Origin: Leisingera daeponensis
GTDB taxonomy: Bacteria > Pseudomonadota > Alphaproteobacteria > Rhodobacterales > Rhodobacteraceae
Assembly: GCF_019801465.1 (NCBI RefSeq)
Contig: NZ_JAHVJA010000002.1
Location: 186,001 to 250,000 of the forward strand
Direction of reading: 5' to 3'
Length of the DNA stretch: 64,000 nt
Of this stretch, positions 1 to 64,000 are shown piece after piece. Numbering within the stretch: the first letter of the stretch is position 1; every line of letters begins with the position of its first letter. The notes beneath the pieces were generated by a model, which made no database searches, was not told the DNA's origin, and saw only the letters and a program-made list of their open reading frames with translations. Both the position numbers and the translations under genes were made by a program.

Positions 1-733
1 TTTCCGTCAGCTCGGAAAACTTCAGCCGGCTGGCGGCTTCATGGGTGAAAGCCTGCACGGTCTGCACCGCCCCCAGCGCCTCGCCCGCGTTGCCGGAAGA
101 AGCGGCGATCCAGTCCTGGTTCTCCTTGCTGATGGCGCGCAGGCGGCGGCCCAGCACCAGGATCGGCACAATGACCGCAGGCACGATCAGCAGCACCATC
201 ATCGTCAGCTTCGCCGAGGTCAGCAGCATCAGCACCATGCCGCCCAGGAAAATCAGCAGGTTGCGCAGCGCAATCGACACCGAAGAGCCCAGTACCGACT
301 GGATCAGCGTGGTGTCGGTGGTGATCCGGCTCAGCACCTCGCCGGTCATGATGCGCTCGTAAAACTCCGGGCTCATGCCGATCACCCGGTCGAACACCGC
401 CTTGCGGATATCGGCCACCACCCGCTCGCCCAGCCGCGTCACCAGCGCATAGCGCACGCCGGTGCCCACCGCCAGCAAAGCGGCAATCACCAGCGCACCG
501 CTGAAATAGAGGTTCAAGAGTTCGGAATCAGAGACCCGGAAATTGTCCACCACCCGGCGCACTGCCAAGGGCAGCGTCAGCGACAGACCCGCCGTCAGCA
601 CCAGCGCACAGGTGGCAGCCAGCATGAGCAGGCGGTAAGGCTGCATGAACGGCCAAAGCGCTGACAGCACGCCAATCTTCCGGGATTTCTCCCGCTCTTG
701 CTCCGCATTCGGGGCCGCTTGTCTCCGCGCCAT
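1..733 (-). CDS. ABC transporter, fused permease/ATPase (5' part only)
   Basis: The gene reads leftwards and runs off the window; 244 N-terminal residues are visible, starting at ATG 733. They form the membrane domain of an MsbA/LmrA-type exporter: a charged N-terminus, a hydrophobic helix at about residues 35-55, a second near 75-95, then the typical cytoplasmic segment with FYERIMTGEVLSRITTDT, followed by two more membrane helices. The ATPase domain lies outside the window. Half-transporters of this type act as homodimers in the inner membrane, exporting lipids or drugs; the substrate cannot be told here. The tRNA-Gly gene lies upstream on the same strand. Confidence 0.85.
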   Translation of the reverse strand, partial: MARRQAAPNAEQEREKSRKIGVLSALWPFMQPYRLLMLAATCALVLTAGLSLTLPLAVRRVVDNFRVSDSELLNLYFSGALVIAALLAVGTGVRYALVTRLGERVVADIRKAVFDRVIGMSPEFYERIMTGEVLSRITTDTTLIQSVLGSSVSIALRNLLIFLGGMVLMLLTSAKLTMMVLLIVPAVIVPILVLGRRLRAISKENQDWIAASSGNAGEALGAVQTVQAFTHEAASRLKFSELTE

Positions 734-900
734 TCCGGATCCTTCTGCACATTGGTCTGGCGGGACTTGAAACCCCGCGCATTTGCCAAGGTTCATGGCC
801 CCGCAGGTCCGGCGCGTCAAGCGCTGAGCAGTTTCAAAAAGCGCCTGAAAACAGCCGCGCACTGCGTCACAGGGTATCACTCAAGCGTGCTGGGAAGGTC

Positions 901-974
901 TGGAGCGGGTAGCGGGAATCGAACCCGCACCTTAAGCTTGGAAGGCTCTTATGATACCATTTCACCATACCCGC
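901..974 (-). tRNA. tRNA-Gly (anticodon TCC)
   Basis: Read on the minus strand, the acceptor arm GCGGGTA pairs fully with TACCCGC, the T-arm GCGGG/CCCGC encloses TTCGATT, and the anticodon loop is CTTCCAA, giving anticodon TCC. The CCA end is encoded (901-903). The anticodon stem has four pairs (one G-U), but position 27 (A) faces position 43 (A), a mismatch at the top of the stem. The rest of the cloverleaf is normal, so the gene is probably functional. Confidence 0.95.
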
Positions 975-1150
975 TCAGGACATTTGCTGATTTAGGTGAA
1001 GCGCCGGGGAAGGTCAACCACCTTGTTTTCGTTTGCCTTTGCAGCGGCGGAAAATTCAGCGCGCCCCTTGCGAAAGCCCCGCCAAGCCCCCCAAATAACA
1101 GCGCAATCCCTCCGCCCCGCCGCCTGCTCAGAACACCGGAAGAAACCGCC

Positions 1151-1864
1151 GTGACCCGAAACCCTCAAACCGTTGTCATCACCGCCCACGGCCAGCCCTC
1201 GGCCCCTGCCCCGGCAGAGGCGGATCTGGCTGCGACGGCGGCAGCCGTTGCTGCATTTCTTCCCGGCTGGGACGTCCGCTCCGCCACCCTCGCAGCCGCC
1301 GGCCGCCTGGAGGCGATGATGGAGGACGGCGCGGTGGTCTATCCGTTTTTCATGTCGCGCGGCTATTTCACCGGCACGGTGCTGCCCGCCCGCCTTCAAG
1401 GCCGGCACTGCCGGTTGGCCACCCCGTTCGGCCTGGCCAGCGGACTGCCGGAAGTTGCCGCAAACGCCGTGCGCCGGGCGGCGGCAGACCGGGGCTGGAC
1501 GTTGGGCGCCCTCAATCTGATGCTGGCGGCCCACGGTTCCGCCCGCGGCCCGCGGGCCGCCGAGGCAGCGGAGGACTTCGCCGCCAGGCTCAGACCGCTT
1601 TTGCCGGGCTGCACTTTGTCGCTGGGCTACGTCGAACAAGACCCGCGGATCAAAACCGCCGCCGCCTCACTGCCCGCACAGTCGGTCTGCCTGCCCTTTT
1701 TCGCCCAGGCCGGCGACCATGTGAAACAGGACCTGCCGGAAGCATTGGAGGCCGCCTGCTTCAGCGGCATTGTGCTGCCGGTCGCCGGCGCCCTGCCCGG
1801 CGCCCCGGCACTCATCGCCGCGGCCATCCGCGCGGCAAGCCTTGATCAGGACGCCGCCGGGTAG
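1151..1864 (+). CDS. CbiX/sirohydrochlorin-chelatase-like protein
   Basis: 237 residues from GTG 1151, chosen because the reading frame further upstream runs through the tRNA gene and a GGAAG ribosome-binding site precedes the GTG. Two similar halves are visible, each beginning with a His-Gly motif: ITAHGQPS near residue 10 and LAAHGSARG near residue 125. This matches the CbiX/CbiK-type chelatase fold, whose histidines hold the metal ion in cobalt or iron insertion into sirohydrochlorin. Nearby genes do not belong to cobalamin or siroheme synthesis, so the metal and tetrapyrrole are unknown. It stands alone between two tRNA genes. Confidence 0.75.
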   Translation: MTRNPQTVVITAHGQPSAPAPAEADLAATAAAVAAFLPGWDVRSATLAAAGRLEAMMEDGAVVYPFFMSRGYFTGTVLPARLQGRHCRLATPFGLASGLPEVAANAVRRAAADRGWTLGALNLMLAAHGSARGPRAAEAAEDFAARLRPLLPGCTLSLGYVEQDPRIKTAAASLPAQSVCLPFFAQAGDHVKQDLPEALEAACFSGIVLPVAGALPGAPALIAAAIRAASLDQDAAG

Positions 1865-1969
1865 CATTAATTTTGCCCAAGGCGAAAAACGAAAATTAAC
1901 CCAGGCAAAAGCATTTGGCCTCTTGCGCCGGCACCGGGCATGTGATTAATCACGCCTTACACCACGGAT

Positions 1970-2043
1970 GGCGAGTTGGCGGAGTGGTGACGCAGCGGAT
2001 TGCAAATCCGTGTACACCGGTTCGATTCCGGTACTCGCCTCCA
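1970..2043 (+). tRNA. tRNA-Cys (anticodon GCA)
   Basis: The acceptor arm GGCGAGT pairs with ACTCGCC, the anticodon stem GCGGA/TCCGT holds loop TTGCAAA (anticodon GCA), and the T-arm ACCGG/CCGGT holds TTCGATT. The discriminator base is T and the CCA end is encoded (2041-2043). Confidence 0.96.
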
Positions 2044-2183
2044 TGTTTCCCAGCTGAAACACTGCCCGACACCAGATGCCTGGCGCTACCCCACAGGCCC
2101 ATCCAGCGGGGCCTCCGGACTGCTCGTTCTGCCCGGAGAAAGCGCCGCCGGCTGATTGTTCCGGCCAGCTGCGGCCGGCTCCT

Positions 2184-3797
2184 TTACCCTTTCAGCCGGA
2201 ACCGCTGGATCTTGCCTGTCTCTGTCTTCGGCAGCGCTTGTGCAAACACCACGGAACGCGGGTATTTGTAGGGGGCGATCACCCCTTTCACATGGTCCTG
2301 CAACAGCTTGACCAGCGCCGCCGACGGCTCGTAGCTTCCGGCCAGCACCACATGCGCCTGCACGATCTCGCCGCGGGCCTCGTCCGGGGCGCCCACCACG
2401 GCGCATTCCGCCACCGCCTCATGCGCCAGCAGCGCCGCCTCCACCTCCGGCCCGGCAATGTTGTAGCCGGCCGAGACGATCATGTCGTCGTTGCGGGCAG
2501 CAAAATGCAGATAGCCGTCCGCGTCCTGGATGAAGCTGTCGCCGGTGATGTTCCAGCCGTCCTTGACGTAATCCCCCTGCCGAGCGTCCGACAGGTAGCG
2601 GCAGCCGGTCGGACCCTTCACCGCCAGGCGCCCGACCTCACCGCGCGGCGCCTCGCCGCCTTCAGCGTCCAGAACCTTCACCTCGTAGCCCCCCACCGGC
2701 TTGCCGGTGCAGGCGGGCCGGTGGTCGCTGAAGCGGTTGGTGATGAAGATATGCAGCATCTCCGTCGCACCGATGCCGTCCAGCATCGGCTTGCCGGTCT
2801 TTTCGATCCACTCCTGGTACACCGGCGCGGGCAATGTCTCCCCGGCCGATACCGCCGCCCTGAGCGAGGACAGATCCGCCCCCTCCTCCATCGCGCGCAA
2901 CATCACCCGGTAGGCGGTCGGCGCGGTGAAACAGACGGTTGCCTTGTATTTCTCGATGATCTCGATCAGGTTCGGCGGTGTGGCGCTTTCCAGCAGCGTG
3001 GCCGCCGCGCCGAACCGCAACGGAAAAACCGCTAGCCCGCCGAGGCCGAAGGTGAAGGCCAGGGGCGGCGAGCCGACAAACACGTCCTCCGGCTGCACGT
3101 CAAGCACCTCACGCGCATAACCGTCGGCGATGATAAGCAGGTCGCGGTGGAAATGCATCGTCGCCTTGGGGGAACCGGTGGTGCCGGAAGTGAACCCCAG
3201 CAGCGCCACATCGTCCCGGCCAGTCTTCACCGCCTCATAGGTCACCGGTTTTTCCAGCGCCAGCCTGTCCAGCTCCGCATCGTGGTTGGAGGTGCCGTCA
3301 AAGCCCACAACCGTGTTCAGGAACTTCGAGTCCTTGGCGCAGGCCACCAGTTCATCCTTCAGCCGGGTGTCGCACAGCGCGTGGGAGATTTCCGCCTTGT
3401 CGACGATCTTGGCCAGCTCGCCCCGGCGCAGCATCGGCATGGTGTTGACCACCACCGCACCCGCCTTGGTCGCGGCCAGCCAGCAGGCCACCATCGCCGG
3501 GTTGTTGGCCGAGCGGATCAGCACCCGGTTGCCGGGCTTCACGCCCAGATCCTCGGTCAGCACATGCGCCAGCCGGTTGGTCCAGTCGGCCAGTTCCTTG
3601 TAGGTGCGGTAGCGGCCATTGCCGATCAGCGCGGTGCGATCGCCAAAGCCTTTTTCCACCATCGCATCGGTCAGCTCGACCGCAGCATTCAGGTATTCGG
3701 GATAGTCGAACCCCTCGAGCAGGAACTCCGGCCATTGCTCCGCCGGCGGCAGGTTGTCGCGGGTGAACGTATCCGCATGCGCTGTCGGTCCCAGCAT
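2184..3797 (-). CDS. Aryl-CoA ligase, probable 2-aminobenzoate-CoA ligase
   Basis: 537 residues, the usual length for benzoate/2-aminobenzoate-CoA ligases. The AMP-binding signature FTSGTTGSPKATM is at residues 202-214, GATEML follows near 340, and the C-terminal catalytic lysine lies in ETGKIQR. It would activate an aromatic acid with ATP and CoA in the cytoplasm. It is the last gene of a six-gene leftward operon; its ATG is one base after the stop of the acyl-CoA dehydrogenase, with GGAGGG upstream. The fusion oxygenase at the head of the operon points to 2-aminobenzoate as substrate. Benzoate or salicylate remain possible, since the ligase sequence alone does not fix the substrate. Confidence 0.82.
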   Translation of the reverse strand: MLGPTAHADTFTRDNLPPAEQWPEFLLEGFDYPEYLNAAVELTDAMVEKGFGDRTALIGNGRYRTYKELADWTNRLAHVLTEDLGVKPGNRVLIRSANNPAMVACWLAATKAGAVVVNTMPMLRRGELAKIVDKAEISHALCDTRLKDELVACAKDSKFLNTVVGFDGTSNHDAELDRLALEKPVTYEAVKTGRDDVALLGFTSGTTGSPKATMHFHRDLLIIADGYAREVLDVQPEDVFVGSPPLAFTFGLGGLAVFPLRFGAAATLLESATPPNLIEIIEKYKATVCFTAPTAYRVMLRAMEEGADLSSLRAAVSAGETLPAPVYQEWIEKTGKPMLDGIGATEMLHIFITNRFSDHRPACTGKPVGGYEVKVLDAEGGEAPRGEVGRLAVKGPTGCRYLSDARQGDYVKDGWNITGDSFIQDADGYLHFAARNDDMIVSAGYNIAGPEVEAALLAHEAVAECAVVGAPDEARGEIVQAHVVLAGSYEPSAALVKLLQDHVKGVIAPYKYPRSVVFAQALPKTETGKIQRFRLKG

Positions 3798-3798
3798 C

Positions 3799-4959
3799 TT
3801 AATTCCCTCCCTGAAAGGCGGCCAGCGCTTGGCGCGCGATCACCACCCGCTGCACGTCTGATGCACCCTCGTAAATGCGCAGCGCACGGATATCGCGGTA
3901 GAGCTCCTCCACCTTCTGGCCCGAGCGCACCCCGTCGCCGCCATGCAGCTGCACAGCCTTGTCGATGACCTGCTGCGCCTGATCGGTGGAAAACAGCTTG
4001 GCCATCGCCGCCTCGCGCGTCACCCGCGCAGCGCCGGTGTCCTTGGCCCAGGCGGCGCGGTAGACCAGCAGCGCCGAGGCGTCCACATCCAGCGCCATTT
4101 CCGCAATATGGCCCTGCACCATCTGCAAGTCGAACAGGGGCGCACCCTGCACCTGCCGGGTGGTGACCCGCTCCAGCGCTTCATCCAGCGCGCGGCGGGC
4201 AAAGCCCAGTGCCGCCGCCGCCACGGTGGAGCGGAACACATCAAGCACCGACATGGCGATCTTGAAGCCCGCGCCAGGCTGGCCCAGCAGGGCGGATTTC
4301 GGAATGCGGCAGTCGGTAAAGCGCAAGGTCGCCAAGGGATGCGGCGCGATCACCTGCTGACGCTCGACCACCTCGAACCCCGGCAGGCCCGCAGGCACCA
4401 CAAAGGTGCTCAACCCCCTGGCGCCCGGCGCTTCACCCGTGCGGGCAAAGAGCGTGTAGACATCTGCAATTCCGCCGTTGGAAATCCAGGTCTTCTCGCC
4501 GTTCAGCACGTAAGACTCGCCGTCCAGCGTGGCGGTCATGGTCGAATTGGCCACATCCGACCCCGACTGCGGCTCCGTCAGCGCGAAGGCCGAGATTGCC
4601 TTGCCCGCCCTGGTCAGCGGCAACCATTCCGTCTGCTGCTCCGGCGTGCCGAACAGTGAAATTGCGCCGGTGCCCAGCCCCTGCATGGCAAAGGCAAAAT
4701 CGGCCAGCCCGTCATGGCGCGCCAGCGTCTCGCGGATCAGGCACAGCGTGCGCACATCCAGCTGCTCGCCGGCTTCTGCCCCGCTGTGCCGGGTCCAACC
4801 CGCCGCGCCCAGCGCCGCCACCAGCGAGCGGCAGGCCGCATCCGTGTCGGAATGATCGATCCCCGCCAGATACGCCCCGGCCCAATCGTCCAGCTCCGCC
4901 GCCAAGGCACGGTGCCGGTCTTCAAAGAACGGCCAGGTTAGAAAGCTCTTGTCCGCCAT
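3799..4959 (-). CDS. Acyl-CoA dehydrogenase of the aminobenzoyl-CoA operon
   Basis: 386 residues from ATG 4959, preceded by GGAGGAG at good spacing; an upstream in-frame ATG (5010) lacks this support. Typical acyl-CoA dehydrogenase features are present: [11 protein letters not shown] (FAD/substrate loop), the middle beta domain with [10 protein letters not shown], and a C-terminal helical domain with QLHGGDGV and [17 protein letters not shown]. The catalytic base is expected in the IYEGASDVQ region. Family members oxidise acyl-CoA thioesters and pass electrons to ETF. Here it probably acts on an alicyclic CoA intermediate left after dearomatisation. The spacing to the crotonase gene upstream is 110 bases. 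Confidence 0.85.
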
Positions 4960-5069
4960 CCGCGTCTCCTCCCGGTGAACAGGCTGCGCGCCCGTTTCAT
5001 CTTTCCCCAAATACTCCCGCCGGAGGCACCCGCGCCCTCCTCCGGCGCGCGTTCCGGCGGTGCCGCGGC

Positions 5070-5876
5070 TCAGTCGCCTTCAAACAGCGGCTTTTCCTTG
5101 TTCACAAAGGCATGATAGGCGCGCTCGAAATCGGCTGTCTGCATGCAGATCGCCTGCGCCTGCGCCTCGGCCTCAATCGCCTGCTCGATCGACATCGACC
5201 ATTCCTGCGCCAGCATCGTCTTGGTCATCATATGGCCAAAGTTGGGGCCGGCCGCGATCCGCTCGGCCCAGCTCTGTGCCTCGGCCTCCAGCTCATCCGC
5301 CGCCACCAGTTTGTTGTGGAACCCCCAGGCATGACCCTCCTCGGCGCTCATCGAGCGGCCGGTGTACAACAGCTCCGCCGCCCGGCCCTGGCCGATGATG
5401 CGCGGCAGGATTGCGCAGGCCCCCATGTCGCAGCCCGCCAGCCCCACTCGGGTGAACAGGAACGCCGTCTTGGCCTCGGGCGTGGCAATGCGGATATCCG
5501 ACGCCATGGCGATGATCGCGCCTGCGCCCACGCAGATGCCGTCAATCGCCGCAATCACCGGCTTGCCGCAGTTCACGATCGCCTTGACCAGATCGCCGGT
5601 CATCCGGGTAAAGGCCAAGAGCTCCTTCATGCTCATCTTCGTCAGCGGTCCGATGATGTCATGCACATCGCCGCCCGAGCAGAAGTTGCCGCCGTTGGAG
5701 GCAAAGACCACCGCCTTCACCGTGTCGTCATAATGCAGATCGCGGAACCAGTCGCGCAGCTCTGCATAGCTGTCGAACGTCAGCGGGTTCTTGCGCTCCG
5801 GCCGGTTCAACGAGACGGTGGCGACGCCATCCTCGATCCGGCACAGGAAGTGCTTCGTTTCCTTGTTTTCCATCAT
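5070..5876 (-). CDS. Enoyl-CoA hydratase/isomerase family protein (crotonase) in the aminobenzoyl-CoA operon
   Basis: 268 residues. The oxyanion-hole regions of the crotonase fold are visible as [11 protein letters not shown] (about residue 60) and [19 protein letters not shown] (about 115-133). The following catalytic segment, [18 protein letters not shown], differs from the fatty-acid hydratases, which usually carry Glu here, so the reaction may be hydrolysis or ring opening rather than simple hydration. The ATG overlaps the stop of the MarR gene in an ATGA junction, indicating coupled translation. It probably processes the ring after the oxygenase step. Confidence 0.82.
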
Positions 5877-6325
5877 GCCTTGCCTCTCTCTTCCAGCCGC
5901 CGCGCCACGGCGCCCAGGCTTTCAGCGATCCCCTGTGCCTCATCCGCCGTGAGCCCGTCAAAGGCCGCGTCGATCCAGGCTTCATGCGCCTCTGCCTGGC
6001 GGGCGAATTCAGTCCTGCCCGCCGCTGTCAGCTTCACCAGATTGGCGCGCCGGTCGCCCTCGACCTTCTCGCGCAGAACGTGGCCGTCCTCGACCAGCCG
6101 CTCTACAATGCCGGTCACATTGCCGTTGGAGACTTTCAGAACCCCCGACAACTCGCTCATCTTCAATCCTTTTTCGTGCCGCATGAGCGCTGCCATCACG
6201 TCAAACCGCGGCAGCGTGGTCGCGAAATCCCGCCGCAGGTTCTCGCGCACTTCGCTCTCCACCGCCTTGGTGGCCTTCAGCACCTTCAGCCACAGCCGCA
6301 GCCGGTCCTTCGATGTCGTGCTCAA
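5873..6325 (-). CDS. MarR-family transcriptional regulator
   Basis: 150 residues. The start is TTG 6325: it overlaps the stop of the SDR gene in a TTGA junction and has GGAGGGG five bases upstream, while no ATG fits as well. The central winged helix is evident ([22 protein letters not shown] as helix-turn-helix, then [15 protein letters not shown] as wing). MarR proteins are dimers, usually repressors released by a small aromatic or acyl-CoA ligand. Sitting inside the operon, it likely controls it, and the inverted repeat at 9398-9427 is the obvious candidate operator. Confidence 0.85.
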
Positions 6326-7047
6326 ATTTCCCCTCCCGACACGCTCATTGCGTGCCCATTGACCGAGGCCGCGCCCCCGGATGCCAGGAACACCGCCGTG
6401 GCCGCCACTTCCTCCGGGGCAATCAGCCGCTGCATCGGATTGCCGCCGACCACCATCTTCAGCGCTTTTTCCCGCGGTATGTCATGCCGCGCCATCAGCC
6501 CAGTGATCGCGCTTTCCGCCATCTCCGTGTCCACGAACCCGGGGCAGATCGCATTACAGGTGATGCCCCGCTTGGCGACGCCCTGCGCCACCGACCGCAC
6601 CAGTCCCAGCACCCCGTGTTTGGAGGCCGCATAGGCCGGGATCTGCGCCCCGCCCTGCAAGGACGCGGTCGAGGCGATAGCGATCAGCCGCCCGCCCGTC
6701 CCCATGCCCGCCCGCAAGGCGGCCCGGAAAGTCAGAAACGTCCCCGTCATATTGACCGTCAGGGTCCGCTGCCAATCCGCCAGTTCAACGTCCTCTATAC
6801 GGGCCGCGACACCGGTTCCGGCATTGGCAATCACCACATCATACGGCGCATCAAACAGCGCCTGCACCTGAACCTCGTCGGCGACATCCGCTTCCCTGAT
6901 TTCCAGGTCCAGCCCCTCCGCCGCCGCTTCCAGCGGTGCCCGGCGCCGCCCGGCGATGGTGACGCGGCAGCCTTCCGCAGCAAAGGCATGCGCAATGGCC
7001 TTGCCGATGCCAGTGCCGCCGCCGGTAACAAGAACGCGCCGTGTCAT
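6322..7047 (-). CDS. SDR-family dehydrogenase/reductase
   Basis: 241 residues from ATG 7047, which overlaps the stop of the fusion oxygenase (ATGA). The Rossmann motif [11 protein letters not shown] is at residues 6-16, NAG follows near 80, and the catalytic Ser and YxxxK appear in IASTASLQ and YAASKHG. It is a classical NAD(P)-dependent short-chain dehydrogenase, probably acting on a hydroxy- or keto-intermediate of the aminobenzoyl-CoA route, where a 3-hydroxyacyl-CoA dehydrogenase step is needed. The exact substrate is inference from the operon. Confidence 0.83.
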
Positions 7048-9338
7048 GCCCGGATCACCTCCGCTTCTCGGTCCGCCAGCCGCCATAGCTGATCGCGGCC
7101 CGCATGATAGGGCAGCAGCCAGTCGCAGTGGCGGTCGCCGATGCGCGCGGCCTCATGCAGGGTCCAGTAAGGATCCGCCAGATGCGGCCGCCCGATGCAA
7201 ACCAGGTCCGCGCGCCCGGCCATCAGGATCGAATTGGCATGGTCCGCCTCGTAGATGTTGCCCACCGCCATTGTGGCAATCCCCGCCTCGTTGCGGATGC
7301 GGTCGGAAAACGGCGTCTGGAACATGCGGCCGTAAACCGGCTGCGCGTCCGTCGAGGTCTGCCCGGCGGACACGTCTATGATATCCGCTCCGGCAGCGGT
7401 GAAGGCCTTGGCGATTTCCACCGCCTCCTCCGGTGTCACGCCTTCGCCGCCGACCCAGTCGTTGGCAGAGATCCGCACCGACATCGGTTTACCCTCGGGC
7501 CAGACCGCCCGCATGGCCCGGAACACCTCCAGCGGATAGCGCAGCCGGTTCTCCAGGCTGCCGCCGTACTCATCGGTGCGAATGTTCGATTTTGGTGATA
7601 TAAAGGACGAAATCAGATAGCCATGCGCGGCATGAAGTTCGATCATGTCAAACCCGGCGCGCCCCGCCATCTGCGCCGACGCAACAAATTCGTCGCGAAT
7701 TTGGTCCATTTCGCCCCGCGTGATCTCCCGCGGCGCCGGGTTGTTATCCGACCACGGGATGGCAGAGGCCGAGACCGTCTCCCAGTTCCCCTCCGCCAGT
7801 GGCGCGTCCATCACTTCCCAGCCCAGCTGGGTCGATCCCTTGCGGCCCGAATGGCCGATTTGGCAGCAGATCTTGGCACTGGTCTCAGTATGAACGAAAT
7901 CCGTCAGCCGCGTCCAAGCCGCCTCATGCTCCGGCGCATAAAGGCCCGGACAGCCCAGCGAGATCCGCCCCTCAGCGCTGACACAGGTCATCTCGGTATA
8001 GACCAGCCCGGCCCCGCCCTTGGCCCGTTCACCGTAGTGGATCAGGTGCCAGTTGGTCGGGCAGCCCTCCACCGCCTTGTACTGCGCCATGGGCGAAACC
8101 ACCACGCGGTTCTTCAGCTCCATCCCGCGCAGCTTAAACGGCGCGAACATCGGCGGCCGCACCGGCGCATCTGCAGGTGCGCCAGCCTTGCCCTGGAACC
8201 ACTTCTCGGCGCTTTGCAGCCATTCCGCGTCCCGCAGGCGCAGGTTTTCGTGGGAAATCCGCTGCGAGCGGGTCAGCAGCGAATAATTGAACTGCACCGG
8301 ATCCATATCCAGGTAGCGCTCGACCTCCTCGAACCACTCCAGTGAGTTGCGCGCCGCCGATTGCAGCCGCAGCACATCCAGCCGCCGCTCCTCCTGATAG
8401 CGTTCAAAGGCGCGCTCCAGCGTCGGCTCGGTGCTGACCAGCTCCGCCAGCGCGATGGCGCTGTCAAACGCCAATCGCGACCCCGACCCGATGGAAAAAT
8501 GCGCCGTGGCCGAGGCATCGCCCAGCAGCACCACATTCTCATGGTGCCACTTCTCGCAGAGCACCCGCGGGAAATTGATCCACACCGCCGCCCCGCGCAG
8601 GTGCGCCGCGTTCGACATCAGCGCGTGCCCGTCCAGATGATCGGCGAAGATCTCCTCGCAGGTACGGATGATCGCCTCCTTGCTCATGCTCTCGAAGCCC
8701 CAGTTCTCCCAGGTCTCGGCCGAGCATTCGACGATCACCGTCGCGGTGTCGGCATCGAACTGGTAGGCGTGGATCCACATCCAGCCGTGCTGAGTCTTTT
8801 CAAAAATGAAGGTGAAGGCATCGTCGAATTTCTGATGGGTGCCCAGCCAGATGAACTTGCAGGGCCGAACGTCGATTTCCGGTTTAAAATGCTCCGCGAA
8901 CTCATTGCGGACACTGGAATTCAGCCCATCGCAGCCGACCACCAGATCGTATTCTTTCTGATACTCCGACGCGGGCTTGGCAACGGTTTCGAACTGCAAG
9001 TCCACCCCCAGTTCCCTTGCCCGGTCCTGCAGCAGCAACAGCATCTTCTTGCGCCCGATCCCGGCAAACCCGTGCCCGCCCGACACCGTGCGCGTGCCGC
9101 CATGCACAACGGCAATATCATCCCAGTAGGCAAAGTTTTCCCGGATCGCCTCCGCGCTCTTCAGGTCGTTGGCGCTCAGGTTTTCCAGCGCGTCATCCGA
9201 CAGCACCACGCCCCAGCCAAAGGTATCGTCAGCCTTGTTGCGCTCGATCACCGTGACCTCCGCCTCCGGCTGCCGCAGCTTCATCGAGATGGCAAAGTAG
9301 AGGCCGGCAGGCCCTCCTCCCAGACAGACGACTTTCAT
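7044..9338 (-). CDS. 2-aminobenzoyl-CoA monooxygenase/reductase-type fusion enzyme
   Basis: 764 residues from ATG 9338 (GGAAGGG six bases upstream). The N-terminal half (1 to about 380) is an FAD aromatic monooxygenase: CLGGGPAGL at residues 5-13, VVGCDGLNS near 135, and [16 protein letters not shown] near 271. The C-terminal half (about 397-750) is an Old Yellow Enzyme: [19 protein letters not shown], the active-site HxxH-type region ELHAAHGYL, and IGRPHLADP at the end. This two-enzyme fusion is the architecture of Azoarcus evansii 2-aminobenzoyl-CoA monooxygenase/reductase, which hydroxylates and then hydrogenates the ring. Relatives are often named salicylyl-CoA 5-hydroxylase. It is the first gene of its operon. 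Confidence 0.88.
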
Positions 9339-9397
9339 GATCATCCCTTCCCGCTCAGAGCATGTCCCTGAGGAGCAGGATAAGCAGGAGCAGGAAA

Positions 9398-9427
9398 ACT
9401 TCAAGCCTAAAGTTTTAAGCTTGAAGT
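9398..9427. promoter_or_regulatory. Inverted repeat upstream of the aminobenzoyl-CoA operon (probable MarR operator)
   Basis: ACTTCAAGC (9398-9406) and GCTTGAAGT (9419-9427) form perfect 9-base arms around a 12-base AT-rich centre. The repeat lies about 60-90 bases before the start codon of the fusion oxygenase, in the only substantial gap upstream of the operon. Size, symmetry and the AT-rich middle suit a dimeric MarR protein, and such a regulator is encoded inside the operon. Binding itself is inference. Confidence 0.6.
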
Positions 9428-9550
9428 AATTACGTCAGCCAAACCTGCCAGCCCTGCCCCGGCACCGCCAGGGCAGAATATCTGTCTTTGACGGAACCCG
9501 GGCAACGCTCCGCGCCGGGCATCAGGCCTTGCCGCCCCGGCACACGGGGA

Positions 9551-11791
9551 TTACAGGCCCCGCAGGTATTCCATCACCGCCGGCCGCACCGCTTGATCGC
9601 CGCGGTGGCGGGCATCCGAGATGATCTTGCGAAGTTCACCCAAGTCCACACGCATCAGCAGCGATTTCACCGGACCGATCGAGGCCGGGCGCATCGACAG
9701 CGTGCGGATGCCCATCGCCGCGAGGCACACAGCCTCGACCGGACGCCCGGCGTCCTCGCCGCAGAAGCTCAGCGGCGTGCCGGAGATCGCACAGCGCTCG
9801 ACGATCCGCTCGATGAAGCTCAGGAAGCTGACGTTCAGCGTGTCATACCGGCGGCGCACCCGCTCGTTCTCGCGGTCAGCGGCAAAGAAGAACTGCTTCA
9901 GGTCATTGCCGCCGATGGAGATAAACGCCACCTCTTCAAAGAACTTCTGCGGCGCATAGGCCAGCGACGGCGTTTCCAGCATCGCGCCGACCTTCAGCTC
10001 GGCCGGCAGCACGTGACCCAGAATGCGCTCGCGCTCAATGGTCTTGTCCACCTCCGCCTTGGCGGAACGGTATTCCTCGAACTGGGCGACAAAGGGGAAC
10101 ATGATCGACAGCGGCCGCCCTTCGGCCGCGCGCAGCAGCGCCTGCAACTGCATCCGCATCACCCCCGGCTTGTCCAGCCCGACCCGGATCGCCCGCCAGC
10201 CCAGCGCCGGGTTCGGCTCATCGGTGGGCTTCATGTAGGGCAGAACCTTGTCAGACCCGATATCCAGCGTGCGGAACACCACTGGCTTGCCGTGGGCCGC
10301 ATCCAGCACCCGCTTGTAGAGCGCCACCAGTTCCGACCGCTTCGGCATCTGGTTGCGCACCAGGAATTGCAGCTCGGTGCGGAACAGGCCCACCCCTTCG
10401 GCGCCGGAACCGTCCAGCGACGGCAGGTCCGCCATAAGGCCGGCATTCATCACCATGTTGACGCGCTGGCCATCCGTGGTGACGGCGGGTTTGTCCCGGA
10501 TCGAGGCATAGCGCTCCTGCGCCTTGGTATGCATCGCGATCTTGTCGCGGAAGGCGCCGACAACCGTGTCATCCGGGCGCAGATGCACCACGCCCTGGTC
10601 GCCGTCCACCATGATGTGGTCGCCGTTCAGCGCCTCGGTGGTGATCCGCTTGGCATTGACCACCAGCGGGATCGCCAGCGCCCGCGCAACAATCGCGGCA
10701 TGCGAACCCACCGACCCCTCTTCCAGCACGATCCCGCGCAAGCTGCGGCCGTATTCCAGCAGGTCGCCGGGGCCGATGTTGCGGGCAATCAGAATCGGGT
10801 TGTCCGGCAGCTCCGCCCCGGTATTGGCACCCTGCCCGGTCAGGATCCGCAGCAGCCGGTTCGACAGGTCGTCCAGATCGCTGAGCCGTTCGCGCAGATA
10901 GGCGTCCTGCACCTGGCTCATCCGGGTGCGGGCTTGGGATTGCTCCTTCTCCACCGCAGCCTCGGCGCTCAGACCGCGGGCGATGTCCTCCTCCATGCGC
11001 CGCATCCAGCCCTTGGAATTGGCAAACATCCGGTAAGCTTCCAGAACCTGCAGCTGCTCCTTGTCACCGTTGCGGGACACCTCGAGCATCTTGTCAACGC
11101 CCACCCGAAGTTCCTCGACTGCATCGTTCAGCCGCTCCAGCTCGCGCTGCGGATCATCAGCGATCGGGTTGGTGACGATCACCCGCGGCTCATGCAGCCA
11201 GACGTGGCCTTCCGCCGCGCCTTCCTGGGCCGAGATGCCATGGATCAGCACCGCCTGCTGGTGCAGCGGCGACAGCGCCGCGCCCTCGCCGACAAAGGCG
11301 CCCAGCTCCGTCATCTCGGCGATCACCATCGCCACCACTTCCAGAGCATAGACCGCGTCGGCGGAAAACTCGCGCGCCTCCTTCGACTGCACCACCAGCA
11401 CGCCCAGCATCTCGCCCAGGCGCTGGATCGGCACCCCAAGGAAGGAGGAGAACCGCTCCTCCCCCGTTTCCGGCATATAGCGGAACCCCTTGGCATTGGG
11501 GGCATCCGGGGTGTTCACCACCTTGCCGTACTTGGCCACCCGGCCCACCAGGCCCTCGCCGATGCGCATCCGGGTCTGGTGCACCGATTCGGTATGCAGG
11601 CCCTGGGTCGCGCACAGCTCCAGGGTCTCATCATCGCGGAACAGATAGACCGAACACACCTCGGTCCCCATGCTGTCAGCGATCAGATGGGTGATCTTGT
11701 CGAGCCGCGCCTGGCCGGCATCATCGCCCGCCATTGCCTCGCGTAAGCGAACCAGAAGCTTCCTGCTTTCGGATTCCGTGGTATCGGCCAT
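9551..11791 (-). CDS. ptsP: Phosphoenolpyruvate-protein phosphotransferase PtsP (nitrogen PTS enzyme I)
   Basis: 746 residues from ATG 11791. An N-terminal GAF domain (about 15-160) distinguishes EI-Ntr from sugar-PTS enzyme I. It is followed by the phospho-histidine domain with the active-site motif GSVGSHAAIVAR (about 355-366) and the C-terminal PEP-binding barrel (EGVGLFRTELQFL, SIGGNDLKQ, and the conserved cysteine in PLSFCGEDAG). The enzyme passes phosphate from PEP to NPr and EIIA-Ntr, a regulatory chain linked to nitrogen state, potassium and polyhydroxybutyrate in alphaproteobacteria. It lies downstream of lysC, a common alphaproteobacterial order, but a terminator separates them. Confidence 0.95.
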   Translation of the reverse strand: MADTTESESRKLLVRLREAMAGDDAGQARLDKITHLIADSMGTEVCSVYLFRDDETLELCATQGLHTESVHQTRMRIGEGLVGRVAKYGKVVNTPDAPNAKGFRYMPETGEERFSSFLGVPIQRLGEMLGVLVVQSKEAREFSADAVYALEVVAMVIAEMTELGAFVGEGAALSPLHQQAVLIHGISAQEGAAEGHVWLHEPRVIVTNPIADDPQRELERLNDAVEELRVGVDKMLEVSRNGDKEQLQVLEAYRMFANSKGWMRRMEEDIARGLSAEAAVEKEQSQARTRMSQVQDAYLRERLSDLDDLSNRLLRILTGQGANTGAELPDNPILIARNIGPGDLLEYGRSLRGIVLEEGSVGSHAAIVARALAIPLVVNAKRITTEALNGDHIMVDGDQGVVHLRPDDTVVGAFRDKIAMHTKAQERYASIRDKPAVTTDGQRVNMVMNAGLMADLPSLDGSGAEGVGLFRTELQFLVRNQMPKRSELVALYKRVLDAAHGKPVVFRTLDIGSDKVLPYMKPTDEPNPALGWRAIRVGLDKPGVMRMQLQALLRAAEGRPLSIMFPFVAQFEEYRSAKAEVDKTIERERILGHVLPAELKVGAMLETPSLAYAPQKFFEEVAFISIGGNDLKQFFFAADRENERVRRRYDTLNVSFLSFIERIVERCAISGTPLSFCGEDAGRPVEAVCLAAMGIRTLSMRPASIGPVKSLLMRVDLGELRKIISDARHRGDQAVRPAVMEYLRGL

Positions 11792-12006
11792 TCTCACCCT
11801 CTCCCGAGGTTTCTTCCCTGTACACCGCCGCCCTGATTGCCCTCCGGGAACGGACACCGCCCAGAGTAGTACGCCAGTGCTCTCTCCTCCACCCACTTGT
11901 CCCACCCCGGCGGAAAAAGTCCAAGTGTTTTTGCAGCATTGCCTGCAATCAGGGCATCCCGCCGCAGCCGCCGGCAGAACGATGCCAGGCGCCGGGCACA
12001 CATGAC

Positions 12007-12029
12007 AAAGGCGCCGGAACGGCGCCCTT
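12007..12029 (-). terminator. Rho-independent-type hairpin after lysC
   Basis: On the minus strand AAGGGCGCC and GGCGCCTTT form a 9-bp stem (one G-U) around GTTCC, ending in a short T-run. It lies 34 bases after the lysC stop, so it should end the lysC transcript before ptsP. Confidence 0.7.
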
Positions 12030-12062
12030 GAAGGATTTGAAAAACTGTTCTCCGCCGGATGT

Positions 12063-13301
12063 TTAGCGGGCTTTTTCCAGCTCGAACGCATCATGCAGCG
12101 CCTGCACGGCCAGCTCCATGTACTTGCGGTCGATCAGCACCGAAATCTTGATCTCGGAGGTGGTGATCACCTTGATGTTGATGCCTTCGCCCGACAGCAC
12201 CTTGAACATCTTGGCCGCCACGCCGGACTGCGAGCGCATGCCGATGCCCACCACCGACACTTTGGCCACATCCTTGTCGGCCAGCAGTTCGGCATAGTTC
12301 AGCTCGCCCTGCTCCTTGATCGCCAGCAGCGCTTTCTCGGCGCGGGCCACCTGATCGGTCGGGCAGGAGAAGGTCATGTCGGTGCGGCCGTCTTCCGAGA
12401 CGTCCTGCACGATCATATCGACGTTCACGCCCGCGTCGCTGAGGGTGGTGAAGATCGTCGCCGCGATGCCCGGACGGTCGGCCACCGACTGCACAGTCAG
12501 CTTGGCCTCGTCGCGGGAGTAGGCAACGCCGTTTACAACATTGGATTCCATGATTTCCTCCTCGTCGCAGACCAGGGTTCCGGCCTCGTCGGACTGTTCC
12601 TCAAAACTCGACAGCACACGCAGTTTCACCTTATAGCGCATTGCCAGTTCAACCGAGCGGGTTTGCAGCACCTTGGCCCCCAGCGAGGCCAGCTCCAGCA
12701 TTTCCTCGAACGCAATCTTGTCCAGCTTGCGCGCCTTGCCGCAGATCCGCGGGTCGGTGGTGTAGACGCCGTCCACATCGGTGTAGATATCACAGCGCTC
12801 GGCATCAAAGGCGGCGGCAAAAGCCACCGCGGTGGTGTCGGAACCGCCCCGGCCCAGGGTGGTGATACGGCCCTCGGGGCTGATCCCCTGGAAGCCGGCC
12901 ACAACCGCCACCTTCATGCCCTCCGCGAACTTGGCGTTGATGTTCTCCGGCGGGATTTCCTCGATGCGGGCCTGGCTGTGCGCCGAGGTGGTCTTGAGCG
13001 GCACCTGCCAGCCCTGCCAGCTGCGGGCCGGAATATCCATCTCCTGCAGCGTCAGCGCCATCAGCCCGGCGGTCACGTTCTCCCCGGAGGACACGACGGC
13101 ATCGTATTCGCGCGCGTCATACAGCGGCGAGGTCTCGCCGACCCAGCCCACCAGTTCGTTGGTCTTGCCGGACATGGCAGAGACGATGACGATCACGTCA
13201 TAGCCCTTGGCCACCTCAACGCCGACGCGTTTGGCGGCACGGCGGATGCGGTCCAGGTTGGCGACAGACGTGCCGCCGAATTTCATCACAAGTACGGGCA
13301 T
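12063..13301 (-). CDS. lysC: Aspartate kinase
   Basis: 412 residues, normal for a monofunctional aspartokinase. MKFGGTSVA at residues 6-14 begins the kinase domain, TTLGRGGSDTTAVAFA (about 167-182) and DIYTDVDGVYTTDPRI follow, and two ACT domains fill the C-terminal 150 residues (VADRPGIAATIF and VGIGMRSQSGVAAKMF). It phosphorylates aspartate, the first step to lysine, threonine, methionine and diaminopimelate, and ACT domains normally bring feedback inhibition by lysine/threonine. Its own promoter should lie in 13302-13510. Confidence 0.97.
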   Translation of the reverse strand: MPVLVMKFGGTSVANLDRIRRAAKRVGVEVAKGYDVIVIVSAMSGKTNELVGWVGETSPLYDAREYDAVVSSGENVTAGLMALTLQEMDIPARSWQGWQVPLKTTSAHSQARIEEIPPENINAKFAEGMKVAVVAGFQGISPEGRITTLGRGGSDTTAVAFAAAFDAERCDIYTDVDGVYTTDPRICGKARKLDKIAFEEMLELASLGAKVLQTRSVELAMRYKVKLRVLSSFEEQSDEAGTLVCDEEEIMESNVVNGVAYSRDEAKLTVQSVADRPGIAATIFTTLSDAGVNVDMIVQDVSEDGRTDMTFSCPTDQVARAEKALLAIKEQGELNYAELLADKDVAKVSVVGIGMRSQSGVAAKMFKVLSGEGINIKVITTSEIKISVLIDRKYMELAVQALHDAFELEKAR

Positions 13302-13510
13302 ATGGAACGGGTCTCCCTGCGCTTGCGGGTTGCGGTCCCGTGCCTCATATGCGAGCGGCCCCGCAAGGGCAAGAGCGCGCTGCCCCCGGCGGGCAAGGAA
13401 GCTGCGGCCCGGCCGGCGGTTTCAGCGCGGCAAAGCGCCACAAGCCGCCGCCTGCGCAACATCTGCCAATCCTGCGCCGCCGCGCGGCTGGGATTTTGCC
13501 CTCATCTGCG

Positions 13511-14959
13511 TCAGGCGCGCCAGAACCGCACCGTCAGGATCGCATAAACCGCCATCAGCTCCAGCCGCCCGATCAGCATGGCGGCGCTCAGGATCCATTT
13601 GGCCGGATCGTTGAGGGTCGAGAAATTGCCCGCCGGCCCGATGACCGGACCAAGTCCCGGCCCGATATTGGCCACCGCCGTCGCCGCACCGGACACCGAG
13701 GTCACGAAATCCAGCCCGGTCAGCGCCAGCATCCAGGCAACAATGCCGAGCGTCACCACGAAAAACATGAAGAAGGAGATCACCGAACTCAGCACGTCGG
13801 CATCCACCCGGCGGCCCTCGTAGCGCGTCAGGAACACCCCGTGCGGCGAGCGGATGCGCTGGATCTGCACCTTGATTGAGGCAAACAGCAGCTGGTAGCG
13901 GAAGATTTTCACCGAACAGGCGGTGGAGCCCGCGCAGCCGCCGATCAGCCCGATGAAGAAAAACACCATGATCAGGAAGCTGCCCCACTGCATGTAATCG
14001 ACACTGGCATAGCCAGTGCCGGAAATGATCGAGGTGATGTTGAAAAGCGCCTCGCGGAAGGCCTGTTCGGGGTGGTGCGGGAACACGGTGGTCAGCACAC
14101 CGGTGGTCACCGCTACCAGAACCGCGATCGTGATCATGAAGACCCGGATCTGGCTATCCCGCAGCAACGGGGTGCCATGGCCGTTCACAAGCTGAACATA
14201 GCGCACAAACGGCAGGGCCGCCGCGATCATGAAAATCGATGCGGCATATTCCGTGGGTCCCGAAAAGGTCGCGAAGGACGCATCGTAGTTGGAAAAGCCG
14301 CCGGTGGACATGGTGGTCAACGCATGCACCAGCGCGTCGAACGCCCCCATCCCCAGCACCATATAGACCAGTGCGCAGATCATCGTCAGAGACACGTAGA
14401 TCAGAGCGATCTGCTTGGCGATCGCCTGCGCGCGGGGCAGAATTTTGCCCATTGTGTCAAAGGCTTCCGAGCGGAAGATCTGCATGCCGCCGACCCGCAG
14501 CTCCGGCAGGAACACCATCGCCACGACGATGATGCCGATGCCGCCCAGCCATTGCAGGATGCCGCGCCACAACAGCAGACCGCGCGGCAGGTTATCCAGG
14601 CCGGAAATCACCGTGGACCCGGTCGTGGTCAGCCCCGACATCGCCTCAAAGAACGCATCCACAAAGCGCAGCTCCGTGGCGCCCAGCATCAGCGGGATCG
14701 CCCCGAACAGCGGCAGGGCCACCCACACCAGCGTGGTCAAAAGGAAGGTCTGGCGGATGCTCAGCCCCTCCTTGACGCCATTGGCGCAACTCAGCGCCAG
14801 AAGCCCGCCCACCAGGATGGTGAACACCGCGCTTTCCAGGAAAACATGCCATTCCCCGCGGCCGTCCAGCAGGTCGACCAGCAGCGGGAACACCATCATG
14901 GCTCCCAGAATGACGACCAAAAGGCCGATGACATATCCAACCGGACGGAGATCCAACAT
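13511..14959 (-). CDS. trkH: TrkH-family potassium uptake membrane protein
   Basis: 482 residues from ATG 14959; a longer TTG-initiated form (14989) would add ten basic residues but has no ribosome-binding site. The protein is a multi-helix membrane protein with the four pore loops of the Trk/Ktr/HKT superfamily: GLTTTGSTV (about 116), TTMSTGGFSN (about 225), IISGTGYAS (about 320) and GGCAGSTACSVK (about 345), each with the central selectivity-filter glycine. It imports K+ across the inner membrane with a TrkA NAD-binding partner; no trkA gene is in the window. Confidence 0.93.
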   Translation of the reverse strand: MLDLRPVGYVIGLLVVILGAMMVFPLLVDLLDGRGEWHVFLESAVFTILVGGLLALSCANGVKEGLSIRQTFLLTTLVWVALPLFGAIPLMLGATELRFVDAFFEAMSGLTTTGSTVISGLDNLPRGLLLWRGILQWLGGIGIIVVAMVFLPELRVGGMQIFRSEAFDTMGKILPRAQAIAKQIALIYVSLTMICALVYMVLGMGAFDALVHALTTMSTGGFSNYDASFATFSGPTEYAASIFMIAAALPFVRYVQLVNGHGTPLLRDSQIRVFMITIAVLVAVTTGVLTTVFPHHPEQAFREALFNITSIISGTGYASVDYMQWGSFLIMVFFFIGLIGGCAGSTACSVKIFRYQLLFASIKVQIQRIRSPHGVFLTRYEGRRVDADVLSSVISFFMFFVVTLGIVAWMLALTGLDFVTSVSGAATAVANIGPGLGPVIGPAGNFSTLNDPAKWILSAAMLIGRLELMAVYAILTVRFWRA

Positions 14960-15006
14960 GCGGCGCAGCGTTGGCCCCCTGCGCCGCAAGTGTCAAGACT
15001 GCGGAT

Positions 15007-15807
15007 TTACTCGCTGCTGCTGCCGGTGCCGGCAGCGTTGCGCGCGGGCATCTGCGGCGGCGTAGACGGCTGGCGCGGGCGCCTGGAGGAAGCGGCCTGC
15101 GCTTCCTCGTCCCCGGCCGCAGCCACGGGTGCAGGCGCCGGGGTCCCGGCCGCGTCCGGCTTGACCGCCGCCGCAGGGGCCGTTGCCGCCGCGCCCGGTG
15201 CGGTTTCGCTGCGGCGGGCGGAGACGCTGCGGAATTCCGCAGGCTTGGTCTCCGCCTTCTCCCCGGCAGTTGTTGGGGTCCGGTCCGCCGGCTTGGCAGC
15301 CGCGGGCGCCTGCGCAGGCGCCGCCGCCTTTGCGGGCGCCTTCACGGGTTCGGTCCTCGCTGCGTCCTGTTTGGCCGTCCCGGCCTTGTCGACTGCCGGC
15401 CCGGCCGCCTCCGGCTTGGCTACCGCCGGCCCGGCCTTGGGCGGCACCCGTTTCCGTGCGGGCGCCTTGCGGGCGGCAGACTTGCGCGGGGCGGATTTGC
15501 GGGCCGCAGCCTTGCGCGGTGCGGATTTCCCGGGCTTGGCCTCTGTCGGGCTTTCATCCTGCGCGGCCGGTGCGGCCGACGCGGCATCCGCTTCAGGAGC
15601 AGCCTCCCCGGCCGCTGCCGGAGCGCCCGCCCGCAGCAGCCGCCGCTGGGCCTCCATCACCGACTGCGCCAGCCGCATCTGCTCCAGCGGCGCCCGCAGC
15701 GCAGCCTCTGCCGCCTGGCGCCACAGCTTCATCTGCAGCCCGGCTGCATACCCTGCCCACTCATGCGTCATGACCGTCAGTCCGGGAATCTTGTGAAAGC
15801 TCGTCAT
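15007..15807 (-). CDS. Phasin-like protein with long Lys/Ala/Pro-rich, histone-H1-like tail
   Basis: 266 residues in two unlike parts. Residues 1-70 look helical and amphipathic, with EWAGYAAGLQMKLWRQAAEA and MRLAQSVMEAQRRLL, in the style of small phasin-like granule proteins. From about residue 85 the chain is low-complexity: repeated (K/R)-S-A-P-R-K-A/A-A-R-K units (about 94-120) like histone H1 tails, then Ala/Pro/Glu-rich sequence to the end. PhaF of pseudomonads joins a phasin head to such a DNA-binding tail. Whether this one binds PHB granules or DNA is inference. The tail composition is partly forced by high GC. Confidence 0.5.
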   Translation of the reverse strand: MTSFHKIPGLTVMTHEWAGYAAGLQMKLWRQAAEAALRAPLEQMRLAQSVMEAQRRLLRAGAPAAAGEAAPEADAASAAPAAQDESPTEAKPGKSAPRKAAARKSAPRKSAARKAPARKRVPPKAGPAVAKPEAAGPAVDKAGTAKQDAARTEPVKAPAKAAAPAQAPAAAKPADRTPTTAGEKAETKPAEFRSVSARRSETAPGAAATAPAAAVKPDAAGTPAPAPVAAAGDEEAQAASSRRPRQPSTPPQMPARNAAGTGSSSE

Positions 15808-16024
15808 TTGTTACTCCTAAAGTCCTGCACTGCACTTGCCCCGGGCCGGCCCACCGGTATCCGGGCAAAGAAAACAGGAAGCGGGCGCCGGATGCGCTCC
15901 GGGCCGGATGCAGCGGAAAACGGGCCGTCAGTTGCAGGCACCTGCGCACAAGCTCCCCTCGCCCCCGGCAGGACGGCCAGGGGGATTCGGATTGACGCTA
16001 ACATGAACTTCTGCGTTGCGGCGT

Positions 16025-16053
16025 AAAAAATGCGGCAATGCAGAAATTGCCGC
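16025..16053 (-). terminator. Rho-independent terminator after folE2
   Basis: Minus-strand stem GCGGCAAT/ATTGCCGC (8 bp, 6-base loop TTCTGC) followed by ATTTTTT, about 55 bases after the folE2 stop. The rest of the 302-base interval 15808-16109 holds only the presumed promoter of the phasin-like gene; no other gene was seen. Confidence 0.85.
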
Positions 16054-16109
16054 GGGACTGTCCGTCCTCAGGCGGAAACCTGCCTTAAAAGCAGGCAGCC
16101 TGCCCGGCC

Positions 16110-17213
<1,104 letters not shown>

Positions 17214-17323
17214 CGGCGTTTCCCCCAGTGATACGGCCCATATAGGGTGCGGCAGGCCACCCTCATATACTGTTACGCGGCAATTTTCAAAACGGATCCG
17301 CCATTTGCGGCAGAACCGGCGCC

Positions 17324-18175
17324 TTAACGGACCCCAAGCACCTCCGCAAGGGTCCGCAAGCGGCGCGAGCGCGACTTGTAATGGGCGGTGACCAGCACAT
17401 AGGGCCGCGGCATTTCCAGCGCCGGGCCGTCCAGCCGGTGCAGCCTGCCCGCGCGGATTTCCCTGCCCACGACCTGTTCGGGCAGCAGCGCAATGCCCAG
17501 CCCCGCCTGCACCAGCGCCACCACCGAGGGCACCGACTGGCCGATGGCCGCCGCCGCGTCCTCCCGCGCAATTCCATGCTGCGTAAAGTACCGCCGCCAG
17601 CCCGGCACCGAGGCGATGGTCTCGCCCCAGGCGACCTCCACCAGCGGCGCGCTGCTGACATCAGTTCGCGGATCGGCGCCAACCGGCACAAGGCGGTCGG
17701 TGAACAGCGCTTGGGTCCGGTGCTCGGGATGCTCGCCGCCATAGGTCAGGCGGGCGTCGATGCCCTCAGCCTCCAGATCGATGCGGTCGTCCTCGATCCG
17801 CAGCCGCAGCGGCACATCAGGCCGCAGCTCGGCAAAGGTCTTCAGCCGCTCCGGCAGCCAAAGCTGCGCCAGCGCGGGCGTGGCCGAGATCACCAGCGGA
17901 CGCCGGGTGCCGCGGTCCGTCAGCGCCTCGGTGAAACCGGCGATCTCCGCCAGCGCCCCCGCCGCCTTCTGAAAATAGTCCCGCCCCGCGTCGGTCAGCC
18001 GCACCCGGTTGGCGCGGCGGGTGAACAGCTGCAGCCCCAGCCAGTCCTCCAGGTTCTTCACCTGCATCGACACCGCGGCAGAACTCACCCCCAGCTCCGC
18101 GCCCGCAGCCGAAAAGCTTCCGGTCCGGGCAGCGCATTCAAAGGCGCGCAGGGCGTTGAGCGGCGGCAGTTTCAT
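17324..18175 (-). CDS. LysR-family transcriptional regulator (GcvA-like)
   Basis: 283 residues from ATG 18175. The N-terminal winged helix reads LPPLNALRAFECAARTGS then SAAGAELGVSSAAVSMQVKN (about 5-45), the form typical of the GcvA/AmpR branch. The effector-binding domain covers about 90-283, with SVPSVVALVQAGLGIALLP in the second lobe. It is divergent to the oxygenase gene at 18284, with only 108 bases between start codons. That arrangement usually means the LysR protein controls its neighbour and itself. The effector is unknown. Confidence 0.88.
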   Translation of the reverse strand: MKLPPLNALRAFECAARTGSFSAAGAELGVSSAAVSMQVKNLEDWLGLQLFTRRANRVRLTDAGRDYFQKAAGALAEIAGFTEALTDRGTRRPLVISATPALAQLWLPERLKTFAELRPDVPLRLRIEDDRIDLEAEGIDARLTYGGEHPEHRTQALFTDRLVPVGADPRTDVSSAPLVEVAWGETIASVPGWRRYFTQHGIAREDAAAAIGQSVPSVVALVQAGLGIALLPEQVVGREIRAGRLHRLDGPALEMPRPYVLVTAHYKSRSRRLRTLAEVLGVR

Positions 18176-18283
18176 GACGGCACAGTGCAAGAATTCCTGA
18201 TGCTCGCCAAGATAATTTATAGTGGTAAGATCTCCGCCCGGCGCGCAGGCTTTTGAAAACGCCAAAACTCCAAGGACCACCCC
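18176..18283. promoter_or_regulatory. Divergent promoter region of LysR gene and 2OG oxygenase
   Basis: A 108-base gap between divergent start codons with an AT-rich core (ATAATTTATAGT around 18212-18223) in a GC-rich surrounding. It must hold both promoters and most likely the LysR site. No clean T-N11-A palindrome could be fixed by eye. Confidence 0.4.
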
Positions 18284-19072
18284 ATGCGCGATATTCTTGA
18301 TCTGGACCGATACCCGCTCGACCGCCCCGGCAGCCCGGAATGGCAGGCGCTGGTGAACCGCTGCCGCGCCGAGCTGGCCCGTGACGGCATGTTCAGCCTG
18401 GAGGGGCTGATGAAGCCGGAGGTCGCCCAAGCTGCCGCCGATGCGCTGCAGGGCAAGTTCGAAACCGAAAGCTTCCACCACAAGCGCTGGCACAACATCT
18501 ATTTCAAGGACGCGGTCGAGGAACTGGCGCCGGACCATCCCGCACTGCAGAAGGTCGAAACTTCGAACTTCACCCTCTGCGCCGACCAGTTCCCGGACTC
18601 TCCGGTCCTGCGGCTGTACGATTGGCCGCCCTTTGCGGAGTTTCTGGCCGCCACCATGGACAAGCCCGCGCTTTACACCATGGATGATCCGCTGGCCCGG
18701 CTGAACATCATGTCCTACGGCGCAAGCCAGGCGCTGAACTGGCATTTCGACCGTTCCGAGTTCACCACCACCATGCTGCTGCAAGCGCCCGAGGCGGGCG
18801 GCGAGTTCCTCTACAGTCCGGAGCTGCGCACGGATGGCGATCCGAACTACGAGGGCGTCGAACGGCTGCTGAAAGGGGAAGATCCGAACATGCGCTCCGT
18901 CACCCTCGCCCCCGGCACGCTGAACATCTTCCGCGGCAAGAACTCCCCCCACCGCGTCGGCGCAGTGAAAGGGGACAGGACACGGGTGATTGCTGTCTTC
19001 ACCTTCTACGAACGCCCCGGCGTCCGGTTCACCGACGAGGAGAACATCGGTTTTTACGGCCGGGCCTCCTGA
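18284..19072 (+). CDS. Fe(II)/2-oxoglutarate-dependent oxygenase
   Basis: 262 residues from ATG 18284 with AAGGA upstream. The facial triad is visible: His and Asp in NWHFDRSEF (about 163-171) and the distal His in NSPHRVGA (about 224), followed by the 2-oxoglutarate-binding Arg in GDRTRVIAVF. The double-stranded beta-helix core lies at about 140-250. The layout recalls the BesD/HalD group that hydroxylates or chlorinates free amino acids; the Asp in HxD argues for hydroxylation rather than halogenation. The LysR gene beside it suggests inducible expression on an unknown small molecule. The substrate cannot be inferred from sequence alone. Confidence 0.72.
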   Translation: MRDILDLDRYPLDRPGSPEWQALVNRCRAELARDGMFSLEGLMKPEVAQAAADALQGKFETESFHHKRWHNIYFKDAVEELAPDHPALQKVETSNFTLCADQFPDSPVLRLYDWPPFAEFLAATMDKPALYTMDDPLARLNIMSYGASQALNWHFDRSEFTTTMLLQAPEAGGEFLYSPELRTDGDPNYEGVERLLKGEDPNMRSVTLAPGTLNIFRGKNSPHRVGAVKGDRTRVIAVFTFYERPGVRFTDEENIGFYGRAS

Positions 19073-19086
19073 CTGGATATCATTGG

Positions 19087-19116
19087 AAAAAGAGAGGGGG
19101 CTGTCTGCCCCCTCTT
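19087..19116 (-). terminator. Terminator between metZ and the convergent oxygenase gene
   Basis: The stem AGAGGGGGC/GCCCCCTCT (9 bp, loop of 5) is preceded by five A and followed by a T on the plus strand. Read leftwards it ends in CTTTTT, making a good terminator for metZ; for the rightward oxygenase transcript the T-run is weak. Confidence 0.7.
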
Positions 19117-19189
19117 GAGCCTCCGGCTCAATTCACCCCCGAGGATATTTTCAGCCAGATGAATACAGGATCTTCCGGCTGAGGCGGCG

Positions 19190-20380
19190 TTACGCCTGCG
19201 AGGCTTCCAGCGCCGCCTTGAGGTCGGCGATCAGGTCATCAGCATCCTCCAGCCCGACCGAGAACCGCACCAGGCCGGGGGTGATGCCCAGCTCCGCCTT
19301 CAGCTCATCGCTGAGGCGCTGATGGGTGGTGGTGGCCGGATGGGTGGCGATGGATTTGGCGTCGCCCAGGTTGTTGGAGATCACCGGGATAGTCATAGCG
19401 TTCAGGAACTTGAACGCCGCTGCCTTGCCGCCCTTCAGATCCAGCGACAGCACGGTGCCGCCCTTGCCGCCCAGCTGGGTCTGCACCAGCGCGTTCTGCG
19501 CGTGGCCCTTGAGGCCCGGATAGATGGTGCGCTCCAGCGCCGGATGGCCCTCCAGCGCTTCGGCGATTTTCAAGGCGCTTTCGGCCTGCGCGTTCACCCG
19601 CAGCGACAGGGTTTCAAGCCCCTTCAGCATCACCCAGGCATTGAACGGGCTGAGCGAACCGCCGGTGTGCTTCATATAGGGTTCCAGCGTGCCGCGGATG
19701 TACTCCTTGGTGCCCAGAACCACGCCGCCCAGCGCCCGGCCCTGGCCGTCGATATGCTTGGTCGCGGAATAGATCACCACATCGGCACCCTGTGCGATGG
19801 CGTCGGAGAACACCGGGGTCGAGAACACGTTATCCACCACCACCGTGGCGCCAACCGAATGGGCGATCTCCGCAACCGCCTTGATGTCGATCACCTCCAG
19901 CGACGGGTTCGACATGCTTTCAAAGAATACCGCCTTGGTGTCCGGGCGCACAGCTGCCTTCCAAGCCTCCAGATCGGTGCCGTCGATGAACGTGACCTCG
20001 ACCCCGAAACGGCCCAGAACATCCGCCAGGATATAGTTGCAGGACCCGAACAGCGCTTTGGCCGACACGATGTGGTCACCCGCCTTCACCAGCGAGGTCA
20101 GCGCGCCGTTGACGGCGGCCATGCCCGACGCGGTTGCAAAGGCATCCTCGGCCCCCTCCAGCGCCGCGATGCGCTTTTCGAACATGTCGACCGTCGGGTT
20201 GCCGTAGCGGGCATAGATGAACTCGTCCGGGCCGGTCTCGATGAACCGCGCCTCGGCCTGCTCGGCGCTGTCGTAGACGAACCCTTGCGTCAGGAAGATC
20301 GCCTCGCTCACCTCGTTGTACTGGCTGCGGCGGGTGCCGCCATGCACCAGCTTGGTGCGGCTGTTCCAGTTGTCGCTCAT
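19190..20380 (-). CDS. metZ: O-succinylhomoserine sulfhydrylase
   Basis: 396 residues from ATG 20380 (AGGAG upstream). It is a PLP enzyme of the Cys/Met metabolism family: RYGNPTVDMFEKRIAALEGA near 60, TASGMAAV near 87, and the PLP lysine in YSATKHIDGQGRALGG (about 200-216). MetZ joins O-succinylhomoserine with sulfide to make homocysteine, bypassing cystathionine. Its leader carries a SAM-II riboswitch and a terminator (20409-20512), so expression should fall when S-adenosylmethionine is plentiful. That regulation also supports MetZ over cystathionine lyase/synthase relatives. Confidence 0.93.
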   Translation of the reverse strand: MSDNWNSRTKLVHGGTRRSQYNEVSEAIFLTQGFVYDSAEQAEARFIETGPDEFIYARYGNPTVDMFEKRIAALEGAEDAFATASGMAAVNGALTSLVKAGDHIVSAKALFGSCNYILADVLGRFGVEVTFIDGTDLEAWKAAVRPDTKAVFFESMSNPSLEVIDIKAVAEIAHSVGATVVVDNVFSTPVFSDAIAQGADVVIYSATKHIDGQGRALGGVVLGTKEYIRGTLEPYMKHTGGSLSPFNAWVMLKGLETLSLRVNAQAESALKIAEALEGHPALERTIYPGLKGHAQNALVQTQLGGKGGTVLSLDLKGGKAAAFKFLNAMTIPVISNNLGDAKSIATHPATTTHQRLSDELKAELGITPGLVRFSVGLEDADDLIADLKAALEASQA

Positions 20381-20408
20381 CTTCTGTCTCCTCGCGCCCC
20401 TAGCGCAC

Positions 20409-20441
20409 AAAAAACCCCCATTCGGCCAAGCGAAAGGGGGT
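20409..20441 (-). terminator. Intrinsic terminator in the metZ leader, after the SAM-II aptamer
   Basis: On the minus strand CCCCC-T-TTCG and CGAA-T-GGGGG form a hairpin with one T-T mismatch and loop CTTGGC, followed directly by TTTTTT. It lies between the aptamer and the metZ start, so it can act as the expression platform by ending transcription early. The coupling to SAM binding is inference. Confidence 0.75.
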
Positions 20442-20456
20442 CCTTCACGTCCTGAC

Positions 20457-20512
20457 CTCTTTAGCGGGATTGTTTAACGTGGCCCGCAATCCGGTAACAA
20501 ATCGCCACGATG
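20457..20512 (-). promoter_or_regulatory. SAM-II riboswitch (metA element) of metZ
   Basis: Read leftwards, CGTGGC pairs with GCCACG to make the first stem; the loop contains GATTTG and GGATTG, and the conserved tail GTTAAACAATCCCGCTAAA follows. GGATTG can pair with CAATCC to give the pseudoknot. These are the hallmark blocks of the alphaproteobacterial SAM-II aptamer. It lies about 75-130 bases upstream of metZ, a classic target. Ligand binding is established for the family, not tested here. Confidence 0.92.
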
Positions 20513-20653
20513 TGATGCACGGGCTTTACGCATCTTGCGGGATTCGGTCAAGCCGCCGCATCCCCCCGCGTCACACGGATGTGAGCACCGCTGCCCCTTG
20601 CCTGCCCGCGCCCCCCATGCTCCTGTGGCCGGGTTGATTGACGGAGGCGCAAG

Positions 20654-21343
20654 ATGCAGGACCCCATCCAGCTGTTCTACTGGCCCACACCCAATGGCTG
20701 GAAAATCTCCATCGCCCTGGAGGAGATGGGGCTTCCGTACGAAGTCACCCTGATCGACATTGGCAAGGGCGATCAGTTCGCGCCGGAGTTCCTGAATATC
20801 TCTCCCGGCAACAAGATGCCCGCGATCATCGACCCGGACGGGCCGGGCGGCGCGCCGGTCTCGCTGTTCGAAAGCGGCGCCATTCTGCAGTATCTCGCCC
20901 GCAAGACGGGACAGTTTTATGGCAAGGATGAGCGCGCCCGGCTCAAGGCGGATCAATGGCTGATGTGGCAGATGGGCGGCGTCGGCCCGATGGCGGGACA
21001 GGCGCATCACTTCCTGAAATACGCGCCCGAGGATCTGCCATATGCCAAGGACCGATACCGAAACGAGGTCGCCCGCCTCTACGGCGTGCTGGACCGGCAG
21101 CTGGCGGAGAATGAGTATGCGGCGGGCGCGGACTATACGATTGCCGACATGGCGATCTGGCCCTGGGCCTCGCTGTGGGAGGGCCAGCAGCAGACACTGG
21201 ACGACAAACCGCATCTGGCCCGCTGGCTGGAGAATATGTGGTCCCGCCCCGGCGTGGTGGCCGGCCGGGCGCTGCACGCGGACCTGCGCGCCGACCGGTC
21301 GGACAGCAAGGCGCAGCAGGTGATTTTCGGGCACCCCCGCTAA
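20654..21343 (+). CDS. Glutathione S-transferase family protein (YfcG/Ure2-like)
   Basis: 229 residues. The N-terminal thioredoxin-like domain begins FYWPTPNGWKISIALEEMG; Asn in TPNGWK takes the place of the usual Tyr/Ser/Cys, as in the Nu-class YfcG/Ure2p group, which reduce disulfides. LFESGAILQYLA (about 75-86) is the glutathione gamma-glutamyl contact. The C-terminal helical domain includes YTIADMAIWPW. The gene stands alone, head to head with metZ, and its promoter must overlap the region upstream of the riboswitch. The substrate is unknown. Confidence 0.85.
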   Translation: MQDPIQLFYWPTPNGWKISIALEEMGLPYEVTLIDIGKGDQFAPEFLNISPGNKMPAIIDPDGPGGAPVSLFESGAILQYLARKTGQFYGKDERARLKADQWLMWQMGGVGPMAGQAHHFLKYAPEDLPYAKDRYRNEVARLYGVLDRQLAENEYAAGADYTIADMAIWPWASLWEGQQQTLDDKPHLARWLENMWSRPGVVAGRALHADLRADRSDSKAQQVIFGHPR

Positions 21344-21448
21344 GCCTCGCAGTCGCAGCGCACCCCAGGTGCGCTGCCCGGCCCAAGGCTTTGCGCCTCA
21401 TCTGTGATGCGGTGCAAAGGCGCGGGAGCCTGCCCTGCCAGCCTCCGG

Positions 21449-22063
21449 CTACTCCGCCGGGCCTGCCTCTTCTTCCTCTTCGCCGTACTTTTGGAACAGC
21501 TGGCCCTGGAACATAAAGAAGGCGAACATCGCCACCGGCAGGCCGAAGGTCTTGAAGTAAACCCAGGTCTCGGTGCTCTGGGTGCGCCAGATTAGCTCAT
21601 TCGCCACCGCCAGACCGAAGAAGAACGCGCACAGCCGCCGGGTGAGAATCATCCAGCCCTCCTGCTTCAAGGGCATCAGCTCCTCCATCACCACCTTCAG
21701 CCAGCTCTGCCCGCGCAGCAGGCCGATTCCCAGCAATCCGCCGAACAGCAGATACAGCATCGTCGGCTTCATCTTGATGAAGCGGTCATCGTTGAACCAC
21801 ACCGACATGCCGCCGAACAGCACCACCAGCACCAGCGTGGCAAACTGCATCCGCGACAGATGGCCGGTCAGCTTCCACAGCGCCAGGGTCGAGGCCGCCA
21901 TCAGCGGGATGAACGCCGCAGTGATGACGATGAAGCCCTTGTATTCGCTGCCGCCGATCAGAAACACCTCATCCTTCAGCTTCAGGTAGCCGACGAAGAA
22001 CAGGACAATCGGGCCCAGTTCCAGCACCATCTTCAGGGTGGGGTTGATCTTCTTTCCGGCCAT
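21449..22063 (-). CDS. yciB: Inner membrane-spanning protein YciB (septation protein A)
   Basis: 204 residues from ATG 22063. Five or six hydrophobic helices are visible, with the family signatures LELGPIVLFFVGY near the start, FGGMSVWFNDDRFIKMKPTMLY (about 84-105) and ANELIWRTQSTETWVYFKTFGLP (about 155-177). YciB/IspZ proteins sit in the inner membrane and affect cell-envelope synthesis and division. The acidic tail EEEEEAG is cytoplasmic by the expected topology. The gene is 29 bases downstream of the DMT transporter, likely in one transcript, and ftsY lies close by. Confidence 0.9.
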   Translation of the reverse strand: MAGKKINPTLKMVLELGPIVLFFVGYLKLKDEVFLIGGSEYKGFIVITAAFIPLMAASTLALWKLTGHLSRMQFATLVLVVLFGGMSVWFNDDRFIKMKPTMLYLLFGGLLGIGLLRGQSWLKVVMEELMPLKQEGWMILTRRLCAFFFGLAVANELIWRTQSTETWVYFKTFGLPVAMFAFFMFQGQLFQKYGEEEEEAGPAE

Positions 22064-22092
22064 GGGGCCTCCTGTCAGTTCAGCACGCGGCC

Positions 22093-22995
22093 TCAGCCGC
22101 CCATTTCCACTATCACGGCGCCCAGCGCGATCAAAGCCATCAGCGCGATCCGCCGCGGCCCCACCGTTTCCTTCAGCACCAGCCAGCCGATCAGCGCCGC
22201 AAACACGGTCGAGGTCTCGCGCAGCACCGCCGCCTCGCCCACCTTGTCCAGCCGGGTCGCCAGCATGATCGCCCCGAATGACGCAAAGGCCACCAGCCCG
22301 CCGAAGAACCCCTTGACCATCAGCGGCCCCGGCGCCGGCGGCTCCGCCATGCCGCGCCAGCGGGCAAAGGCGATGACCGGGAACACCAGCCCGTCGATCA
22401 TGAAGAACCACGCCAGGAAGGTGAAGGGATCGGCGGTGGAACGGATGCCGTAGGCGTCATAGGTGGTGTAAAGCGCCACGAACAGCCCGGTGATCACCGC
22501 CAGCACCAGCGCAATGCCCAGCGTCTCCCGCGCGGTGACCAGGAAGATGAAGTTATAGATGGCCAGGCCGAAGATCCCGGCCAGCAGCACGCCCACGCCC
22601 AGCCACTGCGTCACCGTGAAGACCTCGCCGAACAGCCAGTAGGCGCCGATCACCGTGAACAGCGGCCCGGTGCCGCGCACCACCGGGTAGACCACAGTAT
22701 AAGCGCCCTTGGTATAGGCGAGCGCCTGAAACAGCTTGTAGAGCACATGGATCACCCAGGCCCCCAGGAAGATCAGCCACATGTGCGGCTCGGGCCAGGG
22801 CACCACGAAGAAAGCGAAGGGGGCGGCCATCACGCAGTAGGAAAAATCGATCGCCCCGCGCGACAGCCAGGGATCGTGCCGCCCCTTTTGCAGCGCGCCG
22901 AAGACCGCGTGCAGGAAGGCCGCCATCACCGCCAGGTACAGCGCCGCCTGGTGCCCGGCCGCGGTGCCCTCCAGGGAAATCAGCCATTCGCTCAT
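22093..22995 (-). CDS. DMT-superfamily (EamA-like) transporter
   Basis: 300 residues with about ten hydrophobic helices in two related halves, the EamA pattern. PVVRGTGPLFTVIGAYWLFGE in the first half and LRETSTVFAALIGWLVLKE in the second are the matching pore-side segments with the usual Pro/Gly-rich turn and final Glu. Such proteins export amino acids or other metabolites across the inner membrane. Substrate unknown. It is followed closely by yciB on the same strand. Confidence 0.85.
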   Translation of the reverse strand: MSEWLISLEGTAAGHQAALYLAVMAAFLHAVFGALQKGRHDPWLSRGAIDFSYCVMAAPFAFFVVPWPEPHMWLIFLGAWVIHVLYKLFQALAYTKGAYTVVYPVVRGTGPLFTVIGAYWLFGEVFTVTQWLGVGVLLAGIFGLAIYNFIFLVTARETLGIALVLAVITGLFVALYTTYDAYGIRSTADPFTFLAWFFMIDGLVFPVIAFARWRGMAEPPAPGPLMVKGFFGGLVAFASFGAIMLATRLDKVGEAAVLRETSTVFAALIGWLVLKETVGPRRIALMALIALGAVIVEMGG

Positions 22996-23046
22996 GCCGG
23001 ATTTCCTGTTGGCCGGCGGGGCGGAAATCCCTTAACGTCCGGGAGC

Positions 23047-23541
23047 ATGGAAGGCATAATCGACAGTTTGAGACTGGATATCGCGAACGGGTTCGGCGGG
23101 GTGCAGCCCTCGGTCGCGGCGCTGCGGCTGGTCGCGGCGCTGCTGCTGGCCGGGATGATCGGGTTCGAACGGGAGGTGCGCGACAAGCCGGCAGGGCTGC
23201 GCACCCACATGCTGGTGTCCGTGGCCGCCTGCCTGTTCATGCTGATCAGCCAGCAGCTGGCGGCAACGCCCTTCATGAATTCCGGCGACGCGCTGCGGGT
23301 TGACCCCCTGCGCCTGATCGAGGCGGTCACCGCCGGCGTCGCCTTCCTGGCTGCCGGGCTGATCTTTGCCTCCGGCGGCGAAGTGCGCAACGTCACCACC
23401 GGGGCGTCGCTGTGGCTGACCGGCGCCACCGGTCTCAGCTGCGGCAGCGGCGAGATCGCCATGGCGGCACTGGCCACCGTGCTTGTGCTCTCGGTGCTGA
23501 TCCTGCTGCGGCTGCTGGAGCGCTGGATGGGCACCCGGTAA
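23047..23541 (+). CDS. MgtC/SapB-family membrane protein
   Basis: 164 residues from ATG 23047 with GGGAG just upstream. The family core is clear: RLVAALLLAGMIGFEREVRDKPAGLRTHMLV (about 28-58, with the GxEREVRDKPAGLRTH block), then GVAFLAAGLIF and TTGASLWLTGATGL. Four to five membrane helices are seen. It is short, lacking the C-terminal soluble domain of Salmonella MgtC, like most environmental members, which have roles in Mg2+ limitation or acid stress. It is the only plus-strand gene between the DMT transporter and ftsY, and converges on ftsY. Confidence 0.85.
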   Translation: MEGIIDSLRLDIANGFGGVQPSVAALRLVAALLLAGMIGFEREVRDKPAGLRTHMLVSVAACLFMLISQQLAATPFMNSGDALRVDPLRLIEAVTAGVAFLAAGLIFASGGEVRNVTTGASLWLTGATGLSCGSGEIAMAALATVLVLSVLILLRLLERWMGTR

Positions 23542-23554
23542 CCAGGCCTATCGC

Positions 23555-24751
23555 TCATCCGGCCTCGAGCCCGGTCAGCGCGGCGGCAAACTCTTCCGGG
23601 TCGAAAGGCGCCAGATCGTCGATCTGCTCGCCCACGCCGATGGCGTGGATCGGCAGGCCGAACTTGTCCGCCAGCGCAACCAGCACGCCGCCCTTGGCGG
23701 TGCCGTCCAGCTTGGTCATCACCAGCCCGGACACATCCGCCAGCTGCTGGAAGGTGCCGACCTGGCTCAGCGCGTTCTGGCCGGTGGTGGCGTCCAGCAC
23801 CAGCAGCGTGTTGTGCGGCGCGGTCTCGTCCTTCTTGCGGATCACCCGGACGATCTTGGCCAGCTCCTCCATCAGGTCGGCGCGGTTCTGCAGCCGGCCC
23901 GCGGTGTCGATCATCAGCAGGTCGGCGCCTTCTTCCTGGGCCTTGGTCATGGCGTCGAACGCCAGCGAGGCCGGATCGGAGCCTTCAGGTGCCGTCAGAA
24001 CCGGCACGCCGGCGCGGTCGCCCCAGACCTGCAATTGCTCCACCGCGGCGGCGCGGAAGGTATCGCCCGCGGCAATCACCACCTTCTTGCCGGCACCTTT
24101 GAACTGGCTCGCCAGCTTGCCGATGGTGGTGGTCTTGCCGGAGCCGTTGACGCCGACAACCAGCACCACCTGCGGCCGTTTCGCATAGATCGGCAACGGC
24201 TTCGCCACCGGCTCCATGATGCGCGCGACTTCCTGCGCCAGCAGCTCCTTGATCTCGCGGCTGGAGACCTTCTTGCCCATCCGCCCCTCGGCCAGGTTGG
24301 CAGTCACCCGCAGCGCGGTGTCCACCCCCATGTCGGCGGCGATCAGCAGTTCTTCCAGCTGCTCCAGCATGTCGTCATCCAGCGCCCGGCGCGGCTCAGC
24401 CGCCGCGGTGCGGCCCATCAGGCGGCCCAAAAGGCCCGGCGATTTCTTCTCCGGCTCCGGCGCAGGCTGCGGTGCGGGGGCCGGCCCGGGCGCTGGCTCA
24501 AGTTCGGGCTCAGGTTCGGGCGCGGGCTCCGGCTCTGCAACAGGGTCCGGCTGCGGCACAGGCTGCGGAACCGGCGCCGGGGCGGGCTGCTCCGCAGTCA
24601 CCGCAGGGGACTCTGCCAAAGCCTCAGCATGGGTCTCTGCGGTCTCCGCCGCACCGCTCTCAGCCCCCTCCTCGACAATCGCATCGAGCCCCTGCTCGAG
24701 CTTGGAGGAGGATTTGAACAGCCGCTCCTTGAGCTTTGAGAAAAACGCCAT
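23555..24751 (-). CDS. ftsY: Signal recognition particle receptor FtsY
   Basis: 398 residues from ATG 24751. The N-terminal A-domain (about 35-105) is Pro/Glu/Ala-rich with many P-E repeats, as is usual and poorly conserved. The N-domain follows (LEELLIAADMGVDTALRV), then the G-domain with VGVNGSGKTTTIGKLA (about 200-215), AAGDTFRAAA, IDTAGRLQN and MTKLDGTAKGG. FtsY docks ribosome-SRP complexes at the inner membrane for co-translational insertion; its GTPase acts with Ffh. Confidence 0.96.
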   Translation of the reverse strand: MAFFSKLKERLFKSSSKLEQGLDAIVEEGAESGAAETAETHAEALAESPAVTAEQPAPAPVPQPVPQPDPVAEPEPAPEPEPELEPAPGPAPAPQPAPEPEKKSPGLLGRLMGRTAAAEPRRALDDDMLEQLEELLIAADMGVDTALRVTANLAEGRMGKKVSSREIKELLAQEVARIMEPVAKPLPIYAKRPQVVLVVGVNGSGKTTTIGKLASQFKGAGKKVVIAAGDTFRAAAVEQLQVWGDRAGVPVLTAPEGSDPASLAFDAMTKAQEEGADLLMIDTAGRLQNRADLMEELAKIVRVIRKKDETAPHNTLLVLDATTGQNALSQVGTFQQLADVSGLVMTKLDGTAKGGVLVALADKFGLPIHAIGVGEQIDDLAPFDPEEFAAALTGLEAG

Positions 24752-24828
24752 CTTGGTCTCCGCAAAAGGGTCTGCACACCACCTAATGCGGATTGAGCCG
24801 GAGTGCAAAGCGCAACGCGCCTCTGAAA

Positions 24829-25470
24829 TCAGGAAAATGCCGCCAGAAAGCCCGCTTGCGCCCCCCAGTAAAGCGGCCAGACCGCATAAGGCGCGACCCG
24901 GCGCAACGGGTGATCCGCAGGCAGGACGAAGGTTTCCGCCGCCAGCACCGCGTCCGACAGCATGAAGGCGCAGGCCGCGGCAAAGGCCCAGCTGCCGGCC
25001 GGCAGCGTCAGCGCCGCCGCCCCCATGCCGAGAATAATCGGGATATACCCCAGCACTGGCCCTTTGAGCGCGCCCGCCCGCGGCGCCAGGATGCGGGCCA
25101 TCACCAGCCCCAGCAGCAGCAGCACCGCCGCAACAGCCACCCCCGGCATCTGCAGCAGACGCGCCGCGTCGCTGGCGTCCCGCGTCAGGAACAGCACCGC
25201 ATAGGCCAGATGCCCGGCGGCAAAGGCGCCGACGCCAGCCATGAAGGCACCCTCGCCGTCGCGCGACAAGAACAGATCGCCCAGCGCGCACAGGGCCAGC
25301 GCCAGGGCCAGCAGCAGGGGCGCGCCCGCCAGCAGCGCCGCCAGTGCCAGCAAGGCCACAGATGCAGTCTTAAGCACGCTGCGCAGCAGCCCGGGCGGCT
25401 GCGCCGCCATGAACAGATAGAGCAGTCCGCAGGCGGCCGCGCCTGCCCAAAGTGCCGGTTCCGCCGTCAT
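24829..25470 (-). CDS. YhhN-family membrane protein (lysoplasmalogenase-like)
   Basis: 213 residues from ATG 25470, with GGGGAGA five bases upstream. Around seven hydrophobic helices are seen, with the YhhN signatures ALCALGDLFLSRDG (about 60-73), GVGAFAAGHLAYAVLF (about 78-93) and AFMLSDAVLA (about 165-174). Eukaryotic TMEM86 relatives are lysoplasmalogenases; the bacterial function is unclear. The gene lies 77 bases upstream of ftsY on the same strand and may share its transcript. Confidence 0.8.
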   Translation of the reverse strand: MTAEPALWAGAAACGLLYLFMAAQPPGLLRSVLKTASVALLALAALLAGAPLLLALALALCALGDLFLSRDGEGAFMAGVGAFAAGHLAYAVLFLTRDASDAARLLQMPGVAVAAVLLLLGLVMARILAPRAGALKGPVLGYIPIILGMGAAALTLPAGSWAFAAACAFMLSDAVLAAETFVLPADHPLRRVAPYAVWPLYWGAQAGFLAAFS

Positions 25471-25625
25471 CGCCTGTCTCCCCTTCGTTTTCCGGCACTC
25501 TGCCGCCTGCTGGCGTGTCCGGTCAAAGATGACCCCGCGGGAGCCTGCGCAGAAACCGGCGCAGCCGCCGCCGCCTGGCGACGCAGCGCTTGGAGCCGGA
25601 CCCGGTCCTGAGGCACAATGGCACC

Positions 25626-26021
25626 ATGCGCACATTGATGATTCTCCTGCTGGCAGCCCTGCCCGCCCCGCTGGCGGCCGGCGAGCCGCTGAGTGCCCGC
25701 GAGTTCGACCGCTACACCCAGGGCCGCACGCTGTTCTACGGCTTCGGCGGCGCCATGTACGGGGTCGAACGCTACCTGCCGGACCGCCGGGTGATCTGGT
25801 CCTTCCTGGACGGCAAATGCCAGGAAGGCAGCTGGTACGAGGAGGCAGGCCGGATCTGCTTCATCTATGAAAACCGCGACGATCCGCAGTGCTGGACCTT
25901 CGAGCTGACGCCCCGCGGCCTGACCGCCCGGTTCGAGGACGACCCGGCCTCAACCGAGCTGTACGAGGCCGAGGACATCGGCGAGGAGATGCTGTGCTAC
26001 GGCCCCGACGTCGGGACCTGA
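25626..26021 (+). CDS. Small secreted protein of unknown function (DUF995-like)
   Basis: 131 residues from ATG 25626; an in-frame ATG at 25590 would place a charged stretch before the signal peptide. Residues 1-20 form a signal peptide (hydrophobic LMILLLAALPAPLAAG). The mature part has GRTLFYGFG, then YLPDRRVIWSF, and cysteines in GKCQEGSW, GRICFIYE and DDPQCWTF, a pattern I recognise from small periplasmic DUF995-type proteins. Two or more disulfides are likely. No function can be assigned; it stands alone, divergent to the YhhN gene. Confidence 0.7.
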   Translation: MRTLMILLLAALPAPLAAGEPLSAREFDRYTQGRTLFYGFGGAMYGVERYLPDRRVIWSFLDGKCQEGSWYEEAGRICFIYENRDDPQCWTFELTPRGLTARFEDDPASTELYEAEDIGEEMLCYGPDVGT

Positions 26022-26076
26022 GGCAGGCCGCAGCACATCGGGTATTTGGAACCAGAAAGAAGCCGGAAACCGGCCC

Positions 26077-27576
26077 CTAAAACAGCGAGCCCTGGCCGCC
26101 GCCGCCCTCCGCCGGCGGGTTTGGCGCAGCCTTCTGTGGCGCCTGTGCAGCGCCCCCCTCCAGATCCAGCGTGCCGTCGGCAAATTCGATCTGCAGCGCC
26201 CCAGCCTTGGCGGCAGCGGCCCTGGTGGTCAGTATCTCCTCCCCCGAGCGCACCACCGCATAGCCGCGCTCCAGCGTCGCCTTGTAGCTGAGGATCTCCA
26301 GCTGCCGCCCGGCGGCGGTCAAAGCCTGGCGCTGGCGGTCAATCCGGGCAGCCTGCGCCGCACCCAGCCGCTGCGCCAGCCGCGCCAGCGCGTCCTTCTG
26401 CGCCGCCACTTCCCGCTGGATCGGACGCAGACTCAGGCGCGACGACAGGTTCTGCAGCCGGTTCCGCCGCCCTTCTACCAGCTGGCGCAGGGTGGCAGGC
26501 CGCAAGCTGGCCGCGGTTTCACTCAGATGCACCCGCCGCCGCTGCACGCCGCTGATGAGCGCGCCGGGCAACCGGTCGGAAATCCGGTCCAGCCGCTGCC
26601 GCGGGGTCTCCAGCAAGGTGTCGGGCTTGGGCAGTGCGCGCGCCAGATCGTTCAGCCGCTGGCGGCGCAGCTGCACCGCCTGCCCCGCCGCCCGCGTCAG
26701 CCGCGCGCCCTGGTTCTCGGACCAGGCCATCAGCTCCAGCCGCACCGGCACCGCCAGCTCAGCCGCCGCGGTCGGGGTCGGTGCCCGGCGGTCGGAAACA
26801 AAGTCGATCAGCGTGGTATCTGTCTCATGCCCCACGGCTGAGATCAGCGGGATCTGCGAGGCAGCGGCCGCACGCGCCACGATTTCCTCGTTGAAGCCCC
26901 ACAAATCCTCGATCGAGCCGCCGCCGCGGGCAACGATGATCAGATCGGGCCGCGGCAGCGCGCCGCCCGGCGTCAGCCGGTTGAAGCCCTCGATGGCGCG
27001 GGCGACCTCGGGCGCGCAGTTCTGCCCCTGCACCGCCACCGGCCAGACCAGCACCTTGCGCGGGAAACGGTCGCGCAAGCGATGCAGAATATCGCGGATC
27101 ACCGCACCCGACGGCGACGTGACAACCCCGATGATCTGCGGCAGATAGGGCAGCGGTTTCTTCCGCTCCGGCGCAAACAGCCCCTCAGCCTCCAGCTGCT
27201 TCTTGCGCTTCTCCAACAGCGCCATCAGCGCGCCCTGCCCGGCAACCGCCACCTCATCGACGTTCATGTTGTATTTCGACTGCGCCCCGAAGGCCGTCAG
27301 CCGGCCGGTGACAACCACCTCCAGCCCTTCCTCCGGCACCACCGACAAGCCGCTGATCTGCCCCTTCCAGGTGGTGCAGGCCAGCACAGATCGGTCGTCC
27401 TTGATGTCATAGTAAAGATGCCCGGAGCGCGCCTTGAACACCCGCCCGACTTCGCCCCGCACCCGGATACGGCCGAAACTGCCTTCCAGTGTGCGCTTCA
27501 CCTCGCCGGAAATTTCGGAAACGGTGAATTCGGGGGCGTTCTGCCCGGGCTGCGGGTCGTCAAACAGGTCGGACAT
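26077..27576 (-). CDS. xseA: Exodeoxyribonuclease VII large subunit
   Basis: 499 residues from ATG 27576; a longer open frame upstream runs into purD on the other strand and is not coding. The N-terminal OB domain (about 15-115) carries VRGEVGRVFKARSGHLYYDIKDD. The catalytic domain has GVVTSPSGAVIRDIL (about 150), IIVARGGGSIEDLWGFNEE (about 212-230) and SAVGHETDTTLIDFVSDRRAPTPTAAAE. Long coiled-coil helices follow, and the C-terminus has LERGYAVVR. With XseB it degrades single-stranded DNA in the cytoplasm. xseB is not in the window. It is divergent from purD. Confidence 0.96.
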   Translation of the reverse strand: MSDLFDDPQPGQNAPEFTVSEISGEVKRTLEGSFGRIRVRGEVGRVFKARSGHLYYDIKDDRSVLACTTWKGQISGLSVVPEEGLEVVVTGRLTAFGAQSKYNMNVDEVAVAGQGALMALLEKRKKQLEAEGLFAPERKKPLPYLPQIIGVVTSPSGAVIRDILHRLRDRFPRKVLVWPVAVQGQNCAPEVARAIEGFNRLTPGGALPRPDLIIVARGGGSIEDLWGFNEEIVARAAAASQIPLISAVGHETDTTLIDFVSDRRAPTPTAAAELAVPVRLELMAWSENQGARLTRAAGQAVQLRRQRLNDLARALPKPDTLLETPRQRLDRISDRLPGALISGVQRRRVHLSETAASLRPATLRQLVEGRRNRLQNLSSRLSLRPIQREVAAQKDALARLAQRLGAAQAARIDRQRQALTAAGRQLEILSYKATLERGYAVVRSGEEILTTRAAAAKAGALQIEFADGTLDLEGGAAQAPQKAAPNPPAEGGGGQGSLF

Positions 27577-27712
27577 CGGGGGCTGCTCTCCTGCGGCCTT
27601 TGGCCGGTCTTGTTTTGAAGTCGCGCGCAGCATAGAACGCGCGGCAAGCAAGGCAAGCCCCGGGTCGCGGCCCGCGGGGCCATAGGGCTCAGGCAGATCG
27701 GAGAATGCGCCA

Positions 27713-28978
27713 ATGAACATCCTTATCCTCGGCAGCGGCGGGCGTGAACATGCACTGGCCTGGGCAGTGATGCAGAACCCCAAATGCGACAAGCTGATCG
27801 TGGCGCCTGGCAATGCCGGCATCGCCCAGATCGCCGATTGCGCGTCGTTTGACATCGAGGACGGCGGCACAGTGGCGGCGTTCGCCGAGGAAAACGCCAT
27901 CGATTTCGTGATCGTCGGCCCCGAGGCGCCGCTGGCCGCGGGCGTGGCCGACCGTCTGCGCGAGGCCGGCCTCCTGGTGTTCGGCCCGTCCGAGGCAGCG
28001 GCGAAACTGGAAGCCTCCAAAAGCTTCACCAAGGAAATCTGCGACGCGGCCAACGCACCCACCGCAGGCTACGGCCATTTCACCGACGCAGAGGCCGCCA
28101 AGGCGCATGTGCGCAAACACGGCACACCCACCGTGGTCAAGGCCGACGGTCTGGCGGCCGGCAAGGGCGTGATCATCGCCATGACTGAAGACGAGGCCAT
28201 GGCGGCCATCGACGACATGTTCGGCGGCGCCTTCGGTGGCGCCGGCGCCGAGGTGGTGATCGAGGAATTCATGGAAGGCGAAGAGGCCTCCCTCTTTGTG
28301 CTGGTGGATGGCGAGGACGTGCTGGCGATCGGCTCCGCCCAGGACCACAAGCGCGTCGGCGAAGGCGACACCGGCCTCAACACCGGCGGCATGGGCGCCT
28401 ATTCCCCCGCCCCGGTTCTGTCGCCTGAGGTCGAGGCGAAGGCGATGGAAGAGATCGTGAAGCCCACCATGCGGGTGATGGCCGAGCGCGGCATGCCCTA
28501 CCAGGGCGTTCTGTACGCGGGCCTGATGATCAAGGACGGCCAGCCGCGCCTGGTGGAATACAACGTCCGTTTCGGCGACCCGGAATGCCAGGTGCTGATG
28601 ATGCGGCTGGGCGCGCAGGCGCTGGACCTGATGCACGCCGCGGCTGAAGGCCGCCTCGCCGGCGCGCAGGTGAACTGGGCCGACGACCACGCGATCACCG
28701 TGGTGATGGCGGCTGAAGGCTATCCGGGATCCTATGAAAAAGGCACCGAGATCAACGGGCTGGACGCCCTGCCCGAGGACAGCAGCAACATGGTGTTCCA
28801 CGCGGGCACCAAGGCCGAGGACGGCAAGGTGCTGGCCGCCGGCGGGCGGGTGCTGAACGTGACCGCCCGGGGAGAGACCCTGCAGGAAGCCCGCGACCGC
28901 GCCTATGCGATGGTGGACGGGGTCCAGTGGCCGCAGGGCTTCTTCCGCCGCGACATCGGCTGGCGCGCGCTGAAGTAA
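27713..28978 (+). CDS. purD: Phosphoribosylamine-glycine ligase
   Basis: 421 residues, the normal length. MNILILGSGGREHALAWA starts the N-domain, the ATP-grasp region includes VVKADGLAAGKGVIIA (about 138-153) and GTGGMGAYSPAP-like NTGGMGAYSPAP (about 221-233), and the metal site lies near EYNVRFGDPECQ (about 281-292). PurD joins phosphoribosylamine and glycine with ATP in purine synthesis. GGAG precedes the ATG. After the stop, a 16-base perfect palindrome (28988-29003) may form a hairpin but lacks a T-run. Confidence 0.97.
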   Translation: MNILILGSGGREHALAWAVMQNPKCDKLIVAPGNAGIAQIADCASFDIEDGGTVAAFAEENAIDFVIVGPEAPLAAGVADRLREAGLLVFGPSEAAAKLEASKSFTKEICDAANAPTAGYGHFTDAEAAKAHVRKHGTPTVVKADGLAAGKGVIIAMTEDEAMAAIDDMFGGAFGGAGAEVVIEEFMEGEEASLFVLVDGEDVLAIGSAQDHKRVGEGDTGLNTGGMGAYSPAPVLSPEVEAKAMEEIVKPTMRVMAERGMPYQGVLYAGLMIKDGQPRLVEYNVRFGDPECQVLMMRLGAQALDLMHAAAEGRLAGAQVNWADDHAITVVMAAEGYPGSYEKGTEINGLDALPEDSSNMVFHAGTKAEDGKVLAAGGRVLNVTARGETLQEARDRAYAMVDGVQWPQGFFRRDIGWRALK

Positions 28979-29235
28979 AACGGTGCGGGCGGGAGCTCCC
29001 GCCTGCTCCAGCCCTTCCATGGACGGGCCTCACAGTTGGGCATAGCCGGGCGCTGCCGCGCCCGGCGGCCGGCGCCTTTTCCCGGCCCGGCAGCGGCTTG
29101 CCGCGCCGGCGGCGGCAGTTTGCCCGCACAGCGGCGGCGGTATATCCTGCCGCGCGGGGAGGACCATCGCATCACCGGCTTGAACGCAATCCGCCGCCCG
29201 CCGCTGCCCTGGACGCCTGCCAGCAGGCCCGCGCA

Positions 29236-29718
29236 ATGACCATGCCACGCCGGCTCGCCCCCGATGACCCCAGCCTCGCGGATGTGCTCAGCCTGATCCG
29301 GCGCAGCTTTGCCTATATGGAGGGGCGCATCGACCCGCCCTCCTCCGTGCGCCATTTGACGCTGGCCGCGCTGCGGGAGCAATGCCGCCGCGGCGAAGTC
29401 TGGGCCGCCGGCACGCCGCCCGCGGCCTGCGTGTTCCTGACGCCCCGGCCCGATTGCCTCTATCTGGGCAAGCTCGCGGTGGACGCCCCCCATCGCGGCA
29501 CCGGACTGGCCCGGCAGCTGGTGGAAGCTGCCGCCGTCCGCGCCCGGTCGCTTGGCCTGCCAATGCTGCGTCTGCAGACCCGGGTCGAGCTGACGGAAAA
29601 CCATGCCGCCTTTGCCCGGATGGGATTCCGCAGGACCGGGGAAACCGCGCATCCGGGTTTCGGCAGGCCAACCTCGGTGATCATGGAGCGGCCGGTGCCA
29701 TTCACACCGGCCGGTTAG
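29236..29718 (+). CDS. GNAT-family N-acetyltransferase
   Basis: 160 residues from ATG 29236 (29242 is an equally possible start; neither has a strong ribosome-binding site). The acetyl-CoA site is seen as LGKLAVDAPHRGTGLARQLVEAA (about 77-99; the GTGLA part is the R/Q-x-x-G-x-G/A loop), followed by the beta5 segment LRLQTRVELTENHAAFARMGFRRTGE. The acceptor cannot be predicted. The 257 bases between purD and this gene hold nothing recognisable beyond the short palindrome after purD. Confidence 0.75.
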   Translation: MTMPRRLAPDDPSLADVLSLIRRSFAYMEGRIDPPSSVRHLTLAALREQCRRGEVWAAGTPPAACVFLTPRPDCLYLGKLAVDAPHRGTGLARQLVEAAAVRARSLGLPMLRLQTRVELTENHAAFARMGFRRTGETAHPGFGRPTSVIMERPVPFTPAG

Positions 29719-29928
29719 GAGCTGCCGGCGCGGTTCGGGAACAGCTCCCGCCCGGCCGCAAGCCTAGGCAGACCACACTGCAACCTGCCCGGCACCGCCC
29801 GGCTGAGCGCGCCGGAAAGCCTCTTGAAAAAGCTGCGGCATAGGACAGCCGCCGCCCCCGCGGAACGGGGGCTCAGGGCGTCCGGCCGGCTCGGTAGGGC
29901 TTCAGATCCAGCCCTCCGGGGGCAGCCC

Positions 29929-31653
29929 CTAGAAGCCGCCCAGATCCGTCATCAGCAGGAACCGCCGGCGGAACTGGTCAAGCATGTCCGGCTCCAGAAA
30001 ATCCGCCGGATGGGTGGTGCCGAAGGCGGAGAAGGCCCGCTCCTTCATCTCCACCAGCTGGCGCTCGATGTCCAGCTGGCCGAACCCCGAAGGCAGCGCC
30101 AGCGCAGTTTCGAACACGGTGCGCAAGGGCGGTGATCCCATGATGTTGTACCAATGGGCGTTTTCGCTGCCGCCGGCATCCGCCACCGACTGCAGCTCGC
30201 GCTCAAACGCCAGCGCCAGCCGCATGTTGGGATCGGATTCGCCGATGGCGACCTCGAACTGCCGGGTGGTGTAGAGTTCGGCAATCTCCTCGGCAAAACC
30301 GTCCGGATAGTCCTGCGCCACCTCGCCCTTGTTGAAGGAGAAGGCGTAAGCCATTGCTTTCATGTTCTTGTCATGGTGCAGATTGGCATAGGAGATTTCC
30401 GAGGACAGGTCGGAATCCAGCGTCTTGATCATGACCTGGAAATCGCCGTCCCGGTGGCTCAGCCCGAAAATGTCCAGGGACGCTTCGAACAGGCTCAGGT
30501 CGAACACCAGCTCCGTGGCAGAAGACAGGCTGTCCAGCTTGTCCGTGATCTCGTTAGAGAACACCTGCATCTTGCTGACGTAATCCGGCCAGGTGTTCTG
30601 GAACGCATCGGCAAAATCGTAATAGGCAATGTTCTCCGGCTGGTTCACGAAGGAATTGGGATCGTTCAGATCGGATTCCAGAACCTGCCGCAGGTAGTCC
30701 TCGCCCCGGTTGCTGACATTGAAGGTGTCGAGCGCATATTCCAGCAGCTTGCCGTTCTGCAGCAGCTCGTCCGGATCGGTCATCTCGTTGATGTCCGGCC
30801 AGCCGAAGCCGAAGGCCTCGGCGACATTCAGATACCGGGTGTCCTCCAGCTGGTTCACAAAGGAATCAGGATCGGTGGTGTCCGAGTTCAGCACCCGCCG
30901 CAGGAAGTCCTTGTTGGTGCGCTCCAGATCGAAGGTCTCGATCACCGCCTGCAGCAGCTCTTCATCCTCCAGCAGGTCGTCTGCGCTGGCCAGGCCCTCG
31001 GTATGCTGGTTGAACTCGGTCACCAGCGCCTGGATGCTGTTGTCATATTCCGGCGGCTTGCCGAATTCGAACTGCCGCGCGAAATCGGCAAACCGGGTAT
31101 CGGTCAGCTTGTTGGCAAAGGAGGCCGGGTCGCTGAGGTCGGATTCCAGCACTTTCTGGAGAAAGAACTGGTTGTTCTCCATCCCCTTCAGGCCGACATT
31201 GCTCAGCGCCTTGCTCAGCAGCGTCTTGTTGGACAGGAGATCATCCGCGGTTGTGATGCCGGCAAACTCGCTGCCGCCCTTGGCACTGGGCAGCTGCGGC
31301 CCGTCCGGGCTGTTGAAGCCGAAGGTTTTCGCCAGCGCCAGATAGCGGCTGTCATTGAGGCGGTTCACGAAGGACTTGGAATCACTCAGGTCGGAGTCCA
31401 GCACCTTCTGGATGAAGGCCCGGTTGCCGATGTCCTCGTCCAGGCCGAAGGCACCCAGCGTCACCTGCAGCAGGTTGTAGTCGTCCAGCAGCTGGTCCGA
31501 GTTCTGCACACTGGTGATGCGCTGCGTGAAATCCTGCACCCGGCGGTCCAGAATGGGAGATTTTTCAAATACTTCCTGCTGCTGAACCTGGGTACGCTGC
31601 AGGAAGGCCCAACCGGCGATACCGGTGCCGAACACATAGGGAGTAAAGCTCAC
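29929..31653 (-). CDS. DUF1217-family protein with five internal repeats
   Basis: 574 residues. About 64-residue units recur at roughly 50-116, 135-200, 223-286, 292-355 and 373-438. Each runs through an LL-start helix, (F/Y)LxxVLxSDLxDPxSFxNxLxDxRY and an AFGF-type end; the best matched cores are KVLDSDLSDSKSFVNRL, KVLESDLSDPASFANKL and RVLNSDTTDPDSFVNQL. A C-terminal block (about 450-574) contains ALAFERELQSVAD and LDQFRRRFLLM. DUF1217 proteins are often encoded in alphaproteobacterial flagellar clusters, but no flagellar gene is present here. No signal peptide is evident. Function unknown; a structural or envelope role is only a guess. Confidence 0.7.
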   Translation of the reverse strand: MSFTPYVFGTGIAGWAFLQRTQVQQQEVFEKSPILDRRVQDFTQRITSVQNSDQLLDDYNLLQVTLGAFGLDEDIGNRAFIQKVLDSDLSDSKSFVNRLNDSRYLALAKTFGFNSPDGPQLPSAKGGSEFAGITTADDLLSNKTLLSKALSNVGLKGMENNQFFLQKVLESDLSDPASFANKLTDTRFADFARQFEFGKPPEYDNSIQALVTEFNQHTEGLASADDLLEDEELLQAVIETFDLERTNKDFLRRVLNSDTTDPDSFVNQLEDTRYLNVAEAFGFGWPDINEMTDPDELLQNGKLLEYALDTFNVSNRGEDYLRQVLESDLNDPNSFVNQPENIAYYDFADAFQNTWPDYVSKMQVFSNEITDKLDSLSSATELVFDLSLFEASLDIFGLSHRDGDFQVMIKTLDSDLSSEISYANLHHDKNMKAMAYAFSFNKGEVAQDYPDGFAEEIAELYTTRQFEVAIGESDPNMRLALAFERELQSVADAGGSENAHWYNIMGSPPLRTVFETALALPSGFGQLDIERQLVEMKERAFSAFGTTHPADFLEPDMLDQFRRRFLLMTDLGGF

Positions 31654-31790
31654 GCGCGTGTCTCCTGTGAAACCATGCCCCGGCCGGCGCCGCCGGGCAT
31701 TCCCGTTTGCCGCAGGCTAGCGGAAGGGAGTGAATAATTCGGAAACGCGCGGAACGGGCCGCGGTGCCGGGCAGAGACCGCCTGCGGCGC

Positions 31791-32596
31791 TCAGCGGCAG
31801 GCCAGCGCCGCCGCCAATCCGGTGCTTGGGCTGAAGCGGCCGATATCCCGGGTGCGTATGCCGCCCTCCCGCAGCCGCGCGGCCATGATCCGGCGCCAGT
31901 CGCCGCTGACCATCACCAGCTCCGGCCCCTGGCCGCAGTCGCGTATGCCGGAGGTGATGAAATCCTCGCCGATGCGGTGGTTGGTCAGGCCGGCCCTGCT
32001 GGCCACCTCTGCCAGCGCGCCGTCCCGGAACCGCCAGATGCGCAGGGTCTTGGCCAGATGCGGCCGGTCGACATAGGCAATCTCGGCATGCCCGTCGCCA
32101 TCCAGATCCGCAGCACCGACGGGCGCCAGCCAGCGGTTGCGGGTGCCGATATGGGGGGTGGCGGCGATTTTCCGGCCGCGGGCGTCATAGATTGCCAGCT
32201 GTGCGCCCTGCGCCACATCGGTCTCGACCACCAGCACCTCGGGGCTGCCGTCGCCGTCCACATCCGCCAGCCGGGGGGCGGTGTCCTCGAACACATGATC
32301 CAGCGGCAGGCGGATCAGGAGTTCGGATGTCCGGCGGACAGCCTTGGCGGACACCCCGGCAGATCCCGTGTTTTCCAACTCAAGCACCAGCGCGCCGTAT
32401 TCCACATCATCGCCCAGCACCGCATGGCCGTAACGTGTGGTGGGCTCGCTGTAACGCGCTGAGACGACCCTGTCCTCAGCCGCCAGCGCAGAAGGGCCGG
32501 CCACGGCCAGCCCCAAACACAACGCCCGCCACGCGCGGCGGGCGGAACCGGGCCGGGCGCGCATTCGCTGACGCCGCGCTGCCGGCCCGGCAGCCA

Positions 32597-32597
<1 letters not shown>
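31791..32597 (-). CDS. Secreted FG-GAP/VCBS-repeat protein
   Basis: 268 residues. The ATG at 32597 shares one base with the ferredoxin stop, suggesting coupling; an internal ATG (32564) is also possible. A basic stretch and hydrophobic segment (LCLGLAVAGPSALAAE) make a signal peptide cut near residue 40. Two Ca2+-binding FG-GAP/VCBS motifs are clear, LADVDGDGSPEVLVVE (about 110-125) and AADLDGDGHAEIAYVDRP (about 162-179), which suggests a small beta-propeller outside the cytoplasm. A functional link to the ferredoxin is not obvious. Confidence 0.72.
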
Positions 32598-32923
<326 letters not shown>

Positions 32924-33034
32924 TCAGCTCTCTTCCCTTTTCCGGTACTTGCGCGACTGTGTAGCCAAGCGCCTGCGCCGGTGCCACCCCCAATTGCGAC
33001 GCAGCCCTGCCGCTGCTGGACTTTCCGGCCGCAT

Positions 33035-33049
33035 GTTCTATATTTGTTC
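33035..33049. promoter_or_regulatory. LexA/SOS box, GTTC-N7-GTTC
   Basis: GTTC (33035-33038), seven bases, GTTC (33046-33049): an exact match to the direct-repeat LexA box of alphaproteobacteria. It lies 38 bases before the ATG of the DnaE2-fragment gene, in promoter position. LexA binding to this motif is established for the group; that this copy is functional is inference. Confidence 0.72.
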
Positions 33050-33086
33050 ACGCACGAATATTCTCAACCCCGGGGGGGATTTCCTC

Positions 33087-33545
33087 ATGCCAGCCCGCGC
33101 CCCGGCCACTGCCGCCGGCCCCGCAGCCCGCGCGACCGGTCCGCGCCCCGGTCAGCCCCCCGGCCAGCCCCCTTGGCCGCGCCCACCCCATTGCCTGCCG
33201 GCCTTCCGGCTGCAGGAGTCGCCGGAAGGCGCCCGCGTCACCGTCGCCGGGCTGGTGATCCTGCGCCAGCGCCCCGGCACCGCCAAGGGGGTGATCTTCG
33301 TCACGCTGGAGGACGAGACCGGCGTCGTCAACGTGATCGTCTGGCGCAAGATCTACGAGGCCTTCCGCCGGGCGGTGATCTCCGGGCGGCTGCTGCGCGT
33401 CACCGGACGGCTGCAGCGGGCGCATTCCGTCACCCATGTGATCGCCGAAACGGTCGAGGACATCTCGCCGATGCTCGACCTCTTGCTGGCGGATCAGGGC
33501 CGCCGGGATGATCCAGCCTTTGCGGACGGCCCCGAACTCAGCTAG
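33087..33545 (+). CDS. Short gene encoding the C-terminal OB domain of error-prone polymerase DnaE2 (remnant or stand-alone)
   Basis: 152 residues from ATG 33087, with a G-rich ribosome-binding site. The first 45 residues are Pro/Ala/Arg-rich and match nothing I know. From about residue 50 the chain follows the end of DnaE2/ImuC polymerases: ARVTVAGLVILRQRPGTAKG, FVTLEDETGVVNVIVWRKIYE and the final HVIAETVEDISPML. The roughly 900 residues carrying the polymerase active site are absent, as are imuA and imuB. A perfect SOS box lies just upstream. The simplest reading is an internal deletion of an imuA-imuB-dnaE2 cassette that kept its promoter and the last domain. A retained DNA-binding role is possible. 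Confidence 0.65.
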   Translation: MPARAPATAAGPAARATGPRPGQPPGQPPWPRPPHCLPAFRLQESPEGARVTVAGLVILRQRPGTAKGVIFVTLEDETGVVNVIVWRKIYEAFRRAVISGRLLRVTGRLQRAHSVTHVIAETVEDISPMLDLLLADQGRRDDPAFADGPELS

Positions 33546-33619
33546 GCTGCCGCCAAAGCAACGGCGCCCGCCGGCCCCCGCAAGGGCACAGGCAGGGCGC
33601 CGGCAAGAGGCGACCGGGC

Positions 33620-34159
33620 ATGATGCCACCGATATCCCCCCCTTGGCGGCGCCTGGCGCCTGCCCTGCTGCTGGCAGCCCTGGCGGCGCTGCCCGCCTGC
33701 GTCCAGCCGCCGCCCGGCGGCCCCGGCAGCCCGCTCTCGCGCGAGGGGCGCTATGCCCCGCCCGGGGCGCCGCCAGATACCTGCTGGAGCAGGCACACCT
33801 CCCCCGCCGTCATTGAGACCGTCACCAGCCAGGTGCTGGACGCACCGGCGCAGCTGGACGCAAGCGGCCGGGTCGTCCGCCCCGCGGCCTTCCGCACCGA
33901 AACCCGGCAGCACATCGTCACGCCGCGGCAGGAGCACTGGATCGAGATCCCCTGCCCGGCGATGATGACGCCGGATTTCATCCGCACCATCCAGCGCGCC
34001 CTGGCCGCCCGCGGGCTCTACCGCGGCCCGGTGCACGGCCAGATGGACGCCGCCACCCGCAAGGCGGTGCAGCGCTACCAGGCGCCGCTGGGGCTGGACA
34101 GCGGCACCCTCACGCTCGCCTCCGCCCGCAAGCTAGGGCTGGTGGCCGTGGCGGGCTGA
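33620..34159 (+). CDS. Lipoprotein with peptidoglycan-binding domain
   Basis: 179 residues; ATG 33620 or the adjacent ATG 33623. A signal peptide ends in the lipobox LPAC (Cys near residue 27), so the protein should be lipid-anchored. After a Pro/Gly-rich linker, the C-terminal 60 residues match the peptidoglycan-binding 1 fold: DFIRTIQRALAARGLYRGPVHGQMDAATRKAVQRYQ. It probably tethers a membrane to the cell wall. Cysteines in DTCWSRH and IPCPAMM may form a disulfide. Partners unknown. Confidence 0.8.
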   Translation: MMPPISPPWRRLAPALLLAALAALPACVQPPPGGPGSPLSREGRYAPPGAPPDTCWSRHTSPAVIETVTSQVLDAPAQLDASGRVVRPAAFRTETRQHIVTPRQEHWIEIPCPAMMTPDFIRTIQRALAARGLYRGPVHGQMDAATRKAVQRYQAPLGLDSGTLTLASARKLGLVAVAG

Positions 34160-34245
34160 ACCGTCCGGTTCACCAGCACGGTTCCCAGCTGCCGAAGCCT
34201 CTGCTAAGGTCCGCCAACAGGACACCCGCCGGAAAGAGACAGAAC

Positions 34246-34914
34246 ATGCTGACCACCCGCCTGCCGGACACCGGCTTTCTTTCGGGCGCCTCCGGCCCGC
34301 TGCGCCGGATGCTGGAAAGCCAGGCCACCGAGGTGCGGCTGCGCCAGGGCGAGACCCTGTTCGAGCAGGGCGATGCGGGCGATGCGCTTTATGCCATTGC
34401 CGAGGGCGCGCTGGAGTTTTCGGTGCTCTCCGCCTCGGGCCGCAAGCTGTCGCTCGACATGATGCGCCCGGGCGCGGTGTTCGGCGAGATCACCCTCTTT
34501 GATCCCGGCGAGCGCACCGCCACCGCCATCGCCGCCGAGCCGAGCCGGGTGCTTCGCTTGCGCAGCGGCGACGTGCTGGCGCAGATCCGCCAGTACCCGG
34601 ACCTGGCCGCCGACCTGCTGCGGCTGGCCGGCCAGCGGATGCGCTGGATGAACACCCAGCTCAATGAGCAGGTGTTCCTGCCGATGCCGGTGCGCCTGGC
34701 CCGCAAGCTGCTGTACCTGGCGCCCGACGGCAGCGACGGCCGCATCGCGCTGTCGCAGGCGGAACTGGCGGAATTCGTCGGCGCCACACGCGAGGCGGTA
34801 TCCAAGACCCTCTCCGCCTGGAAGCGCAGCGGCCTCGTGGGCATCAGCCGCGGCGGCGTGCAGATCCTCGACCGCAGCGAGCTGGCGGTGCTGGCGGAGC
34901 CGGATTCGATCTGA
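34246..34914 (+). CDS. Crp/Fnr-family transcriptional regulator
   Basis: 222 residues. The N-terminal cyclic-nucleotide-binding-like barrel has LRQGETLFEQGDAGDALYAI (about 32-51) and PGAVFGEITLFDPGERTATAIA (about 76-97). The C-terminal helix-turn-helix is SQAELAEFVGATREAVSKTLSAWKRSG (about 168-194). There is no cysteine in the protein, so it is not an Fe-S oxygen sensor like Fnr. The FGEI-(x)n-RT block resembles the cAMP pocket, so a nucleotide ligand is possible. Targets unknown. A candidate small RNA follows it. Confidence 0.88.
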   Translation: MLTTRLPDTGFLSGASGPLRRMLESQATEVRLRQGETLFEQGDAGDALYAIAEGALEFSVLSASGRKLSLDMMRPGAVFGEITLFDPGERTATAIAAEPSRVLRLRSGDVLAQIRQYPDLAADLLRLAGQRMRWMNTQLNEQVFLPMPVRLARKLLYLAPDGSDGRIALSQAELAEFVGATREAVSKTLSAWKRSGLVGISRGGVQILDRSELAVLAEPDSI

Positions 34915-34929
34915 TGCCGTCTCCCGGGG

Positions 34930-35090
34930 CAATTTTCCGTAACAAAATCCGCGCTCTGTAATCCCGGTCACAGAACCCGGCGCCGCCCCGCGCGATAACG
35001 CCTGCATAGACGGCCATTATCCGTTCCATCCCAATGGCCGCCTGTCCAACAAGAGCCATGTGCCCGCCAGCGCATGGCTCTTCCCCTTTT
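34930..35090 (+). ncRNA. Candidate small RNA or structured 3' region after the Crp/Fnr gene
   Basis: The 340-base gap 34915-35254 has no plausible gene but two strong consecutive plus-strand hairpins. CGGCCATT/AATGGCCG spans 35011-35040 with a 14-base loop; AAGAGCCATG/CATGGCTCTT spans 35051-35082 and is followed by CCCCTTTT, a terminator-like end. The linker between them is CTGTCCAAC-like and unpaired. This may be the 3' end of the crp/fnr-type mRNA or an independent RNA; the 5' limit given is arbitrary, as no clear promoter was found. Confidence 0.4.
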
Positions 35091-35197
35091 GCGGCTTCCG
35101 CCTTGCCGGCCGCCGCTCCCGGCAAACCGGCCGCCCGCAGGCCATCAGCTTCAGGCGCAATAGGTTTCAGAAAAGTCTTGGGCCGGTGCGGCAAGGC

Positions 35198-35223
35198 AAA
35201 AGGCCGGGCATCAGCCCGGCCTT
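35198..35223 (-). terminator. Rho-independent-type terminator after the Do-protease gene
   Basis: Minus-strand stem AAGGCCGGGC/GCCCGGCCTT (10 bp, loop TGAT) ending in TTTT, 31 bases after the protease stop. Confidence 0.8.
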
Positions 35224-35254
35224 CGCTCTTGTTCCCGGGCGTGCCCGCCCCGGA

Positions 35255-36742
35255 TCACTCCGCCAGGTTCAGCGCCACAAAGCGCGGCTCGCCGCCGCGG
35301 CGCACCAGCAGCAGCAGCGACTTGCGCCCGGCTTCCTCGGCCTCGCTGACGCGCGCTTCCAGATCGCTGATCGCGGCCACTTTCTGCTGTCCCGCCTCGG
35401 TGATCACATCACCGGCGCGCAGGCCCTTCTCCCAGGCCTCGGAGGTCTCATCCACCGACAGGATCGCCAGCCCCTGGACATCTTCCGCCACATTCAGCTC
35501 GGCGCGCATCTGGTCGGTCAGCACGCCGACAGACAGGCCCAGCAGTTCTTTCTCGGTGCTGCCCGGCGCATCGCCGCTGCCGCTCTCGCTGGAAGGGCCG
35601 CGCTCGGCATCCTCGCGGCGGCCGAGGGTCACCCGCAGGGTTTCGGTCTTGCCTTCGCGGTAGACCACCACGCGCACGGTCTTGCCGACCTCGGCATTGC
35701 CCACCTGGCGCACCAGGCCGCGGGTGTCTTTCACATCGACCCCGTCAAAGCTGACGATCACGTCGCCGGCCAGCACGCCGGCATCCTTGGCCGGGCCGTT
35801 GGGAACATCAGTGACCAGGGCGCCGCGGGCCCTTTCCAGCCCCATCGCCTCGGCCAGATCCGAATCCACGTCCTGGATCTTCACGCCCAGCCAGCCGCGG
35901 CGGGTCTCGCCGTACTGCTTCAGCTGCTCGACCACCTTGACCACCACGTTCGACGCCATCGAGAAGCCGATGCCGATGGAGCCGCCGTTGGGCGACAGGA
36001 TCGCGGTGTTCACCCCGACCACATCGCCGTCCATGTTGAACAGCGGCCCGCCGGAGTTGCCCCGGTTGATCGCCGCATCGGTCTGGATGTAGTCGTCATA
36101 AGACCCGCTGAGCTCGCGGTTGCGGGCCGAGACGATGCCCGCGGACAGCGAAAAGCCCTGCCCCAGCGGGTTGCCCATCGCCACCACCCAGTCGCCGACA
36201 CGGGCGGTGTCGCTGTCGCCGAACTTGACGAATTTCAGCGGCGCCGGCGCCTTCACCTTCAGCAGCGCGATATCGGTGTTGGGATCGGTGCCGATCACCT
36301 CGGCCGGCAGCAGCTCCTTGGGCTGGCCGTCGCCGGGAAAGAACTCGATCTCGATCTCGTCGGCGCCATCGATCACATGGTTGTTGGTGACGATGAAGCC
36401 GTCTTCGGAGATCACAAATCCGGACCCCAGCGCCGACGAGCGGCGCGGCCGGGTGCCGTTGCCGTTGCGGTCCTGGAACTCGCGGAAGAAATCCTCGAAC
36501 GGCGACCCTTCCGGCACGATGCCCTGCGGGCCGGTCCGGCCTTCGACAACCGTGCTGGTGGTGATGTTGACGACCGCGGGACTCACCCGTTCAGCCAGCG
36601 GTGCCAGGCTCTCGGGTTTGGCCAATGCGGCAGCCGCCTGCATCAGCACGACGGCCGCGGTCAGCACCGCAAGCCAGGCCAGACGCATCATCGCGCCGCT
36701 GCCGCCTGCCCGGCCGGAAATTGCAATTGCCTGTGGCTGCAC
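35255..36742 (-). CDS. degP: Do-family periplasmic serine protease (DegP/DegQ-like)
   Basis: 495 residues from GTG 36742, chosen because AAGGAG lies seven bases upstream; a TTG (36766) lacks this. A signal peptide covers about 1-40. The trypsin-like domain shows the triad His in IVTNNHVIDGA, Asp in TDPNTDIALLKV and Ser in INRGNSGGPLFN. Two PDZ domains follow (GWLGVKIQDVD and LLGLSVGVLT regions). It degrades or refolds damaged envelope proteins in the periplasm. It is downstream of hflK-hflC-DUF2065 on the same strand after a 255-base gap holding two palindromes, so it may have its own promoter. Confidence 0.93.
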   Translation of the reverse strand: MQPQAIAISGRAGGSGAMMRLAWLAVLTAAVVLMQAAAALAKPESLAPLAERVSPAVVNITTSTVVEGRTGPQGIVPEGSPFEDFFREFQDRNGNGTRPRRSSALGSGFVISEDGFIVTNNHVIDGADEIEIEFFPGDGQPKELLPAEVIGTDPNTDIALLKVKAPAPLKFVKFGDSDTARVGDWVVAMGNPLGQGFSLSAGIVSARNRELSGSYDDYIQTDAAINRGNSGGPLFNMDGDVVGVNTAILSPNGGSIGIGFSMASNVVVKVVEQLKQYGETRRGWLGVKIQDVDSDLAEAMGLERARGALVTDVPNGPAKDAGVLAGDVIVSFDGVDVKDTRGLVRQVGNAEVGKTVRVVVYREGKTETLRVTLGRREDAERGPSSESGSGDAPGSTEKELLGLSVGVLTDQMRAELNVAEDVQGLAILSVDETSEAWEKGLRAGDVITEAGQQKVAAISDLEARVSEAEEAGRKSLLLLVRRGGEPRFVALNLAE

Positions 36743-36917
36743 GGATCTACTCCTTGTCTTTTTCAATTCTTCTCCCCGCCCGGGCTGGCGCGAACGCCGC
36801 GGATACCGGGCAAAGTCTTACGGACCCAATGTAGGAACTCTCGCCCGTCCCGCAACAAATGTTGCATGGAATAAAGCCGCTGTGATCCGGTTTTCGCACC
36901 GAAGCGGCGGGCGGATG

Positions 36918-36974
36918 CCCTGCTGACGCCATTCTAGCAGGGAAAGGGGGCTGTTTCCCGGAAATTTCCGGGAA
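36918..36974. repeat. Two palindromes between DUF2065 gene and degP
   Basis: CCCTGCT/AGCAGGG (36918-36942, loop of 11) and the perfect 20-base palindrome TTCCCGGAAATTTCCGGGAA (36955-36974). They lie after the stop of the hflKC-DUF2065 operon and 175-230 bases before the degP start. They may be hairpins ending the upstream transcript (no T-run) or protein-binding sites for degP. Confidence 0.55.
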
Positions 36975-36997
36975 CACCGGCGCCGCCGGTCCAGCCC

Positions 36998-37192
36998 CTA
37001 GATCCCCAGCCAGAACGCCAGCCAGACCAGGACCAGGCCCAGCGCCAGCGAGGCCAGCCCGGCGTTGCGGCGCTGCTCTTCCGTCAGGGCGCGCAGCAGC
37101 TCCAGCAGACGCTCCACAAGCGAAGGGGCCAGTGCGTACACCAGCCCCTCTGCAATCAGCACCAGCCCGAGGGCCAGGAGGATGATCCCCAT
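36998..37192 (-). CDS. DUF2065 (YjeT-like) small membrane protein
   Basis: 64 residues with two hydrophobic helices (about 3-22 and 45-63) around a charged stretch, LLELLRALTEEQRRNAGLAS, the YjeT/DUF2065 pattern. The same gene follows hflC in E. coli, which supports the identity. Its ATG overlaps the hflC stop by one base. Function unknown; probably linked to the HflKC complex. Confidence 0.85.
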   Translation of the reverse strand: MGIILLALGLVLIAEGLVYALAPSLVERLLELLRALTEEQRRNAGLASLALGLVLVWLAFWLGI

Positions 37193-38073
37193 TACTGCGC
37201 GGCCGTCTTGCCGCCCGAGGATTTCAGATAGTTGAAAAACTCGTTGTCCGGCGACAGCACCAGCGAGGAATTGCCCGCCAGGAGCGAATTCGCATAGGCG
37301 TTGAGCGAGCGGTAGAACTCGAAGAACTCCGCATCGCGGCCATAGGCGGACGCAAAGATCGCGTTGCGCTCGGCGTCGGCTTCACCGCGGATCACCTCGG
37401 CTTCGCGCTCGGCTTCCGACACCAGCTCGACCTCGGTCCGGTCGGCCTGGGCGCGGACGCGCTGCGCCGCTTCTTCACCGCGGGCGATCTCGTCCGCCGC
37501 TTCCCGCTCGCGTTCGGCGCGCATCCGGGCAAAGGTCGCCTCCAGGTTGGCCTGCGGCAGGTCGGTGCGCTTGAGCCGCACGTCGATCACCTCAAGGCCC
37601 AGCTGGCGCGCCTGGGTGATGGCGCCATTGCGGATCCGCAGCATCAGCGCGAAACGGTCCGAGGACAGGATGTCGTTGGAGCTGACGGAACCCAGCACCT
37701 CACGGGTCTGCGCCCGCATGATCTTGTCCAGACGCAGCTCGGCGCCGCCGATGCCGCCGCCGCCGACCGCCTGGCGGAAGGTCTCGATGTCGGCGATCCG
37801 GTAGCGCGAGAAGGCGTCGACGATCAGGCGGCGGTCATCCAGCGGGGTGACCTCCAGCGGCCCGACTTCCAGGCTCAGGATGCGGTCGTCGTAGCGCACA
37901 ACGTTGTCGATAACCGGCAGCTTGAACGCCAGGCCCGGGGTTTCCTTGACATCGACCACCCGGCCAAAGCGCAGCACCAGCGCCTTTTCACGCTCGTCGA
38001 CGATGAAGATCGCCGACAGCACGGCAATTGCCGCAACCACCAGGATGGGCAGAAGAAGAGTAGATTTCCGCAT
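37192..38073 (-). CDS. hflC: HflC, subunit of the FtsH-modulating HflKC complex
   Basis: 293 residues. An N-terminal membrane anchor (about 5-25) is followed by the SPFH/PHB domain: IVDEREKALVLRFGRVVDVKETPGL then YDDRILSLEVGPLEVTPLDDRRL. A long charged coiled coil (AEREREAADEIARGEEAAQRVRAQAD) follows. HflK and HflC form a large membrane cage facing the periplasm that restrains the FtsH protease. Its ATG overlaps the hflK stop, indicating coupled translation and matched amounts of the two subunits. Confidence 0.96.
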   Translation of the reverse strand: MRKSTLLLPILVVAAIAVLSAIFIVDEREKALVLRFGRVVDVKETPGLAFKLPVIDNVVRYDDRILSLEVGPLEVTPLDDRRLIVDAFSRYRIADIETFRQAVGGGGIGGAELRLDKIMRAQTREVLGSVSSNDILSSDRFALMLRIRNGAITQARQLGLEVIDVRLKRTDLPQANLEATFARMRAEREREAADEIARGEEAAQRVRAQADRTEVELVSEAEREAEVIRGEADAERNAIFASAYGRDAEFFEFYRSLNAYANSLLAGNSSLVLSPDNEFFNYLKSSGGKTAAQ

Positions 38074-39218
38074 CAGTTGCCCCCCTGCGGTTTACGCAGC
38101 TCATTGAGCGGCAGGTAAGGGACAACGCCCTGGCCTTCGCCGCCTGCATTGTCATCCAGGATGATCTTGTCGACCCGGCCCAGAACCTCTTCCATGGTTT
38201 CAAGGTACAGGCGCTTGCGGGTCACCTCCGGCGCTTTCTGGTATTCCTCCAGAACCGCGCTGAAGCGGCTTGCCTCACCCTGGGCCTCGTTCACCACGCG
38301 GGCGCGGTAGGCTTCCGCCTCTTCCAGCGTCTGCGCCGCCTGGCCGCGGGCACCCGCCAGCTTGCGGTTGGCATAGGCGTCGGCCTGTTTCTCCAGCCGG
38401 TCGCGCTCCTGGCCTGCCGACTGCACTTCGCGGAAGGCGTCCTTCACCGGCTCCGGCGGGTCGGCGCCGTCAAAGTTCACCCGGACGATGTTCACGCCGC
38501 TGTCGTAGCTGTCCAGCGTCTCCTGGATCAGCTCTTCCAGACGGGCGGTGATGGCGCCGCGGTCGCGGTTCAGGATCGGTGCCAGCTCGGACTGGGCGAT
38601 GATCTCGCGCATCGCCGATTCCGACACCGCGTTGATGGTCGACCGCGGGTCGCGCAGGTTGAACAGGAACCGCGCCGGGTCGGAGATGTTCCACACCACC
38701 TGGAAATCGACGTCGATGATGTTCTCGTCGCCGGTCAGCATCAGCCCGGCGTCCGAGCCGCGCGCGCCGGAGCCGATGTTCTCGGTCTGCTCCACCCGCA
38801 CCGGGATCACTTCCTTGGTGACCAGCGGCCAGGGCGCAAAGTTCAGGCCCGGCTGGCCGGTCGAGGAATACTCGCCCAGAAACAGCTCCACCGACTGCTC
38901 TTCCGGCTTGACGGTATAAATGCTGGCAAAGCCCCACAGCACCGCGCCGGCCAGTACTGCCAGCCCCAAGGTGCCCTTGGTGAACAGCGGCGCGCCGCCG
39001 CCGGGGCCGCCGCGGCCGCCGCGGCCGCCGCCGGAGCCGCCGCGCCCGCCCATCAGCACGCGCAGCTGCTCCTGGCCTTTCTTCACCAGCTCGTCGATCT
39101 CGGGAATCTGGGGATCCTCCGGCTTGCGGCCGCCGCCGCCACCGTTGTTGCCCCGGTTGCCTCCTCCGCCGCCGGAAGAGCCGCCGCCCCCCCAGGGGCC
39201 ACCGCTATTGCCCGCCAT
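38073..39218 (-). CDS. hflK: HflK, subunit of the FtsH-modulating HflKC complex
   Basis: 381 residues. The N-terminal 75 are Gly/Asn-rich and low-complexity, as in other HflK proteins, and the anchor helix is at about 78-98 (LGLAVLAGAVLWGFASIYTV). The SPFH domain includes VKPEEQSVELFLGEYSSTGQPGLNFAPWP and NIIDVDFQVVWNISDPARFLFN. A coiled coil with EEAEAYRARVVNEAQGEASRF precedes the end. It is the first gene of the operon hflK-hflC-DUF2065, probably with its promoter in 39219-39283 or behind gor. Confidence 0.96.
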   Translation of the reverse strand: MAGNSGGPWGGGGSSGGGGGNRGNNGGGGGRKPEDPQIPEIDELVKKGQEQLRVLMGGRGGSGGGRGGRGGPGGGAPLFTKGTLGLAVLAGAVLWGFASIYTVKPEEQSVELFLGEYSSTGQPGLNFAPWPLVTKEVIPVRVEQTENIGSGARGSDAGLMLTGDENIIDVDFQVVWNISDPARFLFNLRDPRSTINAVSESAMREIIAQSELAPILNRDRGAITARLEELIQETLDSYDSGVNIVRVNFDGADPPEPVKDAFREVQSAGQERDRLEKQADAYANRKLAGARGQAAQTLEEAEAYRARVVNEAQGEASRFSAVLEEYQKAPEVTRKRLYLETMEEVLGRVDKIILDDNAGGEGQGVVPYLPLNELRKPQGGN

Positions 39219-39283
39219 ATGTCTCCTATCCGTTTGCTGCCGCCAGCAGCGGCATATGTTCTAAATTCTTGCCGGTCCGCCCC

Positions 39284-40639
39284 TCAGGTGGAGCGCACCG
39301 GAGTCTTCAGCGTTACCAACTCTTCCGACATTGTCGGGTGCACCGCAACAGTGCGGTCGAAATCTTCCTTGGTCGCGCCCATCTTTACCGCGATTCCGGC
39401 CAGCTGAATCATCTCGCCGGCGCCGGGTGCGACAATATGGCAGCCCAGCACCTTGCGGCTCGCCTTGGAGACCACCAGCTTCATCAGCACCTTCTGGGCC
39501 CGGCCGGCAAAGCTCTGCTGCATCGGCTTGAAGGAGGCCGTGTAAACCTCGATCGCTTCCTGCTTGGCGGCGTCCTCTTCGCTCAGCCCCACTGTACCAA
39601 GTTCCGGCTGGGTGAACACCGCGGTCGGGATCAGCTCATGGTCGGGGCTGGTCGGGTTGCCCTTGAACACCGACTCGACAAAAGCCATGCCCTCGCGGAT
39701 CGCCACCGGCGTCAGCGCCACCCGGTCGGTCACATCGCCCACCGCATAGACCGAAGGCACCGTGGTCTGGCTGTACTGGTCCACCACGATCTCGCCGCCC
39801 TTGCCGCGCTCCACGCCCAGTTCCTCAAGGCCGAGATTGTCTGCATTGGGGGCGCGGCCGGTGGCATACATCACCTGGTCGAACAGATGCTCTTCGCCGT
39901 TGGTGTCGGTCACGCGGATCTTACCGCCTTCTTGCCGCATCGCGGTGACATTGATGTTCACCCGCAGGTCAACGCCCGCCTCGCGCATGCCCTCGGCGAT
40001 CACGCTGCGGGCCTCTTCGTCAAAGCCGCGCAGGATCTGCTCGCCGCGGTAGAACTGGGTGGTCCTGACGCCCAGCCCGTTCAGGATGCCGGCGAACTCG
40101 CTGGCGATATAGCCGCCGCCGACGATCAGGATGGTTTCGGGCAGCTTCTCCAGATTGAAGATCTCGTTCGAGGTGATCGCCAGCTCGGAGCCCGGAAACT
40201 CCGGCACCGTCGGCCAGCCGCCGGTGGCGATCAGGATGTGCTTGGCGGTCTTGCGGGTGCCGTCGGCCAGCTCCACGGTATGGGCATCGGCCAGCCGGGC
40301 GCGGCTGTCAAAGCTCTCCACCCCGTTGTTCTTCAGGATGCCCCGGTAGATGCCTTCCAGCCGGTCCAGCTCGCCGTGCAGCTTGCCCTTGAAGGCGTCC
40401 CAGTCGAAGGCGCCGGGCTTGATGTCCCAGCCATAGGCCTGCGCGTCCCCGACCATGCCGGAGTATTCCGAGGCAAACACCATCAGCTTCTTCGGCACGC
40501 AGCCGCGGATCACGCAGGTGCCGCCGTAGCGGTCCTCTTCCGCCAGCGCCACCTTAGCGCCTGCCTGCGCCGCAACCCGCGCCGCCCGCACCCCGCCGGA
40601 GCCGCCGCCGATGACAAACAGATCGTAATCAAAGCTCAT
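39284..40639 (-). CDS. gor: Glutathione-disulfide reductase
   Basis: 451 residues from ATG 40639. FAD motif FVIGGGSGGVRAARVAA (about 8-24), redox-active disulfide GGTCVIRGCVPKKLMV (about 39-54), NADP motif ILIVGGGYIASEFAGIL (about 168-184) and the C-terminal HPTMSEELVT with the catalytic His. The RGCVPKK form is typical of glutathione reductase rather than lipoamide or mercuric reductases. It keeps glutathione reduced with NADPH, consistent with the glutathione transferases elsewhere in the window. It lies 65 bases upstream of hflK on the same strand. Confidence 0.93.
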   Translation of the reverse strand: MSFDYDLFVIGGGSGGVRAARVAAQAGAKVALAEEDRYGGTCVIRGCVPKKLMVFASEYSGMVGDAQAYGWDIKPGAFDWDAFKGKLHGELDRLEGIYRGILKNNGVESFDSRARLADAHTVELADGTRKTAKHILIATGGWPTVPEFPGSELAITSNEIFNLEKLPETILIVGGGYIASEFAGILNGLGVRTTQFYRGEQILRGFDEEARSVIAEGMREAGVDLRVNINVTAMRQEGGKIRVTDTNGEEHLFDQVMYATGRAPNADNLGLEELGVERGKGGEIVVDQYSQTTVPSVYAVGDVTDRVALTPVAIREGMAFVESVFKGNPTSPDHELIPTAVFTQPELGTVGLSEEDAAKQEAIEVYTASFKPMQQSFAGRAQKVLMKLVVSKASRKVLGCHIVAPGAGEMIQLAGIAVKMGATKEDFDRTVAVHPTMSEELVTLKTPVRST

Positions 40640-40822
40640 GAAGTTCCGCCCTTTGCATTTCTTGCGCAGCTGTATCCCACAACGGGCCGCCAAACGCCAT
40701 ATGCCCAAGTGGGCGTTCTTGCGCCGCATTCAACCTTTTGCAGAGGATTTGCACGGGGTTGTGAGGCGAAAGGCCCCAGAACGCCTGCAGCCACCGCCCC
40801 TTGCCCGCGCAGCATAAAATGG

Positions 40823-41350
40823 TCAGCCCGGCTGACGCCGCTTGATCTGTTCCTGCCACGGCAGATCATAGTCAGGCCAGTAGTTGCTCAGAACGTCCAG
40901 CAGCTTGGGACTGCGCCATGCCTCTGCACCGACAGTAGGCAAGGACACCGTCCGACGCCCCCCGTCATCATCCAAATAATGCACGTAAGCCCGAATGCTT
41001 TTTCTCCCGGCCCCAGCGTCCCGAATATCGACACATTCGACCTTATCCCAAGGGATCAGGCCACTCCCCCAGCCGTCGACTGGAATTGTAATCCCCTCGG
41101 CTCCGACAACATAGCGGCGCGGCGTGTTTTCGCGGTCCTTACGCCATGAAATCATCGTTCCGGACAGGATCAGAGCCAAAAAGCCCAGCAGCTCCCAATG
41201 CCGGTCCTCTCCGCCGTCCCCGGACACCAATACCTGCACCCCCAGCCCCGCTGCAGAGGCCGCAGTCAAAATCCAAAAAACGCTTCCGGTTCTTTCCCAC
41301 CAGCTGCGGCGGCGCGAAAAAACCACGGCTTCCCTGGAACTATCCCGCAT
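40823..41350 (-). CDS. Membrane protein of unknown function, coupled to rpiA
   Basis: 175 residues; the ATG is one base after the rpiA stop, so the two are co-transcribed. Two hydrophobic helices at about 23-42 and 53-67 (WILTAASAAGLGVQVLV, LLGFLALILSGTMIS) are followed by a soluble domain of beta character with YVVGAEGITIPVDGWG and LIPWDKVECVDIRDA. That arrangement resembles bacterial PH-like membrane proteins of the YdbS/PH-domain kind. I do not recognise a family with certainty. Base composition is less GC-rich than in its neighbours. Confidence 0.6.
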   Translation of the reverse strand: MRDSSREAVVFSRRRSWWERTGSVFWILTAASAAGLGVQVLVSGDGGEDRHWELLGFLALILSGTMISWRKDRENTPRRYVVGAEGITIPVDGWGSGLIPWDKVECVDIRDAGAGRKSIRAYVHYLDDDGGRRTVSLPTVGAEAWRSPKLLDVLSNYWPDYDLPWQEQIKRRQPG

Positions 41351-41351
41351 C

Positions 41352-42140
41352 TCAATCCATCAGATCGGTGAACAGGTTGTCGCTTTCCGCAAAATCCAGC
41401 TTGCCCTTCTCGACCGTGCCCTCGTTGATGTCGCGCACCTCGACCCGGCCGTCGCCGTAGCCGATCACCACCGTGTCGCAGATATCGATGAACAGCCCGT
41501 TCTCGATCACGCCGGGAATCTGGTTCAGCACCAGCGCCAGCTGGCGGGGATTGCCGATCCGCTTCAGGTGCAGGTCGAGGATGTAATTCCCCTCATCGGT
41601 CACAAACGGCGCCTCGCTGTTCATCCGCAGGGTCGAATTGCGCCCCATCACGTCCATCGACACCAGCGTCTCCTCGATCAGCGCCTGGCTGCTCTGCCAG
41701 CCGAACGGCAGCACCTCCACCGGCAGCGGGAAGGCGCCCAGCGTCTCCACCGACTTGCTGGCGTCCGCGATCACCACCATCTGGTCGGAGGCGGTGGCAA
41801 CGATCTTCTCCTGCAGATGCGCGCCGCCGCCGCCCTTGATCAGGTTCAGGTCCGGGTCGAACTCGTCGGCGCCGTCGATCGTCACGTCCAGCCACTTGGC
41901 CTCATCCAGCGACACCACAGGGATGCCCACGTCGCGCGCCAGCGCCGCGGTGCGGCTGGAGGTCGGCACCGCGGTGATCCGCAACCCTTCCTCGCGCACC
42001 AGCTCGCCCAGGCAGCGCACCAGCCAGGCGGCGGTGGAGCCGGTGCCCAGGCCGACCCGCATGCCGTCCTCAACCATCTCCGCCGCCCGCTTGGCGGCGA
42101 CGAATTTCGCCTTGTCGATGGGGGACAGCTCTCCGGTCAT
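41352..42140 (-). CDS. rpiA: Ribose-5-phosphate isomerase A
   Basis: 262 residues from ATG 42140 (GGAGA seven bases upstream; a GTG one codon earlier is less likely). Conserved blocks: VGLGTGSTAAWLV (about 29-41), VPTSSRT, LDVTIDGADEFDPDLNLIKGGGGAHLQEKIVA (about 84-115, with the catalytic Asp/Glu/Lys), and VIADASKSVETLG. RpiA interconverts ribose 5-phosphate and ribulose 5-phosphate in the pentose phosphate pathway. Confidence 0.96.
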   Translation of the reverse strand: MTGELSPIDKAKFVAAKRAAEMVEDGMRVGLGTGSTAAWLVRCLGELVREEGLRITAVPTSSRTAALARDVGIPVVSLDEAKWLDVTIDGADEFDPDLNLIKGGGGAHLQEKIVATASDQMVVIADASKSVETLGAFPLPVEVLPFGWQSSQALIEETLVSMDVMGRNSTLRMNSEAPFVTDEGNYILDLHLKRIGNPRQLALVLNQIPGVIENGLFIDICDTVVIGYGDGRVEVRDINEGTVEKGKLDFAESDNLFTDLMD

Positions 42141-42277
42141 CACAGGTCTCCATGAATGGCTTGCCGGGCCGTTATAAGCGGTTACCCGCTCACGCGCGAG
42201 GGGGCATTTGCGCCCGTCCGCCGCCCGGCTGGAAATTCCGGCGCTGCGCGCTAGTGCTCAACCCCAGACGGAGGGAC

Positions 42278-43057
42278 ATGATGCTGCAATTCGACGAGGA
42301 AACCGCCCGCGTGCTGGAGGACGCCTATCAGGGAGCGGACGTGTCGCAGCGGCGGCGGGCCACGTTTGACGCGCTGGCGCCGGCGCCGGGCGACCGCATC
42401 CTGGATCTCGGCTGCGGCAACGGCCTGCTGACGCTGGAGCTGTCCCGCGCCGTCGGCCCTTCGGGCCATGTCACCGGGCTGGACGCCAGCCCGCAAATGC
42501 TGGACGCCGCCCGCCAGCGCCTGCAGGGGCGCGCAAACACCACCCTGACCGAAGGCGACGCCGCCCGCCTGCCGTTCGAGGCGGCCAGCTTCGGCAAGGC
42601 CGCCTGCCTGCAGGTGTTCGAATACCTGACCGACCGCCGCCCGGCCCTGCGCGCCCTGCACAAGGTGCTGACTCCCGGCGGCCTGCTGGCGGTGGGCGAC
42701 ATGCACTGGGACACCCTGGCCTGGCACAGCGACAACACCAACCGGATGGCCCGGATGCTGGAGGCCTGGAGCCGCCACATGGCGGTGCGCGACCTGCCCG
42801 CGAAACTGCCCGCCGAGATGCACAGCTGCGGCTTTGAAATCCTGAAAACCCAGCCGCTTGCCGTCTGCGACACCACACTGCGCCCGGACGGGCTGGCGAT
42901 GATGATGATCCGGCTGATCCGCGCCTACGCGGTGGACATCGGCGCCACCGACAAGGACGACGCCGCCGCCTGGGCGCAGGAACAGGAGGAACTGGCGCAG
43001 GAGGGCCGGTTCTTCTTCTCCCTCACCCATTTCGTCTGCACCGCCCGGCGGCTCTGA
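42278..43057 (+). CDS. SAM-dependent methyltransferase
   Basis: 259 residues from ATG 42278; the next codon is also ATG and has better spacing from GGAGGG, so 42281 is equally likely. The SAM-binding motif I is ILDLGCGNGLLTLEL (about 41-55), acidic motif II is VTGLDASPQML, and the post-motif LHKVLTPGGLLAVGDM is typical of UbiE/Methyltransf_11 enzymes. The C-terminal half (WAQEQEELAQEGRFFFSLTHFVCTA) resembles methyltransferases placed near rpiA/gor in roseobacters, but the substrate is unknown. Confidence 0.82.
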   Translation: MMLQFDEETARVLEDAYQGADVSQRRRATFDALAPAPGDRILDLGCGNGLLTLELSRAVGPSGHVTGLDASPQMLDAARQRLQGRANTTLTEGDAARLPFEAASFGKAACLQVFEYLTDRRPALRALHKVLTPGGLLAVGDMHWDTLAWHSDNTNRMARMLEAWSRHMAVRDLPAKLPAEMHSCGFEILKTQPLAVCDTTLRPDGLAMMMIRLIRAYAVDIGATDKDDAAAWAQEQEELAQEGRFFFSLTHFVCTARRL

Positions 43058-43322
43058 TCCGGGCCGCCGCCCAGGCATTGCCCGCCCCTGCATTGCAAGC
43101 CTCCCACCGAGGCTTCATCCCGCGGGTCCGGACAGCGCAGCGGCTTGACTGGTAAGAAGGCAGGCACTAGGAGCGCCCCGAAAGAGCAGCAGGAATTCCA
43201 TGAAACTTATCCGTTAGCAAAGATTGCAGACCGATCATTCCCGGCCGTCCGGCAGCGGGCAGGCCGAACGTTCATCTGCTTCAAACGGAGCGCAAGAGGA
43301 CACCTCTTGCGGGTAAATTTCT

Positions 43323-44177
43323 ATGGAAAACTATCACATCGTCCAAGGGTGCATCCACCGGGACGGCTACACGCTCGGCTACTCGATCGAGGGGGAAGGA
43401 GAACCGCTGCTGATCATTGGCAGCCACGTCTTCTATCCACGCACATTTTCAGCAGGCCTGCGCAGCAAGCGAAAGCTGATCTTCATTGATCACCGCGGCT
43501 TCGCTCAGGCCGGCCGCCGCGCCGAGGCGCGTGACTGCTCACTGGAGACCATTACCGGTGATATCTCTGCAATGTGCAGCGCGCTTGGCCTTTCACGCCT
43601 GGATGTGCTGGGGCACTCTGGCCACGGCTACATGGCACTGGAGTTCGCCCGCCGCAGGCCGGATCTGGTCCGGAAGACCGTGGTTGTTGCGACCGGGCCA
43701 AGCCATTCACCGGAGCACATGGCATACGGGGAGCGTATCTGGAATATGCTTGCAGCTCCGGATCGAAAGCACCGTTTGGCACATGATCTGGCACGGATGG
43801 CTGCGAAAATCGAAGCTGAACCGCAAAAGAGGTTCATCTGGATGTGCCTGGGGCTGGCCGCCCGCAGCTGGTTTGACCCGTGTTTCGATGCTTCGGAGCT
43901 GTGGCAGGGTGTCCACGTTAACATGCCGGTTTTCGACAGCTTGTGGGGAGAAGTGTTCCGCGATTTCGATCCCGTCGCAGCGCTGCAGGAGATTCAAGCC
44001 CCGCTGCTGATTTGCATGGGGCGGCATGACCATCTGGTTGCCCCGCTGGAAACCTGGCTCCCGCTTATCCCTGCAAACCGCCAGCCTGCCTTTGCACTTT
44101 TTGAGCGGAGCGGCCACGCCCCGCAACTGGAGGAAGCGGAGCTGTTTGACGAAACCCTCCTGAACTTCCTGGCCTAA
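43323..44177 (+). CDS. Alpha/beta hydrolase
   Basis: 284 residues. The nucleophile elbow is VLGHSGHGYMA (about 95-105, Ser in GHSGH), the acid is likely Asp in CMGRHDHLV (about 231-239), and the base is His in RSGHAPQLEEAE (about 262-273). FIDHRGFAQ in place of the usual DxRGxGxS suggests a peptidase- or esterase-like member with a cap domain at about 125-200. It stands alone between two 265-272-base non-coding stretches and its codon use is less GC-biased than neighbouring genes, a possible sign of transfer. Confidence 0.8.
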   Translation: MENYHIVQGCIHRDGYTLGYSIEGEGEPLLIIGSHVFYPRTFSAGLRSKRKLIFIDHRGFAQAGRRAEARDCSLETITGDISAMCSALGLSRLDVLGHSGHGYMALEFARRRPDLVRKTVVVATGPSHSPEHMAYGERIWNMLAAPDRKHRLAHDLARMAAKIEAEPQKRFIWMCLGLAARSWFDPCFDASELWQGVHVNMPVFDSLWGEVFRDFDPVAALQEIQAPLLICMGRHDHLVAPLETWLPLIPANRQPAFALFERSGHAPQLEEAELFDETLLNFLA

Positions 44178-44183
44178 GGCACG

Positions 44184-44215
44184 GCCCCGTGCGGCTAGGA
44201 ACCGCGCGGGGCTTT
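44184..44215 (+). terminator. Terminator after the alpha/beta hydrolase gene
   Basis: Stem GCCCCGTGCGG/CCGCGCGGGGC (11 bp with one G-U, loop of 7) followed by TTTA, seven bases after the stop. The T-run is short, so efficiency is uncertain. Confidence 0.6.
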
Positions 44216-44449
44216 ACAGGAGCTGGCCAGTTTTGGCCGGCCTGCTCCCTGACAGATCCCGCCATTGAAACGGGACCAAGGCACTTGACACTTCGGGCTC
44301 TGAACAGCCTGTCTCTGCGCCTTGCCCGAACGGCTGCTTTCCGCCGCTCGGGAGCCTCTTCGGCAAACATGTATCACAAAGGCGGGTTTCCTATTGGAAA
44401 CGCCGGAAACGGACACATATTCCGGGCGTCTGCGTCATAATATTGCGCC

Positions 44450-45157
44450 ATGGAACCCGAATACCGCCTTCACTATGCCCCAGACAACGCCTCGCTGATC
44501 ATCCGGCTGGTGCTGGAGGAGCTCTGCCGGCCCTATGAATGCGTGCTGGTCGACCGCCGGGCGGAGGCGCAGAACAGCGCCGCTTACCGGGCGCTGAACC
44601 CGAACGGGCTGATCCCGGTGCTGGAAACCCCCGACGGCCCGCTGTTCGAGACCGCCGCCATTCTGCTGTGGCTGTCCGAGCGCCACGGCGCGATGGCGCC
44701 GCAGCCCGGCAATGCGGACCGCGCGGCGTTCCTGAAATGGCTGGTCTTTGCTTCCAACACGCTGCACGCCGATCTGCGGATGCTGTTCTATCCGGAGAAG
44801 TACATCGGCGATGCGGCAGCAGATCAGGCCCAGCTGCAAAAGGTGCTGCGCCAGCGCCTGCATTTGCATCTGACCCATCTCGACCAGGCCGCCGCCGGCC
44901 GCCCTTCCTGGCTCGGCGCGCCGCAGCCGTCGGTGCTGGATTATTACCTGGCCTGCCAGATGCGCTGGATGGCGCTTTATCCGGCGCAGGCCGACAAATC
45001 CTGGTTCGCCCTGTCCCGCTACCCCAGCCTGCAGCGCCTCTGCGCCGGGCTGGAGAGCCGCCCCGCCGTTACTGCGGCACGCGAGGCCGAGGGCCTCGGC
45101 GCCACCCCGTTCACATCTCCGGCCTATGCCAATCCCCCAGAAGGATCAGCCACCTAA
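44450..45157 (+). CDS. Glutathione S-transferase family protein
   Basis: 235 residues. The thioredoxin-like N-domain starts YRLHYAPDNASLIIRLVLEEL and includes NPNGLIPVLETPDGPLFETAAILLWLSE (about 50-77), whose E-T-A-A segment binds glutathione. The helical C-domain has APQPSVLDYYLACQMRWM. The usual catalytic Ser/Cys near residue 10 is replaced by Asp/Asn-Ala, so this may be a binding protein or use another residue. Its stop overlaps the sdaA start by one base, so the two are co-translated, an unusual partner for a serine dehydratase. Confidence 0.8.
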   Translation: MEPEYRLHYAPDNASLIIRLVLEELCRPYECVLVDRRAEAQNSAAYRALNPNGLIPVLETPDGPLFETAAILLWLSERHGAMAPQPGNADRAAFLKWLVFASNTLHADLRMLFYPEKYIGDAAADQAQLQKVLRQRLHLHLTHLDQAAAGRPSWLGAPQPSVLDYYLACQMRWMALYPAQADKSWFALSRYPSLQRLCAGLESRPAVTAAREAEGLGATPFTSPAYANPPEGSAT

Positions 45158-46530
45158 TGTTCCTCTCCGTTTTCGACATGTTCAAAGTGGGCATCGGCCC
45201 GTCGTCCTCCCACACCATGGGGCCGATGGTCGCCGCGGCGCGCTTTCTTGATATGATGCGCGCCTCGCCGTTCGAATTCCACGGGCTGCGCGCCTCGCTG
45301 CACGGCTCGCTCGCCTTCACCGGCGTCGGCCACGCCACCGACCGCGCCACCATCCTCGGCCTCGGCGGCTTCCGCCCCGACGATTACGACGACGAGAAGG
45401 CCGAGGCCTTCCTGGCGGAGCTGAACAAGACCCAAAAAATGCACCCTGAAGGCCTGGGCGAACTGCACTTCGACCCCAAGGCCGACATGATCTTCGACTA
45501 CGACCAGGCGCTGCCGGGCCACGCCAACGGCATGATCCTGATGGCCACCGACGCCCAGGGCGACGTGATTCTGCGGCAGGTGTTCTACTCGATCGGCGGC
45601 GGCTTTGTCGTCACCGAGGAGGAACTGGCCGCGGGCAAGGCGACTGAGGAGGGCGATCCGGTGCCCTACCCGTTCAAGTCCGCCGCCGAGATGCTGGAAA
45701 TGGCCAAGGCCAGCGGCAAGTCCATCGCGGACATGAAGCGCGCCAATGAAATTGCCCGCGGCTGCCCCGAAAGCCTGTCCAAAGGCACCGCCCGCATCTG
45801 GCAGGTGATGAACGACTGCATCAACCGCGGGCTGGAGCGCGACGGCATCCTGCCCGGCGGCCTCAAGGTGCGCCGCCGCGCCAAGGGCATCTATGACGCG
45901 CTGATGGCCGAGCGCGGCAGGAACCTGACCGCGCCGCACACCATCAACGACTGGATGAGCGTTTATGCGATGGCGGTGAACGAGGAAAACGCGGCCGGCG
46001 GCCAGGTGGTGACCGCCCCGACCAACGGCGCCGCAGGCACCCTTCCGGCGGTGATCCGCTACTACCTCGACCACGTGCCCGGCGCCTCGGAAAGCCACGT
46101 CGAGGACTTCCTGCTGACCGCCGCCGCCATTGCCGGCCTGGTGAAGTACAACGCGTCGATCTCCGGCGCTGAGGCCGGCTGCCAGGCTGAAGTCGGCTCT
46201 GCCGCCGCGATGTCCGCTGCGGGCCTCTGCGCCGTGATGGGCGGCACCCCGGAACAGGTGGAAAACGCCGCCGAGATCGCGCTGGAGCATCACCTTGGGA
46301 TGACCTGCGATCCGGTCAAGGGCCTGGTGCAGGTCCCCTGCATCGAACGCAACGGCCTCGCGGCGATCAAGGCGGTCTCGGCCGCGTCGCTGGCGCTGCG
46401 CGGCGACGGCCAGCACTTCGTGCCGCTGGACGCCTGCATCGAGACCATGCGCCAGACCGGCGCCGACATGCACGACAAGTACAAGGAAACCTCGCTCGGC
46501 GGCCTGGCGGTGAACGTGCCGAACTGCTGA
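45157..46530 (+). CDS. sdaA: L-serine ammonia-lyase, iron-sulfur type
   Basis: 457 residues, single-chain form. The N-terminal beta domain starts [23 protein letters not shown] (SSHT motif), and the catalytic alpha domain contains [18 protein letters not shown] (about 287-304). The Fe-S ligands lie in [18 protein letters not shown] (about 340-357) and [19 protein letters not shown] (about 384-402). It converts L-serine to pyruvate and ammonia through an oxygen-sensitive [4Fe-4S] cluster. It begins within the stop codon of the GST gene. Confidence 0.95.
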
Positions 46531-46559
46531 CGTTGCGGTCACTGTAGAGAAGCCTTCTT

Positions 46560-46586
46560 GGGCCGTGTCACGCAGTGGCACGGCCC
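46560..46586 (+). terminator. Strong hairpin after sdaA
   Basis: GGGCCGTGTCAC and GTGGCACGGCCC pair over 12 bp (one G-U) around GCA, 29 bases after the sdaA stop. No T-run follows, so it may be a 3'-end stabiliser rather than an intrinsic terminator. Confidence 0.45.
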
Positions 46587-46709
46587 GCGCCTTATGTTGC
46601 CAGCCAGCGGCAGCAAAACATGCCACCTCCCAAAGCAGCTGGAGGCAATTCCACCCATCCTCCGCAACTCCAGCTTGCACGATGGCTATTGCGGGCCTAG
46701 CCTGCCGCC

Positions 46710-47624
46710 ATGACACAGGACCGCCCCCTCCTCGGCATTGCCCTGATGCTGGGCTTCTGCCTGGTGATCCCGCTGGGAGATGCCATCGCCAAGCTGCTGA
46801 CCGACCGGGTGCCGGTTGCCCAGATCGTCTTCATCCGCTTTGCCGCTCAGGCCGCGATCCTGCTGCCGCTGGCGCTCGCCATGCGCCTGCCGCTCAGCCT
46901 GTCGCGGCGGGTGGCGCCGCTCCTGTTCCTGCGCACCCTGCTGCAGATGGGCGGCATCGGCGCCATGTTCACCGCCTTCCGCTACCTGCCCTTGGCCGAT
47001 GCCGTCGCGATTGCCTTCGTGATGCCTTTCATCATGCTCCTCCTGGGCAGATACGTCCTCAACGAAGAGGTCGGCCTGCGCCGCCTCGGCGCCTGCGCGG
47101 TTGGCTTTGCCGGCACATTGCTGGTCATTCAGCCCAGCTTTGCCGCGGTCGGCTGGAACGCGCTCTGGCCGCTGCTGGTGGCGGTGATCTTTGCCCTGTT
47201 CATGCTGATCACCCGCAAGATCGCCAAGGAAACCGATCCGGTCTCGGTGCAGGCGGTGGCCGGCGTCATGGGCACGGTGCTGCTGGCCCCGGTGCTGCTG
47301 ATCGGCGATGCTGCAGGCATCATCGCACTGTCCACCGCGCTGCCGCCGCAGGACACCTGGACGCTGCTGGCCGCCGCCGGCGCGCTCGGCACCGTCGCCC
47401 ATCTCCTGATGACCTGGAGCCTGCGCTTCGCCCCCACCTCCACGCTGGCCTCGATGCAGTACCTGGAGATCCCGGTGGCGGTGTTCTTCGGCTGGCTGAT
47501 CTTTGCGGAGCTCCCCAACGCGCTCGCCGCCTTCGGCATCCTGCTGACCATCAGCGCCGGCCTTTATGCGGTGATGCGCGAGCGCAGGGCCTCCGAGACC
47601 GAAGAGCGCATCAACCCCGCCTGA
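46710..47624 (+). CDS. DMT-superfamily (EamA) transporter
   Basis: 304 residues with ten hydrophobic helices in two EamA halves. FRYLPLADAVAIAFVMPFIMLLLGRYVLNEEVGLRR (about 90-125) and APTSTLASMQYLEIPVAVFFGWLIFAELPN (about 235-264) are the matching pore segments. It resembles S-adenosylmethionine/RhaT-like or amino-acid exporters of the family; the substrate is unknown. It ends only 15 bases before the convergent thiN gene. Confidence 0.86.
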   Translation: MTQDRPLLGIALMLGFCLVIPLGDAIAKLLTDRVPVAQIVFIRFAAQAAILLPLALAMRLPLSLSRRVAPLLFLRTLLQMGGIGAMFTAFRYLPLADAVAIAFVMPFIMLLLGRYVLNEEVGLRRLGACAVGFAGTLLVIQPSFAAVGWNALWPLLVAVIFALFMLITRKIAKETDPVSVQAVAGVMGTVLLAPVLLIGDAAGIIALSTALPPQDTWTLLAAAGALGTVAHLLMTWSLRFAPTSTLASMQYLEIPVAVFFGWLIFAELPNALAAFGILLTISAGLYAVMRERRASETEERINPA

Positions 47625-47639
47625 GGACGGCCCCGCGAG

Positions 47640-48305
47640 CTAGCGGTCCAGCCGCAGCGCTGCCAGCACATCCGCCAGCAGCCGCCGCGGCACGATCGCC
47701 AGCAGCCCCGGCCCCTCCGGCACCAGCCGCACCGGGCCTGTCGCCCGGTTCGAGGTGCCGATCCGCCCCGCAGGCGACATCCGCAGGCCGTCGATCGGCC
47801 ATTCCAGCCCCTCGGACCGCCCGGTCACCTCCTGCATCGGAAACAGCGAAATCACCTCTCCCGCTTGCGCCGGCAGCGCCACGGGCCGGGTCAGGTGGAA
47901 GATCACCTCCGTCTCGCCCACCAGCACGCAGGGGGATTCATGCCCCTGCACCAGCGTGCTGAACGCCGCCAGCTGATGGTCCACCCGCGCCCCCAGAAAC
48001 CCCACCGCCAGCACCGCCGGCGCCGCTATCAGCCTCAGCGCCTTGTCAAAATCGGTGCTGTCCTGCTCCGCCACCCGGTGCAGGCTCGCAGCGGGCAGCT
48101 GCGCCCGCACCGCATCGCTCAACGAGTCGAAATCGCCGATCACCGCCCGCGGCGGATGCCCCGCCGCCAGCGCCGCCGCGGCGCCGCCGTCCGCCGCCAC
48201 CAGCACCGGCGCCAGCGCCAGCGCCTCCTCCAGCGCGCCGGAGGCCATCTCGCCGCCGCCCACCAGCGTGATTGGTTCCGAAACGTCTACAATCTTAGTA
48301 TTCAT
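47640..48305 (-). CDS. thiN: Thiamine pyrophosphokinase
   Basis: 221 residues from ATG 48305 (AGGA nine bases upstream; ATG 48314 overlaps that site). VAADGGAAAAL (about 36-46), VIGDFDSLSDAVR (about 55-67), STDFDKALRLI (about 84-94) and GFLGARVDHQLA (about 102-113) are the catalytic and ATP/Mg2+ blocks of the family. The C-terminal beta domain holds LRMSPAGRIGTSNRAT. It makes thiamine diphosphate from thiamine and ATP. No TPP riboswitch was seen in the 107-base gap upstream. Confidence 0.9.
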   Translation of the reverse strand: MNTKIVDVSEPITLVGGGEMASGALEEALALAPVLVAADGGAAAALAAGHPPRAVIGDFDSLSDAVRAQLPAASLHRVAEQDSTDFDKALRLIAAPAVLAVGFLGARVDHQLAAFSTLVQGHESPCVLVGETEVIFHLTRPVALPAQAGEVISLFPMQEVTGRSEGLEWPIDGLRMSPAGRIGTSNRATGPVRLVPEGPGLLAIVPRRLLADVLAALRLDR

Positions 48306-48412
48306 GCGGCCCATTCCTGCCTATTTTGGAAACAAGACACATTGTGAACACAAAATGATACGATCAATTGCACGGATTCGAGCAAAATTGGTCCTTCCAG
48401 CCATTATGGTGA

Positions 48413-50563
48413 ATGACAACTGATGTGACGAAGACGAGCGAGCTTATGGTACACAACAACAAAGTCTTGACCGTATCCTATGGAACCTTTTCCTGCACAT
48501 TGGAAGGGTTCGAGGATTCCTTCGGCACGATGAAGGCCATTGCCGAGTATTTCCGCGATCTTGCCGCCGATGACCGCTACTTCGGCGCCGAGCCGCCGCA
48601 GCCCGATGCCGACATGCTGGCCCGCATTGCCCAGCGCGAGATCGCCCGCCAGGTCGAGGCCCGCACCAGCGAGGGCGGTATCCACCTGCGCGCCGCCACC
48701 CCGGCGCTTGGCGCCGCCGCTGCCGAAGCCCCCGCTCCCGCGCCCGCACAGGCGCCCGCCGCTGCCCCGGCTGCCCCGGCGGCTGAACAGCCCGCGCCCG
48801 CTCCGGCCCCCGCCGAGGCGCAGGCAGCCGAAACCCCCGGGTCCGAGGCCGCCGCGGAAGAGGAAGCCGCCGCGGACGTGATTGCAGCCGAAGTCTCCGA
48901 AGCGGCCGCCGAAGCCGTTGCCGAGGAAGCCCAGGCCGCCGCCGCAGAAATCGAGGACGCCGCGGCAGAGGTTGAGGCCGACGCGGAGGAAGCTGCGGAA
49001 ATTATCGCCGAAGCCGAAGCCGAAGCCGAAGCCGAAGCCGAAGCCGAAGCCGAAGCCGAAGCCGAAGCCGAAGCCGAAGCCGAAGCCGAAGCAGCCATCG
49101 CAGCTGTGCTGGGCACCGCAAGCGAAGAAGAGCCAGCCCCCGCTGTCGAACTGCTGGAAGTCACCGAGGCAGAGGCGGAAGGCGAAACGGAAGAGCCGCG
49201 CGCGGAAGCGGAGCCGGTTGCGGCCGAAGCCGCTGCCGAAGCGCCCGCTGCCGACAGCATCGCCGCCAAGCTGCAGCGCATCCGCGCGGTGGTGGCACAG
49301 ACCCCCGAAGAGGATTTCAGCGAGGATGAGCACGCCGATGACGTTCTCGAGAACGCGGCGGACGACATTTCCAGCGCAATGCTTGACGACGACGGCGGGC
49401 CGGATTTCGACGACGATGCCGACGGCGAGATCGCCCGCGCGCTGGACCGCCTGGACCTGAACGCCGCCGACGCAGAAGACGCAGCCGCCGCGGCCGGAGA
49501 CGCCGCCGCAGAGGAAGACGAGGAGGACGCCGCCGAAGGCGGCCTCTTCACCGGCCTCGGCGAAGACGGCGAGGACAGCGCAGAGGACAGCAGCAACCTG
49601 CTGGCCGCGGAGGAAGAAGCCGCCCCTGCCCCTGCCCCGGCCCGGGTCCGCATCACCAAGCTCAAGCGCGCGGTCATCGACAAGGCCATCGCCGCCGGCC
49701 AGCTGCAGGAGGCGGAAGCTGCAGCGGATGCAGAGCAGGCGCAGGACACCCTCTCGGATGCGGACGAAGCCGACCTGATGCGTGAACTGGCCGAGGTGGA
49801 AGCCGAAATCCTTGCCGCCTCCGAACAGCCCGAGCCCCGCGAGGAAGCTGGCGGCGACGCCGCGCAGGCAGAGGCAGCCGATCCCGCCGCACCCGGTCTG
49901 GACGACAGCGATGTGTCCCGCCTGATGGCGGCTGCGGATGAAAGGCTGGACGACCCGGAAACCGCCTCCTCCCGCGAGGCCTACAGCCAACTGCGCGGCG
50001 CCGTGGCGGCCACCAAGGCCGACGGCACCGGCGGCGACGTACCCGACGATGCCAAGCCCTACCGCGACGACCTGGCCAGCGTGGTGCGCCCGCGCCGCCC
50101 CGAAGCCCGCCAAGGCGCGTCGGTGCGCCCCGCCAGCCCGGCGGCCCGCCCGGCGCCGCTGAAGCTGGTGGCCGAACAGCGCATCGACGAAGGCACCCCT
50201 GCCGCGTCCGCGCCGCAGCCGGTCCGCCCGCGCCGGGTGTCGGCTGCGGTTCTCGGCAATGACACCGAAGCCGGCGGCAGCGGCTTCGCCGCCTACGCCG
50301 AAGAGCGCGGCGCCGCCGAGCTGCATGAACTGCTGGAGGCCGCCGCGGCCTACATGAGCTTTGTCGAGGGCCGCGACCATTTCTCGCGCCCGCAGCTGAT
50401 GAACAAGGTGCGCAGCGCCGGCAGCAGCGACTTCAACCGCGAGGACGGGCTGCGCTCCTTCGGCCAGCTCCTGCGCGACGGCAAGATCGAACGCTCCGGC
50501 AACGGCCAGTTCACCGCCTCCGGCGACATCGGCTTCAAGCCCGGCAAACGCGCCGCGGGCTGA
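48413..50563 (+). CDS. Large acidic Ala/Glu-rich protein with conserved ends and an Glu-Ala repeat
   Basis: 716 residues from ATG 48413; ATG 48446 (MVHNNKVLTVSYGTFSCTL) is an alternative nearer the conserved part. The N-terminal domain (about 12-85) has VSYGTFSCTLEGFEDSFGTM and AIAEYFRDLAADDRYFG. A long low-complexity centre follows, first Ala/Pro then Ala/Glu, with 14 consecutive Glu-Ala units around residues 200-227. Coiled-coil or disordered structure is likely there. The C-terminus (about 640-716) is conserved-looking: ELLEAAAAYMSFVEGRDHFS then FNREDGLRSFGQLLRDGKIE. I recall similar proteins in other roseobacters, all without assigned function. Its ends resemble DNA- or protein-binding modules only in a general way. 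Confidence 0.75.
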   Translation: MTTDVTKTSELMVHNNKVLTVSYGTFSCTLEGFEDSFGTMKAIAEYFRDLAADDRYFGAEPPQPDADMLARIAQREIARQVEARTSEGGIHLRAATPALGAAAAEAPAPAPAQAPAAAPAAPAAEQPAPAPAPAEAQAAETPGSEAAAEEEAAADVIAAEVSEAAAEAVAEEAQAAAAEIEDAAAEVEADAEEAAEIIAEAEAEAEAEAEAEAEAEAEAEAEAEAEAAIAAVLGTASEEEPAPAVELLEVTEAEAEGETEEPRAEAEPVAAEAAAEAPAADSIAAKLQRIRAVVAQTPEEDFSEDEHADDVLENAADDISSAMLDDDGGPDFDDDADGEIARALDRLDLNAADAEDAAAAAGDAAAEEDEEDAAEGGLFTGLGEDGEDSAEDSSNLLAAEEEAAPAPAPARVRITKLKRAVIDKAIAAGQLQEAEAAADAEQAQDTLSDADEADLMRELAEVEAEILAASEQPEPREEAGGDAAQAEAADPAAPGLDDSDVSRLMAAADERLDDPETASSREAYSQLRGAVAATKADGTGGDVPDDAKPYRDDLASVVRPRRPEARQGASVRPASPAARPAPLKLVAEQRIDEGTPAASAPQPVRPRRVSAAVLGNDTEAGGSGFAAYAEERGAAELHELLEAAAAYMSFVEGRDHFSRPQLMNKVRSAGSSDFNREDGLRSFGQLLRDGKIERSGNGQFTASGDIGFKPGKRAAG
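49010..49087 (+). repeat. Hexanucleotide microsatellite (GAAGCC)13
   Basis: Thirteen exact GAAGCC units, with a fourteenth GAAGCA after them, inside the gene at 48413. Each unit encodes Glu-Ala, so gain or loss of units changes length without breaking the frame. Confidence 0.98.
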
Positions 50564-50582
50564 CCCCGGACACCCCGGACAG

Positions 50583-50614
50583 AAAAAGGCGGCCCGCGAG
50601 GCCGCCTTTTTTTT
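50583..50614. terminator. Bidirectional rho-independent terminator
   Basis: GGCGGCC/GGCCGCC stem with loop CGCGA, flanked by five A before and eight T after. It ends the repeat-protein gene rightwards and can also stop leftward transcription from the purA side. Confidence 0.92.
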
Positions 50615-50729
50615 CAGGCCGGATCCCTGTTCACCTTTGCGGAAATACTCCGGGGTGAATTGGCCGCGAGGCCAAGAGGGGCAGCGCCCCTCTTTCCTTC
50701 CAGCATGCGGGGGGCAGCGCCCTTCCAGC

Positions 50730-50966
50730 TTACTGCTTGTCGGCGTCCGGATCTTCTTTGCCGACGCCGCGGAACACGAACTTGAACGGCAGCACCCAGA
50801 CGATGCCGAGCGCCACATAGACCACCAGCTCCAGCCACAACGGCGGCCGGTCAAGCCAGTTCAGCACCGTGACCGCAGCCACGATGTAAACCGGCATCCC
50901 GACCAGCAGGATCACCAGGGCCCAGCGCCGCCGGGCCTTGTAGCTCAGTCCTTCCTTGTCAGCCAT
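50730..50966 (-). CDS. DUF2842 small membrane protein
   Basis: 78 residues with two hydrophobic helices (about 16-36 and 44-66: LELVVYVALGIVWVLPFKFVF) after a basic N-terminus LSYKARRRWALVI. This is the alphaproteobacterial DUF2842 pattern. Its ATG overlaps the purA stop by one base. Function unknown. Confidence 0.82.
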   Translation of the reverse strand: MADKEGLSYKARRRWALVILLVGMPVYIVAAVTVLNWLDRPPLWLELVVYVALGIVWVLPFKFVFRGVGKEDPDADKQ

Positions 50967-52279
50967 CAGTCGGCAAACGGGTCGGTCACCAGGATGGTGT
51001 CGTCCCGCTCCGGGCTGGTGGACAGGAGCGCAACAGGGCAGTCGATCAGCTCTTCCACGCGCTTCACGTATTTGATCGCGTTGGCCGGCAAATCGTTCCA
51101 GCTGCGCGCGCCTTCGGTGCTTTCGCTCCAGCCGTCCATCTCTTCATAGATAGGGGTGCAGCGGGCCTGCTGGTCGGCGGCAGTCGGCAGGTAGTCCAGA
51201 CGCTCGCCGTCCAGCTCGTAGCCGGTGCAGATCTTCAGGGTCTCGAAGCCGTCCAGCACGTCCAGCTTGGTCAGCGAGATGCCGTTGATGCCGGAGGTGG
51301 CGCAGGTCTGGCGCACCAGGCAGGCATCGAACCAGCCGCAGCGGCGCTGGCGGCCGGTGGTGGTGCCGAACTCATGGCCGCGGGTGCCCAGGCGCTCGCC
51401 ATCGGCATCCGGCTTGCCTTCGGCGTTCAGCAGCTCGGTCGGGAACGGGCCTTCGCCGACGCGGGTGGTATAGGCCTTCACAATGCCCAGCACGTAGTCG
51501 ATGGAGCCCGGGCCGATGCCGACGCCGGTGGCCGCCTGGCCCGCAATCACGTTCGAGGAGGTCACGAAGGGATAGGTGCCGAAATCGATGTCCAGCAGCG
51601 CGCCCTGGGCGCCTTCGAACAGGATCCGCTTGCCGGATTTCCGCTTCTCGTTCAGCACCTTCCAGACCGGCGCCGCAAACGGCAGGATCTGCGGCGCGAT
51701 CTCTTTCAGCTGCGCGATCAGCGCATCGCGGTCGACCGGGTCAACGCCCAGGCCGCGGCGCAGCGGGTCATGGTGCTGCAGCGCGCGGTCGACGCGGGCA
51801 ACCAGCGTCGCTTCGTCGGCCAGGTCGGCCACGCGGATGGCGCGGCGGCCCACCTTGTCCTCATAGGCCGGGCCGATGCCGCGGCCGGTGGTGCCGATCT
51901 TGGTGCCCTTGGAAGCCGCCTCTTCGCGCGCCCGGTCCAGCTCGCCGTGCAGCGGCAGGATCAGCGGCGTGTTCTCGGCGATCATCAGGGTTTCCGGGGT
52001 GATCTCCACGCCCTGCGCCTGAACGGTGGCGATTTCCTTCATCAGGTGCCAGGGGTCCAGCACCACGCCGTTGCCGATGACGCTCAGCTTGCCGCCGCGC
52101 ACCACGCCCGAGGGCAGCGCGTGCAGCTTGTAGACCTTGCCGTCAATGACCAGCGTGTGGCCGGCGTTGTGGCCGCCCTGGAAGCGGGCGATCACGTCAG
52201 CGCGCTCGCTCAGCCAGTCCACGATCTTGCCTTTCCCTTCGTCGCCCCACTGGGCGCCGACTACGACGACATTGGCCAT
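50966..52279 (-). CDS. purA: Adenylosuccinate synthetase
   Basis: 437 residues, slightly over the usual 430. [22 protein letters not shown] (about 4-25) holds the GTP loop and catalytic Asp; GGHNAGHTL (about 35-43) the catalytic His; [25 protein letters not shown] (about 127-151) and [19 protein letters not shown] follow, and the [14 protein letters not shown] block precedes the end. It joins IMP and aspartate with GTP in AMP synthesis. Its promoter should lie in the 588-base gap upstream. Confidence 0.97.
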
Positions 52280-52867
52280 ATCCGGTCCTTTACAGTCTGG
52301 TTCAAACCCACGCTCATATAGCGATGCTGCGCAGGCAGTGGAACCGCAAATTCGCCGCAGGAGAAGGCTTAGCCAAGGTTTTCGACCCTATCACCAAGGG
52401 CTGCGCCTGCCTGGGCCGGCGCGAATGCGTGTGCTTGCCGCTGATTCCCGAAGAGCACCGCGCAGAAAGGAGGGCGAGCGCCAGCCCGCGGGCTGGCGCT
52501 GCGCGCCTTGTTCCGGGCTGGGTGTTGCCCACCCGGCGTACGGTGCCTTCACGCAATCCTCATGGCCCTATGCGACACTTTCAAATGATCGCGATCCCCC
52601 GCCATGGTTCCCGCGCGCGGGGCCATGATACGAGGCGCAGGCATCTGTGAGGCTGCCTGTGCGACACCCGGAGACCGGCCCTGATAAAAAGGGGGTCGTC
52701 CAGGATATCCTGCCCGAGCAGGCCCCCGGCGGGGTCTGTCCACCTCCACCCGGCGGCGCCGCCCCCTGAAACGGGACACAGCGCAGACCCGAAGAATACG
52801 GACCGAAACAGATCAGCACGGCACAACCGCCACGGGCCAGCGGCCCCCGGCGGCCAAAACCGCATGT
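52280..52867. other. 588-base non-coding interval between purA and the nitrile hydratase operon
   Basis: No convincing gene: the open frames here lack ribosome-binding sites and have Arg/Pro-rich random-looking translations. Its one striking feature is a perfect 24-base palindrome at 52477-52500 (arm AGCGCCAGCCCG and its complement), preceded by AGGAGGGCG and not followed by T. The rest would have to hold the purA promoter (leftwards) and the 3' end of the nitrile hydratase transcript. Confidence 0.55.
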
Positions 52868-53200
52868 TCAGCCGCGCAGGCGCACCGGCGCGCCATGCGG
52901 GGTCGACAGATACGCCTCCTCCCAGCGGCGGCGCATCACCTCGGCCTCGGCACGGCTCGCAGCACCCTGCTCCGCCAGGAACATCTCCAGCGTTTCCAGC
53001 CAGGCGCGGAAGTAATCCTCGCCCCCGTCCAGCTCCCGGCTCAGGCCGTGGCGCTTCAAAGTGGCCGAGAACCGCTCCACCCACTCGCCCCAGCTGAACC
53101 GCCCGGCCTCATTCAGATGCACCGTCAGGGCAAAGACCTGCGCGTGCCAGGGCTCGGCAAAGACCGGCTCCGGTGCAGAAACCTCAGCACACATGCTCAT
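52868..53200 (-). CDS. Nitrile hydratase accessory (activator) protein
   Basis: 110 residues from ATG 53200, which overlaps the beta-subunit stop (ATGA). FAEPWHAQVFALTVHLNEAGRFSWGEWVERF (about 15-45) is related to the N-terminal part of the beta subunit, as expected for P14K-type chaperones that load metal into the alpha subunit. EDYFRAWLETLEMFLAEQG is also characteristic. Position as third gene after alpha and beta is the standard order for cobalt enzymes. Confidence 0.88.
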   Translation of the reverse strand: MSMCAEVSAPEPVFAEPWHAQVFALTVHLNEAGRFSWGEWVERFSATLKRHGLSRELDGGEDYFRAWLETLEMFLAEQGAASRAEAEVMRRRWEEAYLSTPHGAPVRLRG

Positions 53201-53874
53201 AGCGGCTCCAGGTAGCTTTGCCACAGGTCCAGCACCACCTCGTCATCGGGATGCTCCGGGTGCGCCCACAGCGCGCGGGCAAAGAAGCGCACCGCATAAA
53301 GCGGCTCCGGCGCCTCCCCCAGCCCGTGGGCGCTGCTGTCGGGCAGCACATGGGTGCCGTGCAGCCGCAGAATATAGCCCTGCGCCCCGGCGGCGTACTG
53401 CGGCAGCCGCGTGTGGCCGCCCTCCACCAGCGCGTTGTCAGCAGGGATTCGCACCCGCACCGCCTGTCCGGGGGAGAACCGCGGCGCCGGTCCGCCCTCG
53501 CGGTCGGCAGGTCCGCCCTTGGCCAGCGCCCCCGCCACGTTCTCCGCTTTCAAGGCCCGCTCCGCCAGCGCATGCAGCCCGGCGGCGCCCTGGCCCTGCA
53601 GGTCCTCGCGCGTCAGCACGCCCTTTTCGACCAGCAAGTCCGCCAGCGCCGAGATCCATTTCTCGTAATAGGAAAACCGCGTGTAATCCTTGGGCGACAG
53701 CCGCTCGCGGGCATGACGCGAGGTGTCGATGTTCCACTGCCCCAGCGCGCCGCAGGCCAGCGTCACCGCCAGCGCACGGGCATGCCAATCCTCGGCAAAG
53801 ACCGGTGCGTCCTCCCCCTCAGGCACCACCGGCCCATCGCCGAATCGCCCGCCCATGTCATGCACCCGGGTCAT
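53197..53874 (-). CDS. nthB: Nitrile hydratase subunit beta
   Basis: 225 residues from ATG 53874, overlapping the alpha-subunit stop (ATGA). [16 protein letters not shown] is the signature start; [18 protein letters not shown] and [26 protein letters not shown] follow. The C-terminal SH3-like barrel has [31 protein letters not shown] and ends LWQSYLEPL. With alpha it forms the enzyme that hydrates nitriles to amides in the cytoplasm. No amidase gene lies beside it. Confidence 0.94.
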
Positions 53875-54485
53875 GTTGGCACCTTCGCCAATCCAGTGCC
53901 GATCATGCTGTCGCGGGTGACCAGTGCAGCCAGTTCCTCTTCGCTCATCCCCCCGGTGCCCTCGGGCCGCATGGGCAGCACCAGATAGCGGACCTCGGCG
54001 GTCGAATCCCAGACCCGCACCGCGGTCTCCGGCGGCAGTGTCACCCCGAACTCCGCCAGCACCTTGCGCGGCTCCCGCACCGCGCGGGCGCGGTAGGCGT
54101 CGGATTTGTACCAGCCCGGCGGAATGCCCAGAAGCGGCCACGGGTAGCAGCTGCATAAGGTGCAGACGACCATATTGTGCTGCTGGGGCGTGTTCTCCAC
54201 CACCACCATATGCTCGCCCTGGCGGCCGTAATAGCCGAGGTCTGCCAGCACCGGATCCGCGTCCGCCAGCAGCGCTGCCCTGAACTCCGGATCGCTCCAG
54301 GCGCGGGCCACCACCCGGGCGCCGTTCTGCGGGCCGATCCTGTTCTGATAGGTGTCGATAATCTCCTCCAGCGCGGCGGGGTCGATCAGGCCCTTTTCGG
54401 TGAGAATCGTCTCCAGCGCCTTCACCCGCAGGGCAGGATCGGGCGGCAGCAGGGCGTGCGGGTGGTCGGGATGATCATGGGGCAT
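53871..54485 (-). CDS. nthA: Nitrile hydratase subunit alpha, cobalt type
   Basis: 204 residues from ATG 54485. The metal-binding motif VCTLCSC (Cys 108, 111 and 113) has Thr after the first Cys, the marker of the cobalt class; iron enzymes have Ser. Two of these cysteines are normally oxidised to sulfenic and sulfinic acids. The His/Pro-rich start [14 protein letters not shown] is usual. [23 protein letters not shown] is conserved. First gene of the operon alpha-beta-activator, divergent from secG with a 175-base shared upstream region. Confidence 0.95.
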
Positions 54486-54660
54486 GGCGCCATGCTGCGC
54501 CGCTGCGCCCCCCGCTGTCCAGTCACCTTTGCTGATGCCCCGGATCACGTTGCGTGACGTCCGCGGCAGCTTGTGCGCCAAGCCTGCAACTCCGCCCTTG
54601 CCCCCCCGGTCAATCTTGCCTATTTACCGCCCGGTACTTAGCCAACCGCCGCAGGGACCC

Positions 54661-55032
54661 ATGGAAAACGTTGTTCTGATCATCCATCTTCTTCTGGCTC
54701 TCGGCCTGATCGCCGTGGTTCTGCTGCAGCGCTCCGAAGGCGGCGGCCTGGGCATGGGCAGCGGCGGCGGCGGCGGCGCAATCTCCGGCCGCGCAGCGGC
54801 CACCGCGCTCAGCAAGCTGACCTGGCTGCTGGCGATCGCCTTCATCTGCACCTCGATCACCCTGACCATCATGGCCGCGCAGAAATCCGCGGGCTCCTCT
54901 GTTGCCGACCGGATCGGCGTGCCGCAGAGTGAAGAGGGCGAGGCGCCCGCAGCCCCGGCGGCACCGCTGGGCAGCGACCTGCTGCCGCCGTCCGAGGGCG
55001 ACAACGCTCCGCTGGTTCCCAGCGCAGACTGA
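54661..55032 (+). CDS. secG: Preprotein translocase subunit SecG
   Basis: 123 residues from ATG 54661. Two membrane helices (about 3-23 and 55-75) flank the conserved QRSEGGGLGMGSGGGGGAISGRAA (about 22-45) of SecG. The C-terminal tail (about 80-123) is Pro/Ala/Glu-rich and longer than in E. coli, as usual in alphaproteobacteria. SecG assists SecYE during protein export. Upstream of pyrG on the same strand, 172 bases apart. Confidence 0.95.
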   Translation: MENVVLIIHLLLALGLIAVVLLQRSEGGGLGMGSGGGGGAISGRAAATALSKLTWLLAIAFICTSITLTIMAAQKSAGSSVADRIGVPQSEEGEAPAAPAAPLGSDLLPPSEGDNAPLVPSAD

Positions 55033-55057
55033 TCCACTACACCTTGAGAGGGTTTTA

Positions 55058-55084
55058 GGAACCGCAACAGCATCTTGCGGTTCC
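55058..55084 (+). other. Hairpin between secG and pyrG
   Basis: GGAACCGCA/TGCGGTTCC, 9 bp with a 9-base loop, 26 bases after the secG stop. It is followed by CTTGCGC, not a T-run, so it is a weak terminator candidate or a leader structure of pyrG. Confidence 0.4.
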
Positions 55085-55204
55085 CTTGCGCATTTCGTGC
55101 GAATCCTTTATATATGAAGTCCCGTGATGCTGCGGTTTTTGGAATGATTCCGATCACCGCCGGGCAGCTGAAATCTGACTTCTCACGGGGGCAGCCGAAC
55201 ACAT

Positions 55205-56848
55205 ATGGCGCGTTTTATCTTCATCACCGGCGGTGTTGTTTCATCCCTGGGCAAAGGCCTGGCTTCGGCGGCGCTCGGCGCCCTTCTGCAGGCGCGGGGC
55301 TACTCGGTCCGCCTGCGCAAGCTGGACCCCTATCTGAACGTCGATCCCGGCACCATGAGCCCGTTCGAGCACGGCGAGGTCTTCGTCACCGACGACGGCG
55401 CCGAGACCGATCTGGACCTCGGCCACTACGAGCGCTTCACCGGGGTGCCGGCCCGCAAGACCGACTCGATCTCGTCGGGCCGGATCTACACCAACGTGCT
55501 GGAGAAGGAGCGCCGCGGCGACTACCTCGGCAAGACCATCCAGGTCATTCCGCACGTGACCAACGAAATCAAGGACTTCATCTCCATCGGCGAAGATGAG
55601 GTCGATTTCATGCTCTGCGAGATCGGCGGCACCGTCGGCGATATCGAGGGCTTGCCCTTCTTCGAGGCGATCCGCCAGTTCGCCCAGGACAAGCCGCGCG
55701 GCGAATGCATTTTCATGCACCTGACGCTGCTGCCTTACATCAAGGCCTCCGGCGAGCTGAAGACCAAGCCGACCCAGCACTCGGTGAAGGAGCTGCGCTC
55801 CATCGGCCTGGCGCCCGACATCCTGGTCTGCCGCTCCGAAGGCCCGATCCCGGTCAAGGAACGCGAAAAGCTGGCGCTGTTCTGCAACGTCCGCGCTGAC
55901 TCTGTGATTGCCGCGCAGGACCTGAAATCGATCTACGAGGCACCGCTGGCCTATCACCGCGAGGGTCTGGACCAGGCGGTGCTGGATGCCTTCGGCATCG
56001 CCCCTGCCCCCAAGCCCAACCTGGAGCGCTGGGAAGATGTGGCCGACCGCATCTACAACCCCGAGGGCGAAGTGAAGGTGGCCATCGTCGGCAAGTACAC
56101 CCAGCTGGAAGACGCCTATAAATCCATCGCCGAGGCGCTGACCCACGGCGGCATGTCGAACCGGGTCAAGGTCTCGATCGAATGGGTCGATGCGGAGCTC
56201 TTTGACAAGGAAGACGCCGCCCCCTACCTGCAGGGCTACCATGCGATCCTGGTGCCCGGCGGCTTTGGCGAGCGCGGCACCGAGGGCAAGATCAAGGCGG
56301 CGCAGTATGCGCGCGAGAACAAGGTGCCCTACCTGGGCATCTGCCTCGGCATGCAGATGGCGGTGATCGAGGCCGCCCGCAACGTGGCAGGCATTGCCGA
56401 GGCGGGCTCCGAGGAGTTCGACCACGAGGCCGGCAAGAAACGCTTTGAACCCGTGGTCTACCACCTGAAGGAATGGGTGCAGGGCAACATGACTGTCGAG
56501 CGCAAGGTCGGCGACGACAAGGGCGGCACCATGCGCCTTGGCGCCTATGACGCGACGCTGGCCGAGGGCTCCAGGGTCGCGGATGTCTACGGCAGCACTC
56601 ATATCGAGGAGCGCCACCGCCACCGCTATGAAGTCGACACCAAGTACCGCGAGCAGCTGGAGAAATGCGGTCTCAGCTTCTCCGGCATGTCGCCGGACGG
56701 CCGCCTGCCCGAGATCGTGGAGTGGAAGGACCACCCGTGGTTCATCGGCGTCCAGTTCCACCCGGAACTGAAATCCAAGCCCTTCGCGCCGCACCCGCTG
56801 TTCGACGATTTCGTCCGCGCGGCCAAGGAAGCCTCGCGGCTGGTGTAA
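55205..56848 (+). CDS. pyrG: CTP synthase
   Basis: 547 residues. The synthetase domain (1 to about 270) starts [27 protein letters not shown] and contains [40 protein letters not shown]. The glutaminase domain (about 290-547) has its nucleophile in [19 protein letters not shown] and the His/Glu pair in [12 protein letters not shown]. It makes CTP from UTP, ATP and glutamine. An AT-rich patch (TTTATATATGAAG, about 55108-55120) may hold its promoter. Confidence 0.97.
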
Positions 56849-56879
56849 CACCCGGGCTTTGACAGCCGGGCTGAAATTG

Positions 56880-56906
56880 AAAAGGCGGGCCGCAGGCCCG
56901 CCTTTT
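56880..56906 (+). terminator. Rho-independent terminator after pyrG
   Basis: GGCGGGCC/GGCCCGCC with loop GCA, flanked by AAAA and TTTT, about 30 bases after the pyrG stop. Confidence 0.88.
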
Positions 56907-56968
56907 CCTGTATTCCGATTTCCTGTGCGCTGCCCGGCCAGCGGCCGGGCAAATATGCTGTTTCAGGC

Positions 56969-57349
56969 TCAGAAGCCGTGCATCCGCTTGGCCCATTGAT
57001 AGGCCACCACCAGCCCTTTCATCCGCGGCAGCATGATCAGCGAGGCGCCGACGGTGATCACCGACATGATGATCGCCAGCATCCAAGGGTCCGGGCGCAT
57101 CTGCGTGTAGATGATGTGCAGCGCGAAGCCGAGGATGTGGCCGACCACCAGGATGGTCAGATAGGCCGGGCCGTCATCGGCGCGCTGATGATGCAGCTCC
57201 TGGCCGCATGCGGAGCAGCCGTCATTCACTTTCAGGTAACTGTGCAGCAGCTTGCCCTCGCCGCAGTTCGGGCAGCGCAGCCGCAGCCCTTTCAGCAATG
57301 CGGGTTTCAGTTCCCGCTGCTCCTTCTGCAAAACGTCCGTCCCGGTCAT
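56969..57349 (-). CDS. DUF983 membrane protein with zinc ribbon
   Basis: 126 residues from ATG 57349 with AAGGAGA upstream. A four-cysteine ribbon (LRCPNCGEGKL at about 23-33 and DGCSACGQEL at about 42-51) precedes two membrane helices (about 62-82 and 88-108). This is the DUF983 layout, widespread in alphaproteobacteria and sometimes near cytochrome oxidase genes. No function is established. It is divergent from the MocR gene; the shared upstream region holds repeated motifs. Confidence 0.85.
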   Translation of the reverse strand: MTGTDVLQKEQRELKPALLKGLRLRCPNCGEGKLLHSYLKVNDGCSACGQELHHQRADDGPAYLTILVVGHILGFALHIIYTQMRPDPWMLAIIMSVITVGASLIMLPRMKGLVVAYQWAKRMHGF

Positions 57350-57393
57350 CGCGCATCTCCTTGGGTTCCGGCGCCTGATACCGCGATTCCCGC

Positions 57394-57463
57394 ATTGAAT
57401 GCAATCAATACCCAATCATTGATGTTGCATATTTCGACGCAGTCAGGCATTGAACCAATCAAT
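57394..57463. promoter_or_regulatory. Repeat array between DUF983 gene and MocR gene (probable MocR operators)
   Basis: Two copies of a near-identical element occur: GCATTGAATGCAATCAAT (57392-57409) and GCATTGAACCAATCAAT (57447-57463), each with inverted ATTGA/TCAAT arms, and between them CCAATCATTGATG. The second copy ends one base before the candidate ATG of the MocR gene. MocR/GabR-type regulators bind direct repeats near their own promoters, so autoregulation is a reasonable inference. Confidence 0.55.
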
Positions 57464-57464
57464 C

Positions 57465-58865
57465 ATGATGCAATTCACCCCGGAGCTTCTGCGGATGAAA
57501 CAATGGACCCCTGCCCGGCTGGACGGCGCCCGGCCCCGCTACATCGAATTGGCCGAGGCGATCCGGGCCGACATCGACGCGGGCGTGCTGGCGCCCGGCG
57601 ACCGGCTGCCGCCGCAGCGGCGGGTGGCGCAGGACCTTGGGATCGACTTTTCCACCGTGTCGCGGGGCTATGCCGAGGCGGTGCGGCGCGGTTATATCGA
57701 GAGCTTCGTCGGCCGCGGCACCTTCGTGCGCAGCCAGGACGCGCTGCCGGAGCGCCCCGACCCGCGGCGGGCGCTGGAAGAAGACCCGATGATGAACATG
57801 CCCCCTGAACCGGACGACCCGGTGCTGCTGGCGCGGATGCAGAAGGGTCTGGAGCATGTCTCCGCCAACCTGCTGCCGCTGCTGCGCTACCAGTCGGTGA
57901 CCGGCAGCCCGCAGGACCGCGCCATCGCAGCGGAGTGGATGCAGGCCGGCGGCCTGCCCTGCGCGCCGGAGCGGCTGGCGGTCACGCCGGGCGCGCATGC
58001 CAGCCTGTACGCGGTGCTGACGGTGCTGGCAGAGCCGGGCGCAACGGTGCTGTGCGAGGAGGTGACCTATCCCGGGCTGCGCTCCATCGCGGCGCGGCTG
58101 GGCCTGCGGCTGACCGGCATCGCGGGCGACAAGGACGGCATCCTGCCGGAGGAGCTGGACAAGGCGATCACCTGCCAGTGGCCGGCGGCGCTGTACCTGA
58201 ACCCGACGCTGCAGAACCCCACCACCCGGACCATGCCCGCGGCGCGGCGGCGCGAGATTGCAGAGGTGCTGCAAAGGCATGCGGTGCCGCTGGTCGAGGA
58301 TGATGCCTATTGCTTCGTCGCCGAGGATGCGCCCGCGCCGGTTTCCAGCCTGATCCCGGACCTGGGCTGGCATATTGCCGGGCTCTCGAAATGTTTCGGC
58401 GCCGGGCTGCGGCTGGCCTATACCACCGTGCCGCAGCGCAGCCAGATGGGGCAGTTCTCCCAGGCCCTGCGGTCGATGCATGTGATGGTCTCGCCGCTGA
58501 ACCTGGCACTGCTGGGGCGCTGGATCGAGGATGGCACCGCGGCGGAGCTGCAGGCCTTTGTGCGCAAGGCCGCAGCCGCGCGCCAGACGCTGGCGGCGGA
58601 GGTGCTGCAGGAGTGTTTCACCGAAAGCGATCCGCTCGCCTTCAACCTGTGGCTCAGCCTGCCGCGCGGCACCAGCCGGGCCGAGGTCATGGGCCGCATG
58701 GCCGGGCGCCAGATCGGCATCATGCCAAGCGACGCCTTCACCGTCACCGGCCTGCCGGAGGAAGCGGTGCGGGTGTGCCTGGGCGGGCCGATCAGCCTGG
58801 AGGAGCTGCGCGGGGACCTGATTGCGCTGCACGACGCGGTCACCCGCAAGGACTGGCTGGGCTGA
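57465..58865 (+). CDS. MocR/GabR-type regulator: GntR DNA-binding domain fused to an aminotransferase domain
   Basis: 466 residues from ATG 57465 (57468 also possible; an upstream TTG is not supported). The GntR winged helix at about 24-90 shows AEAIRADIDAGVLAPGDRLPPQRRVAQDLGIDFSTVSRGY. The fold-I aminotransferase domain (about 130-466) has the PLP lysine in GLSKCFGAGLRLAYT (Lys about 309), the Asp in EDDAYCFVAED and the Asn in YLNPTLQNPT. Such proteins sense PLP-bound amines or vitamers. The target may be the divergent DUF983 gene or a distant locus. Not an enzyme in most studied cases. Confidence 0.88.
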   Translation: MMQFTPELLRMKQWTPARLDGARPRYIELAEAIRADIDAGVLAPGDRLPPQRRVAQDLGIDFSTVSRGYAEAVRRGYIESFVGRGTFVRSQDALPERPDPRRALEEDPMMNMPPEPDDPVLLARMQKGLEHVSANLLPLLRYQSVTGSPQDRAIAAEWMQAGGLPCAPERLAVTPGAHASLYAVLTVLAEPGATVLCEEVTYPGLRSIAARLGLRLTGIAGDKDGILPEELDKAITCQWPAALYLNPTLQNPTTRTMPAARRREIAEVLQRHAVPLVEDDAYCFVAEDAPAPVSSLIPDLGWHIAGLSKCFGAGLRLAYTTVPQRSQMGQFSQALRSMHVMVSPLNLALLGRWIEDGTAAELQAFVRKAAAARQTLAAEVLQECFTESDPLAFNLWLSLPRGTSRAEVMGRMAGRQIGIMPSDAFTVTGLPEEAVRVCLGGPISLEELRGDLIALHDAVTRKDWLG

Positions 58866-59017
58866 CAGCGCGCCGGGCCGCCGGCGCGGCGCTGTCCGCA
58901 AACAGCCGCCTGCCGCCGCAAATCCTTGTTCCGTTAGCGCAACACCCCGTTGTTTCCCGCCAGATTCGCGGTATAGACAGCGCCAAGACCGACCATTCCA
59001 AAGAAGAGTGACGCATT

Positions 59018-59920
59018 ATGGCCAATGACGCTTCCACACGGCAGGAACAACTCGACCGCATTGCAACCGGCAAAGGCTTCATTGCCGCGCTGGACCAGTC
59101 CGGCGGCTCCACCCCGAAAGCGCTGGCGCTTTATGGCGTGAACGAGGACGCCTATTCGGGCGATGACGAGATGTTCGCCGAGATCCACAAGATGCGCACC
59201 CGCATCATCACCTCGCCGAGCTTCACCAAGGACCGCATCCTGGGCGCGATCCTGTTCGAGAAGACCATGGACGGCGAGATCGAAGGCAAGCCGACGGCGC
59301 AATACCTGTGGGAGAACTGCGGCGTGGTGCCGTTCCTGAAGGTGGACAAGGGTCTGGCCGGCGAAGAAGACGGCGTGCAGATGATGAAGCCGATGCCGGA
59401 ACTGGATGCACTGCTGTCGCGCGCCAACGCCAAGGGCATCTTCGGCACCAAGATGCGCTCGGTCGTCAAGGAAGCCAATGCCGAAGGCATCAAGGCGGTT
59501 GTCGCCCAGCAGTTCGAAGTGGGCAAGCAGATCGTGGCAGCCGGCCTGGTGCCGATCATCGAGCCGGAAGTCGACATTCACTCCGCCAGCAAGGCCGAGG
59601 CCGAAGAGCTGCTGAAGGCTGAGATCAAGGCGCAGCTGGACGCGCTGCCGTCCGATGCCAAGGTGGCGCTGAAGCTGACCATCCCGACCAAGCCGGGCCT
59701 GTACGATGATCTGGCCGATCACGCCACTGTTGTCCGCGTTGTGGCGCTGTCCGGCGGCTACAGCACCGACGACGCCTGCGCGCGCCTGTCTCAGAACCCC
59801 AAGATGATCGCCTCTTTCAGCCGCGCGCTGACCGAGGGGCTGAACGTGGCCATGTCCGACGCGGAATACGACGCGGCGCTGGGGGCCAACATCGGCAAGA
59901 TCTACGACGCCTCGCTGTAA
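59018..59920 (+). CDS. fda: Class I fructose-bisphosphate aldolase (FdaB-like)
   Basis: 300 residues. [18 protein letters not shown] (about 19-36), [48 protein letters not shown] and the Schiff-base lysine in [16 protein letters not shown] match the small single-domain aldolases of the staphylococcal FdaB type. It cleaves fructose 1,6-bisphosphate without a metal ion. AAGAAGAG precedes the ATG, and the upstream gap (58866-59017) carries the promoter. It is monocistronic with a strong terminator. Confidence 0.94.
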
Positions 59921-59943
59921 GGCCCGTCAGTTGTGAAGTCGAG

Positions 59944-59975
59944 AAGGCCGCGCCTGCACCCGGGCGCGGCCTTTT
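59944..59975 (+). terminator. Rho-independent terminator after fda
   Basis: AAGGCCGCGCC/GGCGCGGCCTT (11 bp, loop of 8) followed by TTTT, 24 bases after the stop. Confidence 0.85.
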
Positions 59976-59984
59976 CCGTGGGCT

Positions 59985-60260
59985 TCAGTAGCCGTTGCGC
60001 CCGGCGCAGCAGACCGCCAGCACCAGCCCCGCACCGCTGAGAAAGGGCAGCCAGAAGAAGCGCAGCGCGGTCAGGGTGAACCAGCCGGGCTGCTGCTCCG
60101 GCGCCTGGCCCGCGCCGCCGAGCCAGGACCAGAAGATCAGCGCCGAGGCCGAGATCATCACCCCGCTGAGCGCCAGCAGCCAGCGCGCCGACCTAGGCAT
60201 CCTTTCCTCGCCGGCCGCAAGCCGTTCCGCCGTCCTGCTGGCGGCGAGCCACCCGCTCAC
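59985..60260 (-). CDS. Small membrane protein of unknown function
   Basis: 91 residues from GTG 60260, which overlaps the stop of the upstream small gene (GTGA); an internal ATG (60200, MPRSARWLL) is the alternative. Two hydrophobic helices are visible, about 27-46 and 63-85 (LALSGVMISASALIFWSWL; LRFFWLPFLSGAGLVLAVCCA). No family recognised. The coupling to the preceding gene is the best evidence that it is real. Confidence 0.5.
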   Translation of the reverse strand: MSGWLAASRTAERLAAGEERMPRSARWLLALSGVMISASALIFWSWLGGAGQAPEQQPGWFTLTALRFFWLPFLSGAGLVLAVCCAGRNGY

Positions 60261-60454
60261 GCCGCCTGGGTCAGCGAGGGGCGCAAACCGGTGTAGCTGA
60301 CCTTGTTCTCGTTGGCGGCGAGATAGCGCTGCGCCTCCTCGCGGTTTCCGAAGCTCAGCGCCTCATCGTAAAAATAGGTAATCCGGTCCCCGGTCCGGGA
60401 CAGCAGGCCGCCGCTTTCAAACAGGATAAACCACTTCTTCTGCACCACTTGCAT
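60257..60454 (-). CDS. Small protein of unknown function
   Basis: 65 residues from ATG 60454, with AGGAG about eight to ten bases upstream. The sequence KKWFILFESGGLLSRTGDRITYFYDEALSF then NREEAQRYLAANE looks like a folded cytoplasmic module, mixed in composition and unlike a random GC-rich frame. No family recognised. Followed by an overlapping membrane-protein gene. Confidence 0.6.
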   Translation of the reverse strand: MQVVQKKWFILFESGGLLSRTGDRITYFYDEALSFGNREEAQRYLAANENKVSYTGLRPSLTQAA

Positions 60455-60878
60455 CAGCCTCACTCCTTTCTGAAGCCCGGCTGCGGGCCCAGTCCGCCGC
60501 AGCCGGTTCAATTGCAGTTCCTCAGGATGCAAGCGGCCGCCCGGTGGCCCGCCGGCCGCCGGTCAGCAGATTTCCAGATGCTGGAGTGGCCATTCTTGCG
60601 CCCTGCTGAGGGCAGAATTCGCCCCCAGATGTTGCCAAAACGTTAACAGGGTTTTCCGCTGGTTTTACGCGGCATGTTCCCGCCGGCCGGTGGCGGTTTC
60701 CCGCCGGCGCGAGCGGATTTACGGACAATTTGGCGAAAGTCCGCTGTTGCAGAATCCGGGCGCGGTCCGGAAGCGGCGCGGAGGTGCCGGGCAGGGCCTG
60801 CCCGCCGCCGGAACAGACGCCCCAAAGCGCTGCTGGACGGGCGTTTCCGGACCGCGCTGAGCCCGCCGGGCACGCGGG
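60455..60878. other. Non-coding interval of 424 bases
   Basis: Only GC-rich sequence with one AT-richer patch around 60633-60668 (GCCAAAACGTTAACAGGG and GGTTTTACG), which could hold the leftward promoter of the two small genes. No ribosome-binding site with a plausible frame, repeat or RNA gene was seen. Confidence 0.5.
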
Positions 60879-61664
60879 TCAGGCGAAGTCCGGCGGGCGT
60901 TTCTGCAGCCGGGCGGCGACCGCCTCGATCTGGTCGGGCTTGCCGATCAGCGCCAGCTGTTCGGCGCTTTCGGCCAGCAGCACCTCGGCTTGCGGCGCGC
61001 CGCTTTCGGCATGGGCGATCAGCCGTTTGGCGGCACGGACCGCGGAGGGGCTTTTGCCCGCGATGTCACGCGCCAGCTCATTGGCGCGGCTGAGCGGATT
61101 GCCCGCGAGTTCGGTGACCAGCCCCCAGTCGAGCGCCTGCTGGGCCGCCACCTTCTCAGCCGTGTAGGTCAGCCGCCGCAGCACGTCTGTGCGCAGCAGC
61201 CGCGGCAAGAGCGCCATGCCGCCCATGTCGGGAATGAGGCCCCATTTCATCTCCATCACCGACAGCTGCGCCTCCGGGTGGGCGATGCGGATGTCGGCGC
61301 CCAGCGCGATCTGCAGCCCGCCGCCGAAACAGGCGCCGTGGATCGCCGCGATCACCGGCACCGGCACCCGGCGCCAGACCATCGCCACCTCCTGGAACGC
61401 GTTGGCGTCGTGGTGGGTGCGCTCCATGATCAGAGTGCTGAGGTCGCGCTGCGCAAAACCGGCCAGCGCCGCCATGTCGAGGCCGGCGCAGAAGCTCTTG
61501 CCGCTGCCCGACAGCACCACCGCGCGGGCGTCCGACTCGGCCACCTCCTGCCCGGCTGCGATGATCGCGCCGATCATCTCCTCGTCCAGCGCGTTGTGCT
61601 TGTCCGGGCGGGCAAGCGTGACATAGGCGATGTGGTCCTTGTAGCCGGTGGTGACTCTGCTCAT
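60879..61664 (-). CDS. Enoyl-CoA hydratase/isomerase family protein (crotonase)
   Basis: 261 residues. Oxyanion-hole regions: SGSGKSFCAGLDMAALAG (about 52-69) and IHGACFGGGLQIALGADIRIAHPEA (about 108-132). The segment MKWGLIPDMGGMALLPRLL has Asp/Met where classical hydratases have Glu, a form seen in isomerases and hydrolases of the family. The reaction is therefore uncertain: hydration, isomerisation or hydrolysis of an acyl-CoA. It stands alone; the gene at 61742 follows on the same strand upstream. Confidence 0.85.
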   Translation of the reverse strand: MSRVTTGYKDHIAYVTLARPDKHNALDEEMIGAIIAAGQEVAESDARAVVLSGSGKSFCAGLDMAALAGFAQRDLSTLIMERTHHDANAFQEVAMVWRRVPVPVIAAIHGACFGGGLQIALGADIRIAHPEAQLSVMEMKWGLIPDMGGMALLPRLLRTDVLRRLTYTAEKVAAQQALDWGLVTELAGNPLSRANELARDIAGKSPSAVRAAKRLIAHAESGAPQAEVLLAESAEQLALIGKPDQIEAVAARLQKRPPDFA

Positions 61665-61741
61665 GGTGCGCTCCCCGCTGCTGGTCTGCGCTCAGCCTGC
61701 CCCGGACGCGTCAGAGTTGCCAGCCCAACGTGGGGGAAGGG

Positions 61742-62806
61742 CTAGGGCTGCAGCGGCATCCGGGCGAACCAGGGCGAATCGAGGGTCATCACGTAGAGCT
61801 GCCCGTCCATCACCTTGCCGCCGGTGGTGACGCCGAGGCGGCCGTCCGGGTCCTGCAGCGTGCGTAAGATGTTGCCCTGCCCGTCCACCTGCATCAGCAT
61901 GCCGCGGTGGATCGGCGCCGGGCGCACCATCGGGCCGAGGCGCCAGATCAGCTTGCGCAGGAAAGGATAGGGCATCAGTTTTTCGGACGGAACCCGCGGG
62001 CTGGCGAAGGCGAGCCAGTAGGTGCCGTCGCCCTGCGCCTCCAGATTATCGGGGTAGCCGGGGAGGTTTTCGAGGAAGACCTCGCGCTCACCCGCCCTGT
62101 CCCCCACGAGCCAGAGCCGGTGGACGCGGGCGCGGCCGGTCTCGTTGATCAGCAGGAAGTCCTCCTCCGGCGACAGCGCGATGCCGTTGGTGTAGACGAA
62201 ACCGGTGGCGATCTTCTCCGCCTGCCCGTCCGGGGTGATCCGGGCCACATACCCGGTGTCCGACTGCTCCCAAATGGTCAGGATCGAGGTCGGCTTGGTG
62301 CCGCCCATTGTTTCAGGGTCGAAGCGGTCGGAGGAGTTGGAGAAATAGACGGTGCCGTCGCGGGCCACGTCGAGCTGATTGGCATAGACGATCGGGGCGC
62401 CGCCGATGCTGTCCGCCACGGCCTCCAGCGTGCCGGGGCCGGTCCAGCGCAGAATGCCGCGGAAGCTGTCGGCGATATAAAGCGCGCCGTCCGGGCCGGC
62501 CCTGAGCCCCAGCGGGCGGCCGCCGAGTTGATCAATCAGGACAGGTTCCGCGCCGCCGATACGGTAGAGATTGCCAGCGAGGCTGGTGGTGTAGATGGCG
62601 CCATCAGAGGTCTGGGCGATGTCCTCCGGCCCCAGCTCGCCCTCCGGCAGCCGGATCAGCGCGGCCGCGTCCAGCGCATTGTTTTCCGCATAGGGGCCGG
62701 TGAAGCCCGGCGGTGCGGGCGGTTCATAGGCGACAGGGTCCACCGGCACCGGCCAGAACAGGAGGTAGCAGAGGGCGGCGGCCGTCAGGGCCAGGACAAT
62801 GCGCAT
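61742..62806 (-). CDS. SMP-30/strictosidine-synthase-like six-bladed propeller protein
   Basis: 354 residues from ATG 62806. A membrane anchor or uncleaved signal (about 3-21: VLALTAAALCYLLFWPVPV) precedes a beta-propeller with repeated blade motifs: LGPEDIAQTSDGAIYTT, LGLRAGPDGALYIADSFRGILRW, YANQLDVARDGTVYFSNSSDRF and FVYTNGIALSPEEDFLLINET. The RVHRLWLVG and NLEAQGDGTYWLAFA parts are typical of the strictosidine-synthase-like (APMAP/YvrE) branch. These act as lactonases or esterases; substrate unknown. Confidence 0.82.
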   Translation of the reverse strand: MRIVLALTAAALCYLLFWPVPVDPVAYEPPAPPGFTGPYAENNALDAAALIRLPEGELGPEDIAQTSDGAIYTTSLAGNLYRIGGAEPVLIDQLGGRPLGLRAGPDGALYIADSFRGILRWTGPGTLEAVADSIGGAPIVYANQLDVARDGTVYFSNSSDRFDPETMGGTKPTSILTIWEQSDTGYVARITPDGQAEKIATGFVYTNGIALSPEEDFLLINETGRARVHRLWLVGDRAGEREVFLENLPGYPDNLEAQGDGTYWLAFASPRVPSEKLMPYPFLRKLIWRLGPMVRPAPIHRGMLMQVDGQGNILRTLQDPDGRLGVTTGGKVMDGQLYVMTLDSPWFARMPLQP

Positions 62807-62900
62807 GAAAGAATCCCCGTCAAACTGCTGCGCAGACTGCGCGGGCTGCGGAGGCGACGCAAGCCTTGCCGGCGGCGCGCGCTTGCGCTTATCTGCCGCC

Positions 62901-64000
62901 ATGACTGGACCCCGCTACACCCCGCTTGCACAATCCCTGCCCGCCACCGTGCCCTTTGTCGGCCCCGAGACCCAGGAGCGCGCGCGCGGCCATGCCTTTG
63001 CCGCACGGCTGGGGGCGAACGAGAACATCTTCGGCCCCTCGCCCAAGGCCATAGAGGCAATGGCGGCGGCGGCGGCGGATATCTGGAAATACGGCGATGC
63101 GCAGAGCCATGACCTGCGCCACGCGCTGGCGGCGCACCACGGGGTGGCGCCGGAACATATCCTGGTGGGCGAAGGCATCGACGGGCTTCTGGGATACCTG
63201 GTGCGGCTGCTGGTCGGGCCGGGCGACGCGGTGGTCACGTCGCTGGGGGCCTATCCGACCTTCAACTATCACGTCGCCGGGTTCGGCGGGGTGATCCACA
63301 CGGTGCCCTACAAGGACGACCGCGAGGATTACGAGGCGCTGTTTGCCAAGGCGGCGGAGGTCGATGCCAGGATCGTCTATCTGGCCAACCCGGACAATCC
63401 GATGGGCAGCTGGCACAGGGGGGCGGAAATTGCCGCGGCGCTGGACCATCTGCCGGAGGGCTGCCTGCTGCTGCTGGACGAGGCCTATGTCGAATGCGCG
63501 CCGGAGGGCACCGCGGCGCCGGTCAGCGCGGATGACCGGCGGGTGATCCGGATGCGGACCTTCTCCAAGGCCTATGCGATGGCGGGCGCGCGGGCGGGCT
63601 ATGCCATCGGCCACCCGGAGCTGATTTCCGCCTTCAACAAGGTGCGCAACCATTTCGGCATGAACCGGGCGGCGCAGGCGGGGGCGCTGGCGGCGCTGCA
63701 GGATCAGGACTGGCTGGCGGAGGTGCTGGCGAAGATCGCGGAGGCCCGCGGCCGGATTGCGAAAATTGCGGAAGACAATGGGCTGCGCGCGCTGCCTTCG
63801 GCCACCAATTTCGTCGCCATCGACTGCGGCCGGGACGGAGCATTCGCCAAGGCGGTGCTGGAGACGCTGGTGGATCAGGGGATCTTTGTGCGGATGCCCT
63901 TTGCCGCGCCGCAGAACCGCTGTATCCGGGTGAGCTGCGGCCCGGCGGCGGAACTGGACGCCTTTGCCGCCGCGCTGCCGCGGGCACTGGCCGCGGCGCA
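62901..64000 (+). CDS. HisC-like PLP-dependent aminotransferase (3' end beyond window)
   Basis: 366 residues are visible from ATG 62901; the frame is open at the window edge, and family length (about 365-375) means few residues are missing. FAARLGANENIFGPSP (about 33-48), HILVGEGIDGLLGYLVR, VYLANPDNPMGS (about 159-170), LLLLDEAYVEC and the PLP lysine in RTFSKAYAMAGARAGYAIG (about 217-235) are as in histidinol-phosphate aminotransferases. It may act in histidine synthesis or on an aromatic amino acid; no other his gene is here. Divergent from the SMP-30 gene, sharing a 94-base promoter region. Confidence 0.88.
   Translation, partial: MTGPRYTPLAQSLPATVPFVGPETQERARGHAFAARLGANENIFGPSPKAIEAMAAAAADIWKYGDAQSHDLRHALAAHHGVAPEHILVGEGIDGLLGYLVRLLVGPGDAVVTSLGAYPTFNYHVAGFGGVIHTVPYKDDREDYEALFAKAAEVDARIVYLANPDNPMGSWHRGAEIAAALDHLPEGCLLLLDEAYVECAPEGTAAPVSADDRRVIRMRTFSKAYAMAGARAGYAIGHPELISAFNKVRNHFGMNRAAQAGALAALQDQDWLAEVLAKIAEARGRIAKIAEDNGLRALPSATNFVAIDCGRDGAFAKAVLETLVDQGIFVRMPFAAPQNRCIRVSCGPAAELDAFAAALPRALAAA

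Follow-up and report, generated by a model that had tools for sequence, protein, structure and literature searches.

The OB-domain gene and its LexA box

The window, by which we mean the whole stretch of 64,000 nucleotides that was analysed, holds a short gene on its forward strand whose protein contains the C-terminal OB domain of the error-prone polymerase DnaE2 and no polymerase core, the latter being encoded on contig C10 of the same genome. The gene lies between two genes outside the system considered here and is preceded by a LexA-type box with probable promoter elements. The features of the locus are as follows.

32597-32920, reverse strand: 2Fe-2S ferredoxin gene (PF00111), the divergent neighbour that marks the OB site, outside the system
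33016-33021, forward strand: probable -35 element CTGGAC, 17 bases 5' of the -10 element, read from the sequence and a putative part of the promoter
33035-33049, forward strand: LexA (SOS) box GTTC-N7-GTTC, GTTCTATATTTGTTC, an exact match with zero mismatches
33039-33044, forward strand: probable -10 element TATATT within the LexA box, likewise read from the sequence
33087-33545, forward strand: gene of 152 aa for the stand-alone OB domain of a split DnaE2, with its ATG at 33087 and its stop codon ending at 33545, assigned by its NF004225 match, AlphaFold and Foldseek
33620-34159, forward strand: gene with a peptidoglycan-binding domain (PF01471), on the far side of the OB gene, outside the system

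The identity of the protein was established by profile searches and structure prediction. Residues 36-133 match positions 942-1039 of the 1047 in NF004225, the profile of error-prone DnaE2 (E 3.5e-32), which bears out the preliminary description of a 152-residue gene with only the last domain of DnaE2 behind a LexA box, and residues 51-125 match the Pfam OB family PF01336 (E 2.5e-12; 47 bits against a cut-off of 27). The domain is of the DnaE2 type and not that of the replicative DnaE, with 111 bits for NF004225 versus 31 bits for the best Pol III alpha model, and its score against the SSB family, 16.4 bits, is under the Pfam SSB cut-off of 26. An AlphaFold model based on 45 aligned sequences has a mean pLDDT of 81 and exceeds 90 across most of the OB body, a confident part between a head and a tail that are both loose; Foldseek matches the model to the OB folds of RPA, Stn1 and the Asp/Asn-tRNA synthetases and, together with the strand order of the model, these matches identify the predicted structure as an OB fold. 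Sequence searches of the PDB gave no match at E 0.01 with the OB profile, and nothing better than E 1, to E. coli Pol III alpha, with one fused OB domain. The C-terminal SRDF motif is not present in the window protein. Compared with eight near relatives, the gene has a pN/pS of 0.24-0.37, the signature of a reading frame under purifying selection.

The LexA box is as perfect as first described and does precede the gene, at a distance of 37 bases from the ATG rather than the 38 given earlier. A single box of this kind is near chance level (two perfect boxes in the window against 1.16 expected from shuffles, and 133 genome-wide against 116 for a reversed control pattern), so the case for it rests on conservation. 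Within 250 bases upstream of the OB gene, a perfect GTTC-N7-GTTC is found in 80 of 84 stand-alone orthologues and has one orientation throughout (the orthologues without it are G014, G056, G083 and G147), whereas control spacers of 4, 5, 6, 8, 9 and 10 bases gave 0, 0, 3, 0, 0 and 1 boxes. This recurrence of the short form with its box in as many genera of the family is what the preliminary description had itself named as a sign of a genuine stand-alone gene. Upstream of the box, a TTG or TGGAC occurs about 18 bases away in 74 of the 80 boxed orthologues; seven other offsets gave 3 to 33 of 80. The core of the box starts with [T/C]A in 70 of 80. When the first in-frame ATG after the box is taken as the start, a rule biased to short distances, the start codon lies 1-5 bases 3' of the box in 67 of 80, which suggests that those relatives make a leaderless SOS transcript, shut off by LexA sitting on the -10 element; the window gene has a longer leader than they do. 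The motif agrees with the alphaproteobacterial LexA box consensus in a passage of PMC3323433 and, being a promoter box that is conserved in orthologues, it marks the gene, as judged from sequence, as a putative member of the alphaproteobacterial LexA regulon. The second perfect box in the window, at 60506-60520, has no clear gene start just 3' of it and was taken as a chance occurrence.

The rest of the cassette and the distribution of the two pieces

Genome searches with NF004225 and PF00817 confirm that neither the polymerase core nor imuB lies at the OB locus, as had been noted, and place both on other contigs. NF004225 matches the genome in three places: the window OB gene (contig C2, positions 942-1039), a DnaE2 core at C10:75317-78199 (positions 5-938, above the family cut-off) and a 1173-aa frame on C6 that scores below the cut-off and was taken as DnaE1. 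The core is 978 aa long, ends a short way past the expected start of the OB domain and has a one-mismatch box, GAACAAAACAAGAAT, directly 5' of its start codon. A whole-genome search with PF00817 found a Y-family gene of 563 aa at L186:5273-6964, taken as imuB, with a perfect box about 40 bases 5' of its start; it lies about 30 kb from the dnaE2 core, and no imuA was recognised by eye beside it. The check proposed earlier, a search of the genome for another imuA-imuB-dnaE2 cassette, recovered an OB-less core and a boxed imuB, and no full-length DnaE2 was found with NF004225 in the whole genome, which leaves the suggested competition with a full DnaE2 without its partner. By these matches the cassette is dispersed in this genome, with DnaE2 itself in two pieces.

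We searched 198 genomes of the family with the OB protein and with NF004225, repeating 30 of them at a looser threshold, and transcribed the genome classes by hand from the search results. Among the matches listed, 83 genomes have an OB-less core, 85 a full-length DnaE2 and 84 a stand-alone OB gene, with both an OB-less core and a full-length DnaE2 in G035. Again among the matches listed, the stand-alone OB gene is found in 79 of the 83 genomes with a split core, in none of the 84 with full-length DnaE2 only, and in one (G051) of the 21 without DnaE2, nine of which were searched for fragments; no OB gene was found there for the split cores of G044, G064, G162 and G180. Another four genomes (G061, G068, G118 and G158) were counted as having an OB gene without an intact split core: they hold only pieces of a core, ending at profile positions 938-942 in the last three and cut by a contig edge in G061. 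G051, given as complete in 7 contigs, has a stand-alone OB gene with a box (L279) and imuB; no DnaE2 core was found in the genome, nor any trace of one within 15 kb around the OB gene. Three candidate stand-alone OBs (G178, G009 and G021), which keep the SRDFH tail, were excluded before the counts because they are the termini of full-length genes that lie at the edge of a contig or close to it. In the 13 split genomes that have both pieces on one contig, core and OB gene are separated by 4 kb (G194) to 2.9 Mb in linear coordinates.

Beyond the family, we drew 134 genomes class-wide, as a sample of the class, and 64 of them have a DnaE2 at E 1e-220. Three of the 64 are family members, with cores that end at position 938 in the genome under study and in G215, and with a full-length gene in G055; outside the family, 60 of 61 DnaE2-bearing genomes reach the OB end of the NF004225 profile, the match in G277 ending at position 915 within a 1133-aa frame. 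Among the best 80 of 582 named relatives, whose counts are not to be taken as frequencies, 41 have a stand-alone OB as judged by frame length (38 of these with a perfect box), 34 have a fused one and 5 run up to the edge of a contig or of the sequence fetched. Within these best 80, the stand-alone form occurs in Ruegeria atlantica, R. marina, Tritonibacter litoralis, Pelagimonas varians, Mameliella alba, Tropicimonas sediminicola and two Roseovarius species, and the fused form in a third Roseovarius (R. autotrophicus) as well as in Rhodobacter maris, Thioclava pacifica, Paracoccus and Sinorhizobium. From the names of these relatives we infer that the split clade belongs to the Roseobacter group of the Rhodobacteraceae.

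The split cores carry boxes of their own. If one end base is allowed to vary, a box lies near the start of 79 of the 83 (28 of them perfect), mainly in the opposite orientation (GAAC-N7-GAA[C/T] in 73 of 83), and the same loose pattern with spacers of 5, 6, 8 and 9 bases occurs at 1 to 3 of 83. The box is often about 20 bases 5' of the start codon, with one mismatch. Of the full-type dnaE2 genes, 4 of 81 have the loose pattern 5' of them, which fits operons in which dnaE2 stands behind imuB. In the upstream regions of 16 full-length genes, the order is box, gene in the place of imuA (assigned from its position), imuB and dnaE2 in G050, G065, G015 and G116; the box is just 5' of imuB with dnaE2 behind in G036, G120, G046, G052, G101 and G009, and directly before dnaE2 in G004, G017, G037, G179 and G023, the region of G089 running off the contig. 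This series suggests stages in which the box stood before the gene in the imuA place, then before imuB, then before dnaE2, leading to the split state.

ImuB was matched at E 1e-25 in all 62 split genomes asked (of 83), in G051, and in 8 of 9 genomes asked with full-length DnaE2 only (G023 being without a match); at the same threshold it was found in none of the 8 asked of the 21 without DnaE2. Some split genomes, such as G040, G184 and G191, have ImuB in two pieces, and in G194 the match consists of the last 346 residues. In two long-branch split genomes, G172 and G090, imuB and the OB-less dnaE2 core are same-strand neighbours; detachment of the OB domain can thus leave imuB and core together.

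A proposed two-gene DnaE2: evidence, alternatives and history

The same divergent 2Fe-2S ferredoxin gene, in the same orientation, adjoins 82 of the 84 stand-alone OB genes, the two away from this site being those of G194 and G083. We asked for this locus in 30 comparison genomes and found the ferredoxin gene in 28 (none in G028 and G162), namely 22 with full-length DnaE2 only, 4 without DnaE2 and the split G194 and G083; 27 of the 28 have no OB gene there. Synteny is supported at the 30 ferredoxin loci of these 28 genomes by an FG-GAP neighbour in 17 and the peptidoglycan-binding neighbour in 16, the latter being matched in 50 of 87 OB loci examined. Since 21 of the 22 genomes with full-length DnaE2 only have no OB gene at the ferredoxin locus, it is more likely that the OB gene arrived at this site than that it was left behind. 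The remaining one, G002, has a short decayed OB remnant by the ferredoxin gene (L281, about 2139-2285) with no LexA box, in a genome with two full-length DnaE2 genes and no split core; from this single case, loss of the split core seems to be followed by decay of the OB gene.

Rates of evolution connect the OB gene to its distant core. Across 76 genomes, the correlation between the pairwise distances of OB and those of the core is 0.93 (0.69 without four long branches), compared with 0.57 for OB and the adjacent ferredoxin (0.30 without those branches). The OB-core correlation carries shared ancestry, part of which is removed by controlling for neighbours: partial correlations are 0.65, 0.62 and 0.65 given the FG-GAP, peptidoglycan-binding and ferredoxin neighbours (59, 48 and 72 genomes, with long branches, G083 and G194 left out), and for each of the three controls 0 of 500 permutations were as high. 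By this measure the OB rate co-varies with the distant core more than with its own neighbours. As to residues, 26 of 112 OB columns have the same residue in at least 90% of both 82 stand-alone and 78 fused OBs; 18 of 112 are much more conserved in the stand-alone set, although more variation is to be expected among the fused OBs, which come from a broader tree. Among full-type genes 77 of 81 keep the SRDF motif, which occurs in a single stand-alone OB out of 84 and in none of the 83 split cores; with the motif gone from both pieces, a mere division of the old protein does not account for the split form. The Pro-rich head, at first described as new, is not wholly so: a W-x-[R/K]-P element 5' of the OB domain recurs in 71 of 84 stand-alone genes, and is indeed without counterpart in the fused ones (0 of 78).

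Our preferred explanation, to which we give a probability of roughly 0.77, is the fission of DnaE2 into two LexA-box genes, one for the core and one for an OB subunit that acts in trans. The genome comparisons show that the pieces are co-inherited, with conserved LexA-type boxes, a kept imuB, one shared neighbour, conserved OB residues and an OB rate that follows the core; from these we infer the trans action of OB with core. In a large clade of Rhodobacteraceae, gene fission would have split this SOS error-prone C-family polymerase; one gene encodes the polymerase core, ending about where the OB domain should start, and a second gene (33087-33545 in the window) the OB domain alone. Damage, by lifting LexA repression, would induce the core, the OB protein and ImuB together. 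The OB domain is thought to hold the single-stranded template in other C-family polymerases, and here the OB subunit would join the core in trans and do likewise. Several observations sit less easily with this explanation, namely the four split cores for which no OB was found, the presence of OB and imuB without a core in G051, the loss of the SRDF motif from both pieces, and the one mismatch in most core boxes.

That the gene holds only the last DnaE2 domain speaks for a scar left by an internal deletion, as the preliminary description proposed, and so for a fragment that would be decaying or act as a dominant negative. That reading has become highly improbable: the core is intact elsewhere with no full DnaE2 found in the genome, the short form and its box are conserved across the family, the frame appears to be under purifying selection, and the ferredoxin locus holds no OB gene in 21 of the 22 genomes with full-length DnaE2 only. 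On these sequence comparisons the gene in the window has the look of a functional gene and not of a scar. A different proposal is that the protein has become a free-standing SOS single-strand-binding protein, derived from DnaE2 and uncoupled from the core, which might for example protect gaps or serve ImuB or DnaE1. Separate placement and regulation of the OB gene would suit such a role, as would its retention with imuB in coreless G051, and the 18 columns more conserved in stand-alone OBs may mean that the domain has gained contacts of its own, subject to the wider range of the fused set. Against this proposal, among the matches listed the OB gene is in none of the 84 genomes with full-length DnaE2 only and not in 20 of the 21 without DnaE2, nine of these 21 having been searched for fragments; it decayed in G002, which has full-length DnaE2 without a split core, and its rate follows the core. 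The core would, moreover, lack a domain that 60 of the 61 DnaE2-bearing genomes sampled outside the family have kept. We therefore regard uncoupling from the core as improbable.

The history of the split is a separate matter, compatible with the fission and trans action preferred above, and probably involved either two independent fissions, in the main clade and in G194, or a single fission that re-fusion later reversed in G017. In a core-domain tree of 164 rows and 941 columns, 82 of the 83 split cores lie on one side of a branch with support 0.995, and the core of G194 falls among full-length genes; in a 43-row tree it pairs with the full-length DnaE2 of G017 (SH-aLRT 99). The AU test rejects one clade of split cores (p 0.010) and does not reject one of split cores plus G017 (p 0.33). 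In G194 (L174 2127-6870) the OB gene lies about 1 kb downstream of the core, with an opposite-strand gene of 280 aa between them; this OB still has the SRDFH tail, and a perfect LexA box of its own precedes it. On the side of a single origin, a Gly-Ser run joins core and OB in G017 (L059/L265), and the OBs of G194 and G083 carry, as judged by eye, the W-P-R-P-P element of other stand-alone OBs, which is found in none of the fused OBs examined. The OB tree (112 columns) places G194 with other stand-alone OBs weakly (0.66), with G033, G083, G090 and G172 outside, and at this support does not choose between the two histories; the W-x-[R/K]-P element and the OB tree lean toward a single origin of the stand-alone OBs. 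G017 may itself be a natural re-fusion, sister to the split G194. The OB domain of G083 (L181), away from the ferredoxin site, is part of a 400-aa frame with a long head and no box, and its end bears what appears to be a worn remnant of the SRDF tail.

A more ambitious reading, which we consider unlikely at present, is that of a naturally two-subunit translesion polymerase. Its OB domain would be an SOS-dosed subunit, produced on its own, that could limit or gate DnaE2 or be lent to ImuB or the replicative DnaE1. If this is true, the amount and timing of the OB protein would set the extent of mutagenic synthesis. With fission and trans action as the preferred explanation, evolution would have run a domain-deletion experiment on a mutagenic polymerase, with the domain kept as a separate gene under a damage switch, and would have done so in a large, well-studied bacterial group. 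The role of the OB domain in DnaE2 could thus be tested directly via one small gene, and work that studies or expresses such an OB-less DnaE2 by itself would be missing a subunit. The SOS regulon of roseobacters would also gain a gene that has likely been overlooked.

Comparison with known systems

The halves of cyanobacterial DnaE are spliced to one chain by inteins. This intein-split polymerase, mentioned in a passage of PMC3919608, resembles ours in being a C-family polymerase encoded in two genes; here, in contrast, the break lies between domains. Another parallel is split ImuB, an iPolY with a stand-alone ImuB-C, reported for DnaE2X systems in parts of a 2026 survey of bacterial polymerases (PMC12926913): a mutasome subunit is likewise in two genes, but it is ImuB that is split there, whereas here it is the polymerase, with the OB domain freed. 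The main text of that survey, as far as term searches cover it, has no 'OB domain', 'OB-fold' or 'Rhodobacter', OB being a domain label in a figure legend.

A third known system is DnaE2/ImuC of the imuA-imuB-dnaE2 cassette (NF004225). The window OB corresponds to the last 100 or so profile positions, a LexA-type box is present and imuB is kept, so that by its profile match the genome has the ImuB of the ImuA-ImuB-DnaE2 mutasome. The differences are that core and OB are separate genes, neither with an SRDF tail, and that dnaE2 and imuB are about 30 kb apart. A cassette of the imuA-imuB-dnaE2 type is named on a Dinoroseobacter shibae plasmid in a passage of PMC9426580, and imuB-dnaE2 is among the top covarying pairs of Phaeobacter inhibens in a passage of PMC10883770, where the two are in one operon, unlike in the genome studied here, and the OB gene goes unmentioned.

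Our literature search, which covered the main texts of papers mostly from open journals, found no report of a separate DnaE2 OB gene, and term searches within the accessible text of PMC6473078, PMC10421592 and PMC6511836 gave zero matches. Passages of Timinskas et al. 2013 (PMC3919608) describe several DnaE2 sequences without an OB domain, which fits the split cores reported here, and an SRDF[H/R] C-terminal motif in about 77% of DnaE2; those passages mention no separately encoded OB partner. OB-less DnaE2 is therefore already known, and within the literature searched it is the separately encoded OB gene that is the new element.
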